A DNA stretch of 64,000 bases from Oscillatoriaceae cyanobacterium M7585_C2015_266. GTDB taxonomy: Bacteria; Cyanobacteriota; Cyanobacteriia; Cyanobacteriales; Oscillatoriaceae. The first letter of the stretch is position 1. Each line of letters opens with the position of its first letter. The notes under the pieces were generated by a model that was not told the DNA's origin, searched no databases, and was given only the letters and a program-made list of their open reading frames with translations. The position numbers and the translations under genes were made by a program. Positions 1 to 64,000 of the stretch are shown piece after piece. Location of the stretch: positions 62,001 through 126,000 of the forward strand of contig DVEG01000015.1 in NCBI GenBank assembly GCA_015295835.1. Direction: 5' to 3'.

Positions 1-1334
1 CTTTGCGGGCAGTAGAAAACTTTCCCATTAGCGGGCTAAAGCCGTTGTCAACTTATATAGATGCCTGCATACTGATTAAAAAAGCTACGGCAATAGCAAA
101 TGGAGAACTAGGATGCATACCAGATGAAATTTGTCAAGCGATCGTGAAAGCGGCTGATGAAATTCTGGCGGGCAAATTTCGCGATCAGTTTGTTGTAGAT
201 ATATACCAAGCAGGTGCAGGCACTTCTCACCACATGAATGTGAACGAAGTGCTGGCAAATAGAGCACTGGAAATACTCGGAGATGAAAAAGGGAATTACA
301 AACGCGTCAGTCCTAATGATCACGTAAACTATGGTCAGTCTACCAATGACGTAATACCAACGGCAATTCGTATAGGCGGGCTATTAGCTTTAGAAAGAAC
401 GCTTTTGCCAGCTTTGGAGGAAGCGATCGCAGCACTAGAAAAAAAAGCTTTTGAATTTAAACATATCGTCAAATCCGGTAGAACCCATCTGCAAGACGCA
501 GTGCCAGTACGTTTGGGAGATACCTTCGGCGCATGGGCACAAATTCTCAAAGAACATCGCGCTCGCATCCAAACCGCCTCTATAGACTTAACCAAATTGG
601 GATTAGGCGGTTCGGCAGCTGGCACCGGCTTGAATACCCACCCCCAATACCGACAACGCACCGCTGAAATCCTTTCGCAACTGATTGGGCGTCGCGTCGA
701 ACCCGCAGCCAACCTGATGGCAGCTATGCAGAGTATGGCACCCTTTGTCAATGTCTCAGGAGCTCTGCGCAACTTAGCCCAAGATTGCGTTAAAATTTCC
801 CACGACTTACGACTTATGGATTCTGGGCCAAAAACTGGCCTGAAAGAAATTCAGTTACCGCCAGTACAACCAGGATCATCGATTATGCCAGGAAAGTACA
901 ACCCAGTGATGGCGGAAATGACGACAATGGTGTGCTTTCAAGTAATGGGTTATGATAGTGCGATCGCCCTTGCCGCCCAAGCTGGACAGTTAGAACTGAA
1001 TGTAATGATGCCACTGATTGCCTACAACCTCATTCACAGCATCGAAATTCTGGGAAATACCCTCTCGGCACTTACACGCTTTTGTCTGGTGGGAATTACT
1101 GCTAACCAAGAACGCTGTAGGGCTTACGCCGAAGGCAGTCTCGCCCTCGTCACCGCTCTCAATCCCCATATCGGCTATCTCAACGCCGCCGCCGTTGCTA
1201 AAGAATCTCTGGAAACCGGCAAATCCCTGCGGCAAATCGTACTTGAAAAAGGGCTGATGAGTGAATCTGAGCTGGCAAAAGTCTTAGACTTGGAAAAAAT
1301 GAGTACCAGGATCGATTCCCTCCCAACTGAGTGA
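1..1334 (+). CDS. aspA: Aspartate ammonia-lyase, 5' end outside window
   Basis: Fumarase/aspartase superfamily enzyme; as an aspartase it would reversibly deaminate L-aspartate to fumarate and ammonia in the cytosol. Seen: the motif GQSTNDVIPT, the motif SGRTHLQDAVP, and the family signature GSSIMPGKYNP followed by VMAEM. The HLQDAVP plus NPVMAE combination fits aspartase (AnsB-like) better than fumarase, which usually has DATP and NPTQ. About 443 residues are present and the gene is cut at its 5' end: the first in-frame TTG at base 3 encodes the Leu of the usual LRAVENF segment, and the preceding CT fits a Thr codon, so roughly 20-25 N-terminal residues lie upstream. The C-terminus is complete. 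Fumarase is the alternative. Confidence 0.9.
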   Translation, partial: LRAVENFPISGLKPLSTYIDACILIKKATAIANGELGCIPDEICQAIVKAADEILAGKFRDQFVVDIYQAGAGTSHHMNVNEVLANRALEILGDEKGNYKRVSPNDHVNYGQSTNDVIPTAIRIGGLLALERTLLPALEEAIAALEKKAFEFKHIVKSGRTHLQDAVPVRLGDTFGAWAQILKEHRARIQTASIDLTKLGLGGSAAGTGLNTHPQYRQRTAEILSQLIGRRVEPAANLMAAMQSMAPFVNVSGALRNLAQDCVKISHDLRLMDSGPKTGLKEIQLPPVQPGSSIMPGKYNPVMAEMTTMVCFQVMGYDSAIALAAQAGQLELNVMMPLIAYNLIHSIEILGNTLSALTRFCLVGITANQERCRAYAEGSLALVTALNPHIGYLNAAAVAKESLETGKSLRQIVLEKGLMSESELAKVLDLEKMSTRIDSLPTE

Positions 1335-1373
1335 AAAACACTGTATCTATTCCTACCAATTGGAGCGATATTT

Positions 1374-1676
1374 ATGAGAGGTTCTTTTGCAACAATGCAG
1401 ACACAACTTAATGTAACCGAGCTGACCTTTTATTATGATAACGGTCAGGCAGAAACTTTTAAAGTGCCTGTCTCTCCCCAAACTATACAGTCGCAGTTGA
1501 AGAATATCTTTACACAGCCGCTGCTGACTTTTCACCTCATTGATCAAACCGTAATTATCTACACGGGGAAGATTATGAAAGTAGAAATTAAGCCCGTTCT
1601 GTCGGAACTAACTGGAGAAGGTGTTTTTACTAATTCTGAAAGAATTATGGCTCTCCAGCGGGGAGCGGCACGGTAG
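1374..1676 (+). CDS. Conserved-looking small protein, unknown function
   Basis: A 100-residue soluble protein that I do not recognise. It starts 39 bases after aspA, preceded by TTGGAG about ten bases before the ATG; a second in-frame Met (MQTQL) seven codons in could be the true start. The sequence has a beta-rich look (LTFYYDNGQAETFKV, LLTFHLIDQTVIIYTGK), no signal peptide and no membrane segment. It has normal codon use for the window. Co-directional with aspA and close enough to be co-transcribed. No function is proposed. Confidence 0.65.
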   Translation: MRGSFATMQTQLNVTELTFYYDNGQAETFKVPVSPQTIQSQLKNIFTQPLLTFHLIDQTVIIYTGKIMKVEIKPVLSELTGEGVFTNSERIMALQRGAAR

Positions 1677-1795
1677 CGTTAGAGAGGGGAAAATTTTGGC
1701 TTTTTTATAAAAATATAAAAAATCAAAAAAAAGATGTGTTAAAATAGACAGAATTTTCCCCGTTTATTTATTTTATATAAAAAAAAGGTAAGAGC

Positions 1796-2755
1796 ATGAC
1801 AAAAGTCAGTTTAATAAGGGCGGATGGCTACGAAGTGCGAGCGCTGCGTAAATCTCTAGAAACCCTGTTGCAACCCTTAGGCGGCATAGGAGGAATAGTC
1901 AAAAAAGGCGATCGCGTCTTACTCAAACCCAACCTGCTAACAGGTTCCCGCCCCACCAAAGAATGCGTCACCCGACGAGAAATAGTTTACTGCGTCGCCA
2001 AAATGGTACAGGAAGTCGGGGGCAAACCCTTCATAGGCGATAGCCCAGCTTTTGGCAGTGCCAGAGGAGTAGCTGCCGCCAACGGCTACCTACCCCTAAT
2101 CGAAGAACTAAATTTGCCTATAGTAGAATTTCGCGGCAAGCGCTACGAAACCGTCAGCGAGGAATTCAATCACCTACTGCTTAGCAAAGAAGCAATGGAA
2201 GCCGATGTCATCATCAACCTGCCGAAATTAAAATCCCACGTTCAACTGACAATGACTATGGGAGTAAAAAATCTATTTGGTTGCGTTCCTGGTAAAATGA
2301 AGGCATGGTGGCACATGGAAGCGGGCAAAGACAGTGCCCGTTTCGGGCAAATGCTTGTAGAAACAGCGCTCTGGATTAATCCAGACTTAACTATTCTCGA
2401 TGGTATCATCGCTCACGAAGGCAACGGTCCGAGCAATGGCTCGCCACGTTTTCTTGGGATTTTGGGGGCTTCGCAGAATGTATTTGCTCTTGATCGCGCT
2501 ATTTTAGAAATCCTCAAAATTGATCCGCAACGGGTGCCGACAGCTGCCGCCTCGATGCGACTGGGGCTATGTCCCGATCTTGCCGAAATGGAATTTCCAC
2601 ACTTGCGCCCAGAGGAATTAACAATATCTGACTGGAAACTACCTGAGAAGCTCATGCCTATCGATTTCGGGATGCCGCGCTTGATTAAGTCTATTTTCCG
2701 GCACCTTTATATCCGGTTTATTAAAGAACCAATGAGCGCTTATGTGGGACGATAG
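1796..2755 (+). CDS. DUF362 domain protein
   Basis: A 319-residue protein matching the DUF362 family. Seen: KGDRVLLKPNLL near residue 38, a PFIGDSPAFGS stretch near residue 80, DVIINLPKLKSHVQLTMTMG near residue 145, and VKNLFGCVPG. These are the typical conserved blocks of the family. Some family members carry an added ferredoxin domain; none is visible here, because no CxxC clusters occur. Biochemical role is not established; conserved Cys and polar residues suggest a redox or metal-linked function, which is inference. ATG start with GGTAAGAG upstream. It is followed directly by a GC-rich hairpin that could be its terminator. Confidence 0.85.
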   Translation: MTKVSLIRADGYEVRALRKSLETLLQPLGGIGGIVKKGDRVLLKPNLLTGSRPTKECVTRREIVYCVAKMVQEVGGKPFIGDSPAFGSARGVAAANGYLPLIEELNLPIVEFRGKRYETVSEEFNHLLLSKEAMEADVIINLPKLKSHVQLTMTMGVKNLFGCVPGKMKAWWHMEAGKDSARFGQMLVETALWINPDLTILDGIIAHEGNGPSNGSPRFLGILGASQNVFALDRAILEILKIDPQRVPTAAASMRLGLCPDLAEMEFPHLRPEELTISDWKLPEKLMPIDFGMPRLIKSIFRHLYIRFIKEPMSAYVGR

Positions 2756-2783
2756 GTTTTTCTACGGTTGCCCTTGGTGAGAA

Positions 2784-2802
2784 AGCCCGCCGAAAGCGGG
2801 CT
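2784..2802 (+). terminator. Hairpin after the DUF362 gene
   Basis: Perfect 7-bp inverted repeat AGCCCGC / GCGGGCT around CGAAA, 29 bases after the DUF362 stop. There is no U-run on either side, so it is either a weak terminator or an RNA-stabilising hairpin. Confidence 0.5.
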
Positions 2803-2837
2803 ACGAGAGGAAGTTCACCCGTAGAGATTAAAACAGA

Positions 2838-2939
2838 CTAAATTAATTTGACGGCTCGGAAGGTGAACATGAGAACGGCTGCAAGGATAACACCAGCACC
2901 GACAAGGGCAAAGTAAGTTATGGCTCCGGCAATACTCAT
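2838..2939 (-). CDS. petL: Cytochrome b6f complex small subunit, PetL-like
   Basis: A 33-codon ORF too short for routine gene calling. It encodes MSIAGAITYFALVGAG, then a hydrophobic stretch VILAAVLMF, ending FRAVKLI: one membrane helix with a basic C-terminus ending in KLI. Single-helix length, the Thr-Tyr-Phe start of the helix and the KLI end fit PetL, a peripheral stabilising subunit of the thylakoid cytochrome b6f complex. GTGGAGAAAC lies just upstream of the ATG as a ribosome binding site. Monocistronic, divergent from aroB. Alternatives are another one-helix photosynthesis protein; assignment is by general resemblance only. Confidence 0.6.
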   Translation of the reverse strand: MSIAGAITYFALVGAGVILAAVLMFTFRAVKLI

Positions 2940-3013
2940 TTATGTTTCTCCACAAAGATCTAATGAAACTAATGAATGCTCCCCCATTTGAAGAGCGCTT
3001 CGGTGTGGGTTTC

Positions 3014-3087
3014 CGTCTTGATTACAAGGCGTAAGCCCTTACGATAGGCGGCGAGAATGCCGAACAGATACCGTACCGCTCAAGACG
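3014..3087. other. Structured intergenic element between petL and aroB
   Basis: The ends CGTCTTGA (3014-3021) and TCAAGACG (3080-3087) are perfect 8-nt complements. Inside sits a second perfect hairpin, CGTAAG-CC-CTTACG (about 3030-3043), and GGC...GCC pairing around 3048-3060. AAAAAA follows on the plus strand, so on the minus strand the element is preceded by U-rich sequence. It lies upstream of both divergent genes. It may be a small RNA, a 5' leader structure or a REP-like repeat. Confidence 0.4.
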
Positions 3088-3235
3088 AAAAAATTGTATC
3101 ATAATCTGACTGATTGGTGAAACTCTTTAACCGCGCCACCCCTACCTGCGAGCGCTTCGGATAAGGAAGTACAAGTATTCAAACACAGGATGCGGTAAAA
3201 TCAGCGCACGAGTGCTTTTCGATTGGGTTAGAGCC

Positions 3236-4333
3236 ATGACTTCTGTCGTCCGCGTAAATTTGCCGCAACAATCTTATGATATCGCGATCGCTCCTGGCAG
3301 CTTAGATAAGCTGGGAGAGTGGCTACAGTCGCAGGCGTTGGGGAAGAAAATGCTGTTAGTGTCTAACCCGCAGGTATTCGGATATTACGGAGAACGAGTA
3401 ACCGCCTCACTAAAGTCCGCTGGCTTTGAAGTAGCCGACTGTATCCTTCCCGACGGCGAGCAATACAAAACTCTTGAATCTGTGCAAAAAATTTATGATA
3501 CGGCTTTAGAAAACCGTCTAGAGCGCTCCTCTACCCTTGTTGCTCTCGGTGGAGGCGTAATTGGCGACATGACAGGCTTCGCAGCAGCTACCTGGCTGCG
3601 GGGTATTAATTTCGTGCAAGTGCCCACTACCTTGCTGGCAATGGTAGATGCCTCCATCGGCGGTAAAACCGGTGTCAATCACCCCAAAGGTAAAAATCTT
3701 ATCGGTGCTTTCTACCAACCCCGCTTTGTTTTAATCGCTCCAGATGTTCTTAAAACTCTGCCAGCGCGGGAGTTTCGTGCTGGAATGGCAGAAGTAATTA
3801 AATACGGTGTTATTTGGGATAGTGAGTTATTTGCTAAATTGGAATGCTGCGCTCGCCTGGATGAAATGCAATATTTAGATGCAGCTTTTCTACAAGAAAT
3901 TATCAGCCGTTCTTGCCAAAGTAAAGCTGATATTGTCAGCAAAGATGAAAAAGAATCAGGACTGAGAGCTATTCTCAACTACGGACACACCATCGGTCAT
4001 GCAATAGAAAGTCTCACTGGATATACATTATTGAATCACGGGGAAGCTGTCGCCATTGGTATGGTAGCTGTTTCTCGTATAGCATTAGAATTGGGTGGAT
4101 TATGGGATAAAGATAGCGACTCTCGTCAGTTAGCATTGATAAAAAAAGCCGGATTGCCAAGTAAATTACCGGCAGGGCTGGATATCGATGCCATTTTGGA
4201 AAGCTTACAAACTGATAAAAAAGTGAAGTCAGGAAAAGTGCGATTTGTTTTGCCTGAAAAAATAGGTGCAGCAACTGTAAGCGAAATTAATTCTGCAGAT
4301 TTGATTCGCCAAGTCTTACAAAAATTAGTTTAG
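3236..4333 (+). CDS. aroB: 3-dehydroquinate synthase
   Basis: Second step of the shikimate pathway: converts DAHP to 3-dehydroquinate using NAD+ and a divalent metal in the cytosol. Seen: [10 protein letters not shown], the glycine-rich NAD block [38 protein letters not shown], and the metal-ligand regions [18 protein letters not shown] and [11 protein letters not shown]. At 365 residues from the ATG at 3236 the length is normal. The reading frame is open back to a GTG at 3212, but the first ATG matches the family N-terminus ([16 protein letters not shown]). Monocistronic, with a long AT-rich gap after it. Confidence 0.95.
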
Positions 4334-5058
4334 GTATTCTTGATTAGAAAAAATATTTTTTATTATTTATTTATATAAAATTTTTGATGGTTATATAAAA
4401 TGCTCTAGGGACATTTCTATTTGATAATAACCCTAGAACCCTCAGAGATGACAGCAGGAAAGTGAAATGTTGAGATTTGCTAAATTATTTGGCATCCAGC
4501 TAGCACCCCTCTGTCGATAGAGGTAAACTCTACAATCAGAAAAGTCTTCGACGGGAGATTTTTAAAACAAAGTTCTTTTTCGTCTGATTGCTTGCAGTCG
4601 AAATATGCAGCGGGTATATTTGATGTTTCGCCAGGATGGAGTTTTTGTAGGCAAGGGCTTACACGAGAACCTCTGCTTTGGGCCATTTTTTTGAGTATTT
4701 ATACTCAGAAATGAATGCCAACCCCGACTGCACGGGAATGTTGACTGAATAATCATCAAGGATGGAGGCGATTTACTTTTTCCAAAGACTTGCAACTAAT
4801 TAAACTGAATGAATCTAAAAATACCACAATAATTCACTCTTTTGTAAATCCTTTCAGAAGTTAAACTTAATTTTATGTTTATCGAGTTATTGAAATAGTC
4901 AGATGAATAATACTAATTATCTGTTTTGTATAAGAGCGTTTGACATCTACTAAGAGAGAATCAGCAAATTTAAATTTGATTGGGAGGGTGGATGTCGCGA
5001 TTTTATACGATGCAGTAAAAAGAAGCATTCAGGCTTGGCGAGCGCTAAATATTTAATT
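4334..5058. other. AT-rich intergenic region, no gene seen
   Basis: About 725 bases between aroB and the STAND-WD40 gene. Only short antisense ORFs without family resemblance are present. One imperfect inverted repeat (TCTAGGG about 4404 / CCCTAGA about 4430) lies 70 bases after aroB and may end its transcript. The 3' half probably holds the promoter of the downstream gene, but no clear -35/-10 pair can be picked. Confidence 0.6.
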
Positions 5059-8000
5059 ATGACTTATCCGCGTGAATCTTCGCAAAGCCATAATCAACGA
5101 GCATTAAAAATTTTGGCTAGAGCCATTACCCTTTCTCAGGGTCAATTTTCGCTGATTTTGGCGCGCTGTAACTATGCAGAATTGCAAGAACGGATGGTGC
5201 AGCAGCTCCGCGAATATCTACAAAATCGTAAAAAAGACAGCGATCGTTTTGAGGAAACGGCGGCAACAGAGATTAAAGAAATTATTCTATCTGAGTTAGC
5301 AAGCTCCCTATATAACAGCATTCAGGAAAATGTGCAAGCACAACCCCCGCAGGCTTTAATGATTTTCGGTTTAGAGTCAGTAAGAAACCAGGAGCGCCTG
5401 CTAGCATCTGCCAACCAAATGCGGGAGGAGTTTCGCAAAAGTTTTCCATTTCCCTTAGTGCTGTGGGTAAACGATACGGTAATGCAAAAGCTTACGCGGT
5501 TAGCCCCAGATTTCAAAAGTTGGGCAGCTACATCGATTAAATTTGAAATCGCTACAGAAGAACTAATCAACATCCTACGCCAGCCATTTCATCAGCTGTT
5601 TGCTAGTATAGAAACCCCATTTCTTGAAGAAACCTGGTTTCTGAATAAGCTGCCTTCTTGGATAAGTAGCCGCGCCACAGAAATCGAATTTGCCCTACAG
5701 GATTTGCAATCTCGCGGCGTCAGTTTGGAACCCCACGACGCAGCAGGAGTGGAATTCTTCCTAGGCGCTGTTGCAGCAGAAAACAAGCAGTTTGATGTAG
5801 CTTTAGAACATTATCAGCAGAGCTTGAATTTTTGGAATCAGCCAGAAAACTTAACTTCTGCACAGCAGCCTGACTCCTTATTAGAAAAAGCAACTATCCT
5901 GTTTTATATAGGTTTGTGTTATTGGCGCAAAGCAGAAACCGAACTTTCCCCCAATCGTGAATATCTAGAAGCAGCACGTGAACACTTACAGCAATCGATT
6001 AATTTATTTGAAGAAGCGCGGCGACAAGATTTAGTAGCTAGATTTAGTGTAGAGCTAGCTGAAATTCTACGACGCTTACAAGCGTGGGATGACTTAGAAA
6101 TATTAGCACAAAAAGCTCTGCTACTGCATTATGCCGACAACTTGCCAGTGCAGTTGGCAAGAGATTACGGCTTTTTAGCTGAAGTAAACTTAGAGCGTGC
6201 AGAAGCAGCTTTGCAGTCAGGAAATATTAATAGTGCCCAGTGGTTAGCGTCAGATGCCAAGTGGGCGGCACAGCAGGCATTAGAGATACTGGCTGAAGTT
6301 TCTGAAGATGTACGTGTGTATCGATGTTTATATTTGTTTTTGCTGGCGCGAGCTCTATTAGTTAGATTAACTGGCTCTAGAATTTCAGATAGTCGTCGCG
6401 CAAATGTTAGAAAAAATGCGATCGCTTATTTAGAATTAGCCAGACAACTAAGCAGCCCCGAGCAAGCTCCTCACCTCACCATTCGTATCCTCCAAGAGTT
6501 GCGCTCGCTTTACTTCCAGCAAAAACAATATCTAGAAGCTTTTCACATTAAACAATACCAGCGCGCCCTCGAACACCAATACGGTTTGCGAGCCTTCATC
6601 GGAGCCAATCAATTGCAACCAAACCGACAAGGAATTTCCTCTTCTGCTATTGCTCCTGAAATTTTAGTCTCTTGTCGCTATCGCGATATCGAGCGCTTAC
6701 TCGCCCGTTTACAACGAAATGACTACAAACTTACAATTATCCACGGAAATTCAGGCGTTGGTAAGTCATCTTTAGTAAATGCTGGCATAGTACCAGCATT
6801 GCGCCAGCAACCTATTGGCTCGCGCATTGCCTTACCTGTGGTGCTTAGAGTGTACAGCTACTGGGTAACCGATTTAGGGCTAGCTTTAGCAGAAGTCTGC
6901 GGCAAAGAAGAAATAAATTCTTCAGAAGCAATTAAGCGTACTTTTAGACAAAATGCCGAGCATAATTTCCTCACTGTTTTAATTTTCGACCAATTTGAAG
7001 AATTTTTCTTTGTTTGTACTGATGCTAACGAGCGACGAGAATTTTTTGAATTTTTGCGTGATTGTCTAGATATTCCCTTTGTCAAAATTATCCTTTCTCT
7101 ACGAGAAGATTACCTCCACTACTTGCTGGAGTGGGAACGTCTCATGCCACTCGATGTTATCAACAATAATATTCTCGATAAAGACATCCGCTACTACATA
7201 GGCGATTTTTCCAAACAAGACGCTCGTGCTGTTATTACTCGTCTAACAGAAAGGGCACAATTTTATCTAGAGCCTGAACTGATTGACGCCTTAGTTGAAG
7301 ATTTGGCAGACAAAAAAGAAACAGTCAGCCCAATCGAGTTGCAACTTGTGGGGTTGCAATTGCAAGAGGATAAAATTACTACTCTTGAAAAATATCGCAG
7401 TCTAGGCGCTCGCCCCAAAGCCACACTTGTTGAACGCTTCCTCGAACAAATAATTAACGATTGTGGACGCGACAACGAAGATGTCGTTTGGGCAGTCTTG
7501 TTTGCTCTCACTGATGTTAAAGACGAGAAAGTTAGACGCCCCCTCAAAACCAAAGATGAATTAGCTGCACTAACTTCTTGCCCCGAACAGATAAACTTGA
7601 TATTAGAAATATTATTTGGTTCAGGGCTGGTAGTTCGCCACTGGCAAGAACCCGGAGAACGCTATCAACTCGTTCACGATTATCTTGTGCATTTTATTCG
7701 TAAAAAATATGAAAATAGGGAAAAATCTAATTTCAAAGAGCGACTATCGAAAAGTGAAGAGGAAAGAAGACTGTTTAAAAAAATAGCGATCGCTGGTTTG
7801 GGATTAGCTACTCTGGGTTTATTTGCAAGCGGTTTATGGCTGCGAGCCGAGAATTTAAAGCAAAAAGCAGAAAACTTACGTTCAAAAGCAGAAATAGCCG
7901 AAATTAATGCCAAAATAAAAGCCCACGTAGCCTCTTCAGAATTGATGTTTATTTCTAATCAAAAATTAGATGCGCTCGTAGAAGGGTTACGAGCGTGGAA

Positions 8001-9945
8001 AGCGCTACAACCGGTAGTTCAGCAACAGCCAGAAAACCGCATCAGGGTAGCAAGTATATTGCAACAGGCAGTTTATGGAGTAAGTGAGCGCAACCGCCTC
8101 GAAGGGCACCGAGACAGCGTATGGAGCGTTTGTTTCTCACCAGATGGAGAAATAATTGCCTCTGCAGGAAATGATCAGACAGTGAAACTTTGGAATCGAA
8201 AAGGTAAACTATTAAAAGTATTGGAAGGGCATAAAGACAGCATCACCAGCGCTAATTTTTCTCCAGACGGAGAACTGATTGTTTCGGCAAGTCGGGATAA
8301 AACGGTAAAACTGTGGCGGCGAGACGGTACACTATTGCAAACTTTTATTGGACACAGCGAGCGCGTTTACGATGCGGTTTTCAGCCCTGACGGAAAAGCG
8401 ATCGCTACAGCATCTCACGATAAAACAGTAAAACTTTGGAGCCTAGACGGTAGACTCCTGCATACTTTTAATGGACATACAGAAGCAGTAGAAGCCGTTA
8501 GTTTCTCTCCCGATGGACAATTAATTGCTTCCGCCAGTGACGATAAAACAGTAAAACTTTGGCAACGAGATGGTACTCTCATAAATACATTAAAGGGACA
8601 TTCTCACTGGGTAATGGCAGTCACTTTTTCTCCTGACGGAGAGTTAATTGCTTCAGCTTCTAGGGATGGTACTGTTAAACTCTGGAAACGAGACGGCACT
8701 CTAGTGAAAACCCTTCAAGGTACGAACAAAATCGTTTACAGTGTAACTTTCAGCCCCGATGGGCAACTTATTGCCACTGGCGGCGATGATCAAACGGTAA
8801 GACTCTGGAAACGGAATGGCACTCTGCTAAAAACATTTTATGGACACAGTGGGCGGGTGACGCGGGTGAGTTTTAGTCCCGATCGCAATCAATCCGGGGA
8901 GAAAACCCCGCTGATTCTCGCCTCAGCGAGTTTAGACAAAACTATAAAACTTTGGAGTTTAGAGCCTATCCAACCAATCTCTCTCAAAGGTCATAAGGAG
9001 CGAGTTAATAGTGTCAGTTTCAGCCCAGACGGAGAGCTGATTGCCACTGGTTCTAGAGATAAAACAGTCAAATTGTGGAGTCGCGATGGACACTTAAAAA
9101 AAACTCTTGTTGGCCACAGCGATCGCGTTACCAGTGTAAATTTTAGCCCTGACGGACAATGGCTAGTTTCCGCCAGTTTAGACAAAACCGTAAAATTGTG
9201 GAGTCGAAACGGAGACTTATTGCGCTCGCTGTCGGCAGGTACTCCCATTTACGATGTCACTATCAGCCCCGATGGTGAAGCGATCGCTGCTGCTGCTTTT
9301 GACAAAACAGTCAAACTTTGGAACCGACACGGGCAATTGCAAAAAACATTCATTGGTCACACAGAACGCGTTAATAGCGTCAGATTCAGCCTAGACGGAG
9401 AATTACTTGTTACCGCAAGCGACGACAAAACCGCGAAAATTTGGAATAAAAACGGACAGTTGCTACAAACCTTAGCGGGAGAAGATGCTCACCTTTCTTA
9501 TGTCACGAGCGCCAATTTTTCTCCCAATAACACCCTCATCGTTACTGGCGGTTGGGATAATACAGTCAAACTGTGGCCAGTCAAAGGTGGCAAACCTAAA
9601 ACCTTTTTAAAAGGCTACAGTGATAGTGTCACGAGCGCAGTTTTTTCTCCTGACGGTTATATTATTGCATCTGGCGGTTGGGATGGCATGGTCAAATTGT
9701 GGGGTTTAGACGGCTCTTTACTTAAAACATGGCAGACGCGAAATTCTGGTATACTCGATGTTTGTTTTAGCCCTGATGGGGGAGCGCTCGCTGCTGCCTA
9801 TGCAGACAATGTTGTAATTTTGTGGAATTTAGATTTGCAAGATTTACTTACACGCAGTTGCGACTGGGTGCGCGATTACCTCGAGAACAATCCCAATATT
9901 AGCGAGAGCGATCGCCATTTGTGCGACGGTATTACTACTCACTGA
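5059..9945 (+). CDS. STAND-type NTPase with TPR-like region and 14 WD40 repeats
   Basis: A 1628-residue multidomain protein. In order: an N-terminal region (about 1-200) seen in cyanobacterial signalling proteins; a TPR-like helical region (about 230-520); a P-loop NTPase with Walker A GNSGVGKS (Lys569) and Walker B LIFDQFEEF (about 643); a winged-helix-like part; one membrane helix (about 908-928); a short coiled coil; then 14 WD40 units from about residue 1014, most with SPDG and KLW. Fourteen repeats would make two seven-blade propellers. The tail CDWVRDYLENNP and RHLCDGI is common in this class. STAND proteins are ligand-triggered switches; the signal and effector are unknown. The ATG at 5059 is preferred over an upstream TTG at 5035. 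No adjacent effector gene is seen. Confidence 0.85.
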   Translation: MTYPRESSQSHNQRALKILARAITLSQGQFSLILARCNYAELQERMVQQLREYLQNRKKDSDRFEETAATEIKEIILSELASSLYNSIQENVQAQPPQALMIFGLESVRNQERLLASANQMREEFRKSFPFPLVLWVNDTVMQKLTRLAPDFKSWAATSIKFEIATEELINILRQPFHQLFASIETPFLEETWFLNKLPSWISSRATEIEFALQDLQSRGVSLEPHDAAGVEFFLGAVAAENKQFDVALEHYQQSLNFWNQPENLTSAQQPDSLLEKATILFYIGLCYWRKAETELSPNREYLEAAREHLQQSINLFEEARRQDLVARFSVELAEILRRLQAWDDLEILAQKALLLHYADNLPVQLARDYGFLAEVNLERAEAALQSGNINSAQWLASDAKWAAQQALEILAEVSEDVRVYRCLYLFLLARALLVRLTGSRISDSRRANVRKNAIAYLELARQLSSPEQAPHLTIRILQELRSLYFQQKQYLEAFHIKQYQRALEHQYGLRAFIGANQLQPNRQGISSSAIAPEILVSCRYRDIERLLARLQRNDYKLTIIHGNSGVGKSSLVNAGIVPALRQQPIGSRIALPVVLRVYSYWVTDLGLALAEVCGKEEINSSEAIKRTFRQNAEHNFLTVLIFDQFEEFFFVCTDANERREFFEFLRDCLDIPFVKIILSLREDYLHYLLEWERLMPLDVINNNILDKDIRYYIGDFSKQDARAVITRLTERAQFYLEPELIDALVEDLADKKETVSPIELQLVGLQLQEDKITTLEKYRSLGARPKATLVERFLEQIINDCGRDNEDVVWAVLFALTDVKDEKVRRPLKTKDELAALTSCPEQINLILEILFGSGLVVRHWQEPGERYQLVHDYLVHFIRKKYENREKSNFKERLSKSEEERRLFKKIAIAGLGLATLGLFASGLWLRAENLKQKAENLRSKAEIAEINAKIKAHVASSELMFISNQKLDALVEGLRAWKALQPVVQQQPENRIRVASILQQAVYGVSERNRLEGHRDSVWSVCFSPDGEIIASAGNDQTVKLWNRKGKLLKVLEGHKDSITSANFSPDGELIVSASRDKTVKLWRRDGTLLQTFIGHSERVYDAVFSPDGKAIATASHDKTVKLWSLDGRLLHTFNGHTEAVEAVSFSPDGQLIASASDDKTVKLWQRDGTLINTLKGHSHWVMAVTFSPDGELIASASRDGTVKLWKRDGTLVKTLQGTNKIVYSVTFSPDGQLIATGGDDQTVRLWKRNGTLLKTFYGHSGRVTRVSFSPDRNQSGEKTPLILASASLDKTIKLWSLEPIQPISLKGHKERVNSVSFSPDGELIATGSRDKTVKLWSRDGHLKKTLVGHSDRVTSVNFSPDGQWLVSASLDKTVKLWSRNGDLLRSLSAGTPIYDVTISPDGEAIAAAAFDKTVKLWNRHGQLQKTFIGHTERVNSVRFSLDGELLVTASDDKTAKIWNKNGQLLQTLAGEDAHLSYVTSANFSPNNTLIVTGGWDNTVKLWPVKGGKPKTFLKGYSDSVTSAVFSPDGYIIASGGWDGMVKLWGLDGSLLKTWQTRNSGILDVCFSPDGGALAAAYADNVVILWNLDLQDLLTRSCDWVRDYLENNPNISESDRHLCDGITTH

Positions 9946-10201
9946 TAAATACCGAATCTGCTCCGTTTTTTTCCATTTCCTGTAAAGATTGCCAACCCGG
10001 TTGCCACTGCGATCGCTGTTTCAGAACCTGAGCATTAATCCAGAAACGTACCTTCGGATCACAAGAAGCCACCATTTCTGCAAACACAAACTCCCCCTGA
10101 TTTTTACGGTTAACAACCTGAAAGTGCCGCCATCCCCACATAGTTTGTTGAGCTGTCCATTTTGAGCCTACTAAATAAGGAAATTTCTGCTTTTTAGCCA
10201 T
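9935..10201 (-). CDS. Trp-rich TIGR02450 family protein
   Basis: Small soluble protein of 88 residues from MAKKQKFPYLVGSKWT. Seen: repeated Trp in SKWTAQQTMWGWRHFQV and a VASCDPKVRFWINAQ block, the hallmarks of the TIGR02450 family, which is common in cyanobacteria and marine bacteria and of unknown role. The ATG at 10201 is preferred to an in-frame upstream start at 10237 because it matches the family N-terminus. The stop codon lies inside the 3' end of the WD40 gene, an 11-base tail-to-tail overlap. Confidence 0.85.
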   Translation of the reverse strand: MAKKQKFPYLVGSKWTAQQTMWGWRHFQVVNRKNQGEFVFAEMVASCDPKVRFWINAQVLKQRSQWQPGWQSLQEMEKNGADSVFISE

Positions 10202-10293
10202 TGACTTTTCCCTTGTCAATAAAAAACCCATAAACAAATTTTAGCAAGCCCTTTTCCTTAAGCTTTAAAAATACAGCAAATCCCCAAATCCTC

Positions 10294-10872
10294 TCACTTG
10301 CGTCGCGACAACATTCGTGCTGCCAAGACACCGCCTACAAATCCGAAAAAGTGCCCCTGCCAAGATATCCCCGGTAGCAAGGGCAACATACCCCAAAGCA
10401 AACCCCCGTAGAAAAAGCCGACAATTGCCGACAATAGGATAGATATAAAGTTGCGCTGAAAATATCCTCGCAGCAGCAGAAACCCTAAATAGCCAAATAT
10501 TAGCCCGCTAGCGCCGATGTGGATAGTATTAGATGCGCCAAACAGCCAAACTCCCAATCCGCTGACTAGCGCCGTTATCCCTGTAACGATTAAAAAGTCA
10601 CTAGTTTCTTGCAGCATCACCAGCCAGCCCAGAGTTACAAAAGGCAGCGTGTTAGCGGCTAAGTGCAGAAAATTGCCGTGCAGAAAAGGTGCGAATAGAA
10701 TACCCTCAAGCCAGTGGGTATTTCTCGGGCGTATGCCATAATAGTTGAGCGCCCCTTTCAGGAAGAAAACATCGATTATCTCCAAAATCCAGAAGGTAGC
10801 GATAAATCCACCCAAGATAAACGCTTGAGTTTTCAATTCCCGCGCCAGCGCCTTAACGTCTTCGTTGCTCAT
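10294..10872 (-). CDS. Rhomboid family intramembrane serine protease
   Basis: 192 residues with six likely membrane helices. Seen: HGNFLHLAANT (the conserved N-terminal His/Asn region of helix 2), the nucleophile motif IGASGLIFGYLG with Ser122, and WQGHFFGFVGG with His174 as the other half of the catalytic dyad. Rhomboids cut transmembrane substrates inside the bilayer; the substrate here is unknown. The start is set at ATG 10872 (MSNEDVKALAREL); an in-frame start at 10953 would add 27 residues that look like leader sequence. Confidence 0.88.
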   Translation of the reverse strand: MSNEDVKALARELKTQAFILGGFIATFWILEIIDVFFLKGALNYYGIRPRNTHWLEGILFAPFLHGNFLHLAANTLPFVTLGWLVMLQETSDFLIVTGITALVSGLGVWLFGASNTIHIGASGLIFGYLGFLLLRGYFQRNFISILLSAIVGFFYGGLLWGMLPLLPGISWQGHFFGFVGGVLAARMLSRRK

Positions 10873-11021
10873 GACGATACTTGAAAGATAGCTTATATCT
10901 TTCCAGCGTAGCAACTTTAGCTCAAACGAGCTATTAGTTGAATACTGATACACCCTGAAAATTACTTGCTTTTTTACTCTCGCTTGCCGACTAACACAAT
11001 CCCACTTTGCCGCTCAATCTC

Positions 11022-11300
11022 TTACACCTGTTGCATTTGCTGGGCTACAGGCGGTTGAGGCATGGTATCCATCCACGGCACAGTGCGCAGCCATTTCCAG
11101 ACACCTGTTTTTCTTCTTAGCGTCACCCCCTGACTGTACTCTTTAACCACTTCCTTAAGTTCTTCGGTTGTAAAAGAATATCCCCATTCTTCTGCTACTT
11201 TTAGGAAGTCTTGAGAATTGGAGACGGATTTAAAGCACTCTTGCAATTCAGCATCACGAGCAGCATGTGCTAAAAATCTGCAGGCACTTTCTTTAGACAT
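11022..11300 (-). CDS. Nif11 family protein, orphan
   Basis: 92 residues from MSKESACRFLAHAARD. Residues 1-55 match the Nif11 domain (two helices with the LQECFKSVSNSQDFLKVAEE and GYSFTTEELKE pattern). Nif11 domains occur as stand-alone proteins in nitrogen fixers and as leader peptides of ribosomal natural products. The tail here (VWKWLRTVPWMDTMPQPP and a Gln-rich end) has no Gly-Gly cleavage motif and no Cys/Ser/Thr-rich core, and no maturation enzyme is nearby, so a precursor role is not supported. ATG 11300 is chosen over an upstream in-frame start at 11324. Confidence 0.8.
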   Translation of the reverse strand: MSKESACRFLAHAARDAELQECFKSVSNSQDFLKVAEEWGYSFTTEELKEVVKEYSQGVTLRRKTGVWKWLRTVPWMDTMPQPPVAQQMQQV

Positions 11301-11324
11301 TTTTACAATCTCCTTTGAGAACAC

Positions 11325-11692
11325 CCCATTTTTATATTTTATTAATCCGGTTTGTCATGTCTCCTTCTATGGAGATATTTTCGGCTCGCCTTCTTGATAT
11401 CTATTATAGAGCCTAGATTGGTTGTTGTTGTCAAGTTTAGCAGAAAGTTTTCTTCTCTCAGATAAGCGGTTCGCAAAAATCTAATTATCTTTTTACAATA
11501 ACGAAAAAATCTCCCATATTGACATTAAAATCTTGCTTTGGGGAAAATCTATCCGCTCTGAGAGTGACAAAAAAAGGGAAAGCATGGAATATTTTTATTT
11601 GGCTAAAAACTAAGTTTTGTTAAATGCTGACTAGGTTAAAATTTTTACATTAATTTATTAAAAATTATATAAGTGAGATAAGCTGGTTTAAA
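11325..11692. other. AT-rich intergenic region upstream of the Nif11 gene
   Basis: About 370 bases with no plausible gene. It contains the divergent-side leader of the Nif11 gene and ends at the hairpin serving the S9 peptidase gene. No recognisable RNA or repeat was found. Confidence 0.6.
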
Positions 11693-11721
11693 AAACCCGG
11701 TTTAGGCGAGAAACCGGGTTT
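11693..11721 (-). terminator. Rho-independent terminator of the S9 peptidase gene
   Basis: Perfect 11-bp inverted repeat AAACCCGGTTT / AAACCGGGTTT with a 7-base loop, six bases after the peptidase stop. On the minus strand it is followed by a run of six T. A close relative of this palindrome follows eno at 40393-40421. Confidence 0.8.
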
Positions 11722-11727
11722 CTAAGG

Positions 11728-13659
11728 TTAAAGATTGTAAATCGCTACGGGTTCGAGAGAGTCAGCGGGCTGGAAGCCAAACACTTGCGAGTAAAAGTAA
11801 AATTCCCCATCAAGGGCGCGTTTAATATTTTCGGCTTTACGAAAACCATGTTGTTCGCCAAAAAATGGAACATATGCCACGGGCAAGTTCTTGGCTTTGA
11901 GGGCTGCCACCATCATCTCGGCTTGATTGGGTGGTACGACTTTATCTTCTAGCCCCTGGAAGAAAATGATAGGGCAAGAAAGGCGCTCAGTAAAATGAAT
12001 AGGCGAGCGCTCAATATAAACAACCCTCTGCTCCGGATAAGGACCAATCAAACGCTCAAGATATCGAGATTCAAACTTATGGGTATCCTTCGCCAGCGCC
12101 TCCAGATCGCAAATCCCATAATAACTCGCCCCTGCCTTAAAAACATCCCTAAAAGTAAGCGCACAAAGAGTAGTATAACCACCGGCACTGCCGCCGGAAA
12201 TCACCAGCCGACAGGGATCAACTAAACCCCGCTCCACTAGATAGCGCGCCCCATTGGTACAATCGTCTACATCCACAATACCCCAGCGATTGTAAAGACG
12301 CTGTCGATATTCTCGCCCATAGCCAGTACTCCCACCATAGTTAACATCGAGAACCGCAAAGCCGCGAGATGTCCAGTATTGTGTCCGCAAGCTGAGACTG
12401 CTGCTAGTGGCTCCTGTTGGCCCACCGTGACTTTTGACTAACAAAGGTGGTTTCTCTGTTTCGGGTGCTTTGTAGTCGCGGTTTTGGGGAGGGTAAAAAA
12501 ATGCATAAGCAGTTTGTCCATTTTCCGTAGGGAATTCGATCGCTTGCGGAATAGAAATGTAACCAGGATCGATCGCTAATTCACTTGAACGCCGCAGTAC
12601 TTGTATTTCACCAGAGCTTAAATTCATTTCCACAACTGAACTGAGTTCAGTTGGGGAAGCGCCTATGAACAGCAGGTGTTCGCCTTTAACATTAAGCGAA
12701 GAAAATTCCGTATAAGGCGTAGAGATTGACTGTAAGTGTTTTCTCTGAATATCTAAGCTTGCGAGATACCAGATACCTTGCTGCGTGTAGGTACAAATCA
12801 AGCGCTCCTTTGAGGCAAAAGTATAAGTATTCATGCCAAAAAGCCACTGCGGACGCCCAAATTCGGCTTGCATTGGCGACAACGGCTCTATTTCTGTGCC
12901 ATTCCAGCGGTAGAGATTCCACCAACCGCTGCGATCGCTAACAAAATACAGTAGCCCATCAGGAGCCCATTCCGGCTGGAAAATTGACTCATTCGTACCG
13001 CCAGCAATTAAACGAGTTTCTTTTATAGAGCCATCAGCATTAAACTCGCCCACCCAGAGTTCCGTACCATCCCAGGGCATATTTGGGTGATTCCAGCTTA
13101 GCCAGCACAGCCGGGTGCCGTCAGGGCTAAGACGCGGCGATGCATAGAAATCTTCACCCCCTACCAAAACCCGCACATCATTCTCTTGTTTTAGATTAAT
13201 GCTGACTAAAGTATTAACCGGCTCCGGGCGGGTAGTAGTATGATCTTCTCGCACACAGATAAGGCGATTTTGAAAGCGATCAAGTATAGCATCGGCATAG
13301 CGTAGCTCTCCTTCTGCTGTAATTGGTTGCGGTTCGCTGCCTACAGGTTGCTTATAGAGACGTTGCTCGGCAAAATTAGAAAAATAAACCGTACCATCTG
13401 CAATTAAGAAAGAGCCGCCGCCATATTCGTGAACGCGGGTGCGAACATTAAAGCCGGCAGGAGTGACATCAGCAACTTTTCCGTCGGGAGTGCGGCGTAC
13501 CAGACAATTGCGCCCGCCTTCTTTTGGTCTTTGTTCTAGCCAATAGATATCGTCACCGTCAAGAGCTAGCGCTGTCAAGCCGATGAATTCGGAAACAATC
13601 AATTCTGAGGTGATGGGGGATTTCCAGGAGCCATAGGGAGCTACTTGCGGTTCTGTCAT
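11728..13659 (-). CDS. S9 family (prolyl oligopeptidase-like) peptidase
   Basis: 643 residues. The N-terminal two thirds form a predicted beta-propeller (repeated SPDG, APDG and W-containing strands, e.g. [18 protein letters not shown]); the C-terminal third is an alpha/beta hydrolase. Catalytic triad candidates are Ser about 489 in GGSAGGY, Asp about 571 in GLEDKVVPP and His about 601 in GEQHGF. This fits dipeptidyl/acylaminoacyl peptidases that trim short peptides. No signal peptide is seen, so it is probably cytosolic. Monocistronic; ATG start. Confidence 0.92.
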
Positions 13660-13683
13660 GGTTATTCTAAAATAGTCGGTTAA

Positions 13684-13930
13684 TTAAGTATTTTCGTATA
13701 AAGTAGCGATCGCCACCCGAAAATCAACACTTGCCAAGTAAATTTCTTCCCCCAAACTATAAGTATATTCCAGGGTTTCTATTTGGCAATAGTCTGCAAA
13801 TTTATCACCGCCCTCAATAAGGCAAATAAGTTTCCTGCTACGCCGCCAATGTATTCCTGCCTGGGCTTATTTCTTCGCCTTTTAAATATTCTTCTGAAGA
13901 AATGTAGTTGTAATCTCTTTTAATGCTCAT
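13684..13930 (-). pseudogene. Remnant of a Uma2 family gene
   Basis: From ATG 13930 the frame reads MSIKRDYNYISSEEYLKGEE then ISPG, the start of many Uma2 (PD-(D/E)XK-type) proteins, before a stop. A shift of frame continues EYIGG, matching the next family block. The remaining open part reads LGEEIYLASVDFRVAIATLY and ends at 13684, matching the usual Uma2 C-terminus (E-ASV-F, P/A-VA-LYE). The central catalytic part is missing: about 80 codons remain of about 190. This is a gene with internal deletion and frameshift. A full-length relative sits at 31011-31571. Confidence 0.7.
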
Positions 13931-14055
13931 ATTTTTCAGTTTATTTATTTTATGAAATTGAAACCTCCAGTCCGCTATCCATTCATGTGCGATTTGTGCT
14001 ATTATCTCACCTAGTAAAACTTGTCTGTTTCTTTTTTGCGTAATTTAGCGTACTT

Positions 14056-14943
14056 ATGCAGAAACATACTTCATTTAACGATTCCCCTGGGTGCTTTTTC
14101 GCTTCACGTGTTGGCGTTTTAGCCACGAAACACCAAAAAGAGCGCGTAATAGCGCCGATTATGGAACGAGAATTAAATGTTAGAATAATAGTGCCGGCGG
14201 ATTTCGATACCGATGTGTTTGGAACATTTACCAGAGAGGTAAAGAGAACTGGTACGCAAATCGAAGCTGCCAGGTTGAAAGCAAAGAAAGCATTAGAAAT
14301 AACTGGTGAAACTCTAGCGATCGCCAGCGAAGGAACTTTTGGTCCACACCCGGTTTTTCCCTATATTCCCCACAATCTGGAAATTGTGTTATTATTAGAT
14401 ACAGAAAATAATATAGAAATAATAGGAGAAGAATTTTCAACGGAAACAAATTATAGTCACGAATTAGTAAAAAGTGTAGAAGAAGGGTTTAATTTTGCTA
14501 AAAAAGTTGGTTTTCCAGAACACGGAATAGTAGTGATAATTGGAGAACCTGAAGAAGGCAAAGGAGAAATTATCAAAGGGATTGTAAGAGAAGAAAAACT
14601 CTTCGAAGTATTAGAATACGCTCTGAAAAAATCCCCCGATGGCAGAGTACACATAGAAACAGATATGCGGGCAATGTACAATCCCACGCGGATGAAAAAT
14701 ATCGAAAAAGCAACCCTTGATTTGATAAAAAAAATCAATCAAATTTGCCCGCAATGTGGGTGCCCAGGATTTGACGTAGTGGAGCGGAAAAAAGGTTTAC
14801 CCTGTGCCCTGTGCCACCTGCCGACACAGCTTACTCGTTCTTTGGTTTATAAATGCAAGAAATGCGGGTTCAGTAAAGAGGAATTATTCCCAGATGGTAG
14901 AGAATATGCCGAGCCGGCACAGTGTCACTATTGCAATCCTTAA
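14056..14943 (+). CDS. DUF6671 family protein with zinc-ribbon tail
   Basis: 295 residues. The start VLATKHQKERVIAPIMER and the blocks FGTFTREVKRTGTQIEAARL and ASEGTFGPHP fit the DUF6671 family, to my recollection. The C-terminal 75 residues hold four Cys pairs (CPQC, CALC, CKKC, CHYC), most likely two zinc-binding ribbons. The family role is unknown; a nucleic-acid or metal-sensing function would be a guess. It lies between two gene relics (Uma2 and pckA), and is AT-richer than the window average. No clear ribosome binding site precedes the ATG; a second in-frame Met (MERELNV) is too deep to be the family start. Confidence 0.75.
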   Translation: MQKHTSFNDSPGCFFASRVGVLATKHQKERVIAPIMERELNVRIIVPADFDTDVFGTFTREVKRTGTQIEAARLKAKKALEITGETLAIASEGTFGPHPVFPYIPHNLEIVLLLDTENNIEIIGEEFSTETNYSHELVKSVEEGFNFAKKVGFPEHGIVVIIGEPEEGKGEIIKGIVREEKLFEVLEYALKKSPDGRVHIETDMRAMYNPTRMKNIEKATLDLIKKINQICPQCGCPGFDVVERKKGLPCALCHLPTQLTRSLVYKCKKCGFSKEELFPDGREYAEPAQCHYCNP

Positions 14944-15089
14944 ATTAATGAAAAAAAGGCGATTGCATCGTATTGTAACATATTTTGGCAATAAAAAGTG
15001 CGATCGCCGTATTTTTTGGTTTAGAAATTTTTTGAAGAAAATAGAAAAAATCGCCCTGATGTAAAATAAACTACAAAATAATTATATAT

Positions 15090-15346
15090 CAGCAAAGACA
15101 AAAACGTTACACCGATAAATATAATATCAAAGTATGGCTGGTGAATACCGGCTGGATGGGCACATACTCGCACTCTGCTTACTGCTCAAAGGAAAACTTG
15201 ACAATGTGTCGATGAGCCCCGCTCCGGTTTTCGGATTCTTAATTCCAGATGTTTGCCCCGGTGTACCCAAAGACATACTTAAACCACAAAATACTTGGAA
15301 TGACGGTAGTGCCTACAAATTTTCAACAGTTTGCGGATGTCGTTAA
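15090..15346 (+). pseudogene. pckA: 3' remnant of ATP-dependent PEP carboxykinase
   Basis: In one frame 15102-15155 reads RYTDKYNIKVWLVNTGW, then a frame change, then GKLDNV, and PAPVFGFLIPDVCPGVPKDI followed by KPQNTWND and a premature end at 15346. These match, in order, the C-terminal blocks of PckA (VWLVNTGWTGG, GKLDNVEF, PVFGF-VP-SCPGVP and NPRNTW). The N-terminal 80% of the gene, including the ATP site, is absent, and the glycine-rich segment after NTGW is lost with the frameshift. A 70-codon ORF from 15134 is only part of this relic and not a gene in its own right. Confidence 0.75.
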
Positions 15347-15408
15347 CCCTTCAGTTATACAGGGTGCCCCACCTTTGATGCAGCGAGTTTATTAAATTTC
15401 TTTCCTCT

Positions 15409-17031
15409 ATGAAAATAGTAGATGCCTCCCTCTGCGCTAAACTATGCCAACTTTTTAAATCAATTTGGACTTTTCCACTGATTTTGGCAGGTTTGAAGCT
15501 GTGGCTCTCTAGTCACCTGCCTATCATGGCATCGGTTGCAGGGCATGATAACTTGAGATATGTTATCATGGCAGCGAATTTTCTCCAATCTGACGCGCCC
15601 TATAACCAGTACGCGCTGATGAGGCAACCAGCATATCCCGCTTTTATTGTTTTAAATTATTTTTTGGGAATTCCTCTAAAATTTTCTCAGGAATTATTAT
15701 ACCTTGCCGCTGGGTTTTTTCTGGCTTGGTCATTTTTTAAATACTGGCGCAATCATTTCGTAATTCTTCTTTTTCTGAGTATTTATATTTTTGCTCCTGC
15801 CTCTTTTCAATGGTCTCGGCAAACTCTGCAAGAATGCCTCTATTTGCCTCTTACTGTTTTTATTGTAGCTTGTTTGATTCATTTGGTTAATATAAAAGAA
15901 ATTGATTTGACAAAGTTTCTGAAATGGTCTGCTATTTTAGGGGTAATATTGGCTGTATTTTGGAATACAAGACCAGAAGGCGTGACTGTTTTGCCCTCCC
16001 TGGCTCTGGGGTATATAAAATGCAAATTAAAACATCTCACTTATTCTCTGGCTTTGATAATTATACCTATTTTTGTTCTGACTAACATATTCAGTTTTTA
16101 TAATTTTATAAAATATGGTATATTTCTTCCTACCGATTTAAATTCTCCGGGAATAAAAGCCGCCTATGCCAGTATAACTAGCGTTTCACCCGCTCGCTGG
16201 AAATATAGAGTCTCTGTTTCCAAAGAAACTCGTCAGGAAATTTACGCTGTTAGCCCGACATTTCGGAAATTATCTGTTTATTTAGAAAGCGAGAAAGGGA
16301 AAGTGTGGAGACAGGCATCCTGTGAGGAAGCGAAAATTTGCGACGATTATGCGTCTGGGTGGTTTTTCTGGGCGCTACGAGATGCGGTGGCAGATGCAGG
16401 AGAGTATAAATCTGCACTAGCTACAGAATCGTTTTACTGGAAAATCGCTGAGGAAGTTAAGCTGGCTTGTCAGTCGGGTAAATTAAACTGCAAAGAGCGA
16501 CGATTTTCTCTGTCTAGTTTTGCGCCAGATATCCGCACTGAGTACTTTCAGCCTTTTGTCAGGGCGCTTGTCACTCTCAGCATTAATTTAATTCCCTGTT
16601 CGCTAAATTTAAATCTATCTTCTGGCGAGGAAGATATTAAATTGAGAAAGATGTACTATGAAAAGATTACTAGAGAACCTGCTGATTTTATCCTGCAACG
16701 GCAACAGCCAATGAATCAACTCAAAGATATATTAATTGTTGGGCTGTGCGGGATTTATAAGTTTTTGTTTCCTATTTTAGCAGGTTTGGCAGTTATCGGA
16801 ATTGGTTTGGCGGGGTGGAAAAGGGAAAAACCTATTGCGATCGCAATTATTCTCTTCTCATTTATTATCATTCGCGTGCTACTATTTGCCTATATCGACG
16901 CCACTAGCTACCCTATAGCAACAGGGTGCCGCTATCTGCGCCCGATATTGCCGCTGATGTGGTTGGGTATTGCAATCGGGGTTTCTTCTCTGGTGGCGAG
17001 ACTATTTCCACGACTGAATGTGATACGATAG
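15409..17031 (+). CDS. Polytopic membrane protein, GT-C glycosyltransferase-like
   Basis: 540 residues with about ten membrane helices: N-terminal near 22-36, several between 85 and 235, three at the C-terminus. The first loop contains AGHDNLRYV (Asp47), as expected of the acidic catalytic loop of GT-C lipid-linked sugar transferases such as ArnT/PMT types, and WNTRPEG lies in a later loop. A soluble insertion (about 255-410) carries several Cys. I cannot assign a family by name. It precedes a GT2 gene by 65 bases on the same strand, so a role in moving sugar onto a lipid or polymer is inferred. Base composition is AT-rich. Confidence 0.6.
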   Translation: MKIVDASLCAKLCQLFKSIWTFPLILAGLKLWLSSHLPIMASVAGHDNLRYVIMAANFLQSDAPYNQYALMRQPAYPAFIVLNYFLGIPLKFSQELLYLAAGFFLAWSFFKYWRNHFVILLFLSIYIFAPASFQWSRQTLQECLYLPLTVFIVACLIHLVNIKEIDLTKFLKWSAILGVILAVFWNTRPEGVTVLPSLALGYIKCKLKHLTYSLALIIIPIFVLTNIFSFYNFIKYGIFLPTDLNSPGIKAAYASITSVSPARWKYRVSVSKETRQEIYAVSPTFRKLSVYLESEKGKVWRQASCEEAKICDDYASGWFFWALRDAVADAGEYKSALATESFYWKIAEEVKLACQSGKLNCKERRFSLSSFAPDIRTEYFQPFVRALVTLSINLIPCSLNLNLSSGEEDIKLRKMYYEKITREPADFILQRQQPMNQLKDILIVGLCGIYKFLFPILAGLAVIGIGLAGWKREKPIAIAIILFSFIIIRVLLFAYIDATSYPIATGCRYLRPILPLMWLGIAIGVSSLVARLFPRLNVIR

Positions 17032-17095
17032 CTCGATTAAAGAAAAGTTAATAAACCCAATTCCCAATTTGTAGAATAGTGGCAGGGGAAAGGAG

Positions 17096-18298
17096 ATGAG
17101 TTTATCAGAGTGCGAATCTATCCAAGTATCAATCGTTATCCCGTGTCTGAATGAAGTTATCACCTTGGGGGCTTGCATTGAAAAAGCTAAAGAAGCGCTC
17201 GCTAAATTATCTCTACCAGGAGAAATCATCATTTCTGATAACGGCTCCACCGATGGCTCCCAAGCCCTTGCCGAATCCCTAGGCGCGAGAGTAATTTATG
17301 CGCCTATTCGCGGTTATGGAGCGGCGTTGATTTGGGGAATACGAGCCGCAAGAGGTGAATACATTGTCATCGGAGATGGAGACGATTCCTATGATTTTCG
17401 TGAAGCAGTTGCCATGGTGGAAAAGTTAATCTTAGGGTATGATTTGGTAATAGGAACTAGACTGCGGGGTAAAATTATGTCTGGGGCAATGCCTTGGAAA
17501 AATCGCTACATTGGAACCCCGGTATTAACCGCCCTTGTCAATTTATTGTATCAGTCGTCTTTTTCTGATGTCAACTGCGGAATGCGAGCTTTTTCCAAAC
17601 AAGCATTTCTAGAGATGCACCTGGAATCTTACGGGATGGAATTTGCTTCGGAAATGCTGGTAAAAGCCGCAGTTTTGGGATTGAAAACAACAGAAATCCC
17701 GATTACGCTATATCGAGATGGACGCGCTCGCCCCCCTCATCTTAAACCCTGGTTAGACGGTTGGCGGCATCTGAAATATATTTTACTCTTCGCACCGAAA
17801 TTTATTTACTGGTTTCCCGGCTGTTTATTTTTTACTTTGGGAACTGTCTTGTTAACTGTTCTTAATCTTACCCCAAGCGGCAGTTTGATTTATTTGGGAA
17901 AATTGCGATTTGGCGATCACTGGATTGTCGTAGGAGCCTTGCTGTGTTTGTTGGGCTACGAACTCTTAGTGATGGGATTTTTAGCTTATATCTATACTTT
18001 AACACACCGACTGCGGAGGCGATCGCGCCATCTTGACAAATTCGTCAAAATGATTAACATAGAACGAATTATCCTGTTTGCATTAATTACCTTTATTGCA
18101 GGTATCTCCCTAGAAATTTCCGTTTTGAATGCCTGGCTCGAAGGAGATTTTGGTCCCCTCAATGCCTTTCGCCCCGCCGTGACTGGAATGGCGCTAATTT
18201 TAATTAGTACCCAAACCCTATTTAGCGGCTTTTTCTATACTATCCTATCGGAACGATATCAATATAAATTTTCCTCTCAATTCTCAGAAGAAAATTAA
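17096..18298 (+). CDS. Family 2 glycosyltransferase, DPM1/GtrB-like, membrane anchored
   Basis: 400 residues. The catalytic domain (about 1-235) has the start VSIVIPCLNEVITLGACI, EIIISDNGSTDGSQALAE, RGYGAALIWGIRAARGEYI and the acidic motif GDGDDSYDF; this resembles dolichyl-/polyprenyl-phosphate sugar synthases. Three or four membrane helices follow (about 245-390). Such enzymes charge a lipid phosphate with a sugar for use by a GT-C partner, which fits the upstream gene. AAAGGAG precedes the ATG. The stop overlaps the next start (TAATG), showing translational coupling. Confidence 0.88.
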   Translation: MSLSECESIQVSIVIPCLNEVITLGACIEKAKEALAKLSLPGEIIISDNGSTDGSQALAESLGARVIYAPIRGYGAALIWGIRAARGEYIVIGDGDDSYDFREAVAMVEKLILGYDLVIGTRLRGKIMSGAMPWKNRYIGTPVLTALVNLLYQSSFSDVNCGMRAFSKQAFLEMHLESYGMEFASEMLVKAAVLGLKTTEIPITLYRDGRARPPHLKPWLDGWRHLKYILLFAPKFIYWFPGCLFFTLGTVLLTVLNLTPSGSLIYLGKLRFGDHWIVVGALLCLLGYELLVMGFLAYIYTLTHRLRRRSRHLDKFVKMINIERIILFALITFIAGISLEISVLNAWLEGDFGPLNAFRPAVTGMALILISTQTLFSGFFYTILSERYQYKFSSQFSEEN

Positions 18299-18930
18299 TG
18301 CAAGTTGTAAAACTCATTCACGGCTCTTTCGTAATGAATCGGAGAGTAAAAATTTTAGCCAGACACCTGGCTTACTTGCTACCAGAGGAAGAATATCTGA
18401 AAGGGCTAGATGTCGGGTGCGGCAGCGGAGAAGTGGCATATTTCCTGCAAAAATACCGCCCGAAAATCGAGTTAGAGGGAATCGATGTACTTGTGCGTGA
18501 AACAAAAAATCCTAGAAAATCGTTTCCTCAGATACCCGTGCGACAATTTGACGGTGAAAACCTGCCTTTTCCTGACAAGCATTTTGATTTTATCATGCTT
18601 GTAGATGTGCTGCACCACACAAGTAATCCGGTACAATTACTAGGCGAATGCGTGCGGGTTTGCAAATCTTTTATTTTAATTAAAGATCACCTTTGTAATT
18701 CTTGGCTCGACGAGGTGCGGTTACGGTTTATGGATTGGTTTGGCAATTCTGCTTACGGTGTGGCGTTGCCTTACAATTATCTTTCGTCACGTCAGTGGGA
18801 GGAGCTCGAACTCGCACAGGGTTTAATTCCAGAGATAAAACTTGCTAAACTAAATTTATATCCCCTACCGATGGGGTTTATCTTCGATTCTCAGCTTCAT
18901 TTTATGGCGCGCTATAAAATAAGCAGATAA
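18298..18930 (+). CDS. Class I SAM-dependent methyltransferase
   Basis: 210 residues with a canonical Rossmann methyltransferase core: motif I LDVGCGSGEV near residue 37, an acidic end of strand 2 (LEGIDVLV), motif IV-like FDFIMLVDVLHH near residue 96. Methyltransferase_11 type. Starts on the last base of the GT2 stop codon, so it is translated from the same mRNA. Substrate unknown; the coupling suggests a lipid- or sugar-linked acceptor made by the preceding enzymes (inference). Confidence 0.88.
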   Translation: MQVVKLIHGSFVMNRRVKILARHLAYLLPEEEYLKGLDVGCGSGEVAYFLQKYRPKIELEGIDVLVRETKNPRKSFPQIPVRQFDGENLPFPDKHFDFIMLVDVLHHTSNPVQLLGECVRVCKSFILIKDHLCNSWLDEVRLRFMDWFGNSAYGVALPYNYLSSRQWEELELAQGLIPEIKLAKLNLYPLPMGFIFDSQLHFMARYKISR

Positions 18931-18936
18931 TTTTAC

Positions 18937-19620
18937 CTAGTGTATGTAAAATAACAGGTTGGAAATAAAACCAAATAGCCTAAAATGTTGGGTAGAGATA
19001 TTATAATTTTCGGGTATAATTTTTAAAAATTCTTTTTCCGATAAGAGGTTAAGATTTTCTTCTTTTGCATAAAAGTTTTTACCGAGTAATTTTAGAATTG
19101 CACGAAACCAAGGGGCAGGAAGCCAGTGAATCAAGGGCATAACTGTGTGGAATTCAACGGGATACCAACGATTGGGAGTTGTGATGCAACAGGCACAAGA
19201 GACGCGGCAAAGTTCACGTACAAATGCTTGTTGGCGAGCGCGACTACCGACATGTTCAATTACAGCAAAACTAACGGCTAAGTCAAAACTTTTATCGGGG
19301 AAAGGCAGTTGCAATCCGTCAGCCTTTATAAACTTTAATCCCGGATATTCATATTCTAAGAAACTTGCATCTTCCGTTCCCACTGCCGTGATATTGTGGG
19401 GATAGGGATAAAGCTTTTCAAAAAAATTAGCATCGACACTTTGTTGGCAAGTCACTCCCACATCTAACACCGTTGTTTCTGCCGTTGGGCGGGCGAGCTG
19501 CATTACTGATTCAAACATTTTTTTGCGGGCGTGCCAGGAAATTTTTTCCACAAAACCGCCTATTTTCGGCTGATGCTGATAATATTCGCTGTTAGCTTTG
19601 GAAGCAGGAGTCATAGTCAT
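18937..19620 (-). CDS. Class I methyltransferase with altered motif I
   Basis: 227 residues. The fold is recognisable from strand 1 TTVLDVGVTCQQS (near residue 48), strand 2 ITAVGTEDAS, LQLPFPDKSFDLAVSFAVIEH and a later FGFIS strand. The glycine-rich loop is VTCQQS instead of the usual GxGxG, so SAM binding may be unusual. Cysteines cluster in CRVSCACCITTPNR. It ends six bases from the stop of the convergent methyltransferase gene. Two in-frame ATGs (19620 and 19614) are possible starts. Confidence 0.82.
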   Translation of the reverse strand: MTMTPASKANSEYYQHQPKIGGFVEKISWHARKKMFESVMQLARPTAETTVLDVGVTCQQSVDANFFEKLYPYPHNITAVGTEDASFLEYEYPGLKFIKADGLQLPFPDKSFDLAVSFAVIEHVGSRARQQAFVRELCRVSCACCITTPNRWYPVEFHTVMPLIHWLPAPWFRAILKLLGKNFYAKEENLNLLSEKEFLKIIPENYNISTQHFRLFGFISNLLFYIH

Positions 19621-19698
19621 ATTTTATTTTAACTTTCCCAAACTTGGCAAATTGTAGTAGGATGAATACGGTAGAGTTTGTAACATTTCTTTACAATA

Positions 19699-20343
19699 AT
19701 GCTGCTTCGCCCTGCTGAGCGTACTAAATTAGACGAAACTGACGACGCGCTATTTTATTCTTATCCACGCTTTGTTACTCACGTGGATGAAGGATTTATC
19801 GAGCAACTTACCAACTTATACCGCGCTCGCCTCAAACCCAACACCCGTATCCTCGATTTAATGAGTTCTTGGGTATCGCACCTGCCCCCAGAACTAGAAT
19901 TCGCGCACGTCGAAGCTCACGGCATGAATTCCGAAGAATTGCGTAGAAATCCCCGCCTGAACCATTATTTCGTGCAAGACTTAAACAAAAATCCAGCATT
20001 ACCACTACCCGATTGCGATTTCGACGCAGTTCTCAATTGCGTCTCTGTACAATATCTACAATATCCCGATGCTGTCTTTCACGAAATTCACCGCATTCTT
20101 AAACCCGGCGGTATCGCTATTATCAGCTTTTCTAACCGCATGTTTTATCAGAAAGCAATTCAGGCGTGGCGCGATGGTACAGAAGCTAGCCGCGTTGAAT
20201 TGGTTAAACGTTATTTTCAAGCCGTTCCCGGATTTAGCCAGCCGGAAGTTATCGCTCGCCCCTCACAAATTCCTACTTTTCTGCAAATGTTGGGAATAGG
20301 GGGCGGTGATCCGTTTTATGCGGTAATTGCTACTCGCCTTTAA
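19699..20343 (+). CDS. Methyltransferase-domain protein, cyanobacterial type
   Basis: 214 residues. Core: TRILDLMSSWVSHLPPELEF (strand 1, again without a GxGxG loop), EAHGMNSEELRRNP, LPDCDFDAVLNCVSVQYL, and HRILKPGGIAIISFSNR. This LDLMSSW form is, to my knowledge, a distinct and conserved cyanobacterial group whose substrate is unknown. It is divergent from the 18937-19620 gene, with a 78-base shared promoter region. Third methyltransferase in 2 kb. Confidence 0.82.
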   Translation: MLLRPAERTKLDETDDALFYSYPRFVTHVDEGFIEQLTNLYRARLKPNTRILDLMSSWVSHLPPELEFAHVEAHGMNSEELRRNPRLNHYFVQDLNKNPALPLPDCDFDAVLNCVSVQYLQYPDAVFHEIHRILKPGGIAIISFSNRMFYQKAIQAWRDGTEASRVELVKRYFQAVPGFSQPEVIARPSQIPTFLQMLGIGGGDPFYAVIATRL

Positions 20344-20430
20344 TTTTATATTCCGAGTATAAAATTATCCCCATTACTCCTAATCCCGCCTAGAAATATA
20401 AGCGAAGATTTGGGTTGATGGGGATTTTTT

Positions 20431-21294
20431 TTATAGCTTTGATAGAATTTTGGTGACTTCGGCGCACAGTTGTTCATGGCACTTGCCATTACTGGCGATC
20501 GCGCATCCCCACTGATTGGCGTCGCCTTGATTATACAGCAGTGGAGTGCCGTCAGTGCGGGTAAATTTTCCTCCTGATTCAGTTAGAATTAGTTCGGGAG
20601 CAGCTAAATCCCAATCTTTGGGGGCGAATTTCCCAGAAAGCAGAATGAAAGCATCGGCTTTTTGTTCGGCAATTGCTGCGATTTTGCAGCCGATACTGCC
20701 GCGATACTGTTTGTTTTGACAAGGCAGTTTTTGCAGGAGTTCGTGCAATCTTTCGCCGCTGTGTGTGCGTCGGCTGAGGAGGAGAATATCCTCTAGGCGC
20801 TCGCGTTTTGAAACTTGCAAGTGATAGCGCTCACCTGCTCTATTTTCTACAAACGCACCTCCTCCTTGCTGGGCGTAATATAATTTTTCTGTTTCTGGAG
20901 TGACAACAACCGCTACGACGGGGCGCCCTTCGTAAACTAGGGCAATATGTACCGCATACTGGCTGCTACGGCGCATAAATGCTTGCGTACCGTCAAGTGG
21001 ATCGATAATCCACACCCAAGATTGAGGCAGGGGCTTTTTCTCGCTGCTACTCTCAGGTTCTTTGTAGGTTTCTTCGCTCAAATAGCCAAATTCTTGCGAG
21101 CCAAATGCTATTCGCAACTGCTGCAAAATGTAGTCATTGGTGGCTAAATCTGCTGCTGTGACTAGCCCTTCCTTTTTCTGTTTGACTGATAGGTAAGTCG
21201 CGCCGTCAGCAAAAGTATTTAAAATGTCGGCTGCGCCCCACCCAATCGTGCGAGCGATCGCTCCGATTTCATCTAGTCTCTTTTCAAAAAGCAA
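20431..21294 (-). CDS. Inositol monophosphatase / 3'(2'),5'-bisphosphate nucleotidase family
   Basis: 287 residues of the lithium-sensitive phosphatase superfamily. Metal site motifs are visible: LSEET, IDPLDGTQAF (near residue 95) and WDLAAPELILTESGG near residue 233. The sequence resembles CysQ-type enzymes that recycle PAP during sulfate assimilation as well as inositol-phosphate phosphatases; I cannot separate these by eye. The start is TTG at 21294: AGGAGG lies nine bases upstream and an in-frame stop TAG precedes it, so no earlier start is possible. Confidence 0.85.
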   Translation of the reverse strand: MLFEKRLDEIGAIARTIGWGAADILNTFADGATYLSVKQKKEGLVTAADLATNDYILQQLRIAFGSQEFGYLSEETYKEPESSSEKKPLPQSWVWIIDPLDGTQAFMRRSSQYAVHIALVYEGRPVVAVVVTPETEKLYYAQQGGGAFVENRAGERYHLQVSKRERLEDILLLSRRTHSGERLHELLQKLPCQNKQYRGSIGCKIAAIAEQKADAFILLSGKFAPKDWDLAAPELILTESGGKFTRTDGTPLLYNQGDANQWGCAIASNGKCHEQLCAEVTKILSKL

Positions 21295-21640
21295 ACCAGT
21301 CTACCTCCTACTCTCACAATTTTTTGTCACTTAACTTATAATTCTTCCCGCCTTTCCCAAATCTCCCGTGCCGCTAATATACAATCCAACTTAATACAAT
21401 CTGTTCCTTCCATATTATATTTTTTACTTAGATGGTTTATTTTTTTGAAAATTATCTATTTTTTAAATTAAGCCTCTTAATAAAATCTCATAATTTATCC
21501 CAAAATTTATTAAAAACTAAATTCAAACTAATAATAAAAATAGAAAAGCAATCCCAAGTGAGAGTAAAGCCTGGTTGCAATACCACAAAAATTGCACGAC
21601 CTGCTATATTAGAAAAAGTGCTACTCCTGTTAAAGAGCTC

Positions 21641-21884
21641 AATCCCTATAAGGGAGTAAAATAAATTAAGGCAAGAGCGTGAGAGGTTGTCACCGCATCA
21701 GGGGAACTATAAAAAAATACCAACTGGGTGCATCAATCGATTTACTACCGTGAAAGCTTGTGCTCTCGCTCAAGCCAGTCAGGTAAACTCCCTAACCACC
21801 ACTAAATCCTGTGGAGGTTTTAGAGAAATCTGCCTGAGTGTCATTCGCAGGGGCTGCGGCTGAGCTTTTTCCCTAGGGGATATT
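21641..21884 (+). ncRNA. Putative structured RNA of unknown class
   Basis: Between two genes, this stretch has nested complementarity. AATCCCTA...AGGGA at 21641-21656 can pair with TCCCT-AGGGGAT-ATT at 21869-21884 (imperfect). GAGCGTGAGAG (about 21676) pairs with CTCTCGCTC (about 21763-21771). TAACC-CCAC (about 21793-21801) pairs with GTGG-GGTTTTA (about 21811-21822), itself enclosed by CAGGT (21780) / GCCTG (21832). No long ORF spans it. I tested it by eye against tmRNA, RNase P RNA, SRP RNA and common riboswitches without a match; 6S RNA or a mobile-element RNA remain possible. Strand is uncertain. Confidence 0.4.
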
Positions 21885-21944
21885 TGCTAGTTGTCGCCTA
21901 TATTAAATCTAAAAGAATATGCAAGATTGGCCTTTTTTAAAGTT

Positions 21945-22010
21945 CGCTCCCTGAGCGTGACATCCTCCTAAGGCAGGAAAACCCATTACAGAAGCGTGAA
22001 TGGAAAATGC
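21945..22010. other. Hairpin-rich segment, possibly a mobile-element end
   Basis: Contains CCTGAGCGTGACATCCTCC and, after about 20 bases, ACAGAAGCGTGAATGG. From memory, this wording is reminiscent of cyanobacterial IS200/IS605-type right ends, but the resemblance is loose. It lies just upstream of the first hybrid kinase, so it could equally be part of that gene's leader. Confidence 0.25.
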
Positions 22011-22029
22011 ACTATAAGGGGGCGATTCG

Positions 22030-25000
22030 ATGAAACTTCGCAAGAAGACACTGTTGATAATTGGCGCAGCACTTATCGTTAATCTAATCTTGTACGCAGC
22101 CGCCTCCAGCATCTTGCTACGCCATTTCCAAAAACTAGAAGAACAATCCCTCGGCAAAGAAATGGCGCGCGCCCAAGCGGCGCTGAAAGCAAATGTCGCC
22201 AATTTAGAAACAATAGTTAATAATTACGCCCGCCAAAAGAACAGCAACCTCAACGACATACTCTCGCATTTTACCACTACCACATTGGCGGTATCAGGGC
22301 TTGACTTTGTGGTGGCAACCGATGAAAAAGGGAAAATCCTTACCAGCGTTGCCTTCGAGGGCGCTCGCCAAGCCCCAAACCCTATTTCCCAGAGCTTGCT
22401 ACAGCACTTGAAAGCCGATAGCCCCCTGATAGCACACCCTCAAGCAAACGAAATTGTCTCTGGAATTATACTCCTGCCAGAAAAAGCTGTAGCAGTTGCC
22501 TCGCACTCTATTTTAAACGGCAGATTAATTTTGGGACGCTACTTGGATAAAACAGATATCTCCCGCTCCCTGCAACTGCCTTTTCAGTCTTTGACTTTGT
22601 ACCCACTTTCGTCAAAACCGCTGACGCCGGAAACATTGGCGGTGCTAGATGCTTTAACGCAAAAGGGAAACCCATCACCGACATTAAAGCTCGTCCAAAT
22701 CGACAACGGCTACGTCGCCCTCAAACCGAAAAATCAAAGCAAAGATCCTCCGGAAATAGCGGCATATGCCCTCTTCAAGGATATCTATAATCAGCCTGCA
22801 CTATTGTTACAAGTAGATTTTCCCCGCCTCATCTACCAAAAAGGGGAAGCCAGCATACGCTACCTCACCCTGTCGATGATAGTGCTGAATTTGGCATTCA
22901 GCACTGTTATCCTGCTGCTGGTAGAAAAATTCATCCTGTCTCGGTTGGCACGGCTAAATGCCAGTCTGGCAAGCATTGGCGAGCGCGGCTTACTTTCCAT
23001 GCGCGTCAATCTCAGCGGTAACGACGAACTATCTTCCCTAACTGACACCATCAACCGCATGTTAGATGCTCTAGAAAATTCCCGCCACCAGAGCGACGAA
23101 AGCGAAGAGCGCTATCGCCTGATAGCCGAAAACTCCACCGACTTAATCGCCAGACATACCTTAGACGGCATTTTCCTATATGCATCCCCTGCCTGTCGCA
23201 CTCTTTTAGGATACGAACCAGAAGAACTCATCGGACGTTCCTGCTTTGAATTTTTCCATCCTAAAGATATTAAGTCAATTCACAAAACCCTTAAAGCTCT
23301 GCAACAAAGCACATCTACCTACACCCTCAGCTATCGCATCCGCCGCCAAGATGGGGATTATATTTGGTTTGAATCCACTTACCGCAGCATCCGCGACACG
23401 AAAACTGGTACAGTGCAAGAAATAGTAACAGTTTCTCGCGATATCACCGAGCGCAAACAAACTGAGCAAGAATTGCGAGAAAGCGAGTCATATATTCGGG
23501 CTCTTTATAAAGTTACATCTACTCGTAAACTTTCTTTTGAAAAACGCCTGTCAGGATTACTGGCAATGGGAAGACGGCGATTTGGTATGGAATACGGTAT
23601 TTTATCCCGTATCGAAGGCGATCGCTACCAAATCATCGCCGCCCAATCCTCCAATAAATCCCCGCAAAGTTTCACCTTCACAGAGGGCGAAGTTTTCAAC
23701 TTGCAAGACACCTTCTGTCGCGAAACCGTACGGCACGGAAAACCCCTATACTTCGAGTCTGTGATGGTATCTCCCTTCTCACCCCATCCCCCAGACTCTC
23801 CCTTTCAGCAAGACGCCTATATAGGCATGCCAGTGATAGTATCTGGCCAGATTTTCGGCACCCTCAGCTTTTTTAGCCCCTCCCCCCTCAACAGACCTTT
23901 TAGAGCAGTAGACAAAGAACTTTTAAAACTCATGGCTCAGTGGATTGGGCGGGAACTGGAGCGTCAGCGAGACGCCAAAGATTTGGCCAGAGCCAGGGAT
24001 CAAGCTCTAGAGGCGACGCGAGCCAAGAGCGAATTCCTTGCTACAATGAGCCACGAAATTAGGACACCCATGAATGGCGTGATTGGTATGACAGGTTTAC
24101 TGCTCGACACGCCATTAACACCAGAACAACGTGAGTTTGTTGAAACTATCCGCACTTGCGGCGATGCCCTGCTGACAATTATTAATGACATTCTCGACTT
24201 TTCTAAAATTGAGTCAGGCAAGCTGGATTTAGAACAGCAACCATTCAACTTGCGCAATTGTCTTGAAGAAGCCATTGATCTTTTTGCATCCAAAGCAGCC
24301 GAAAAAAATCTGGAAATAGTTTATTTTATATCGCAGCAGACACCAGCAAATATTATCGGAGATGTCACAAGGCTTCGTCAAATTTTAGTCAATTTAATCA
24401 GCAATGCTGTCAAATTTACTGACAGCGGCGAAATTGTGATCTTGGTTGATTCACGAAGGCTTTCGACAGAAAAAGCAGAATTTGAAAATCAAATTCAATT
24501 GGCTCATAATAATGATAATACCGAGCAGTTTTACGAAATTATCTTTGTTGTTAAAGATACCGGCATCGGCATTCCAGCCGACAGAATGCACCGCTTATTT
24601 CAGTCATTTAGCCAGATAGATTCTTCAACAACACGCCAATATGGCGGCACGGGGCTGGGTTTAGCAATCAGTCAGCGCCTGTGCGAAATGATGGGAGGCA
24701 GGATGTGGGTAGAAAGTAAAGGGGCAAAGGGTGGAAATCCTCCGGGTTTGGATGAATTAGCAGAAATGAAAAATAAATTAGATTGTCTCGTGCCGGGTTT
24801 ATCCTCATCACCGGAAACAGAGAAAGGCTCTAGTTTTTATTTTACGCTCACAGCAGCTTCATTCCCAGGCTTGCTACCCTTTGAGATAGAGCAAACCCAA
24901 AAATTGGCAGGCAAACGTCTGCTATTGGTGGATGATAACACCACAAACCTACAAATTTTGAGCCTGCAAAGTCAAGCCTGGGGATGTTTGCCTTATATAG

Positions 25001-26184
25001 CGCACTCGGCAGAAGAGGCTTTGCGCAAAATCTCTCAAGAAGAACCCTTCGATATAGTAATTCTGGATAAACAAATGCCAGAAATGGAAGGGCTGACACT
25101 AGCGAAAAAAATTCGTTCTTTGCCGCAAGGGAAAGTTTTACCTCTAGTATTGATTGAGGTTTTGAGGCGAAAAAATATTGGTGCTTCTGAAAAAGATATC
25201 GAATTCGCAGCAATTCTGAATAAGCCAATTAAACAATCTCAACTTTATAATGTTTTGGTAGAAATTTTTACAGGAGTGCCTCAGAGCGCCCAATCGCTGC
25301 AAATCGGGCAAGTAACTCCTGCTCTCGGGGCTGTTAACCCATTGCGGATTCTTTTAGCAGAAGACAATCCCGTAAACGTAAAAGTAGCACTACTGATTTT
25401 GGAGCGAATGGGATATCGCGCTGATGTCGCTGGCAATGGACTAGAAGTACTTGACGCCCTGCGCCGTCAGTGCTATGATGTGATTTTAATGGACGTTCAA
25501 ATGCCAGAAATGGACGGTTTGGCAGCGACTCGTCAGATTTGTCGGGAATGGCCGAAAGAAAAACGTCCACGAATTATTGCCATGACGGCAAATGCTATGC
25601 GAGGCGATCGCGAGGAGTGCATCAATGCGGGAATGGATGACTACATTAGCAAGCCAATACGAATGGAGGAATTAGCGCGGGCGCTTTTCCAGTGTCAGCC
25701 ATATTCTAAATCTCCAGAACAAATTGAAACACCAGAAGTAATGGCAAGCGAAAGCAAATTCTCGGCAAATTCCCCAGATTTAGAAGAAAAGCTAGATACG
25801 GAGGTGTCAGCTTTTCAGCCAGAAGAGCAAGCAACCGATGCAGCAGCCCCGCTCTTGAATGAAAAAGTCTTGCAGTCACTGCGTGAGATAGAAGCCCTCG
25901 ACGAAGTGATTGATATCTATCTCGAAAATGTTCCCATACTACTGCAATCAATCCATGAAGCGATCGCTCTTAACGACGCGCCCGCTCTGCGCAATGCCGC
26001 CCACTCAATGAAATCCACCAGTGGCACAGTGGGAGCCTCCAGCCTCTTCGAGCTATGCAAACATCTAGAAGCAATGGGGCGGGCTGGCACGACTGCAGAC
26101 GCGCCACCCCTGCTCAAACAAGTTGAAGCTGAATTTATGAAAGTTAAAGCCGCCCTAGAAATAGAACGGCAGCGCTGTCAATAA
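22030..26184 (+). CDS. Hybrid sensor histidine kinase (CHASE4-HAMP-PAS-GAF-HK-REC-REC-HPt)
   Basis: 1384 residues, inner-membrane sensor. Order: membrane helix (about 7-29); periplasmic sensor resembling CHASE4 (30-275); second helix (278-302); HAMP (to about 352); PAS (about 362-480, ending [12 protein letters not shown]); GAF (490-640); HisKA with [11 protein letters not shown] (His675); HATPase_c with [13 protein letters not shown] and the [10 protein letters not shown] box; receiver 1 (about 960-1085, [10 protein letters not shown]); receiver 2 (about 1105-1225, [12 protein letters not shown]); C-terminal HPt with AHSMKS (His about 1325). Every phosphorelay residue appears intact. No separate response regulator gene is adjacent. 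ATG start after GGGGGCG; the long leader is described separately. Confidence 0.93.
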
Positions 26185-26201
26185 CCCTCTGCTCACCCAC
26201 A

Positions 26202-26438
26202 TTAAAATTTGTTGAGATCGATCCCGGCTTCCTTTGCCATTGCCTGCAAACCCTTTTTTTCTATGGTTTTCAGTGCTTTAGTAGACAGGCGTAACCTTAC
26301 CCAGCGCTTACCTTGTGGCCACCAAACACGCTTCCACTGTAAGTTAGCTTCTTGCAACCTGTGGGTGCGACGGTGCGAGTGGGAAACTGAAAACGCATTA
26401 TTCGCCCTTTTACCAGTCAACTGACAGACTCTCGACAT
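26202..26438 (-). CDS. rpmB: 50S ribosomal protein L28
   Basis: 78 residues from [21 protein letters not shown]28 family features: the C-x-x-TGK start, [16 protein letters not shown] and the basic [15 protein letters not shown] end. An AGGAGG lies eight bases before ATG 26438 and fixes this start rather than the longer frame from 26474. It is a single gene on the opposite strand between two very large hybrid kinase genes; its stop lies 18 bases from the stop of the first kinase. Confidence 0.95.
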
Positions 26439-26706
26439 TACACAACCTCCTAAGTTTACTTTTTTACCGTGCAATCTCTCATTCTATCGAATCCCCTGCC
26501 GACATGACGACGTAGGGCAACGCAACCTTTCACTTTTCCTTCATCACCCCCGTGGGAACCTTTCTTATAAGCGTACCGCCATTTTTACATCAAATTAAGC
26601 TAATGATTATAACATTTTATGAATTATTGCTGGAAGAATTTAATATTATTTTTATAAAAATCCTCTATCATACTTGAGGAAGACAGGAATAGCAAAGAGT
26701 AGCATT

Positions 26707-29700
26707 ATGAGCGAAGGGCTGTTTTTAAATAGGTTGCGACGACGCCATTTGACCAGACTGCTGCCGATCGCAGGAACGACTATAGCTTTGACAGTCACTG
26801 CAATCCTCAGCTATTCGTATGTGCGAGGTTTAATTCTTGAAAAGTTAAAGCTAAATGTCTTGCTTACAGTCGAAAAAGGGCGGGATAATATCGATAGCTG
26901 GCTGGCGAAGCGCAAAGCCGAAATAGAAACCCTCGCCAACTCTCCCCTGCTCCAGACTCTAGAACCCTCAGTCGTAGATTCTTATTTAAAAACAGAAGAT
27001 AAACGGCTAAAGGACTTTTTCCTTCTGGCAATGGTAAAACCAAACGGAGAGTTCTACACCACTAAAGGAGGGCGGGGAAATATCAAAGATCGCAAGCACA
27101 TCCAAAGGGCACTGGCTGGGGAACTCTACATTTCCGATCCGGTAATTTCTCGCTCAACAGGAGTCGTGAATGTGGCAGTTGCTGCTCCGATATGGTCAAA
27201 TCAGCCTGATGTAAAAAATCCAATCGGCGTGTTAACAGGCAATATCAAACTCGATCGCATAGCCACAGTAGTAAACGACTTGAAATATGGCACAGAGAGT
27301 TATGCGTTTGCCCTCAATTCCGAAGGTGTGCCGATTGTCCATCCCGATCCAACAGTAATTGGAAATCTCGACAAACCAAAACCAAGTTTTTTGCAAAATA
27401 ATGATCCGGCTTTAGCTAAACTTGCCCGCTGGATGGTTGATGAGGGCACCGGGATCGAGCTAATCAAAATGCAAGGAAAGTGGGTATATGTCGCCTATGT
27501 ACCCCTGCAAGAAACAAACTGGTCTTTTGCCCTAGTGATTCCGCGAAATAATCTCGAAAAAGAATTGCACTCTCTTAACCTGCTAGCTGCCGTCGTTGGA
27601 GTACTACTGGGAATCGTCATATTCACCACCATTTGGCTGTTTTTGCTTTCAGAAAAAGCCGAAGCCCGCGCCGCTTCCGAGGCTATGCTCAACCGCCTCA
27701 CCGAGCGGATTCGTGCTTCCCTAGACTTAGAAGAAATCCTGAAAACAACAGTTGAAGAAGTTGCCACCTTGCTACATTTAGAACGGGCAGCTTTTGCCTG
27801 GTACGATTGTCAACAAAATACCTTAATAATTGAGTGGGAATACTCTAAACAGCAAAAAGATAAAAAAAATCTCCAGTTAGAAATAGGAATATGGAAAGAT
27901 TTTTCACAAGCCTTTAAAAAAGGCAAAGTAATGCGAGTGAATGGAAGAGAAGGAGCAATTTTGCTGGAAATTGCAGGGGAAAATTTATTAGCGCTTTCTG
28001 TTCCAACCGAAAATAAGCATCAAGGTTATTTAATTTGTAGCAAAATAAAACCAGCTTCTTCAAAGTTTATTAGCGCTCGCACCTCCATAAATAATAATTG
28101 GAATATGGAGGAGATAAAAATACTACAGCTCATAGTAGAATCCCTGGCGATCGCCATTAACCAATCTCACCTTTATACCCAAACCCGCGAATCCGAAGCC
28201 CGGTTTGAAAAACTGGTAGCCAATGCACCAGGAATGCTATATAGATTTATTTTCCCCAAACAAGGCAATTATTATTTTTCATTTGTCAGCTCTAAAGTAC
28301 AAGAAATTTATGGATGGGAAGCCCAAGAAATTATAGAGAATGCAGATTTATTAATCAATGCTATTCATCCAAAAGACAGAGAAAGCTGGAATAAATATGC
28401 AGCAGTAGCAGACGAAAAACTGCAAACCTTAAAGTGGGAAGGAAGGATAATAGATAAATCAGGTTCAATAAAGTGGATAGCGGTATCTTCGCAACCAGAA
28501 CGACAAGCCAACGGCGAGGTAATCTGGGATGGATTAGTAATGGATATTACAGAGCGCAAACTACAGGAAGCAGAACTAGAAAAAGAAAGACAACTGTTGC
28601 GGCAAATAATCGCGATCGCACCCGTATGGATAATGATGTTCGACCGAGAAATGCGCTATATAGCTTACTCCAATAAATGGCTAATCGAAAGCGGCTGCGA
28701 AGGACAAAATCTCATCGGGCGCTGCCATTATGAAATCTTCCCAGACTTACCAGAGTGTTGGCGAGAACTACACTCGCGAACCCTTGCAGGAGAAATCCTC
28801 TCCAATTCTGAAGAAGTTTGGCAGCGTGCCAATGGCGAAAAAATTTACTTTCGCTGGGCGTCACAACCTTGGTATACCAAAGAAGGAGAAATTGGAGGCA
28901 TCGTCATAGTCGGCGATCGCATTGACGAATTAGTGCAAGCAAGAGAAGCAGCCCTAGAAGCCGCCCGCTTCAAATCACAATTCTTAGCAAATATGAGCCA
29001 TGAAATCCGCACCCCAATGAACGGCGTCTTGGGAATGGCAGGGCTACTACTACAAACCAATCTCAACCCACAACAGCGCGACTACGTCCAAACCCTCTGC
29101 ACCAGCGGTCAACATTTACTCAGCCTCATCAACGACATTCTCGACTTTTCCAAACTCGAAGCCGGGGAAATGTCTCTGGAAAATATCGATTTTGAATTAA
29201 ATACTTGTCTGGAAGAAGTAGTCGATTTGCTGGCAGCCTCTGCAGAAGCCAAATCTCTAGAATTAGCATTACTAATTGATCGTGATATTCCTTTGCAATT
29301 GCGGGGAGATCCGGGAAGATTGCGACAAATTTTACTTAACTTAACCGGCAATGCCATCAAATTTACCGATTCTGGAGAAGTCATAGTACAAGCAACACTC
29401 CAGGAAAAAACCGCAAATACTGTCAAAATTCACTTTTCTGTAAAAGATACAGGAATCGGCATTTCCTCAGAAGGGCAACAGAAACTATTCAAATCCTTTT
29501 CTCAAGTGGATGCCTCCACCAGCCGCCAGTATGGCGGTACCGGTTTGGGGCTGGCAATTTGCAAGCAATTAGTCGAATTGATGGGAGGCTCTATCGGCGT
29601 TGAGAGTACTCCTGGCATCGGTTCTACCTTTTGGTTTACCGCTCAGTTTAAATTACAAAAAACAACCACTTACCCAGTGCCGCCTTTCAGTAAATTGAGA

Positions 29701-30981
29701 ATATTGGTAGCGGCGAATAACGCTGCGATTCGCCAGTCAGTGCGGGCGCTGGCATCGGGATGGGGAATGCAGATAACAGAAGTAAATTCTGGCAGTGCTG
29801 CCCTGAATTGTTTAAAACAAGCAGCAGCAAGCGCACAACCCTACGACGTGGCGCTCTTTGATTTACAACTGAGCGATATCATCATCGAATCACTTGTACA
29901 ACAAATAGCTTCCGAACCGACAATGGCGGTGACAAAAGCGATCGTAATCAGCCCCCTGAATCAGCGACACCGCGCTGAGTTTCTCCTTGAAATGGGAGCC
30001 GCTAGTTACTTAATTAAGCCGGTGAGAAGTTCGCGTCTCTTTGACTGCCTAATGAGTGCCCTTGCACCTCGGTTTGTAACAACTCCATTCGCAGTCAGCC
30101 ACCCGACAGCACCGGAGAAAATAACCGACGCTAAACTGGTTAAAAATGAAATAAAACTAAGAATTTTGCTGGCAGAAGATCATCCGATTAACCAAAAAGT
30201 CATCCTTAATCAATTGGAGATATTGGGATATGAAGCCGACTGTGTAAATGACGGGCGCGAAGCTCTGCAGCGACTGAAAGAAAAGCAATATGATATTGTT
30301 TTAATGGATTGTCAAATGCCGGTTCTAGATGGCTATACTGCTACACAAGAATTGCGCCGCATGGAAGGTGCAAAACGTCATACAGTGGTTATTGCTTTGA
30401 CGGCTCACGCGATGCCAGACGTTCGCGATAAGTGTTTGGCTGCAGGAATGGATGATTATATTACTAAGCCAGTCGAGCTCAATGATTTGGCAGGAGTTCT
30501 CAAACGCTGGTGCAAAGGTGGTAATATAGATACAGATTTAAAGGAAAATACCTCTCAAAAACACCTTGCTCAAGAGATAGAAGCAACAGAAATCTTGAAT
30601 TCTCCTCCTGCTGATGCGCCAGATGCGCCTATTGATGTAGAGCGTTTGCAGCAAGTTTCCAGGGGTAAGGTGAAATTACAGCAGCAGTTATTGCAAACTT
30701 TTGTGAAAATGACGCAGAGCGACTTAGAAGCGGCTTTTTTGGCAATTCAAACAAGCGATATAGTTGCTTTGGAGCAGCGGGCGCACCGGATTAAAGGAGC
30801 AGCTGGAAATGTGGGGGCAAGAGCGCTTGCTTCCCTAGCTGCACAGCTAGAAGTTAATGCTAGCAAAATTCCTTTGGAAGAAGCAAAATTGCTGTTATTT
30901 AAAATCGAGGAAAATTTGCAAGAAATTCGCAATTTTTTTGAAATTTATTTTGTAGAAACGCAGCCAGTAGCAGTTGATTAA
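26707..30981 (+). CDS. Hybrid sensor histidine kinase (dCache-GAF-PAS-PAS-HK-REC-REC-HPt)
   Basis: 1424 residues, membrane sensor. Order: helix (about 18-40); double-Cache-like periplasmic sensor (45-295, with [14 protein letters not shown] and DPVISRSTG); helix (297-322); GAF (350-500); two PAS domains (515-640, 645-765); HisKA with [11 protein letters not shown] (His765); HATPase_c with [10 protein letters not shown]; receiver 1 (about 995-1115) whose acidic pocket is replaced by AANNAA although an Asp remains in LFDLQLSD; intact receiver 2 ([22 protein letters not shown]); HPt with [10 protein letters not shown]. Only receiver 2 is likely to accept phosphate. Frame is open back to a TTG at 26674; ATG 26707 is preferred. 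Domain plan parallels the 22030 kinase. Confidence 0.93.
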
Positions 30982-31010
30982 AAATGAGTTTCTGGTGCTG
31001 CACCTTATTT

Positions 31011-31571
31011 TTAGCTAAAATTCAACCAACCTAAAACTATTTCAACCGTTAATTCCAATGCAATTGCATTTAGTACAGGCAGAAAAGTTGCACCTTGATA
31101 TAATTCTACTTTTTTTCCTGGGAATATTGCCACAATACTTTCTTCTTCTGGGTTGATTAACCACCCCAACTCAGTGCCATATTGCGAACAGTGTAGTAGT
31201 TTACTCAGAACTTTCGTGACGTTTTGTTCGGGAGAAATAATTTCAATTGCCCAATCAGGATTAATTTCAAAGCGGTAAGCAATTTTACCCGATGGCTGTA
31301 AGGGTATTCTTTCCCATCTGAATACCGCTATATCTGCAACAATTGACGCCCCGCCGAAAGTGCAACGCAATTCTGGAAAAGCATAAGCAATCTTAGCAGG
31401 TTCAGCTATTTGGTTTATAACATCGCAAAATTTACCACGCAATCTACTATGTTGAGCTTGTGGCATGGGCTTTTGAATTATTTCTCCATTGATAAATTCC
31501 GAAGCTGGCTTAGTTTCTGGAAGTTTTAGAAACTCTTCTAAGGTTGTTTTAGGTTGAATAACTGCTGTCAT
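31011..31571 (-). CDS. Uma2 family protein (putative PD-(D/E)XK nuclease)
   Basis: 186 residues. Family blocks: TTLEEFLKLPETKPASEFINGE, ELRCTFGGASIVADIAVFRW (with the Asp of the putative active site), INPDWAIEIISPEQN (Glu) and ELGWLINPEEESIVAIF (the Lys of the nuclease motif is not evident). Uma2 proteins are strongly amplified in cyanobacteria; nuclease activity is inferred from fold and rarely shown. ATG start. It stands alone, convergent with the hybrid kinase. Apparently intact, unlike the relic at 13684-13930. Confidence 0.88.
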   Translation of the reverse strand: MTAVIQPKTTLEEFLKLPETKPASEFINGEIIQKPMPQAQHSRLRGKFCDVINQIAEPAKIAYAFPELRCTFGGASIVADIAVFRWERIPLQPSGKIAYRFEINPDWAIEIISPEQNVTKVLSKLLHCSQYGTELGWLINPEEESIVAIFPGKKVELYQGATFLPVLNAIALELTVEIVLGWLNFS

Positions 31572-31660
31572 AGTTAATTTTATTCTTAGAAAACAGATAG
31601 TCTAATTCTAGCAGAAAGATGAGCGCATATCAATATATAAAGTAATCAATATAAACAAAA

Positions 31661-31684
31661 TCAGCCCCACTAAAAGGGGGCTGA
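31661..31684 (-). terminator. Terminator of htpG
   Basis: Perfect 8-bp inverted repeat TCAGCCCC / GGGGCTGA, about 40 bases after the htpG stop. On the minus strand it is followed by TTTTGTTT, as in a Rho-independent terminator. Confidence 0.8.
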
Positions 31685-31722
31685 CTAAATAGGATGCGGG
31701 CTATTTTATTTTCACATTAAAT

Positions 31723-33708
31723 TTACGCGTTAGCAGCACGCTCAGTAAGCTGCGTCAGCAGTTTATTAGAACGTTCTACAAATGACTTCATCCCTTCAGC
31801 GTCAAATCCTTTCTGTGCCATCAGCGCTAAGTCATAAATATGATGGCAAATCATCTCAGCTAACTCAGCAGAGGGAGATTTACCCCCACTTTGAATAATA
31901 CTGCCAGCGCTGATATTCGCCAAGTTTTGAATCAGCGGGTGCGCCGTATTTACGAGCAAAATATGCTCTTCCGGTAATTGCGCTAATTCTTGCTGCTGAA
32001 AGAGAGCATTCATATCCCGCAGGCGGCGCATGAATTCCGGTAATAATACCATCGCGGGAGGAGTTCCCAACGGAGCGTCTGACTTCAATGCTTCGGTGCG
32101 AATCGTGAGTTTAGGTTTATTTAGAGCTTTCTGGAATAGTTCTTTGATTTGCTCGCTGCGGGTTTTGTTAGTCTTCGGATCGATGATTTCAGCTTCTTTA
32201 TTTTTATCGAGCAGTTTTTCATCAATTTCTGAGTCAACGCGTAAGAATTTGACGTCTTTGTGTTCGCGTTCGAGGAAGCTGATGAAGTGCGGATCGATAA
32301 ATGAGTCCATAAATAGGACTTCTAAACCTTGATTCTTGTGCAGTTCGATATAGGTTGCCTGCGTCACTTCATCAGTGCAGTAATAAACTCGGTTTTCGTG
32401 GCGAGTTTTGTTGCGTTCGAGGTATTCTTGCAGGGTGGTATAAGAGGGGCTGCCACTCTTTTTGCTGGGGGTGACATCTTGCCAAGCGTCTCCCTCTTCT
32501 GTTTGTACTTGTACTTCCGGGGTGTCAGGTTTTGCTGAGTTGAGCTCGGCGGTGGTGCGGTAGATGATAATATCTTCGACTTGTTTTTTGAATTTGTCGT
32601 CGTTGAGAACGCCAAATTTGACGAAGGTGCCGAGATCTTTCCAAATGCTTATGTAGTAATCGCGCTCGCTGCAGTAGAGTTCCTTGAGGCGAGCGCCTAC
32701 TTTCTTGGTAATAAAATCAGCAATCTTCCGCACGGTGCGATCCACCTGTAGGGCGCTGCGGGAAACATTCAGCGGGATATCCGGGCTGTCAATCACGCCC
32801 CGCATCGGTAGCAAGAATTTAGGAATAATTTCTTCGCAGTGTTCGCTGACAAATACCTGATTACAGAAGAGTTTAATTTGCCCTTTGGTGACATCTACGT
32901 CGGGGCGTAGTTTCGGGAAATAGAGAATCCCATTTACTAGGAAGGGATAATCTGTATTTAAGTGTACCCACAGCAAAGGCTCATCTTGGAATGGGTAGAG
33001 ATAGCGGTAAAATTCTAGATAGTCTTCTTTTGTTAAACTACTGGGAGATTGCCGCCAAATGGCTTTTTGTCGATTGATAACTTCTCCATCCAGTTTAATC
33101 GGCACTGGCAGGAAGTCGCAATAGGTTTTTACCAGTTGCTTAATGCGGCTGGGTTCGAGATATTCTTTTTCTTCTTCTTGTAGGGTGAGGGTGACAGTGG
33201 TGCCGCGCTCTTTACGGGAAGAGTCAGTGAGTTCAAATTCCGGGGAGCCGTCACATGACCAGTGAACTGCTTCAGCGCCTTCTTTGTAGGAGAGGGTGTC
33301 TATTTCGACTTTGGAGGCTACCATAAAGGAGGAGTAGAAGCCAAGCCCGAAGTGTCCTATAATTTGTTGACCATCGGCGGCTTTGTATTTTTGAATGAAT
33401 TCTTCGGCACTGGAAAAGGCAACTTGGTTGATATATTTTTTTACTTCTTCGGCTGTCATGCCGATGCCGTTGTCGGAAATAGCTAGGGTGTTTTTTTCTT
33501 TATCGATGGTAATTTTAATTTCTGGCTCTCCTATTTCTCCGGAGTATTCGCCTGCCAGAGATACCATTTTTAGTTTTTGAATGGCATCGACTGCATTTGA
33601 AATCAATTCTCGCAAGAAGATTTCGTGATCCGAATATAGGGATTTTTTGATAATTGGAAAAATATTCTCAGTATGAATAGTAATAGTGCCTTTTTCCTGT
33701 ACGGTCAT
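31723..33708 (-). CDS. htpG: Molecular chaperone HtpG (Hsp90)
   Basis: 661 residues. ATP-dependent dimeric chaperone of the cytosol. N-terminal GHKL ATPase signatures: FLRELISNAVDAIQKLK, SDNGIGMTAEEV and QIIGHFGLGFYSSFMVA. Middle-domain blocks follow (WVHLNTDYPFLVNGILYFP; RGVIDSPDIPLNVSRSALQ), then the C-terminal dimerisation part. Length is normal. ATG start at 33708. A second stress chaperone gene, clpB, is the next gene upstream on the same strand but 240 bases away with its own terminator, so they are separate transcription units. Confidence 0.96.
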   Translation of the reverse strand: MTVQEKGTITIHTENIFPIIKKSLYSDHEIFLRELISNAVDAIQKLKMVSLAGEYSGEIGEPEIKITIDKEKNTLAISDNGIGMTAEEVKKYINQVAFSSAEEFIQKYKAADGQQIIGHFGLGFYSSFMVASKVEIDTLSYKEGAEAVHWSCDGSPEFELTDSSRKERGTTVTLTLQEEEKEYLEPSRIKQLVKTYCDFLPVPIKLDGEVINRQKAIWRQSPSSLTKEDYLEFYRYLYPFQDEPLLWVHLNTDYPFLVNGILYFPKLRPDVDVTKGQIKLFCNQVFVSEHCEEIIPKFLLPMRGVIDSPDIPLNVSRSALQVDRTVRKIADFITKKVGARLKELYCSERDYYISIWKDLGTFVKFGVLNDDKFKKQVEDIIIYRTTAELNSAKPDTPEVQVQTEEGDAWQDVTPSKKSGSPSYTTLQEYLERNKTRHENRVYYCTDEVTQATYIELHKNQGLEVLFMDSFIDPHFISFLEREHKDVKFLRVDSEIDEKLLDKNKEAEIIDPKTNKTRSEQIKELFQKALNKPKLTIRTEALKSDAPLGTPPAMVLLPEFMRRLRDMNALFQQQELAQLPEEHILLVNTAHPLIQNLANISAGSIIQSGGKSPSAELAEMICHHIYDLALMAQKGFDAEGMKSFVERSNKLLTQLTERAANA

Positions 33709-33911
33709 AGTTTCTAGCCTCTGTTAAAGTGTAAGCAGTTAAATTTTTTCGATGCTATTAATCATGTGCGATCGCGCTCGCTTCTGTGTCTGGTATTCCC
33801 TCACCCTCAGCGATTCGGATTTCCCCACTCTTCTGGTTAATTGCCCTTTAGAATGTTGACTAAATCGCTTAATTATGTTATTATATCCTTTTTATACCAA
33901 AATAACAACCG

Positions 33912-33932
33912 CAGGGAGGCAAAGCCTCCCTG
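33912..33932 (-). terminator. Hairpin after clpB
   Basis: Perfect 9-bp inverted repeat CAGGGAGGC / GCCTCCCTG with an AAA loop, about 20 bases after the clpB stop. The minus-strand downstream is only moderately U-rich (GGTTGTTATTTT). Probable terminator. Confidence 0.7.
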
Positions 33933-33950
33933 GTTTCGTTAGGATGATGT

Positions 33951-36611
33951 TTATTCGCCTTTAACTTCTGCCAAAACAATGGCTGGGGGTGATTCGGAAA
34001 TAGAAGCTGCCCACTTATTGGTAAATATCAGTTTTCCATTTACGTAATCAACAACAATAGTGTCGCCGGCAACAAATTTCTGTTCTAGCAAATAGGTAGC
34101 AATAGGATTTTCCAGCTCTCGCTGAATTGCCCGTTTCAGTGGGCGAGCTCCGTAAACGGGATCGTATCCTATATCGACGAGATAATCACAAGCTGCTGGC
34201 TTTAGTTCGAGGGCAATTTTCTGCTCAGCAAGTAATTTTTCAATGCGCTTGAGTTGAATTTCCACAATTTCGCGCAATTCCGAGCGGGTGAGGGGGTGGA
34301 AAATAATAAGATCATCGACGCGATTGAGAAATTCCGGGCGAAAGTGGGAGCGCAGGGCTTGCATAACTTGTTTGCGCATTTCTTCATATTTACTGTTGTC
34401 GCCGGCAAAATCGAGGATGCGATCGCTACCTATATTGCTCGTCATTACTATCACCGTATTGCGAAAATCAACCGTTCTCCCTTGAGAATCGGTAATCCGC
34501 CCGTCGTCGAGCACTTGTAGCAAAATATTAAACACATCCGGATGTGCTTTTTCTACTTCATCTAACAGTAATACTGCATAGGGTCGACGGCGAATCGCTT
34601 CTGTTAGTTGCCCTCCTTCATCATAACCAACATATCCCGGCGGCGCACCAATTAGGCGAGAAACGGAATGTTTCTCCATATATTCTGACATATCGATGCG
34701 CACCAAAGCATCCTCACTATCGAAAAGTGAATGTGCTAGTGCTCGTGCTAATTCTGTTTTGCCGACGCCGGTAGGTCCCATAAATAAAAATGAACCGATC
34801 GGACGAGCAGGATCTTTCATGCCAGCACGGGCACGACGTATAGCTGCAGCAACTGCGGCAACTGCTTCATGCTGCCCGACTACCCGCTGGTGCAGTTGCG
34901 ATTCCATTTGTAGTAGTTTCTGGCGTTCGCTTTCTAGTAGGCGGTTGACAGGAATTCCAGTCCACTTGGCGACAATTTCAGCAATATCAGCTTCTGTAAC
35001 TTGTTCACGCAGAAGGGTAGAACCTTGCGATTGTAATTTCAATAGTTCGGCTTCTTTGGCTTCGCGCTCGCGCTGTACTAATTCCAGCCGCCCATATTTT
35101 AATTGTGCTGCTGTATTTAAGTCGTAATTCCGCTCAGCTTGCTCAATGCGAACGCGCAACTGATCTTCTTGTTCTTTTAAGTTATTGATAGCTTCGAGAA
35201 GCTGTTTTTCTGCTTTCCACTGGGCGCTGAGAGATTGTTGTTTTTCTTTTAGAATCGAGATTTCCCGTTCGATGCGTTCGAGGCGCTCGCGCGATAGACG
35301 GTTGCCTTCTGCTTCTAGGGAAAGTTTTTCCATTTCCAATTGCATCAAGCGCCTATCGGTTGCTTCTAGTTCTTCTGGCTTCGAGGTTATTTCCATTTTT
35401 AATTTTGCCGCTGCTTCGTCTATTAAATCGATCGCCTTATCGGGCAGAAAGCGATCGGAAATGTAGCGTTCGGATAGGGTTGCCGCTGCTACTAAGGCAG
35501 AATCGAGAATTTTTACCCCGTGATGTACTTCATAGCGTTCTTTCAGCCCCCGCAATATAGAAATTGTATCTTCTACGCTGGGCTGATTGACAAAAACTTG
35601 CTGAAATCTTCGTTCGAGTGCGGCATCTTTTTCTATATGCTTACGATATTCTTCGAGAGTCGTTGCCCCGATGCAGCGCAATTCTCCGCGCGCCAACATT
35701 GGTTTGAGTAAGTTCCCTGCATCCACTGCTCCTTGAGAACTTGCGCCTGTGCCTACTACTGTGTGCAGCTCGTCGATAAATAATACGACTTGCCCATCGG
35801 AGTTGATAACTTCCCGCAATACCGAGCGCAGACGTTCTTCAAATTCTCCCCGATATTTGGCACCTGCTATCAAACTGCCCATATCTAGGGAAATTAAGCG
35901 GCGGTTTTTCAGGGATTCTGGCACGTCGCCATTAACTATGCGTTGGGCTAAGCCTTCTGCGATCGCTGTTTTTCCCACTCCCGGTTCACCTATCAGTACC
36001 GGATTATTTTTACTGCGACGCGATAACACTTGGATAACACGCCGGATTTCTTCATCGCGCCCTATTACCGGATCTAGCTTACCCGCTTTTGCTTGTTCTG
36101 TCAAGTCTCGCCCGTACTTTTCTAAAGCTTCATATTGATTTTCCGGGTTTTGATCTTTGACTTTGGCACTACCTCGGATAGTTTTTATCGCCGCTTCTAT
36201 ATTTGCCCTATCAACATTAAAAATTTTCAAGATACGGCGACCAATGCGTTCATCATCGGTTAAACTTAATAGTAAATGTTCGATAGAAATATAATCATCT
36301 TCTAGCGCTTTCCTGTACTCATCTGCCCTGTCTAACATTAAATCCAAGCCCCGCCCCAGATAAAGCGAATCGACTTGGGCTACTTTCGGTTGCCGCTGAG
36401 TGAATTCCTTTAATTTCTGCAAGAAACCCTCGGTTGGAATACCAACACGGCTTAAAATTCTATGCGCTAGCCCTTCCGGCTGTTCCATCATGGCAATGAG
36501 CACATGTTCCACTTCCAGTTGTTGATTCTGGTAGCGGCGTGCAACATCTTGCGATTTAACAATGGCTTCCCAGGCTTTATCAGTAAATTTAGTAGAGTCA
36601 GTTGGCTGCAC
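33951..36611 (-). CDS. clpB: ATP-dependent chaperone ClpB
   Basis: 886 residues. Hexameric AAA+ disaggregase that works with DnaK. N-terminal Clp repeat domain (1-150); first AAA+ module with Walker A GEPGVGKT (about 205) and [11 protein letters not shown]; a coiled-coil middle domain (about 410-530, rich in Glu/Lys/Leu) that marks ClpB rather than ClpA/C; second AAA+ module with GPTGVGKT (about 608) and pore loop [10 protein letters not shown]-terminal domain. The start is GTG at 36611 with AAGGAG seven bases upstream. No CIRCE operator was seen in the leader. Confidence 0.96.
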
Positions 36612-36738
36612 AGTTGCTCCTTGTGATTTAAATTCCTGTTTGTTTAGATGGTTGATTTTTTGGGAGTATCTATATACAATAATAAATTATTATGGAATTT
36701 ATATTCATTTCTTTTTCAGGTTCCACTCAATCATTACT

Positions 36739-38367
36739 TTAAAAGGAGAATACGGTACGAAAATTGAGCTGCCAGATTGTCCCGTTTGCTTTGTCATTAT
36801 CGGCATTTGTTACTAAAATTAATGCAGGAGTAAAACTAATATTGTCGCTCAGCAAGAGGTTTAAAAATGCCTCGAAATTCGTCTGAGTGGCGTCGCCAAC
36901 ATCACCGGTAACAAATGGCTGCCCCAAACCAATGCCGGCAAGGGTTCCCGGTACAAAAAAGTTGCGCAGGGTAACACCCACTGCCCAAGAGAAAGGAGTC
37001 GCGTCTAGCTGACGATTAAGTGCTGTATTAAATCCTTTGTAACTGCCTCCTCCGAGGCGGGCAAAAATTCCCAGGGTACGACTGTATGCCCACTCACCGT
37101 TAATTCCAAAGGCATTAATGTCGGTGTTGTCAATAACAGCGTTGGTATATTGTAACCGCACAGCCCATGAAGGAGCGGGAGAATATTTTAATTCGATGCT
37201 GGCTTGATTGCGTTCGCCAAAAAATCCCCTATTCTCATTGGGGTTATCTGCGTCAGCGGCAATATAAAGGGCGGTGATGCTGAAAGGTTTTCCTGCGATA
37301 TCCCAAGTAACAGCAGCACCTGCTCCTGCCTGGCGCTCAATTTGATTTTGAACGATAAGGGGATTATTGAGAAATAAACTGGAATTGAAATCAACCGCCT
37401 CATTATTAGCAAATCGGTTGCGATCGATAAAATCACTCGCAACCATTTTTGCCCCCAGAGATATTGAAACATTTGACAAAGGCTTAAAAGTATAATACAA
37501 TCTATTTATACGCAATAAATTATCTGACTCGACATAATCCAACCCGCCCCCTCCTGCGAGCAACCCGTTACTTCCGAGTAGATTTTTTCCTTTATTTTGG
37601 GCGCGACTTACCCCATCGCCGCCCCCATTTCCCATTTCCAACTGGGTTGTGAGTAAACCGCCTGTTTTCCAGCCTGTCAGCAGTTGTAAGCGCTCTCTAG
37701 AGATAAAAGATGCAGAGGCATCGTTGCTGTCTGTGGCGGCGAGGATGAGCTGACTGTTGAGTTTAGTTGTGGCAGAAAAGCGGTTGTCTTCTAGAGTTGT
37801 CATGCGATTGTCTATATTGTCGAGACGCCCGCGCAGTTGGGCTAAAGCTTCGCTAAATTCTGTTTGCAACCGCTGGAGGGTGAGGAAGTCTTCTTGTAGT
37901 ATTTCTGAATCGGAAAAATCTAAGGATTGAATTTTTGTCAGCGCTTCTTCGACAGCGGCAGCAAATTCAAAGCGTGTCATTGGTTTGTTGCCGCGAAATG
38001 TGCCGTCGGCATATCCTAGATTTATCCCGTAGCGTTCTATTAGTGATTTGAGGGCTTGATAAGCCCAATCTGTCGGCTGCACATCGGAGAGTTGTGTAAT
38101 AGATGTCACCTGCTCCATTGCTTCGTCTGTTTCGTCTGAATTTTCGGCAAGGGGAGCCGGGATTTGGGGATTTGGGGATTTGGAGAGGGTGGGGAAAAAA
38201 GTCTGATTGATTTTGGTTTCGTAGAGGAGGGGGGTGAGGGAAGAGATTTTTAAATCCGCCTTTGGCACTAATTCTACTGACTGGGCAAATGCGGGGAGAA
38301 TTAGGGTGAGTGTTTCTAATATATTTAGGGTTAGTGCCAGAGGATATTGCTTCACAGTTTCACTCAC
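36739..38367 (-). CDS. Iron uptake porin (SLH domain plus OprB-like barrel)
   Basis: 542 residues. A hydrophobic N-terminal stretch ending ILPAFAQS looks like a Sec signal. An SLH domain follows (about 98-150: VQPTDWAYQALKSLIERYGI, GYADGTFRGNKPMTRFEFA), then a coiled coil (LAQLRGRLDNIDNRMTTLED) and a beta-barrel ending in Phe (NFRTVFSF), the outer-membrane targeting mark. This is the standard layout of cyanobacterial SLH-porins, some of which support iron uptake. The frame opens with GTG 38367; a second GTG at 38355 gives a more typical signal peptide, so the start is uncertain. Confidence 0.9.
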   Translation of the reverse strand: MSETVKQYPLALTLNILETLTLILPAFAQSVELVPKADLKISSLTPLLYETKINQTFFPTLSKSPNPQIPAPLAENSDETDEAMEQVTSITQLSDVQPTDWAYQALKSLIERYGINLGYADGTFRGNKPMTRFEFAAAVEEALTKIQSLDFSDSEILQEDFLTLQRLQTEFSEALAQLRGRLDNIDNRMTTLEDNRFSATTKLNSQLILAATDSNDASASFISRERLQLLTGWKTGGLLTTQLEMGNGGGDGVSRAQNKGKNLLGSNGLLAGGGGLDYVESDNLLRINRLYYTFKPLSNVSISLGAKMVASDFIDRNRFANNEAVDFNSSLFLNNPLIVQNQIERQAGAGAAVTWDIAGKPFSITALYIAADADNPNENRGFFGERNQASIELKYSPAPSWAVRLQYTNAVIDNTDINAFGINGEWAYSRTLGIFARLGGGSYKGFNTALNRQLDATPFSWAVGVTLRNFFVPGTLAGIGLGQPFVTGDVGDATQTNFEAFLNLLLSDNISFTPALILVTNADNDKANGTIWQLNFRTVFSF

Positions 38368-38434
38368 TCGTTACGCTTGAGCTGATTGTAGAGACGCTAT
38401 TCTTGCGCCTCTACAGTGCGATCGCTGTTAATAA

Positions 38435-38875
38435 TTATTTTGTTTCTGCCATAATTTTTTCTTCTTGTTTTTGTTCTTCAGGGGATAGCAGTGTTGTTCG
38501 CTGAATTAGTTCAATTTTGTATCCGTTAGGATCTTCGACAAATGCGATTACAGTTGTTCCGTGTTTCATCGGTCCTGGTTCACGGGTAACTTTTCCGCCT
38601 TTTGCTTTAATTTCTTCACAGGTAGCATAGATATCGTCTACGCCTATAGCAATGTGGCCAAAGGCGTCGCCCAAGGTGTAATTTTCTACGCCCCAATTGT
38701 ATGTCAATTCTATGACAGTTGAGTCAGATTCTTCGCCGTACCCAACGAAGGCGAGAGTAAATTTTCCGTCGGGATAGTCTTTTTTGCGCAATAGCTTCAT
38801 CCCTAGGACATTGCAGTAGAAGTCTAGGGATTTTTCTAAGTTGCCCACTCGCAACATCGTGTGCAGAATTCGCAT
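38435..38875 (-). CDS. gloA: Lactoylglutathione lyase (glyoxalase I)
   Basis: 146 residues. Detoxifies methylglyoxal by isomerising its glutathione hemithioacetal. Seen: [20 protein letters not shown] at the start and the four metal ligands at canonical spacing, His5, Glu56 (VIELTYN), His74 (GHIAI) and Glu122 (YKIELIQR). The short C-terminal tail is Gln/Glu-rich. The metal set and lack of the long insertions of zinc-type eukaryotic enzymes suggest the Ni/Co-type bacterial form. ATG start. Confidence 0.95.
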
Positions 38876-39046
38876 GGTTTTCTCCAGATTGCTTTATTTT
38901 TCTTAATTATTTTAACGATTGTAAAGCAAGCTTTCTCTTCCGGCAAATGGCCATATTATGGCATGGTGGCGGGGAAAATCTACAAACATCGTTAATATTG
39001 GAGGGAAATTAGGTTTTAGCCCGTATCCTAGCGATCGCAAACTTAG

Positions 39047-40354
<1,308 letters not shown>

Positions 40355-40392
40355 TATAGTGGTTTTCTTTGATTAGAGAACGTTTTTCTGAA

Positions 40393-40421
40393 AAACCCCG
40401 GTTTTTTTGAAAACCGGGTTT
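40393..40421 (+). terminator. Hairpin after eno
   Basis: Inverted repeat AAACCCCGGTTTT / AAAACCGGGTTT (one unpaired C) with a TTTG loop, about 40 bases after the eno stop. The following TCTTCAATAATTT is only partly U-rich. Same palindrome family as 11693-11721. Confidence 0.65.
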
Positions 40422-40526
40422 CTTCAATAATTTGATAGCATAAAAAAAACTGGGAAAATAGTTTTGACTGTTAGGCTGGCAGTTTGAAATTGAGCTGCTA
40501 AAAATAGAGCGGGCAGTTCTGCCACC

Positions 40527-40592
40527 ATGACAGCAAACACAGTAGGCGTTGTTGCAGAAACAGAGGTAGAACGCGCCCTAGTACGCCCTTAA
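40527..40592 (+). CDS. Possible 21-residue peptide ORF, unsupported
   Basis: An ATG ORF reading MTANTVGVVAETEVERALVR and one Pro ends 13 bases before the convergent argC stop. GTTCTGCC precedes the ATG, not a Shine-Dalgarno. I do not recognise the sequence. It could be a chance ORF or the leftover start of a lost gene. Confidence 0.15.
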   Translation: MTANTVGVVAETEVERALVRP

Positions 40593-40604
40593 TTTCCCTA
40601 ACAA

Positions 40605-41663
40605 TTAGGGATAAAAACTGATTGCGGGGAGTCCCAAAGTTTCATCCCAGCCCATCATCAAGTTTAAGCACTGGATGGCTTGACCAGCTTGCCCTTTAAT
40701 TAAGTTATCGATCGCTGACATAACAATAACGCGAGCGGTGCGGGGATCGACTTCGACGCCGATATAACACAAATTCGTGCCGCAAGCCCATTTTGTTTGC
40801 GGATAGACTCCCGGCGGCAATATTTTCACCCAGGGAGCATTGCGATAAAACGCCGAGTAAATTGTAATTAAATCCTCGCGCACCAGCCCTGGATCGCGCA
40901 GAGTGGCGTAGACGGTAGACAAAATCCCACGTACCATCGGCATTAGGTGGGGGGTAAATTGTACGAAAACGTCATGCCCTGCTAGCTCGCTGCAAATGGC
41001 TTCTATTTCTGGGGTATGGCGGTGACGGGCAACGTTGTAGGCAGCTACAGAATTATCGGCTTCCGCGAGTAAGAGGTGGGTTTTTGCTTGTCGCCCGCCG
41101 CCAGATGTGCCTGATTTGGCGTCGATGATGGCGGTTTCTGGCACGATTAAGCCTTGTTTGAGCAGGGGAGAGAGGGCAAGTAGACTGGCGGTGGGATAGC
41201 AACCGGGGCAACCGACTAATTGAGCTTGTTTTATGCGCTCGCGGTACAACTCCGGCAAACCGTAAACGGCGGTGGCGGCGACTTCTTTATCGCAGCGAGA
41301 GCCCCCATACCAAGATTTATAAGTTTCCAAATTAGAAAAGCGATAGTCTGCCGACAAGTCTAGAACCTTGCATCCCTTTTCTAAAAGTGTTGGAGCTAGC
41401 TGGTATGCCAAACCGTTGGGCAGTGACAAAAATACTACTTGACAGCGCTTTGCGATCGCTTCCACGTCTACTGGCTCAATTTGCAAATTTACTGCATGGG
41501 CTAGGTGGGGATACAAATCTGAAAAAGGCTTGCCAGCACTGCTGTCACCTCCCAGATAAACTATTTCCACCCCTGGGTGCTCCATCAACAGACGCACTAG
41601 CTGCACTCCGCCATATCCTGACGCCCCGACGATGCCAACAGATATACGCCCCGTTTCATTCAT
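40605..41663 (-). CDS. argC: N-acetyl-gamma-glutamyl-phosphate reductase
   Basis: 352 residues. Third step of arginine synthesis: NADPH-dependent reduction of N-acetylglutamyl phosphate. Seen: the NADP-binding start [28 protein letters not shown], the catalytic cysteine in GCPGCYPTA (Cys155), [14 protein letters not shown] and a HRHTPEIEA block with the catalytic-site His. Length and ends are normal; ATG start at 41663. Monocistronic; long AT-rich region upstream. Confidence 0.96.
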
Positions 41664-42281
41664 AATACTTTCCTCTTAAAATTTTTTCCTTAACGATAGC
41701 TTAGCGTTTCCTGTACTTTGTCGCTATTGTCTTTCTAGACAGCTTTCCAATAAATGCTGTTACCAATTTAAAGATTAGCATTCACTGCAGTACATTGCTA
41801 GTCTTTTACCGTCTTGCCAAAGTTTCAATTTGCTAAAAGCAATAAAATCTAAACTTTTTAATGATAATAAATCTCATAACTCCGAGACTTTATATCCTTT
41901 ATATTACTTCAATAAAGCATATTTACAACTAGATTTTTGCGAACTAATAAACGGAAAAGTATAATAAAAAGTGTGGGGGGTATTAAGCGATCGCAAACAT
42001 TTTTAAAATTCCGATAATTATTAATTGCCTACTGATGGATGAAGAGATGAATATTTGAATGGAGTAAAAAATTTTAATATTTAGTATTTTGCTAATTGAC
42101 AGATAGCAAAAATTGAGCCAGAAATTCCTAGAGAGCATATTACTCCCGCTTTTCCCTTTTGCTTAGTCCTTTATTATACAGAGGCATAGAGATGCTAGGC
42201 GCCGTGTTTCCTGCCTGAAAACAGGCTACAATTGAAAAAAAACACAAACTTTAGAAAACTTTACGATTTATAGGCCAGATC
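41664..42281. other. AT-rich divergent intergenic region between argC and ribBA
   Basis: About 620 bases without a plausible gene. One 9-bp inverted repeat, ATTTTGCTA / TAGCAAAAA, at about 42089-42117 could be an operator or hairpin, and GCCTGAAAACAGGC at about 42215-42228 forms a small hairpin 50 bases before ribBA. I looked for an FMN riboswitch and did not see its conserved blocks. Confidence 0.5.
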
Positions 42282-43979
42282 GTGCAAGCGCCCTCAAACT
42301 CCATAACCAAAACTATAGAATTTGACTCGATAGACGCCGCTTTAGCAGAATTAAAAGCGGGTAGGTGCATAGTAGTAGTAGATGATGAAAACCGGGAAAA
42401 TGAAGGCGACCTCATGTGTGCCGCGCAGTTTGCCACGCCGGACATAATCAATTTTATGGCAGTAAATGCGCGGGGTCTAATTTGTCTAGCAATGACAGGC
42501 GAGCGACTCGATCAACTCGAGCTACCATTAATGGTTGCCAACAACACAGCCTACGATCAAACAGCCTTTACCGTCAGCATCGACGGCGCCAGTCACCTAG
42601 GAGTCACCACAGGCATATCTGCAGAAGATCGCGCTCGCACCATCCAAATAGCTATAAATCCTAACACGCGCCCCAGTGACTTGCGCAGACCAGGCCACGT
42701 CTTTCCCCTGCGCGCCCGCGACGGCGGAGTTTTGAAAAGAGCGGGTCATACAGAGGCGGCTGTAGACTTAGCCAGACTTGCCGGGTTGTATCCGGCTGGC
42801 GTAATATGCGAAATCCAAAATCCTGACGGTTCGATGGCGCGGTTACCGGAATTAATAGAGTACGCCCGCACCTTCAACCTGAAAATTATTAGTATTGCCG
42901 ATTTAATAAGCTACCGGTTAAAAAACGATCGGTTTGTGTGCCGAGAAACTGTAGCAATGCTACCGACAGAGTTCGGACAATTCCACATTTACGCCTATCG
43001 CAACCTACTAGACAATACAGAACATGTCGCCCTAGTCAAAGGCGAGCCGGCAGAATTTCGTGACAAACCAGTGATGGTGCGAGTGCATTCAGAATGCCTC
43101 ACCGGTGATGCCCTTGGTTCCCTACGCTGCGACTGTCGGATGCAGCTAATCTCGGCACTAAAAATGATCGAAAATGCTGGCGCTGGGGTACTCGTTTACC
43201 TGCGCCAAGAAGGGCGGGGAATTGGGCTAGTGAATAAATTAAAAGCTTACTCGCTACAAGATATGGGGCTGGATACAGTAGAAGCAAATGAGCGCCTCGG
43301 TTTTCCAGCGGATTTGCGCAACTACGGTGTAGGTGCACAAATATTAAACGATTTAGGGGTGAATAAAATCCGCCTGATTACTAACAATCCTCGCAAAATT
43401 GCAGGGTTAAAAGGATATGGAATAGAAATTGTTGATCGCGTGCCCTTACTGATTGAGGCGAATCCCTACAACTGCACCTACTTAAATACGAAAGCAGAAA
43501 AGCTGGGGCACATGCTACTACAGACTTATCTGGCAACAGTAGCGATTCACTGGCAAGAAGAACCGCGCTCGCAAGAAGAACGGTTTGAGCGCTTAGAAAA
43601 ACTGCGTCTGTTAGCAGAAAGCCATAATTTGCTATTGCGGGAAGAAGCGCGCTTTGCGATCGCCCCTTTATTCGGCAAACCATCCCTAGCAGTGCAATTA
43701 GGCTTAGACAGCCCCCAACTAGCATCAGCAGATTGGTATCTGCAATTAGAGCATCCCTACGTGCGCGCCCTTGCCCAAATCTTAGACAACATAGCCGCAT
43801 GGCAGCAAGTCAAAACCCTGCAATTTCTAATATCCTCCGGCGTCGATCCCCTTTCCAACCTTAGCGTGCAGCTCAACCGCAAAACATACCCCCTTTCTCA
43901 ATTACCTTCCTCGATATGCGCTTGCCTAGAAACTCAAATAATTTACTGTTTCGTACGCAACGGTTTGCCTTCTGAGTGA
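42282..43979 (+). CDS. ribBA: Bifunctional DHBP synthase / GTP cyclohydrolase II
   Basis: 565 residues, riboflavin synthesis. Domain 1 (about 12-212), 3,4-dihydroxy-2-butanone 4-phosphate synthase: DDENRENEGDLMCAAQFATP, GHVFPLRARDGGVL and HTEAAVDLARLAG. Domain 2 (about 218-405), GTP cyclohydrolase II: VRVHSECLTGDALGSLRCDC (zinc cysteines), LRQEGRGIGLVNKLKAY, RLITNNPRKIAGLKGYGIE. About 155 further residues follow, a C-terminal extension that I believe is usual in cyanobacterial RibBA; its role is unknown. Start is GTG 42282, as no ATG lies near the family N-terminus. Confidence 0.95.
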   Translation: MQAPSNSITKTIEFDSIDAALAELKAGRCIVVVDDENRENEGDLMCAAQFATPDIINFMAVNARGLICLAMTGERLDQLELPLMVANNTAYDQTAFTVSIDGASHLGVTTGISAEDRARTIQIAINPNTRPSDLRRPGHVFPLRARDGGVLKRAGHTEAAVDLARLAGLYPAGVICEIQNPDGSMARLPELIEYARTFNLKIISIADLISYRLKNDRFVCRETVAMLPTEFGQFHIYAYRNLLDNTEHVALVKGEPAEFRDKPVMVRVHSECLTGDALGSLRCDCRMQLISALKMIENAGAGVLVYLRQEGRGIGLVNKLKAYSLQDMGLDTVEANERLGFPADLRNYGVGAQILNDLGVNKIRLITNNPRKIAGLKGYGIEIVDRVPLLIEANPYNCTYLNTKAEKLGHMLLQTYLATVAIHWQEEPRSQEERFERLEKLRLLAESHNLLLREEARFAIAPLFGKPSLAVQLGLDSPQLASADWYLQLEHPYVRALAQILDNIAAWQQVKTLQFLISSGVDPLSNLSVQLNRKTYPLSQLPSSICACLETQIIYCFVRNGLPSE

Positions 43980-44236
43980 GGAAAATTAAAAATTAGAAAT
44001 TAGTTATAAAACTTCCTTACCGACTATCCCTATCGCCCCATTACCCTACTACCCCATTACTCCTAATCCCGACTCCCCTACCTAATTCCGGAAAGCCTGC
44101 AGGTGCAGGTGCATCGACTCATCTGATGCCTCTAATTTTAAAATCTCTTGAATATGAATAAACTAAATACTGCTGTACATTGCGGATAATTGCCATTTCT
44201 ACCCGTTTTTATATAAAGATGTTTTAGCAAGTAAAT

Positions 44237-46132
44237 ATGAATATACAGCCTGTTTATGATAGCTTACCCTTTTCCTGGGAAAAAAAATCTCTGGAAACAG
44301 TACAGAATGACTGCCAGTGGTTAGAATCGATTATCCGCAATGCTGCACCTTTTTCCGACGGGTGGGTGAAGGCGAGAATTGTACAATTAGCTTATCCCGT
44401 GCCGCCCAATGTTGTACCAACGCCCGAATTGCGGCGCACTTACCAGGGGTTGACTTCAGAAGCGGCAATAGCTCAAACTATTCTTTCTTTGTGCGAGAAT
44501 CTTGACGAATATCCCTACCTTGCTAAAACTGTAAATGAAGAATACGTCATTGATACGCTTAACCACTGGAAAAATAAAAAATTTACACAGGCGAGCGCTC
44601 GCAATTTTGAAGTTTATGCCTCTCGCCAATTCAAAAATGTTTTTTTAGTTACCAGTACCGCACCTACTTCTTTGCATATAAACCGAAAACTGCCCCCTTC
44701 TGCTAGTTTCCGCCCCCTGTTCAATATTAATGAATTAGCAGAAATCATGCGCGCTCGTTCCTGCGCTCGCCTTACTCTGCGCACCCACGGCTATGCCAGC
44801 CCTTTTCAAATTTTCTATAAATTCTTTATAGCAGAAGCTAACGCACTCAATAACTATACTCCAGAAACAAAAAACTCTCAAAGAGAGTCTCTGAGCGAAC
44901 ATCACTTTTACATTGGCTACCACTGGCCTAGTGAACAGCCCATTTTTAGTCCTGGATTGTGGGTAGACTTTCGCTACAATTGGGAAGTCATTCTCAAATT
45001 TTTATTTCTCATTTTCGGCTTTGCAAGTATTTTTGGTATTTTTTTATATCTATTCCTGAAATTATTTATTCCCCTGATGGCAATTTTTGCCTTCCTGCCA
45101 GGTTTAGCAATATTGAATCAATGGAGAAATTTTTCCAGTCAGGTATCGATAACGTGGTATTGGTTAGTGCCAGTGGTGTTTGTTTTGTGGTTGCTACTAA
45201 TGCAAATTTTGCGAATAGTAGTTTATCAGCGCGATCGCTACCGTTCGCTCCACTACGGCGCTCCCGATTTAGCCGAATTTTTCTGGCGTCTCGACAAAGC
45301 ATTGAACAAACTTAACAAACAAGAAAATGAACATATAACAGAGCAAGTAAAACCAAATTCAAAATTTATATCCGTTAACTTGATAGGGCATAGCATGGGG
45401 TGCTTGCTATTAGTTAACACCTTACGTATTCTATCTGATCGTTTTGGAAAAGACGACGAAACAGATCTAAATTCAAACGAGGGATATGAAAAAATCGGGG
45501 ATTGGCTTATTCTAGATAAATTAATTTTAGCTGCTCCAGATATTCCCTTAGAATTTCTGCGAGAAGGGCGTAATAATTACGTTCGCTCAGCAATGCGTCG
45601 CTGCCGCGAGATTTACCTACTCTCCAGTGATCGAGATCTAGTATTGCGCTATCTTTCCACCCTTGGTAACTGGTTTAGCGAACCTAGTATAGAAATGTCT
45701 GGCTATCGACTCGGCAATGTTTATCTGCAACCAACAAGCCCATCCGACGACGTTCCCTATCGCCCATTTGTTCGCAATATGTTTCGTTCCCAACCAGCAG
45801 TAAAACCAACATCTGCTTGTGACTTATTTGAGCTTTTCAACTATATCGATTGCTCCGAAATGGAAGGATTAAACAGCGTTAAACTTCCGCTAAATGAAAC
45901 CAACAGCATAGTCATTGATACTGTTAATTTTATATCTTCTATATTTAAAAAATTAGATACCCACGGAGGTTATTTTTTCACAGATACACCGGTTTTTACA
46001 ATTTTGAAATTGCTAATCCTGGAAAAGCTCCAAACTCCAGATGAAATTGCGCAATTGATTGCTGGTAGTACACTGCGCTTTTTACCCAGCTATTTGAATT
46101 TTAACCGCCCTCAAAAAACCCCCAATCCCTAA
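44237..46132 (+). CDS. Membrane-associated alpha/beta hydrolase-like protein
   Basis: 631 residues with unknown role. The N-terminal part (1-240) is soluble and looks alpha/beta-like: VYASRQFKNVFLVTSTAPTS near 130, with RTHGYASPFQIFYKFF. Two or three membrane helices follow (about 248-275, 285-300, 310-332). The C-terminal part contains the nucleophile elbow VNLIGHSMGCLLL (Ser386) and LILAAPDIPLEFLREG (an Asp candidate). This split organisation resembles DUF900-type hydrolases with a membrane insertion; a lipase or esterase role is inferred from the elbow only. No convincing ribosome binding site. Alone between ribBA and ispD (convergent). Confidence 0.65.
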   Translation: MNIQPVYDSLPFSWEKKSLETVQNDCQWLESIIRNAAPFSDGWVKARIVQLAYPVPPNVVPTPELRRTYQGLTSEAAIAQTILSLCENLDEYPYLAKTVNEEYVIDTLNHWKNKKFTQASARNFEVYASRQFKNVFLVTSTAPTSLHINRKLPPSASFRPLFNINELAEIMRARSCARLTLRTHGYASPFQIFYKFFIAEANALNNYTPETKNSQRESLSEHHFYIGYHWPSEQPIFSPGLWVDFRYNWEVILKFLFLIFGFASIFGIFLYLFLKLFIPLMAIFAFLPGLAILNQWRNFSSQVSITWYWLVPVVFVLWLLLMQILRIVVYQRDRYRSLHYGAPDLAEFFWRLDKALNKLNKQENEHITEQVKPNSKFISVNLIGHSMGCLLLVNTLRILSDRFGKDDETDLNSNEGYEKIGDWLILDKLILAAPDIPLEFLREGRNNYVRSAMRRCREIYLLSSDRDLVLRYLSTLGNWFSEPSIEMSGYRLGNVYLQPTSPSDDVPYRPFVRNMFRSQPAVKPTSACDLFELFNYIDCSEMEGLNSVKLPLNETNSIVIDTVNFISSIFKKLDTHGGYFFTDTPVFTILKLLILEKLQTPDEIAQLIAGSTLRFLPSYLNFNRPQKTPNP

Positions 46133-46154
46133 ATACCGGCTCCAAAACTGAAAA

Positions 46155-46841
46155 TTATTGCAGACGCGCTCGCAAAATAAATTCAGCGAGCGCTAAATCT
46201 ACCGGCGTCGTCACTTTCAAATTAGTTTCTTCTCCCTGCACAATCCGCACAGGCAGAGAACACTTCTCAAATAATGCCGCGTCGTCTGTTACTTCCCAGC
46301 CCTGCTGTTTTCCTTGCTCATGACATTGTTTAAGCAGCGACACTTCAAAACCTTGAGGAGTCTGAGCCGCCCATAGATTTTGTCGTTTTGGCGTTTGCTG
46401 AATAAGCATAGTTGAGGAGTCTACAATTTTAATTGTATCTTTGACTGGTACAGCGGCAATTAAACCAGGACAGTGGCGCAGGGCTTGCGCACAGCGATCA
46501 AGTAATTCCGGCGTCACCAAGCACCGCGCTCCGTCGTGAATTAAGACGCGATCGCAATCAGCCGGAAGCGCTTGCAAGCCATTATAGACCGATTCCTGAC
46601 GCGTGGCTCCTCCTTGTATCAGTTGCACCGGCTTTTTGAGAGATAGCGTGGCCAAAATAGCCTTGAAATCGGGCCAGTCTTCCGGTTGGCTGATAATCCC
46701 GATCCACTTGATTTGGCTAGAGGCTTCTGCGGCTTGTAGTGTCCAGGCAATGAGCGGTTTGCCCAGTAATGTCAACAAGAGCTTATTGCGCTCGCTGCCC
46801 ATGCGGCGTCCTCTTCCTGCTGCTGGAATCAATAAATGCAC
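46155..46841 (-). CDS. ispD: 2-C-methyl-D-erythritol 4-phosphate cytidylyltransferase
   Basis: 228 residues. Third step of the MEP isoprenoid pathway, CTP-dependent activation of methylerythritol phosphate. Seen: nucleotide-binding start LLIPAAGRGRRMGSERNKLL, QGGATRQESVYNGLQAL, VLIHDGARCLVTPELLDRC, AAVPVKDTIK and TPQGFEVSLLKQ with TDDAALFE. Start is GTG 46841, giving the normal N-terminus. Length normal. Confidence 0.95.
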   Translation of the reverse strand: MHLLIPAAGRGRRMGSERNKLLLTLLGKPLIAWTLQAAEASSQIKWIGIISQPEDWPDFKAILATLSLKKPVQLIQGGATRQESVYNGLQALPADCDRVLIHDGARCLVTPELLDRCAQALRHCPGLIAAVPVKDTIKIVDSSTMLIQQTPKRQNLWAAQTPQGFEVSLLKQCHEQGKQQGWEVTDDAALFEKCSLPVRIVQGEETNLKVTTPVDLALAEFILRARLQ

Positions 46842-46965
46842 GGCTTTCGTTTATAGAAAATTTGAGATTTTTTATTTTACACTTAAGCGTCACCTGAAAA
46901 TGCCCATGTCTTAGGCTAATGCCTGTAGCCTTATACCCAACCTGATAAGATTTTGCAGAAGAAAA

Positions 46966-46990
46966 ACGCCGCAGAGGAAGACTTCGGCGT
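46966..46990 (+). other. Hairpin just upstream of the GT9 gene
   Basis: ACGCCG / CGGCGT, 6-bp perfect stem with a 13-base loop, ending 35 bases before the GT9 start. It may stabilise the leader or end transcription from the left. No U-run. Confidence 0.35.
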
Positions 46991-47025
46991 AAAATGTATC
47001 TGTTCAAAAAAGCTCATTGATTGAG

Positions 47026-48000
47026 ATGCGCATACTAGCCCTAGTTCCAGGCGGAATTGGCGACCAAATCCTGTTTTTCCCGACGCTGGAGGACTTAAAG
47101 CGGTTTTATCCTAACGCCGAGATCGACGTGATAGTGGAACCTCGTGCGATGGCAGCGTATCGTCTCTGCAAGTTTTTGCACGACAAGTCCCTCGATTTAA
47201 TTAAATTTGATTTTCAAGATCGCAACGGTTTGGCAGATTGGGCGAATTTGCTGGGGATTATACGCGATCGCGAGTACGATGCCGTCTTGTCCCTGGGACA
47301 GAGTTGGGGTATGAGTTTCCTACTCTGGCTGACGGGTATTCCCCAGCGCGTAGGCTACGCTTCCAGCAGCGGCGCCATGTTTTTCACCTACTCTGTACCT
47401 TTAAAACCTTCTCAGTATGTCGCCTGCATGTATCACGACTTACTGCAAGGTTTAGGCATTTCCACTCCCTGCCCGGATTTATCTGTAACATTGCTCAAAG
47501 AAGACATCCAGTGGGCAGAAGCAGAACAGCAACGGCTGGGAATTAAAGACAGCGGTTATATTCTTATCCACGGCGGTTGTAGCCAATCAGCTATATCTCG
47601 TGGGCTTGATAAAATTTATCCTGTTAAAAATTGGCAGCAGATTATTCAAGACTTGCAACAGCGTCAGCCTCAGTTGCCAATCGTGGTGAGCCAGGGGCCA
47701 GATGATCGCCAGTTTGTGTCCGAGCTTTTACAAGTCTCTCCTAATCTGAAAGTTACCACGCCTGATGATGTTGGCAAGTTGGCGGCTTTGATTGCTGGTG
47801 CCAATCTTATGCTCTGTACTGATAGCGCCCCCTTGCATATAGCCGTTGCTGTGCAAACTTATACAATTGCGTTGTTTGGCCCCACTGAACCAGCGCAGTT
47901 ACTGCCGAAAAGTGATAAGTATATTGGTATTAAATCACCCACCGGCAAAATGGCGGATATTTCCCCGCAAATGGTTCTGGAAAAAGTATGGGGTGGGTAA
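47026..48000 (+). CDS. Family 9 glycosyltransferase (heptosyltransferase-like)
   Basis: 324 residues from ATG 47026. GT-B fold enzyme of the ADP-heptose:LPS heptosyltransferase family. Seen: ILALVPGGIGDQILFFPTLE (donor/acceptor loop), PQRVGYASSS, ILIHGGCS, the LPIVVSQGPDDRQFV strand and the C-terminal donor-site block LMLCTDSAPLHIAVAVQ followed by ALFGPTEPAQ. Cyanobacterial GT9 enzymes act in lipopolysaccharide or other surface glycans; the sugar is unknown. In-frame TTG 47017 is an alternative start. Confidence 0.88.
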   Translation: MRILALVPGGIGDQILFFPTLEDLKRFYPNAEIDVIVEPRAMAAYRLCKFLHDKSLDLIKFDFQDRNGLADWANLLGIIRDREYDAVLSLGQSWGMSFLLWLTGIPQRVGYASSSGAMFFTYSVPLKPSQYVACMYHDLLQGLGISTPCPDLSVTLLKEDIQWAEAEQQRLGIKDSGYILIHGGCSQSAISRGLDKIYPVKNWQQIIQDLQQRQPQLPIVVSQGPDDRQFVSELLQVSPNLKVTTPDDVGKLAALIAGANLMLCTDSAPLHIAVAVQTYTIALFGPTEPAQLLPKSDKYIGIKSPTGKMADISPQMVLEKVWGG

Positions 48001-48448
48001 TCTCGCAAAAAAGACTAGCAAATGCTCTCGGCGATCGCCTCTATTAGCGCTAAACTCACAGGAAAAGCCTCAAATAGAAGGCTGGCGATCGCTTTTCATC
48101 TTGCCAAGCAAAGCAGAGGTTTTCAAAAAATTACTAAGAACAAGTGTGATTGCGATCGCCTCAAAAGATGTATAACGTCATAAACAAGTAGTGATATTGA
48201 TCGCAACAGTAAACAGGAATTATCACAACCTCTGAGGAGGAGCATCACTTAACATTACGCAAAACTACCAGATATTTAAATACAGCCAACGAACCCGCCC
48301 TAGATGCGATAGGAACAAGTAAAAAAGGGGGGTAAAAAAATCTGCGCTCAAATTCAAGCAAAGCCCGTAATTTTTCCCACGGTGCATCTGCCTAGGCTGG
48401 AATAGTCCAGTAGTAAATCAGTCTTAGTCAGAACAGGAGTATTCAATC
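48001..48448. other. Intergenic region with several HIP1 sites
   Basis: About 450 bases between the GT9 and LysM-M23 genes. Three or four GCGATCGC-type sites lie in the first 160 bases. CTGAGGAGGAGCATC near 48232 looks like a ribosome binding site but no ORF follows it. CTGGA-ATAG-TCCAG at about 48399 is a small hairpin in the leader of the M23 gene. No c-di-AMP or other riboswitch could be recognised. Confidence 0.5.
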
Positions 48449-49963
48449 GTGGAACAATTCAAGCCGGTGACCGAATCCAACTACAAGGCTCACAAATCAG
48501 CCGCCGCCCTCGGACTGGCCATTTCTGTAGGGGCTTCGACCATTTTACTGCCCCAGCAAAACTCAAAGGCATATGCGACACCTTTGAATCAGACTAAAAC
48601 CACCGATGCCGCAGCAGATGAATCTGGAGCCAAACGTGAGTCAAAGCCGGCAAATTCATCACTAGAACTATCCTCCGCAACCCCTTCCGAACTCCCCCAA
48701 CAGCAACCAGCCCAACAGGGAGCAAATGGAACACTACATGAGACTGAGAAAATTTCCTCTGAGTTCCCCAAACATAGCAATAGGGAGGCTCCAGTTGAAA
48801 TAAAGCAAGCTTTTCAAAGCCAAGAGACTGTAAGCGCAATCAATCCTCAGTCTCAGCCCACCTTCACCCGCCTGTTGCTGCACCGAATACAACCAGGAGA
48901 AACCTTAGAAATGATCGCTAGCTCCTATGGTATTTCTTTGGCACAACTAGAACAGGCAAATCAATTCATCAATCCCTATCGGCTGCAAGTAAATCAATTT
49001 CTGAGAATTCCCCTCTCAGAAATGGAATCACCTTTATCCCGTTCATCAATAATGCCAAACCCAGGCGTCATAGAAGTAGAAGACACCAGCAGCACCGCAA
49101 CATACCTAACGCCTGCGGTTATTAACCCCTTGGAGATGCCCTCCGAGGCACCTACCCTCCCGACGAAAAACCCCAATGATTACTATGTTGACAATTTGAA
49201 AAACGAAATTGCATCCCTAAGGCAGAAGTATCGCCAAAACCAATCAAACCGCCCCACCCATTTCTCGGCAAACTTGCTTTCTGCCCCGGCTGATGCCTCG
49301 ACGTCTCCTAAGCCGGCTTCTTCAGACATCAGTTTCCAGCAATATACTGATACCCTAGAAGCCAAAATTCAAAAGCTGCGAGAACGCCAGCGCTCTATTG
49401 TCTCGCAGCTTGCATCCGAATCTAACTCAACCGCTACAGCCTCCGCCCAATACGAGCAAAAAAGGGTAGCAACGGCAGCAATTTCATCTGAAACCTACGC
49501 ACCCGCGATTAAACCTATTATGGTTTCTCCCGATTTGCCTCTCTTAAATGGCGTAGATAAATACCTGCCGGAAAAGTCGGTTATTTCGGGATATATTTGG
49601 CCCGCAAAGGGAGAACTCACTTCTGGCTATGGTTGGCGCTGGGGACGGATGCACAATGGAATTGATATCGCCGCCCCCATTGGCACGCCGATTGTGGCTG
49701 CCGCCTCTGGAGTAGTAATCTATGCGGGCTGGAACGACGGCGGCTATGGCAATCTTGTCGAAATTCTCCACCCCGACGGCAGTATCTCTCGCTACGCTCA
49801 TAACGAACGTATTCTCGTGCGGCAAGGGCAATCGGTCGAACAAGGTCAACAAATTGCGGAGATGGGCAGTACCGGTTTCAGTACTGGTCCTCACTGTCAC
49901 TTCGAGATCCATCTACCTGGTCAAGGGGCACAAAACCCTCTTGCATTTCTGCCCCGTCAATAG
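48449..49963 (+). CDS. LysM-M23 peptidoglycan endopeptidase
   Basis: 504 residues, predicted envelope enzyme. A hydrophobic stretch near residue 22-38 (LGLAISVGASTILL) may be an uncleaved anchor. Low-complexity linker, then a LysM domain (about 143-188: HRIQPGETLEMIASSYGISL, NPYRLQVNQFLRIP), a second linker with a coiled coil (KIQKLRERQRSIV), and a C-terminal M23 domain with MHNGIDIA (His402, Asp406), YAHNERILV and HCHFEIH as zinc and catalytic residues. Cuts peptide crosslinks during cell-wall remodelling. The start is GTG 48449; AGGAG lies 12-13 bases upstream. Confidence 0.93.
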   Translation: MEQFKPVTESNYKAHKSAAALGLAISVGASTILLPQQNSKAYATPLNQTKTTDAAADESGAKRESKPANSSLELSSATPSELPQQQPAQQGANGTLHETEKISSEFPKHSNREAPVEIKQAFQSQETVSAINPQSQPTFTRLLLHRIQPGETLEMIASSYGISLAQLEQANQFINPYRLQVNQFLRIPLSEMESPLSRSSIMPNPGVIEVEDTSSTATYLTPAVINPLEMPSEAPTLPTKNPNDYYVDNLKNEIASLRQKYRQNQSNRPTHFSANLLSAPADASTSPKPASSDISFQQYTDTLEAKIQKLRERQRSIVSQLASESNSTATASAQYEQKRVATAAISSETYAPAIKPIMVSPDLPLLNGVDKYLPEKSVISGYIWPAKGELTSGYGWRWGRMHNGIDIAAPIGTPIVAAASGVVIYAGWNDGGYGNLVEILHPDGSISRYAHNERILVRQGQSVEQGQQIAEMGSTGFSTGPHCHFEIHLPGQGAQNPLAFLPRQ

Positions 49964-50004
49964 AAATTATCCTCTTTTATTCCTACTGCTGGCAAGGGGC
50001 GATT

Positions 50005-50166
50005 ATTAACACTCCCCCCCTAAGAGACGAGGATTCTTTCTCAGCCAGACAAAATCCCTACTACACTAAGCCTGAGGCTGAATCCTCCTCTCTACTCTTC
50101 AAACTGCCGATACTCGAATGTGCAAGTATTCGCAGTAGGTAAGGCTGCTTTCTCTTGAGGGAAAGC
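50005..50166 (-). mobile_element. Relic of an IS200/IS605-type right end
   Basis: Read on the minus strand, the stretch ends GAATCCTCGTCTCTTAGGGG and GGGAGTGTTAATAA, close to the classic right end of cyanobacterial TnpB elements (GAATCCCCGTCC...GGGGAGTGT-AA). It contains a long hairpin: GAGGATTC (50029) / GAATCCTC (50087), enclosing CTCAG / CTGAG, and a further GCTTTC / GAAAGC hairpin at 50147-50166. No tnpA or tnpB reading frame remains. The assignment rests on recollection of element ends, so it is moderate. Confidence 0.5.
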
Positions 50167-50212
50167 TAATAGCACTAATTAATAGCCTAAAGTCTTTCTT
50201 TCCACCATGTTT

Positions 50213-50704
50213 TTAAAGGCTTGACTTGTTGGTGAGCAGGTCAAAAAACGCATCATCCAGCTCATAACCTAAAAGCAGAGCCATTGATTTCAATTTAGAT
50301 TTGTTGGAAAGCCCATGCTGCTCTAGCCAGTCAGCGATCGCAAAAATCTTGCCCATCAAAAAAATTTCTAAAGCTTCTGGATTGTACTGGATGCCCTCTG
50401 TGCGGTGAAACTGATGCGGTACTAACATAGCCGCATAGCGAGTAAATTCCTGAGGTTGAGAAATTAGTAAAATTGGCAGCCAGGGATAGCGCGTGTCGAG
50501 ACGTATAAACCACAGCCGCAACTCCGGGATTTCCGAAAGTTCTCGCGGATCAGTAGGATCAGTGGCTAAGTCTATGTCAAAACATAACTGCTCTTCGCAA
50601 GCAGCGCTCGCCCCTTTTACTAACAATTCTTCGATCACCCTGCGAGCCGGCTCCAGATCAAGCCTATACACGCACTCAGAATTCACTTTGACAGTAATGG
50701 CCAT
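50213..50704 (-). CDS. CRR6 family NdhI maturation factor
   Basis: 163 residues. Seen: DPTDPRELSEIPELRLWFIR, LDTRYPWLPILL, RYAAMLVPHQFHRTEGIQYN, PEALEIFLMGKIFAIADWL and LKSMALLLGYELDDAFFDLL, which together match the CRR6 (DUF1817) family. In plants and cyanobacteria CRR6 helps assemble the NdhI subunit of the photosynthetic NDH-1 complex. ATG 50704 is chosen over an upstream in-frame TTG at 50713. It is divergent from furC with about 200 bases between starts. Confidence 0.85.
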   Translation of the reverse strand: MAITVKVNSECVYRLDLEPARRVIEELLVKGASAACEEQLCFDIDLATDPTDPRELSEIPELRLWFIRLDTRYPWLPILLISQPQEFTRYAAMLVPHQFHRTEGIQYNPEALEIFLMGKIFAIADWLEQHGLSNKSKLKSMALLLGYELDDAFFDLLTNKSSL

Positions 50705-50904
50705 TGCAACCAATTAGAAGCCACAGAGAAAATCAGAACATTTTTACTTCTCTGTAGTCTAGCAGACTGTCAGAGTGCGGCTACCACCCTCAGAACCTAC
50801 CTCTGGGGCAGCTCTTTTCTCGACTACCTTTAAGATCCTAGGATAAAATCAATCAAAAAAGAGTCCTCCAACACAACTGGTGAAACAGAACATAAAAAAC
50901 AAGG

Positions 50905-51441
50905 ATGAAAAATGAGGCGGAAGCTGTGAAACCAATACGCTCTTTAGAAGATGCCATCTCCCGCTGTCAGGCACTAGGTATGCGCCTGTCTCGCCAGCGC
51001 CGCTTCATTCTGGAACTGCTCTGGCAAGCCAAAAAACACATGACTGCTCGAGAAATTTATGATTGCCTGAACCAGCAGGGCAAGGCCATTGGTCATACCT
51101 CTGTGTACCAGAATTTAGAAGCTCTCTCAAGTCAAGGCATAATTGAGTGTATCGAGCGAGCTGATGGTCGCCTCTATGGCAATGTCAATGAGGCTCACAG
51201 TCATGTCTACTGCCTAGACACGAATGAGATTATAGACGTTTATGTAGAACTGCCAAAGGAGCTGCTCGCCCACATCGAACAGCAAACTGGCGTTCGCATT
51301 GATAACTATCGCATAAATTTTTACGGCACTCGCATCTCCCCTAGAATTGCCCAGGCTGAAATACAAGCTCCCACTGAGTGCTGCTCACAAAATGGTTCGA
51401 AGGCAAATTCCCCCCAAACAGATGTTTCCCTAACCCGCTAG
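50905..51441 (+). CDS. furC: Fur family regulator, FurC/PerR-like
   Basis: 178 residues. Winged-helix DNA-binding domain: LSRQRRFILELLWQAKKHMT, AREIYDCLNQQGKAIGHTSV, YQNLEALSSQGIIECIERAD. Metal-domain block HSHVYCLDTNE. The usual CxxC zinc pair after HSHV is replaced by C-x-x-T, a feature of cyanobacterial FurC, the peroxide-responsive PerR-type member; the N-terminal KPIRSLEDAI also fits FurC. The C-terminal tail has CC and many Ser. Starts at ATG 50905, with a TAGGATAAAAT promoter-like box about 60 bases upstream. Probably controls itself and oxidative-stress genes (family knowledge). Confidence 0.85.
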   Translation: MKNEAEAVKPIRSLEDAISRCQALGMRLSRQRRFILELLWQAKKHMTAREIYDCLNQQGKAIGHTSVYQNLEALSSQGIIECIERADGRLYGNVNEAHSHVYCLDTNEIIDVYVELPKELLAHIEQQTGVRIDNYRINFYGTRISPRIAQAEIQAPTECCSQNGSKANSPQTDVSLTR

Positions 51442-51466
51442 TCCCTAAAAACATCCCTTCTACTAT

Positions 51467-51518
51467 ACCTAGAAAAAACATAATCAATATTTATTACACC
51501 TAGAAAAAGCATAATCAA
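51467..51518. repeat. Pair of 21-nt direct repeats after furC
   Basis: ACCTAGAAAAARCATAATCA occurs at 51467 and 51498 with one mismatch (A/G) and 31-base spacing, three helical turns apart. It lies 26-56 bases after the furC stop and about 180 bases before the next gene. Could be an operator pair or a short duplication. Confidence 0.55.
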
Positions 51519-51696
51519 AAGGTAAGGCGAACCCGCTGCCTTTAGAGGTTTTCCAAGTGGCGAGTTCGCTTGCATCTGGCTGCCAATACTTGCAAATTAG
51601 TATAAAGTTGAAATAAAATAAGCAGGCGCTTGTCGTGGCATGCGGATAGTAGATTAAAGCAAAAAGCAAGAAAAATGCTTTTCCCAGGAGCAAGCA

Positions 51697-53898
51697 ATGG
51701 CAAACAAACTTGACCAGTCCCCAACACCAGAGAGTGGCAATATCGTCGGCATGTCCACGGACAGCTACCACCAACCTACTGCTGCTATGTCAGAACAGAG
51801 TACAGAAACAATCAATAACCTTGAGAAGGAAACCACACCTGAAAGCAGTCCAAAAAAAGACAGTGGATTGGGATTGCCACTCCTATGGTTGAGTATGCTA
51901 CTGGTGTTTGGGGGAACAGCCACCAGCGCCTTTCTCTGGTTGATCACTATGCCGCCGCCTGTTAACTGCCAGAATATTACTCCCCTGTCGCCAGATATGG
52001 AGCGTCTGCATTGCGCTCAGCAATCAGCGGCGACTCGCAAGCTAGAAAAATTGCTCGAGGGTTTAAATTTGGTTAAGGATTGGCCAGAGGAAAATCCCCT
52101 CTATTCTCAGGCTGCACAATTGCGAGATCAATGGTCGCGCTCGCTCCTAGAATTGGCACAACAAAAGATGGACGCCGGAGATATCAAGAGCGCTCGAGAA
52201 ATAGCTAGCAAAATTCCGCCAAATGCTTCTGTCTATAAGGAAGGGCAAGCAGTTGTAGGGGTCTGGCAAAATGACTGGGAAAGAGGCGAAACAATTTATA
52301 ATAAAGCTTTGCAAGCTCTGAAAAATCAACAGTGGCAGCAAGCAACAGCATACGCCCAAGAACTGTCTCGCTTGCGGAATGAATACTGGAGGCAGCAACG
52401 CTTAACAGAGTTAATCAAGCAGATATCGGCAGAAAAAGAAGGGTGGCGCAAGCTAAGAGAAGCACGGAATCTGGCAAGCTACGAAACTCCGGCAGATTTA
52501 GAAGAGGCGATCGCATTGATTGGCAAAATATCGCCCTCTACTTATGTCTACGCCACCGCTAAATCAGAAATGACAAAATGGAGCAGAAAGCTGCTAGCAG
52601 CGGCAGCAAAACGACTAGAAGAAAAAGATTATGAAGGAGCGATCGCAATAGCAAAGAAAATTCCCTCAGAATCAACTCTCTACCCTGAAGCCCAAGATTT
52701 CATTCAGCTCAGTACAGCTAATATGATTCTCCCAGAAACGGCAGTCTCTTCAATGCCGTTTGCAGTCCATATTTTCGCCCTTATGGAAGCTCAAGCTGCC
52801 GCCCGCAAGATAGAACCCAATCGTCCCCTGTATAAAGAAGCTCAAACAAAAATTAGCGATTGGCAGGAACAAATAAAAGACTTCCTCCAACTCCAGGTAG
52901 CAAGTATCCTGGCAAATGTGGGCCAAGGTTTGACCCTGCAACTAGCTATTGACCAGGCTCAACAAATAGGTAAGAATCGACCTAAGCGTCTACATGCCCA
53001 AACCCTAATCGCTCAGTGGCGTAAAGAATTAGCAGTGGCTCAAGACCGACCGTTTATCGTCAGCGCCCAAATGCTGGCAGCAAAGGAAACGCCAGAAGGA
53101 TTGCGCTCAGCGCTCGCTCAGGCTCGTCAAGTCGCTCCGGGAAGACCTCTGCGCTTAGAAGCTCAAACTCTTATCGCTTCTTGGAATAAACGTGTTGAAA
53201 TTTTAGAAGACCAACCAATATTAGACGAAGCAAAATCGCTCGCTAAGCAAGGAGAACTCAAGAAAGCAATTCTCACAGCTGAAAAAATCAAACCAAATCG
53301 CGCTCTCTACGCCCAAGCACAGCAAGCAATTGCAGACTGGACATACCAAATTCAAGTCAAAGAAGATCGCCCCATCCTAGAAGAAGCCACGAAACTAGCC
53401 GCGCAAGGTCGCCTCTTTGAAGCTATTCAAAAAGCTTCTCAGATTGCTTACGGTCGGGCCCTCTACTATGAAGCACAAGAGGGAATAGCTCGCTGGAGCG
53501 CTGAACGAGATGCTTACCTCCGAGCTCAGGAAGCAGCAGTTGCAAGAGATACCTATTCACCCCCCGCTTATTCACCGCCGCAAGAAGCTTATGCGGCACC
53601 GGCAGAACCTTATTATCCGCCACAAGAAAATTATGCGGCACCAGCAGAACCTTATTATCCGCCGCCGCAAGAAACTTATACGGCACCGGCAAAACCTTAT
53701 TATCCGCCACAAGAAACTTATACGGAGCCGGCAGAACCTTATTACCCGCCGCAAGAAACTTATACGGCACCGGCAGAACCTTATTACCCTCCAGCAGAAG
53801 CACCGCCAGCAAGGGCGGAAGCCCCCGCTCCTGAACCTCCTCCAGCAACTGAACCACCAGCTGCTGCCGAACCCCTGCCTATCGATGGCATAGAGTAA
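51697..53898 (+). CDS. Membrane protein with helical repeats and Tyr/Pro-rich tail
   Basis: 733 residues, unknown function. A polar cytoplasmic N-terminus (1-57), one membrane helix (about 58-84), then about 540 residues of TPR-like helical repeats with recurring phrases such as AIAKKIPSESTLYPEAQDFI, KIKPNRALYAQAQQAIADW and QARQVAPGRPLRLEAQTLI. The tail (630-733) is made of five 14-residue E-x-Y-A-P-A-E-P-Y-Y-P-P-Q units and an Ala/Pro/Glu-rich end. Likely a periplasmic scaffold or envelope-binding protein, by inference. The ATG is preceded by CAGGAGCAAGC. The DUF3685 gene begins seven bases after the stop, so they share a transcript. Confidence 0.75.
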   Translation: MANKLDQSPTPESGNIVGMSTDSYHQPTAAMSEQSTETINNLEKETTPESSPKKDSGLGLPLLWLSMLLVFGGTATSAFLWLITMPPPVNCQNITPLSPDMERLHCAQQSAATRKLEKLLEGLNLVKDWPEENPLYSQAAQLRDQWSRSLLELAQQKMDAGDIKSAREIASKIPPNASVYKEGQAVVGVWQNDWERGETIYNKALQALKNQQWQQATAYAQELSRLRNEYWRQQRLTELIKQISAEKEGWRKLREARNLASYETPADLEEAIALIGKISPSTYVYATAKSEMTKWSRKLLAAAAKRLEEKDYEGAIAIAKKIPSESTLYPEAQDFIQLSTANMILPETAVSSMPFAVHIFALMEAQAAARKIEPNRPLYKEAQTKISDWQEQIKDFLQLQVASILANVGQGLTLQLAIDQAQQIGKNRPKRLHAQTLIAQWRKELAVAQDRPFIVSAQMLAAKETPEGLRSALAQARQVAPGRPLRLEAQTLIASWNKRVEILEDQPILDEAKSLAKQGELKKAILTAEKIKPNRALYAQAQQAIADWTYQIQVKEDRPILEEATKLAAQGRLFEAIQKASQIAYGRALYYEAQEGIARWSAERDAYLRAQEAAVARDTYSPPAYSPPQEAYAAPAEPYYPPQENYAAPAEPYYPPPQETYTAPAKPYYPPQETYTEPAEPYYPPQETYTAPAEPYYPPAEAPPARAEAPAPEPPPATEPPAAAEPLPIDGIE
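53584..53796 (+). repeat. Five in-frame tandem 42-45 nt repeats
   Basis: Units start at 53584, 53626 (45 nt), 53671, 53713 and 53755 and encode EAYAAPAEPYYPPQ-type 14-mers. The DNA is nearly identical between copies and prone to expansion or contraction. Open frames on other strands here (53423-53973) are shadows of the repeat. Confidence 0.9.
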
Positions 53899-53905
53899 AA
53901 ATGCT

Positions 53906-55738
53906 ATGAGCGCTCGCTCTTCAAAACTACCTTTAAAATTGTTCTTGATTGACGAAGACCCCATCTTCCGCATCGGTTTGCGCTCTGTATGTCAGCATTT
54001 TCCTGACTTACAAGTAGTCGCAGAAGCGGAAGAAGCGGCTTCGGCACTTGAGGCGATCGCCCAGCTTATTACTAAAGCAAAAGAGCAACCTGTAGACTTA
54101 ATCATTCTGGAATTGACATCGGGGCGGTCTTTTGGCCAAACTCCGAGCATTGCCCAACTAACTATTTGCCAACAAATCGCTAAAGAATACCCGCAAATCC
54201 CCATCTTATTACTTACTTCTGTCACCGAGCCGGAATTGCTCTCTGCAGCAAGGCAAATTGGCGTCAAGGGTTATTGTCCTAAAGGCACCCCAACACCTGA
54301 GTTAATCCGTGCCATTCGTCTGGTGGCTGGTGGTCAATTTTATTGGAGCCAGATGCCCTCTGTCGGTAAATTCGATACCCTCACTAAATCCAGTTCCCTT
54401 AAACGTAATTCTAACTCTCCTCTAACTTTTTTAAAACGTAATCTTGGGTTATCTAGTCTGCGACAAATTGATGCTAAGATTAAAGAATTAAGCACTCAAC
54501 TGCATTCATCCCAACTCTCCATTTTAGAACGAGCTGTTATCGAAGGACAACGCCGAGAACTGTACGCTGCTCGCTGGTTACTTAATAATTTGTTAGGCGT
54601 TACTGATTACCATAATAAAAAAAATTACCTACCAGCAAGTGCTACTTCACATATTTCCCATTCCAAAAACCAGCCTTCTTCTGAAAAAATCGAATTTGAC
54701 GATGAGGAATCAGGGAAGTTAATAATTCCAGAAGAAATTACAGCCGCCAGCCCAAGAGCTGTACAGTCTGAATTATTCGATCTGACTTTATCTAAATTGA
54801 CATCTCCTCTATCCAACCTCAGTTATGTAGCTCTAGAAATCGACATTCTGCGAGTAAGCAAAAAACGAGAACTGTTTTCAATCGTTTTGCGGCAGTTAGA
54901 AGAATTGCTCGATGAATTACGTTTTTCCGAAATCCAGCTTCCTCAGCTCATCGAAAAACGCTTTAGCATATTACAAGATTTGTGGCAAAATGTAACTGAA
55001 GAGTTTTTTGGAAAATACTACACAATTCAAGCAGGCAACCCCCTCCGCGAACCTTTTACTAAACAAGAGATTGAAGTAGTTGAAGTTTTGCTGCAAGATG
55101 CTAAAATTGTTCGCCGCGAAATTCTCGAAAAAATTCCTCTGGTAGTAGAATTATTTGCTCACTTACTATTTAAAAGTAATTTAATTATCGACAATAATTC
55201 CTACCCTATTGGCAGCCCAGAAGCAAGGCGGCGAGCTGAATTTTTACTACAAAATTTGATGATTCAAGTAGGAAATGCAGTAATTCAACCACTACTAAAT
55301 CACTTGGCTGATTTTGAAGAAATAAAACAAGTTTTTTACGATCGCCGCTGGCTTTCAACCCGTTCTATTGAAAAGTTTCGCAATAACTTATCCTGGAAAT
55401 ATCGACTAGAAAAATATTTCGGCGAACCTACAGCAATTTTTGAAAGTCGTTATTGGCTCTTCGTTTTAGATGAACGCGGCATTATCAAAATCCCTATATA
55501 TGCCCCTCGCACTCACGAGTTAGCGCAACTCAGAGGAATTCCTCTCGCTGTCACATATATTCTCGAAAGCCGTGACGCGATCGCTCCTCGCCTGCGCTCA
55601 GCACTTTCTTTCATAGGCAGTGGTCTAGTTTATATACTCACACAAGTGATAGGACAAGGCATTGGTCTAATTGGTCGCGGTATCATCCAGGGCATCGGCA
55701 ATTCTTGGCAAGATACTAAAGTAAAAAGGCAAAAGTAA
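53906..55738 (+). CDS. DUF3685 protein with pseudo-receiver domain (Ycf55-related)
   Basis: 610 residues. Residues 10-135 form a response-regulator receiver: acidic start KLFLIDEDPIF (Asp16, Glu17, Asp18), LLLTS strand, Lys in GVKGYCPKGTP. The expected phospho-acceptor Asp is replaced by Glu69 in DLIILELTSG. The rest (about 180-600) matches DUF3685, related to the plastid Ycf55 protein; its function is unknown. A C-terminal hydrophobic/glycine stretch (GLVYILTQVIGQGIGLIGRG) may bind membrane. It starts seven bases after the preceding gene and ends 47 bases before the convergent gcvP stop. Confidence 0.88.
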   Translation: MSARSSKLPLKLFLIDEDPIFRIGLRSVCQHFPDLQVVAEAEEAASALEAIAQLITKAKEQPVDLIILELTSGRSFGQTPSIAQLTICQQIAKEYPQIPILLLTSVTEPELLSAARQIGVKGYCPKGTPTPELIRAIRLVAGGQFYWSQMPSVGKFDTLTKSSSLKRNSNSPLTFLKRNLGLSSLRQIDAKIKELSTQLHSSQLSILERAVIEGQRRELYAARWLLNNLLGVTDYHNKKNYLPASATSHISHSKNQPSSEKIEFDDEESGKLIIPEEITAASPRAVQSELFDLTLSKLTSPLSNLSYVALEIDILRVSKKRELFSIVLRQLEELLDELRFSEIQLPQLIEKRFSILQDLWQNVTEEFFGKYYTIQAGNPLREPFTKQEIEVVEVLLQDAKIVRREILEKIPLVVELFAHLLFKSNLIIDNNSYPIGSPEARRRAEFLLQNLMIQVGNAVIQPLLNHLADFEEIKQVFYDRRWLSTRSIEKFRNNLSWKYRLEKYFGEPTAIFESRYWLFVLDERGIIKIPIYAPRTHELAQLRGIPLAVTYILESRDAIAPRLRSALSFIGSGLVYILTQVIGQGIGLIGRGIIQGIGNSWQDTKVKRQK

Positions 55739-55784
55739 AAAGATAAATTTACCTTTGCCTTTTATTTGTTTTTATTTGTTTATG

Positions 55785-58733
55785 TTAGGGGTGTGTGTGG
55801 GAATACGCCTCTACCGGCAGACAGGAACAAACAAAATTGCGATCGCCAAAAGCGTTATCAATCCGCCCAACTGCTGGCCAGAATTTATACTCACGGCTCC
55901 ACGGTGCCGGATAAGCCGCTTGTTCACGCTCATAGGGATGCTCCCAGATATTTGCTGTCACGGCTTCTGCTGTGTGAGGTGCATTTTTAAGCAGATTATT
56001 GCTGGGGTCGGCTTTCCCCAATTCGATCGCCTCTATTTCGCGACGAATCGAAATCATCGCATCACAAAAACGATCAAGTTCTTCTTTAGATTCACTTTCC
56101 GTCGGTTCCACCATCATCGTTCCCGCTACTGGCCAAGAAATGGTGGGAGCGTGAAAACCATAATCCATAAGACGCTTAGCGACATCCTCGACATCGATAC
56201 CAGCAGATTTTTTTAGCGAGCGCAAATCCAAAATACACTCATGAGCCACAAAACCATTTTTCCCTTTATACAGTACCGGATAGTATGGCTCCAACCGACG
56301 GGCAATATAATTCGCATTCAGAATTGCCACACGAGTCGCTTGCGTCAGCCCCTCGCCTCCCATCATAGCAATATACATCCACGAAATAGGTAAAATGCTG
56401 GCACTGCCCCACGGAGCCGCCGAAACCGCCCCAATTCTATCTTTCCCTTCCAACTTAACAACCGAATGCCCAGGCAAAAACGGCACCAGGTGTTCCGCCA
56501 CACCTATTGGTCCCATACCAGGTCCGCCGCCGCCGTGAGGAATACAGAAAGTCTTGTGTAGATTGAGGTGGCAGACATCAGCGCCAATATCTGCTGGTCG
56601 ACACAGCCCTACTTGGGCATTCATATTTGCCCCATCCATGTAAACTTGCCCACCGTAGGCGTGTATAAGAGCGCAAATTTCTTTAATATTTTCTTCGAAT
56701 ACGCCGTGAGTAGAGGGATATGTTACCATCAGCGCTGCCAATTCGCGGCTATGTTTTTCTGCCTGACGCTTTAAATCAGCCAAGTCAATATTCCCATGCT
56801 CATCGCAGGCGATCGCTACTACCTTCATTCCGCACATTACTGCACTAGCGGGATTAGTGCCGTGAGCCGATTGCGGGATCAAACAGACATTGCGATATTT
56901 TTCTCCTCGATATTCGTGATACTGACGAATCACCAATAATCCTGCATATTCTCCCTGTGAGCCGGCATTAGGCTGTAGAGAAAATCCTGCAAATCCGGTA
57001 ATTTCTTTCAGCCAATTTTCTAGTTGCTCAAACAGGATTTGATACCCCTGTGTTTGCGCTCGCGGGGCAAATGGGTGAATCTTACTAAATTCTGGCCATG
57101 TTACAGGCAACATTTCCGCTGTAGCATTTAGTTTCATTGTGCAGGAACCCAGCGGAATCATTGAGGTTGTGAGTGATAAATCTTTTGTTTCTAATTTGTG
57201 TAGATAGCGTAGCAGCTCAGTTTCCGAATGGTAGCGATTAAAAACAGGGTGACGTAGATAAGAGGTAGTACGAGCGATCGCCCCCTCATACTCGAAATTT
57301 ACTTGACTTGCCAATTCCTCCACCGAAAAATTAATATTTTCCTCCCCTGCGAAAATCTGCCACAGAGCAAGCAAATCAGTAGGAGTTGTAGTTTCATCCA
57401 GAGAAATTCCAACACTATTTGCATCAAAAGCCCGCAAATTAATCCTACGCGCTTCAGCCGCATTAAAAATCTCTTGCAGAGATTTCTTCCCCAACTCCAC
57501 GCGCACAGTATCAAAAAAGATTTCCGGAACAATCTTATAACCCAGACGTTTGAGCCCCTCAGCCAAAACCACAGTCAAACCATGCACTCTTTGTGCAATT
57601 CTTTTCAAACCAGCCGGTCCATGATAAACTGCATACATACTAGCAACCACAGCCAACAGCACTTGGGCAGTACATATATTGCTAGTAGCCTTTTCGCGGC
57701 GAATATGCTGTTCACGGGTTTGCAGAGCCAGCCGGAGGGCAGGTTTTCCATGAGCATCTTTTGAAACGCCGACTATTCGCCCCGGCACTTGTCGCTTGTA
57801 TTCTTCTTTGGTAGCGAAATAGGCGGCATGAGGTCCCCCATATCCAAGAGGAACACCAAAGCGCTGAGTGCTGCCAACAGCAATATCCGCGCCAAATTCT
57901 CCAGGGGGAGTAAGCAGAGTCAGGCTCAAAAGATCCGCAGCAACAGTGACTAAAGCTCCGGCAGAGTGAGCACGTTCTATAAAATAGCGATAGTCATAAA
58001 TACTGCCGTCGGTAGCCGGATATTGCAGCAGCGCACCAAAAATAGGAGTATCGAACGTAAAACTCTGGTGCTCACCGACTATAACTTCAATACCCAGAGG
58101 TTTGGCACGGGTTTGCACTACTTCTATGGTTTGGGGGTGACAGTCGCTAGCAACAAAAAAAGCTTTCGCTTTGTTTTTGCTCAGCCCGTAGCACATAGTC
58201 ATAGCTTCGGCGGCAGCGGTAGCTTCGTCGAGTAAAGAAGCATTAGCAATTTCCAACCCGGTTAAATCTATAACCATTGTCTGGAAATTTAACAGAGCTT
58301 CCAGTCGCCCTTGGGCAATTTCGGCTTGGTAGGGAGTATAGGCGGTGTACCAACCTGGATTCTCTAGGATATTGCGTTGGATTACTGGGGGAGTTATGCA
58401 ATCGTAATAGCCGCAGCCAATAAATGAGCGAAACACTTGGTTTTTGGAAGCTATTGTTTTTAAATGCGCCAGGGCTGCCGCCTCGCTCTGGGGTTGTGGT
58501 AGATGTAAGGGTTCTGTCATCCGAATTGCTTGCGGCACTGTTTTTTCGATCAGAACGTCTAGGCTGGGCAATCCCAGTGTGGCAAGCATTTGCTGGATTT
58601 CTTCTGGTTTGGGACCAATGTGTCGCTGCACAAATTCATCCCCAGTAGTGAGAATGTCGAGAGGGGATTTTTGGGCAATTTCGGGGGATTTCGGGGGCTG
58701 GGCTTCTAAGGTTGTAGCTTTCAAATTAGGCAT
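55785..58733 (-). CDS. gcvP: Glycine dehydrogenase (decarboxylating), P-protein
   Basis: 982 residues. PLP enzyme of the glycine cleavage system, essential for photorespiratory glycine turnover in cyanobacteria. Seen: [75 protein letters not shown] and the PLP-lysine motif [18 protein letters not shown] (Lys about 727); [15 protein letters not shown] ends the family-conserved part. The frame is open to 58907, but ATG 58733 ([12 protein letters not shown]) gives the normal length. The leader carries an AAAT repeat and a strong hairpin (58836-58905). Confidence 0.96.
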
Positions 58734-58835
58734 GTCACTGCAATTTGTTAACAGTTTGAGTGGATGTCTGAAAGTGAAATGCAGACGGTTTGTATATGAA
58801 TTTATTGTGCAGTAATTTTTGAAAGTTTGCAGGTG

Positions 58836-58866
58836 AATAAATAAACAAATAAATAAATAAATAAAA
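58836..58866. repeat. AAAT tetranucleotide repeat in the gcvP leader
   Basis: About seven AAAT/ATAA units with one AAAC interruption, roughly 100-130 bases upstream of the gcvP ATG (reading ATTT on the gcvP strand). Confidence 0.85.
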
Positions 58867-58870
58867 TATA

Positions 58871-58905
58871 GCCCTGGAAAAGGTAGTGAGAAGCCTTTCC
58901 AGGGC
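58871..58905 (-). terminator. Terminator-like or attenuator hairpin upstream of gcvP
   Basis: GCCCTGGAAAAGG / CCTTTCCAGGGC can form a 12-bp stem with one bulge. On the minus strand it is followed by TATATTTTATTTATTT, a U-rich tract. It lies 138 bases before the gcvP start and in the same direction, so it could end transcripts arriving from gcvH or attenuate gcvP. Confidence 0.6.
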
Positions 58906-59431
58906 ACACTGCAAGCTATTGAAAATTTCCTTCCAGGGATTGGCTGTACGAAAACTAAATCCAGATATGCGTTTTAATTGTTTTGTTAGCTACCCACGAC
59001 TAAAGTCGTGCGGCTCTAGCCGTCGTCTTTACAGACTTAGGTTTCTGGCTGACTTACAATCAGCCCCAAAAGGTTTGAGAGGAATAAATTATAGCTGTTT
59101 CTCCTTGCGGAGTGCCTTACTCCCAATTATACCAGATAAATCTGGTTTAGTGGCTTTTCTCTCCGTACTTAAGGTGACTAGACAGGGATGCTTGTAACAT
59201 TTCAACCCAGAGCGCTGCTGGTTGTAGAAGCCCCTATACAGAGTTGAAGTTGTTTGAATTTACAAAAAAGAAAAATCTCGATTTCTGGGAGCCTGTTCCT
59301 GATAGGATTTTCAAAAGGGCTTTTAATGAAGTTGATTAAACTACCCTTGCCTCAAAGGCTATGGTAGCATAAAGTCGCCCTAAAGAACAAGGCTTTAGAG
59401 CAAATTTTTATTTTTTGGTAAGAGGCAATCG
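58906..59431. other. Hairpin-rich region between gcvH and gcvP
   Basis: No gene. Several short perfect hairpins occur in 200 bases: CACGAC-TAAA-GTCGTG (58995-59010), GGCT-CT-AGCC (59012-59021), GGCTGA / TCAGCC (59047-59065) and CCAGAT-AA-ATCTGG (near 59135). The first resembles a REP/MITE-type palindrome frequent in cyanobacteria. Possible small mobile-element relic inserted into the gcv leader. Confidence 0.4.
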
Positions 59432-59821
59432 CTAATCCCCTTCAACCAGTAAGCGGTACTCACTGGCTGTCATAGCATCCTCTAGCTCGTCGGGATCGTC
59501 GATGCGAACTTTAATCAGCCAGCCTTCCCCGTAAGGATCTTCTGCCAACAATTCTGGCGACTGCACAACTTCAGTATTTCGTTCTACAACGGTGCCTGTG
59601 ATAGGGGATTTGAGATCTTCAACAGCTTTGACAGACTCGACTGTGCCAAAAGAATCTCCTTTGATCACAGCTTCTCCGATTTCTGGGAGTTCAAGAAACA
59701 CGATATCACCGAGCTGTTCGACAGCGAAGGCACTGATGCCAATGGTAGCAATCTCGCCATCAAGTCGGACGTATTCGTGAGAGTCGAGGTACTTTAAGTC
59801 TTCAGGATATTCTAGAGTCAT
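59432..59821 (-). CDS. gcvH: Glycine cleavage system H protein
   Basis: 129 residues. Lipoyl carrier that passes the aminomethyl group from GcvP to GcvT. Seen: [40 protein letters not shown] and the lipoylated lysine in [10 protein letters not shown] (Lys65), then [14 protein letters not shown] and [13 protein letters not shown]. Length normal; ATG 59821. About 700 bases separate it from gcvP. Confidence 0.96.
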
Positions 59822-59945
59822 GTTCCTTTCTCACATAATACTAATCAATGCAGGGATTCGTGCCACAACTGCCCGACAACTATAAGCCAGCAGTAGTGAG
59901 TTCCCCGTACAGATTATTCCGCAAAGTTTTAACTCTCGGTATGTG

Positions 59946-60782
59946 ATGCTGCCAATAGACAAAAAAACTCTTCATAACCTGCTTGTGGGGGATTTTTCTC
60001 TCAAACGTTTGCTTGGCTCTGCTCTGTTTATCTATGCTTGCGTCTGTGCTTACGCCTATTTTTTTAGCGAGCGCCTAATTTTTCAGCCGCAAGCAGCCAG
60101 CTACTCAGATACCTCCGATATTATCAAGCTCTCCTCAGGGGAGAAAGGCGTGCAAATATCCGCCCTCTACCTACCCAACCCCAAAGCCACCTATACTATC
60201 CTCTTTAGCCACGGCAACGCCGAAGACTTGGGAGATATTCGTTGGCTGTTGGAGAAATTGCGGCAAGAGGGATTTTCTGTCTTTGCCTACGATTATCGTG
60301 GCTATGGGACTAGCCAGGGAACTCCCAGCGAGCAGAATACCTATCGGGATATTGATGCAGCTTATCATTATCTAACCAAAAAGCAAGGAATCTCAGGGAA
60401 TCGAATTATTGTTTACGGACGCTCGGTTGGTTCTGGCCCTTCTGTAGATTTAGCCAGTCGTTTGCCTGTGGCTGGTTTGGTGCTGGAAAGTGCTTTTGTG
60501 ACGGCGTTTCGGGTTTTGACGCTAGTGCCGCTTTTTCCTTTTGATAAGTTTGCCAATATTGACAAAATTAAGCACGTGCGATGTCCGATTTTGATTATCC
60601 ACGGAACGGCGGATATGGTGATTGGATTCTGGCACGGGGAGAAATTATTTGCGGCGGCGAGGGAACCAAAACGCTATTTTTGGGTGGAGGGAGCGGGGCA
60701 CAATGATGTGTTCGAGGTGGCGGGCGATCGCTATTTTCAAGTTTTACGGGAATTTGTACAATTGGTTAATAAGCACAGTTAA
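59946..60782 (+). CDS. Alpha/beta hydrolase, membrane-anchored
   Basis: 278 residues. An N-terminal hydrophobic helix (about 18-38, LLGSALFIYACVCAYAYFFS) anchors a serine-hydrolase domain: FSHGNAEDLGDIRWLL (oxyanion region), YDYRGYGTSQG, nucleophile elbow YGRSVGSGP (Ser160) and AGHNDV (His252); the Asp is probably in IHGTADMVIG. Belongs to the BEM46/ABHD17-like group; substrate unknown. It sits between gcvT and gcvH on the opposite strand and its last four bases overlap the gcvT stop. ATG 59946 is taken; a GTG one codon earlier and an out-of-frame ATG at 59941 also occur. Confidence 0.88.
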   Translation: MLPIDKKTLHNLLVGDFSLKRLLGSALFIYACVCAYAYFFSERLIFQPQAASYSDTSDIIKLSSGEKGVQISALYLPNPKATYTILFSHGNAEDLGDIRWLLEKLRQEGFSVFAYDYRGYGTSQGTPSEQNTYRDIDAAYHYLTKKQGISGNRIIVYGRSVGSGPSVDLASRLPVAGLVLESAFVTAFRVLTLVPLFPFDKFANIDKIKHVRCPILIIHGTADMVIGFWHGEKLFAAAREPKRYFWVEGAGHNDVFEVAGDRYFQVLREFVQLVNKHS

Positions 60783-61939
60783 TTTTTAGACATACGGGAA
60801 GGGTTTCGATAAAAGGGTTTTTTGACGACTTCTGCGGGATAGAGTTTTCCTCGGATTTCGATTTCTAGCTGTTGTCCGATATTGGCTAGTTCTGTTGGTA
60901 CATAAGCTAGAGCGATGGGGTAGCCTAGGGTTGGGGAGGGAGCGCCGCTGGTGACTTCTCCTACGCGTGAGCCTTGATAAATGACGGCGTAGCCGTGGCG
61001 GGCAATATGACGTCCCTGCATTTTTAGCCCCACTAATCGTCGCTTAATTCCTTCTCGCTTCTGGGTTTCTAGGGCTGCCCTGCCGATAAAATCGCCTTTG
61101 CTGTCGAAATGGACAAGCCAGCCCAGCCCAGCTTCTAGAGGAGTTGTAGTTTCGTCGATATCTTGGCTATAGAGAACCATTGCTGCTTCCAGACGTAGGG
61201 TATCGCGACAACCTAGCCCGCAGGGAGTGACGCCGGATTGAAGCAGCGCTCGCCACAATTCTACCCCTGTTTGTGCATCTACCATTACTTCAAATCCATC
61301 CTCGCCTGTATAGCCTGTGCGAGCGATAAAACTTGTTTTTCCCAGAACTGGGGCTTCTAAATGGCCAAAAGCTTTGACTGCTGACAAGTCTGCTTCTACA
61401 AACGGCTGTAGCTTATTGACGGCAGATGGTCCTTGAATTGCAATTAAAACTTTTTCTAAGGATAAGTCTTGCATTGGTAATTCTGCCCTCGCCTCTACTG
61501 AGAGTGATTCCAAGTGTGCTAACAGCCAAGCTTTATCCCGAGATTTGGTGCAGGCATTGACGATCGCTATTCCTCGCTGAAAGCCCTTTTCGTCTTCGCC
61601 TTGATAGTAAAAAATAATGTCGTCTAAAATACCCCCTCTGGCGTTTAACAAAACTGTGTACTGCGCCTCTCCTGGTTGCAAGCGGGATAAATCTGAACTT
61701 ACCAAGGGCTGTAGGCGCTCAATAATGTTTTTTCCTTTAAAGGAAAATTTGCCCATGTGGGATATGTCGAACATTCCTGCTATAGTGCGAACTGCTTGGT
61801 GTTCTGTGTTTATGCCTGCAAACTGCACCGGCATTTCCCAGCCGGAAAAGTTTGTCATTCTAGCATTTAGTTGGGTAAGTGACTCGTAGAGGGGGGTTCG
61901 CGCTAATGAACGGCTCGTAGAGGGAAGCATCGATTGCAT
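60779..61939 (-). CDS. gcvT: Glycine cleavage system T protein (aminomethyltransferase)
   Basis: 386 residues. Transfers the one-carbon unit to tetrahydrofolate and releases ammonia. Seen: RTPLYESLTQLNARMTNFSG and WEMPVQFAGINTEHQAVRT, GMFDISHMGKFSFKG, GGILDDIIFY, ARTGYTGEDGFEV and GLGCRDTLRLEAAM with TTPLEAGLGW. The frame extends to a TTG at 61972; ATG 61939 or 61930 is more likely. The gcvT-H-P genes run in the same direction, interrupted by a plus-strand hydrolase. Confidence 0.95.
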   Translation of the reverse strand: MQSMLPSTSRSLARTPLYESLTQLNARMTNFSGWEMPVQFAGINTEHQAVRTIAGMFDISHMGKFSFKGKNIIERLQPLVSSDLSRLQPGEAQYTVLLNARGGILDDIIFYYQGEDEKGFQRGIAIVNACTKSRDKAWLLAHLESLSVEARAELPMQDLSLEKVLIAIQGPSAVNKLQPFVEADLSAVKAFGHLEAPVLGKTSFIARTGYTGEDGFEVMVDAQTGVELWRALLQSGVTPCGLGCRDTLRLEAAMVLYSQDIDETTTPLEAGLGWLVHFDSKGDFIGRAALETQKREGIKRRLVGLKMQGRHIARHGYAVIYQGSRVGEVTSGAPSPTLGYPIALAYVPTELANIGQQLEIEIRGKLYPAEVVKKPFYRNPSRMSKN

Positions 61940-62260
61940 TTGGCTTACTACTGTTGTTGTTTTTATTTTCAATTCCTGAAATGGATTCTTACAATTTTTT
62001 ATCTTAACTGAAGAATTGTAAATTTTCTAGCTTCTGGCCACTCTTCATTATTGGCCTTAGAGGAGAGGCGATCGCTTCTCTTTTATACCTATGAGCAAAA
62101 TTACTCAAGCGCCTTTTAAAGCCTTCAAAATAACGTAACAAGTCTTAACAAAGATTGATAAAAAGTTTCACTAACCAGGGAGTAGTTGAGCTTATAATTT
62201 AAGATAGAAAAGTAAACAGCAAATATTAAAAATACTTGAAATTTAGAAGGAGAAAAAAAT
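61940..62260. other. Divergent promoter region of gcvT and the 62261 gene
   Basis: About 320 bases. Inverted repeat TTACAATT (61989) / AATTGTAA (62021) in the gcvT leader. A HIP1-centred palindrome AGAG-GCGATCGC-CTCT-like sits near 62065. A TATAAT box at 62193-62198 faces the 62261 gene. I looked for a glycine riboswitch in front of gcvT and did not find its motifs. Confidence 0.5.
62193..62198 (+). promoter_or_regulatory. Likely -10 box of the 62261 gene
   Basis: Perfect TATAAT 63 bases upstream of the ATG, within an A/T-rich tract. No good -35 hexamer at 16-18 bases upstream, as is common in cyanobacteria. Confidence 0.4.
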
Positions 62261-62581
62261 ATGAATCACTACTGCGATGAATGGATCAAAGAATGGTGCA
62301 ATGAAAATGGCTGGACAGATTTATTTAGAGAGCGTTATGGAAATTACTGGGCATTTCCACCAGGAGCAGTGATACCAGAGCCAATCCCGAAAAAAACGCT
62401 GCGATTGATAAAAGCAACAAAGGGAATGAGCCCAGATGAGAAAAAATGGTCGATAGCAGCAAGCCTTGTAACGTTGGTTGCTGTGGTTTTGAGCTTTGTG
62501 CTCAAATGTCCAATGCCGATGGTGCTGGCATTTGCATTTAGCGCGATCGCAGTAGCAATGCTAGAAGTTGAGGATTGTTAG
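62261..62581 (+). CDS. Small two-helix membrane protein, unknown
   Basis: 106 residues. The N-terminal half is polar and aromatic (MNHYCDEWIKEWCNENGWTD, RERYGNYWAFPPGAV). The C-terminal half has two likely membrane helices in a hairpin (about 65-82 SIAASLVTLVAVVLSFVL and 86-102 MVLAFAFSAIAVAMLEV), ending EDC. A good AAGGAG lies eight bases before the ATG, and TATAAT further up, so expression is likely. I do not recognise a family. It may relate to the downstream Mg2+ transporter leader or simply stand alone. Confidence 0.7.
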   Translation: MNHYCDEWIKEWCNENGWTDLFRERYGNYWAFPPGAVIPEPIPKKTLRLIKATKGMSPDEKKWSIAASLVTLVAVVLSFVLKCPMPMVLAFAFSAIAVAMLEVEDC

Positions 62582-62766
62582 CATTTCCAATAAGTATAGT
62601 ATAAAATCTATGATTTTAAAAATATTTTTTATATTTTCTTATGATAAAAAAAATTTTAAGGCTAAGAAAAGGGTTGACACCAAGACATTTAGGAAGCTAT
62701 AGTAGCGAGTGGCAATGCGAAAGCAGGAGCTGGCAATTTCTTTTAAGTTTTAAGGAAAGCAAATCA

Positions 62767-62892
62767 ATGGAAAGTTCTGGTAGGTGTTGCTATTCTGCAA
62801 GACCTGAGAAAGCCAATGTATCTGAAAAAACCATTGTGTCTGACGAAGACCGTGAACCCTATCCCGCGCGTGAGCTGGCGGCGATCTTGTAG
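62767..62892 (+). CDS. Possible 41-residue peptide
   Basis: The frame is open from 62641, but only this inner ATG has a ribosome-binding-like AAGGAAAG eight bases upstream. It reads MESSGRCCYSARPEKANVSE then KTIVSDEDREPYPARELAAI and a final Leu: polar, no membrane segment. No family recognised. Could be a real small protein or a chance frame. Confidence 0.3.
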   Translation: MESSGRCCYSARPEKANVSEKTIVSDEDREPYPARELAAIL

Positions 62893-62930
62893 ATGAAAAT
62901 GCCCTATATGACTCTAGTTGAGAGTCAAAG

Positions 62931-62981
62931 GTTCATCTCCTGATCGCCACCACGGTGATCGCTCTGATAAAGGAGATGAAC
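62931..62981 (+). promoter_or_regulatory. Hairpin that sequesters a Shine-Dalgarno
   Basis: Arms GTTCATCTCCT (62931-62941) and AGGAGATGAAC (62971-62981) are perfect 11-nt complements; an inner GATCGCC / GGTGATC stem extends it. The 3' arm contains AGGAG seven bases before ATG 62983, so folding would block translation of the short ORF that follows. Confidence 0.6.
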
Positions 62982-62982
62982 A

Positions 62983-63021
62983 ATGCAAGAACTAAGATAT
63001 CTACTTTATAGCACTTCATAG
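62983..63021 (+). CDS. 12-residue leader-type ORF
   Basis: MQELRYLLYSTS then stop. It has an ideal Shine-Dalgarno (AGGAG, seven bases) buried in the hairpin just described, and lies about 380 bases upstream of the MgtA-type gene. Leader-peptide function is inference by analogy with mgtA leaders elsewhere. Confidence 0.35.
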   Translation: MQELRYLLYSTS

Positions 63022-63106
63022 ATAGCAGACATCCGATATGGCAGTCTAAAGGATGTTTTGCTGCTGAATAGAAAGTTTGATAGAAATAGCTTCCGTTTGG
63101 TGCTGA

Positions 63107-63271
63107 TTAGAACAACATAAAGTTGAGCGTGGGAATCAAATAAATACGATTCCGATGGTCATTTGCTTGCTGTTCTACAGCCAGTAGAAATGGGCTAATT
63201 TCTACCAATAATTTGCCATGTCTATAATTTCGAATATTCCCAGATAATCCGTTATTGATATCAAAACGGAC
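63107..63271 (-). pseudogene. Coding-like remnant of unknown family
   Basis: Minus-strand frame without a start codon, opening directly after a TAA at 63272-63274. It contains LSGNIRNYRHGKLLVEISPF and, after LLAVEQQ, ANDHRNRIYLIPTLNFMLF then stop. Its composition looks protein-coding. Probably the C-terminus of a lost gene; the family is not recognised. Confidence 0.3.
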
Positions 63272-63402
63272 TTACTTTTTCAGGCTTTAAAACTAAGAAA
63301 TTAGCATCAAAAATTGTGCTGGATTTTTGTAGAAATCGCCAGATATTTTGAGTATGGGAATATTTAAAAATTTATCTCCTAAGCAAGAGAAGGAGGCTAA
63401 TC

Positions 63403-64000
63403 ATGCGGAACACTTTTATTTCTGTGCGGCTTGGGCGGGGCAACAAAGGAAACAGTGCCTTAGAAAGCGCCAAGCTATCCCTTCGTGCTTTGGAAGAAGC
63501 TGGAAATAATGTTGAGCAGGTGTTGCGCTCCCTCAGCAGCAGTCGTCAGGGCTTAACTGAAGCCGATGCAGCCGCTCGGCTACGTAAGTATGGCAAAAAC
63601 GAAATCAGCCACGAAAAACCGCCCACCTGGTATATACAACTATTCAAAGCATTCAACAATCCCTTTGTTTGGGTTTTAGTAGGGCTAGCAATTGTTTCCT
63701 ATATTCTAGACTATGCTCTAGCTGAACCGGATGATAAAGATCTAACAACAGTAATTATCTTATCTGTCATGGTGCTAGTCAGCGGCTTACTGCGGTTTTT
63801 CCAAGAATACCGCTCCACTCAGGCAGCAGAAAAACTAAAAGCACTGGTAAGCACCACAGCAACGGTAATTCGTCGGGCTAGCCTAGATGCCCCAGGAACT
63901 CGACGAGAGATTCCCTTAAGCGAGATAGTTCCGGGAGATATTATCTGTCTATCTGCTGGGGATATGATTCCGGCAGATGTGCGGCTATTAACTTCAAAGG
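63403..64000 (+). CDS. mgtA: Mg2+-translocating P-type ATPase, N-terminal part, cut by window end
   Basis: 199 codons are present. After a polar N-terminus comes the cation-ATPase N domain (VEQVLRSLSSSRQGLTEADA, RKYGKNEISHEKPPTWY), membrane helices (FNNPFVWVLVGLAIVSYI; VIILSVMVLVSGLLRFFQEY) and the start of the actuator domain (EIPLSEIVPGDIICLSAGDM, IPADVRLL). The HEKPP, AFNNPF and SGLLRF-QE-RS phrases match magnesium P-type ATPases (MgtA/MgtB) rather than Ca2+ pumps. AAGGAGG lies six bases before ATG 63403. Imports Mg2+ across the plasma membrane. The phosphorylation and ATP sites lie beyond the window. Confidence 0.88.
   Translation, partial: MRNTFISVRLGRGNKGNSALESAKLSLRALEEAGNNVEQVLRSLSSSRQGLTEADAAARLRKYGKNEISHEKPPTWYIQLFKAFNNPFVWVLVGLAIVSYILDYALAEPDDKDLTTVIILSVMVLVSGLLRFFQEYRSTQAAEKLKALVSTTATVIRRASLDAPGTRREIPLSEIVPGDIICLSAGDMIPADVRLLTSK

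Follow-up and report, generated by a model that had tools for sequence, protein, structure and literature searches.

The window analysed here is a 64-kb stretch of the genome of Oscillatoriaceae cyanobacterium M7585_C2015_266 (3.98 Mb in 35 contigs). It contains a gene-free intergenic region between a gene for an inositol-monophosphatase-family protein and a large hybrid histidine kinase gene, and the features discussed below are collected in Table 1. The initial annotation had described 21641-21884 as an RNA-like stretch with no gene, and the interval indeed lies inside the gene-free region. A hidden protein gene was considered and rejected on frame length, the longest stop-to-stop frame wholly within the interval being 67 aa. 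Base composition changes along the region: about 21350-21599 is AT-rich (16-32% GC), and from about 21550 on the GC content is 40-50%. The source genome has no congener in the 60-genome BLAST set. Its family (f1) accounts for 8 of these 60, and the named members include Oscillatoria princeps RMCB-10, Oscillatoria sp. PCC 10802, Oscillatoria sp. Prado101 and Microcoleus vaginatus WJT46-NPBG5.

Table 1. Position of the foldback, its parts and the adjacent genes, in window coordinates.
Feature	Position	Strand	Details
Inositol-monophosphatase-family protein gene	20431-21294	-	divergent neighbour of the kinase
Intergenic region	21295-22029		735 bp, gene-free
Possible flanking direct repeat, left copy	21667-21676	+	TAAGGCAAGA; separated from the arm by 6 nt
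Alternative local domain with the GAGC..CTCTCGCTC arm	21670-21776	+	32 pairs, 3 G-U; excludes the long stem
Left arm of the long imperfect inverted repeat	21683-21744	+	62 nt; GAGGTTGTCACCGCATCAGGGGAACTATAAAAAAATACCAACTGGGTGCAT...
Inner hairpin	21779-21837	+	59 nt; CAGGT...GCCTG around AACC.CCAC/GTGG.GGTT; 18 pairs, 1 G-U
Right arm of the long inverted repeat	21904-21967	+	64 nt; its end is 62 nt before the kinase start codon
Block in the right arm, weakly similar to pre-kinase sequence of O. princeps, PCC 10802 and Prado101 (genus g2)	21908-21937	+
Possible flanking direct repeat, right copy	21969-21978	+	TAAGGCAGGA
CHASE4-HAMP-PAS-GAF-HisKA-HATPase-REC-REC-Hpt hybrid histidine kinase gene	22030-26184	+

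Several other features of the window were recorded. A second large hybrid kinase (dCache-GAF-PAS-HisKA-REC-REC-Hpt, 26674-30981) follows the first, and between the two kinase genes sits a short minus-strand frame (26202-26474), which we take to resemble ribosomal protein L28. A long WD40 repeat domain is fused to a STAND NTPase at 5035-9945. At 53567-53793 a 42-nt tandem repeat of about five copies lies within a 733-aa frame, for which no Pfam match was obtained at E 1e-5.

Upstream of the first kinase the DNA forms a foldback of about 285 bp, in which two arms enclose a core of 159 nt with a strong hairpin in it. In the core part of the arm alignment GAGGTTGTCACCGCATCAGGG---GAACTATAAAAAA stands against GAGGATGTCA-CGC-TCAGGGAGCGAACTTTAAAAAA. 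The gapped inverted repeat of the arms was equalled by 0/2000 shuffles under each of two scorings. All 49 arm-to-arm pairs are Watson-Crick (G-U 0/49). In a slightly wider fold the G-U share is 0/52 for the long-range pairs and 5/102 for all pairs, against 13.4% in folded shuffles. The long stem has a mean pairing probability of 0.77 over 52 pairs, six sampled pairs giving 0.63-1.00. Folding of 21680-21970 is far beyond chance on both strands (z -5.4 on the plus and -6.0 on the minus strand, 0/200 shuffles on each). The limits of this segment were set after the fold was known, and the scan of the whole window is thus the fairer control. The stem also emerges when 21612-22060 is folded (z -3.2, 0/100 shuffles), and the part inside the arms (21745-21903) has a z of -3.0. 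Unconstrained, 21612-22029 folds at -127.6 kcal/mol; with the pair span limited to 120 nt it folds at -113.3 kcal/mol.

The window was scanned for inverted repeats in 848 overlapping 450-nt stretches and for folding z in 161 stretches with 30 shuffles. With the strict gapped score the foldback is the top of the window at 35, followed by a runner-up at 29. Its folding z of -5.97 is the lowest of the 161, the other 160 stretches having a mean of -0.41, an sd of 1.22 and a minimum of -4.26. With softer gap penalties it is second (52 vs 54) to 27976-28425, a stretch inside the second kinase gene. The foldback is real and strong.

These folds correct the outline that had been drawn before. The hairpin TAACC-CCAC/GTGG-GGTTTTA, with CAGGT/GCCTG closing it, is confirmed: the folding energy of 21775-21846 is -24.7 kcal/mol, compared with -13.4 (sd 2.8) for shuffles (z -4.1, 0/100), and the mean pairing probability of the hairpin within the full leader is 0.92. 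The proposed outer stem AATCCCTATAAGGGA/TCCCTAGGGGATATT forms if the interval 21641-21884 is folded alone, but with the flanks it is absent and its two sides make small local hairpins. The outer imperfect stem is then the pair of arms listed in Table 1, which lies partly outside that interval. The 9-bp arm does belong to a competing local fold, but its domain (21668-21773) is at chance level when taken alone (z -0.3, 40/100 shuffles). The whole interval folded alone gives z -2.3 on the plus strand (2/100 shuffles) and -2.6 on the minus strand (1/100). The region is unusually foldable, but the earlier outline of it was off.

The local left domain and the long stem are mutually exclusive. In the model the pairs of the left domain have a mean probability of 0.66 when the transcript ends at 21945 and 0.02 when it ends at 21955. 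The domain with the 9-bp arm would thus be displaced once the right arm is made, as predicted at equilibrium rather than from kinetics.

Searches for further copies and relatives found only the element itself. BLAST of 21560-22029 against the 60 genomes at E 0.001 gave a match in one of them, its own. With 21660-21890 as query against 388 genomes of the order, the best match outside its own genome had E 0.002 over 40 bases, so that no relative was obtained at E 0.001 in the 387 other genomes; at E 1 short matches appeared in 293 of the 388, as chance predicts. A covariance model of 21669-21843, built from this single sequence and run with strict filters on 291 genomes at E 0.1, recovered itself and nothing in the 290 others. 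Run against the window and 18 kinase loci of relatives, it returned itself, two matches at E 6 and the opposite-strand reading of the same hairpin (15.7 bits, E 0.048). Plasmids and phages gave no match, and neither of two exact patterns was present in viral contigs. No second copy of the whole element was found in its own genome, where the arms, searched separately, gave short matches at most (best other E 0.08 and 0.26). A MITE family sought through the arm pattern TGTCAC.GC.TCAGGG was rejected: the pattern recurs at two other places of the genome, and at neither is it accompanied by the remainder of the element. The foldback is apparently single-copy. Literature searches on cyanobacterial MITEs and foldbacks, on structured RNAs with Oscillatoria and on CHASE4 hybrid kinases of cyanobacteria showed nothing on this locus.

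Sequence related to the N-terminus of the kinase is present in 34 of the 60 genomes, its own included (E 0.001). The upstream neighbour of the kinase varies. In the sister genera g2 and g3 the place of the inositol-monophosphatase-family gene is taken by other genes, presumably a miaA-like gene in g2 and a glycosyltransferase-like gene in g3. About 550-650 nt before the orthologous kinase are kept in g2 and g3, mostly at 0.78-1.00 identity per 50 nt, which is comparable to the 0.82-0.88 at fourfold-degenerate coding sites, and the last 78 nt of the leader are significantly similar between the two genera. Between L051 and L052 the upstream sequence is kept to about 580 nt before the kinase start and ends at a sharp edge, beyond which the two are unrelated; it looks as if the kinase had moved together with its leader or the neighbour had been exchanged.

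Of a conserved core upstream of the same gene, as in riboswitches, what is found here is a weak similarity of 30 nt in the right arm. Its alignment to PCC 10802 scores 39 (0/300 shuffles), and the two other g2 sequences score 34 and 32 (5/300 and 6/300), in a shuffle test that covered 15 loci. In blastn the block gives E 0.64-1.7, where the L048 row is an upstream match and the L054 and L056 rows are not; nhmmer on this intergenic region alone gives it E 0.013. The left arm resembles a Microcoleus block (GGGAACTA...AAAATAC) in a pairwise alignment, but homology was rejected, since 46/300 shuffles did as well for L054 and a profile of 26 leaders does not find the block at E 5. The g3 leader L052 reached 2/300 in the same shuffle test, at a place that does not correspond. 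The profile took 26 of the 30 Microcoleus-type loci, leaving out L093 (large insertion), L104 (108 nt upstream only), L107 and L115 (not alignable), and the structure alignment A7 took 25, leaving out L108 (deletion) as well. The large insertion of L093 lies inside its leader. At the Microcoleus-type loci (L054, L087-L114) most of the 25 aligned leaders share a strongly conserved block, GGAACTAAAGNTGTGAAAATACTACACTGACTGTGG, some 195 nt upstream of the kinase start, which is perhaps a promoter or regulator site.

Folding of the relatives' leaders is mostly ordinary. Among six leaders of the sister genera that of O. princeps alone is beyond chance on the plus strand (z -2.6), and the other five range from -0.2 to +1.1. 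The best inverted repeat in each of 21 leaders, with 120 shuffles for each, was equalled by 0/120 for this leader, 0 for L053, 3 for L075 (O. princeps) and 3 for L056; in the remaining 17 leaders, 15 to 116 of the 120 shuffles were as good. A duplex test of 14 leaders gave 0/300 and 1/300 for this one and 3/300 and 0/300 for L060, and was not significant in the sister genera (36-238/300 in g2 leaders, 17-223/300 in g3 leaders). A narrower duplex test on the shared block was significant in none of four leaders, this genome's among them (261/600 and 309/600). For the 25 Microcoleus-type leaders the consensus energy is -5.2 kcal/mol with 15 pairs, four of them with two-sided change.

Another foldback lies in L053 (G038), about 139-290 nt before the kinase start, with arms ATACCAAATCCGGG... 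and z -5.6/-5.2 on the two strands. It is strand-symmetric and precedes a related kinase, and such elements thus do occur at this kind of site.

Pairing across genera was followed on the alignment A2. With all rows, including the sequence that the fold came from, 53% of cells are paired at the true register vs 34-40% when slid. Paired cells, two-sided cells and the covariation score beat 500/500 shuffles; pairs with two-sided change (80/500) and pair types (232/500) do not exceed them. When this genome is left out, 43% of cells are paired over all pairs vs at most 41% over 16 slides. For the long stem in six relatives the values are 54% at the true register and at most 47% over 16 slides; by genus they are 58 vs 46% in g2 and 50 vs 49% in g3, on rows that are not independent and with a left-arm alignment that is unreliable. 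This modest excess at the true register is suggestive only. RNAalifold of g2 alone pairs the right-arm block with an upstream segment, which differs from the one that A2 aligns to the left arm. Pairing across genera is thus suggested at most.

The 285-base foldback matches no known RNA class. We consider a DNA-level origin to be the most likely one, with about an even chance for a single-copy DNA foldback that arose by local inverted duplication or as a MITE-like insertion that has since lost its other copies. The strand symmetry, the absent G-U pairs and the missing homologs speak for a DNA-level inverted repeat rather than a stem selected as RNA, since an RNA stem would be expected to hold some G-U. 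The same origin is favoured by the lack of matches outside its own genome (BLAST at E 0.001, and the covariance model in 290 others), by the different upstream neighbours in the sister genera and by the ordinary folding of five of their six leaders. The site adjoins the AT-rich stretch 21350-21599, and no counterpart was found at orthologous loci. A possible flanking direct repeat, TAAGGCA(A/G)GA, is 9/10 identical between its copies; its exact 7-mer TAAGGCA is equalled at 228/6000 random places and at 76/2639 GC-matched ones (about 3-4%). Against this reading stand the failure to find a second copy of the whole or of either arm, the GC content of the element (41-50%), the 6 nt between the left direct-repeat copy and the arm, the weak right-arm similarity to a sister genus, the pairing of that block with an upstream segment in a fold of the sister genus alone, the long-stem pairing excess on A2 and the covariation above all 500 shuffles. 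The similarity, the pairing and the covariation are better explained by an ancestral structure than by a recent insertion.

We suggest that the foldback upstream of the kinase gene formed at the DNA level instead of evolving as a conserved RNA. If it is co-transcribed with the kinase, the RNA would, in the equilibrium model, first fold the local left domain. With the emergence of the right arm at about 21955 it would switch to one long hairpin, ending 62 nt before the start codon. The likeliest effect is passive and may consist in a changed stability of the leader or a changed access to the ribosome site, rather than in ligand sensing. If the foldback is a relic only, it illustrates that strong folding predicted where no gene lies is, by itself, not evidence of a functional RNA.

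An unlikely but still arguable alternative is a genuine cis-acting, fast-evolving leader RNA, in which a switch between the local left domain and the long-range stem controls expression of the kinase. The kinase lies on the same strand just behind the stem, the two conformers are predicted to be mutually exclusive, and the upstream sequence is kept in two sister genera despite their different neighbour genes. The similar right-arm block, which the fold of g2 also pairs upstream with its other partner, the modest pairing excess and the folding of the O. princeps leader, beyond chance on the plus strand only, are consistent with it too. However, the other five of the six sister-genus leaders are no more stable than shuffles, their duplex tests are not significant, and the 25 Microcoleus-type leaders have almost no consensus structure. 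The stem itself is without G-U pairs or strand preference, and the covariance model has no relatives in 290 genomes. If this alternative were true, a hybrid histidine kinase would be under the control of an RNA switch; to our knowledge none is established for this type of gene.

The stronger form of the leader alternative is more doubtful still. In this form the long stem would be ancestral and fast-evolving, a leader structure common to the kinase family: a helix spanning about 200 nt that, during transcription, displaces the local domain and sets expression. The weak right-arm similarity and the modest pairing excess make an old, fast-evolving leader structure possible, with low probability. 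A conserved riboswitch, as had been proposed for the kinase gene, is not supported: no relative appears by DNA or covariance model, and the leaders of sister genera and of the Microcoleus type are as described above. Strong riboswitch candidates combine, in the passages of PMC8632094 that deal with them, robust sequence and structural conservation with a consistent gene context. The foldback does not show the robust conservation asked for in those passages.

That the foldback is a well-folding intergenic stretch of no special origin, produced by chance, seems unlikely. A stretch inside the second kinase gene beats it with soft gaps, L060 is low in one test too, and the duplex of the arm block by itself does not reach significance, but 0/2000 and 0/200 shuffles reach it and none of the other 160 stretches is as extreme. 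Transcription of the intergenic region into a separate small RNA of some 250 nt is improbable. A -10-like TATATT at 21605-21610, found by eye, and the rise in GC from about 21550 would suit it, but a consensus scan gave no plus-strand promoter near 21600 and no terminator, no relative was found, and no stem lies directly ahead of the T-run at 21866-21870.

A known RNA class (6S, tmRNA, tRNA or another Rfam family) is hardly credible despite the size and the overall hairpin appearance: the Rfam scan that had been called for gave no match in the window at gathering cut-offs, in agreement with the initial remark that no RNA class was recognised, ARAGORN found no tRNA or tmRNA in the window, and the suggested 6S-like RNA is not supported, the 6S RNA of this genome being on another contig (G000:C10:292898-293080, 104.6 bits). 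A permissive Rfam scan of 21295-22100 gave four matches at chance level (E 2.8 or worse). At 15 kinase loci of relatives Rfam gave two matches, both under their own cut-offs and rejected: MIR2630 in L056 (34.8 bits vs a cut-off of 144) and an NsiR1-like match in the orthologous kinase leader of O. princeps (L047:1255-1305, minus strand; 25.6 bits vs 39, E 0.77).

Among known systems, 6S RNA (RF00013) resembles the foldback in its long, mostly double-stranded fold and its similar length; unlike it, the foldback is without an Rfam match, and the 6S gene is elsewhere in the genome. With 5' leader regulators and riboswitches the foldback shares the same strand, the position upstream of a regulatory gene and two exclusive predicted folds; it differs from them in having no conserved sequence core, no homologs found and no ligand-related gene context. 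The last of the initial suggestions, a mobile-element RNA, comes closest as to origin, that of a foldback, although no second copy was found in the genome. The MITE traits given in passages of PMC10969869 are direct repeats, inverted-repeat ends, AT-richness, AT-rich intergenic sites and stem-loop transcripts. AT-richness is a typical rather than a strict trait, and the element, at 41-50% GC, is not AT-rich. The same passages put copy numbers at 1 to hundreds, and a single copy therefore does not exclude a MITE. Membership in MITEs is tentative. One copy and no related element were found here, and the direct repeat is weak, with its left copy 6 nt from the arm. As in the MITEs and foldbacks of those passages (QMITE2 of Coxiella, which is described, and Nezha of cyanobacteria, which is cited), the element at this locus is short non-coding intergenic DNA with inverted-repeat arms at its ends and a possible flanking direct repeat, and its transcript would be a long stem-loop.
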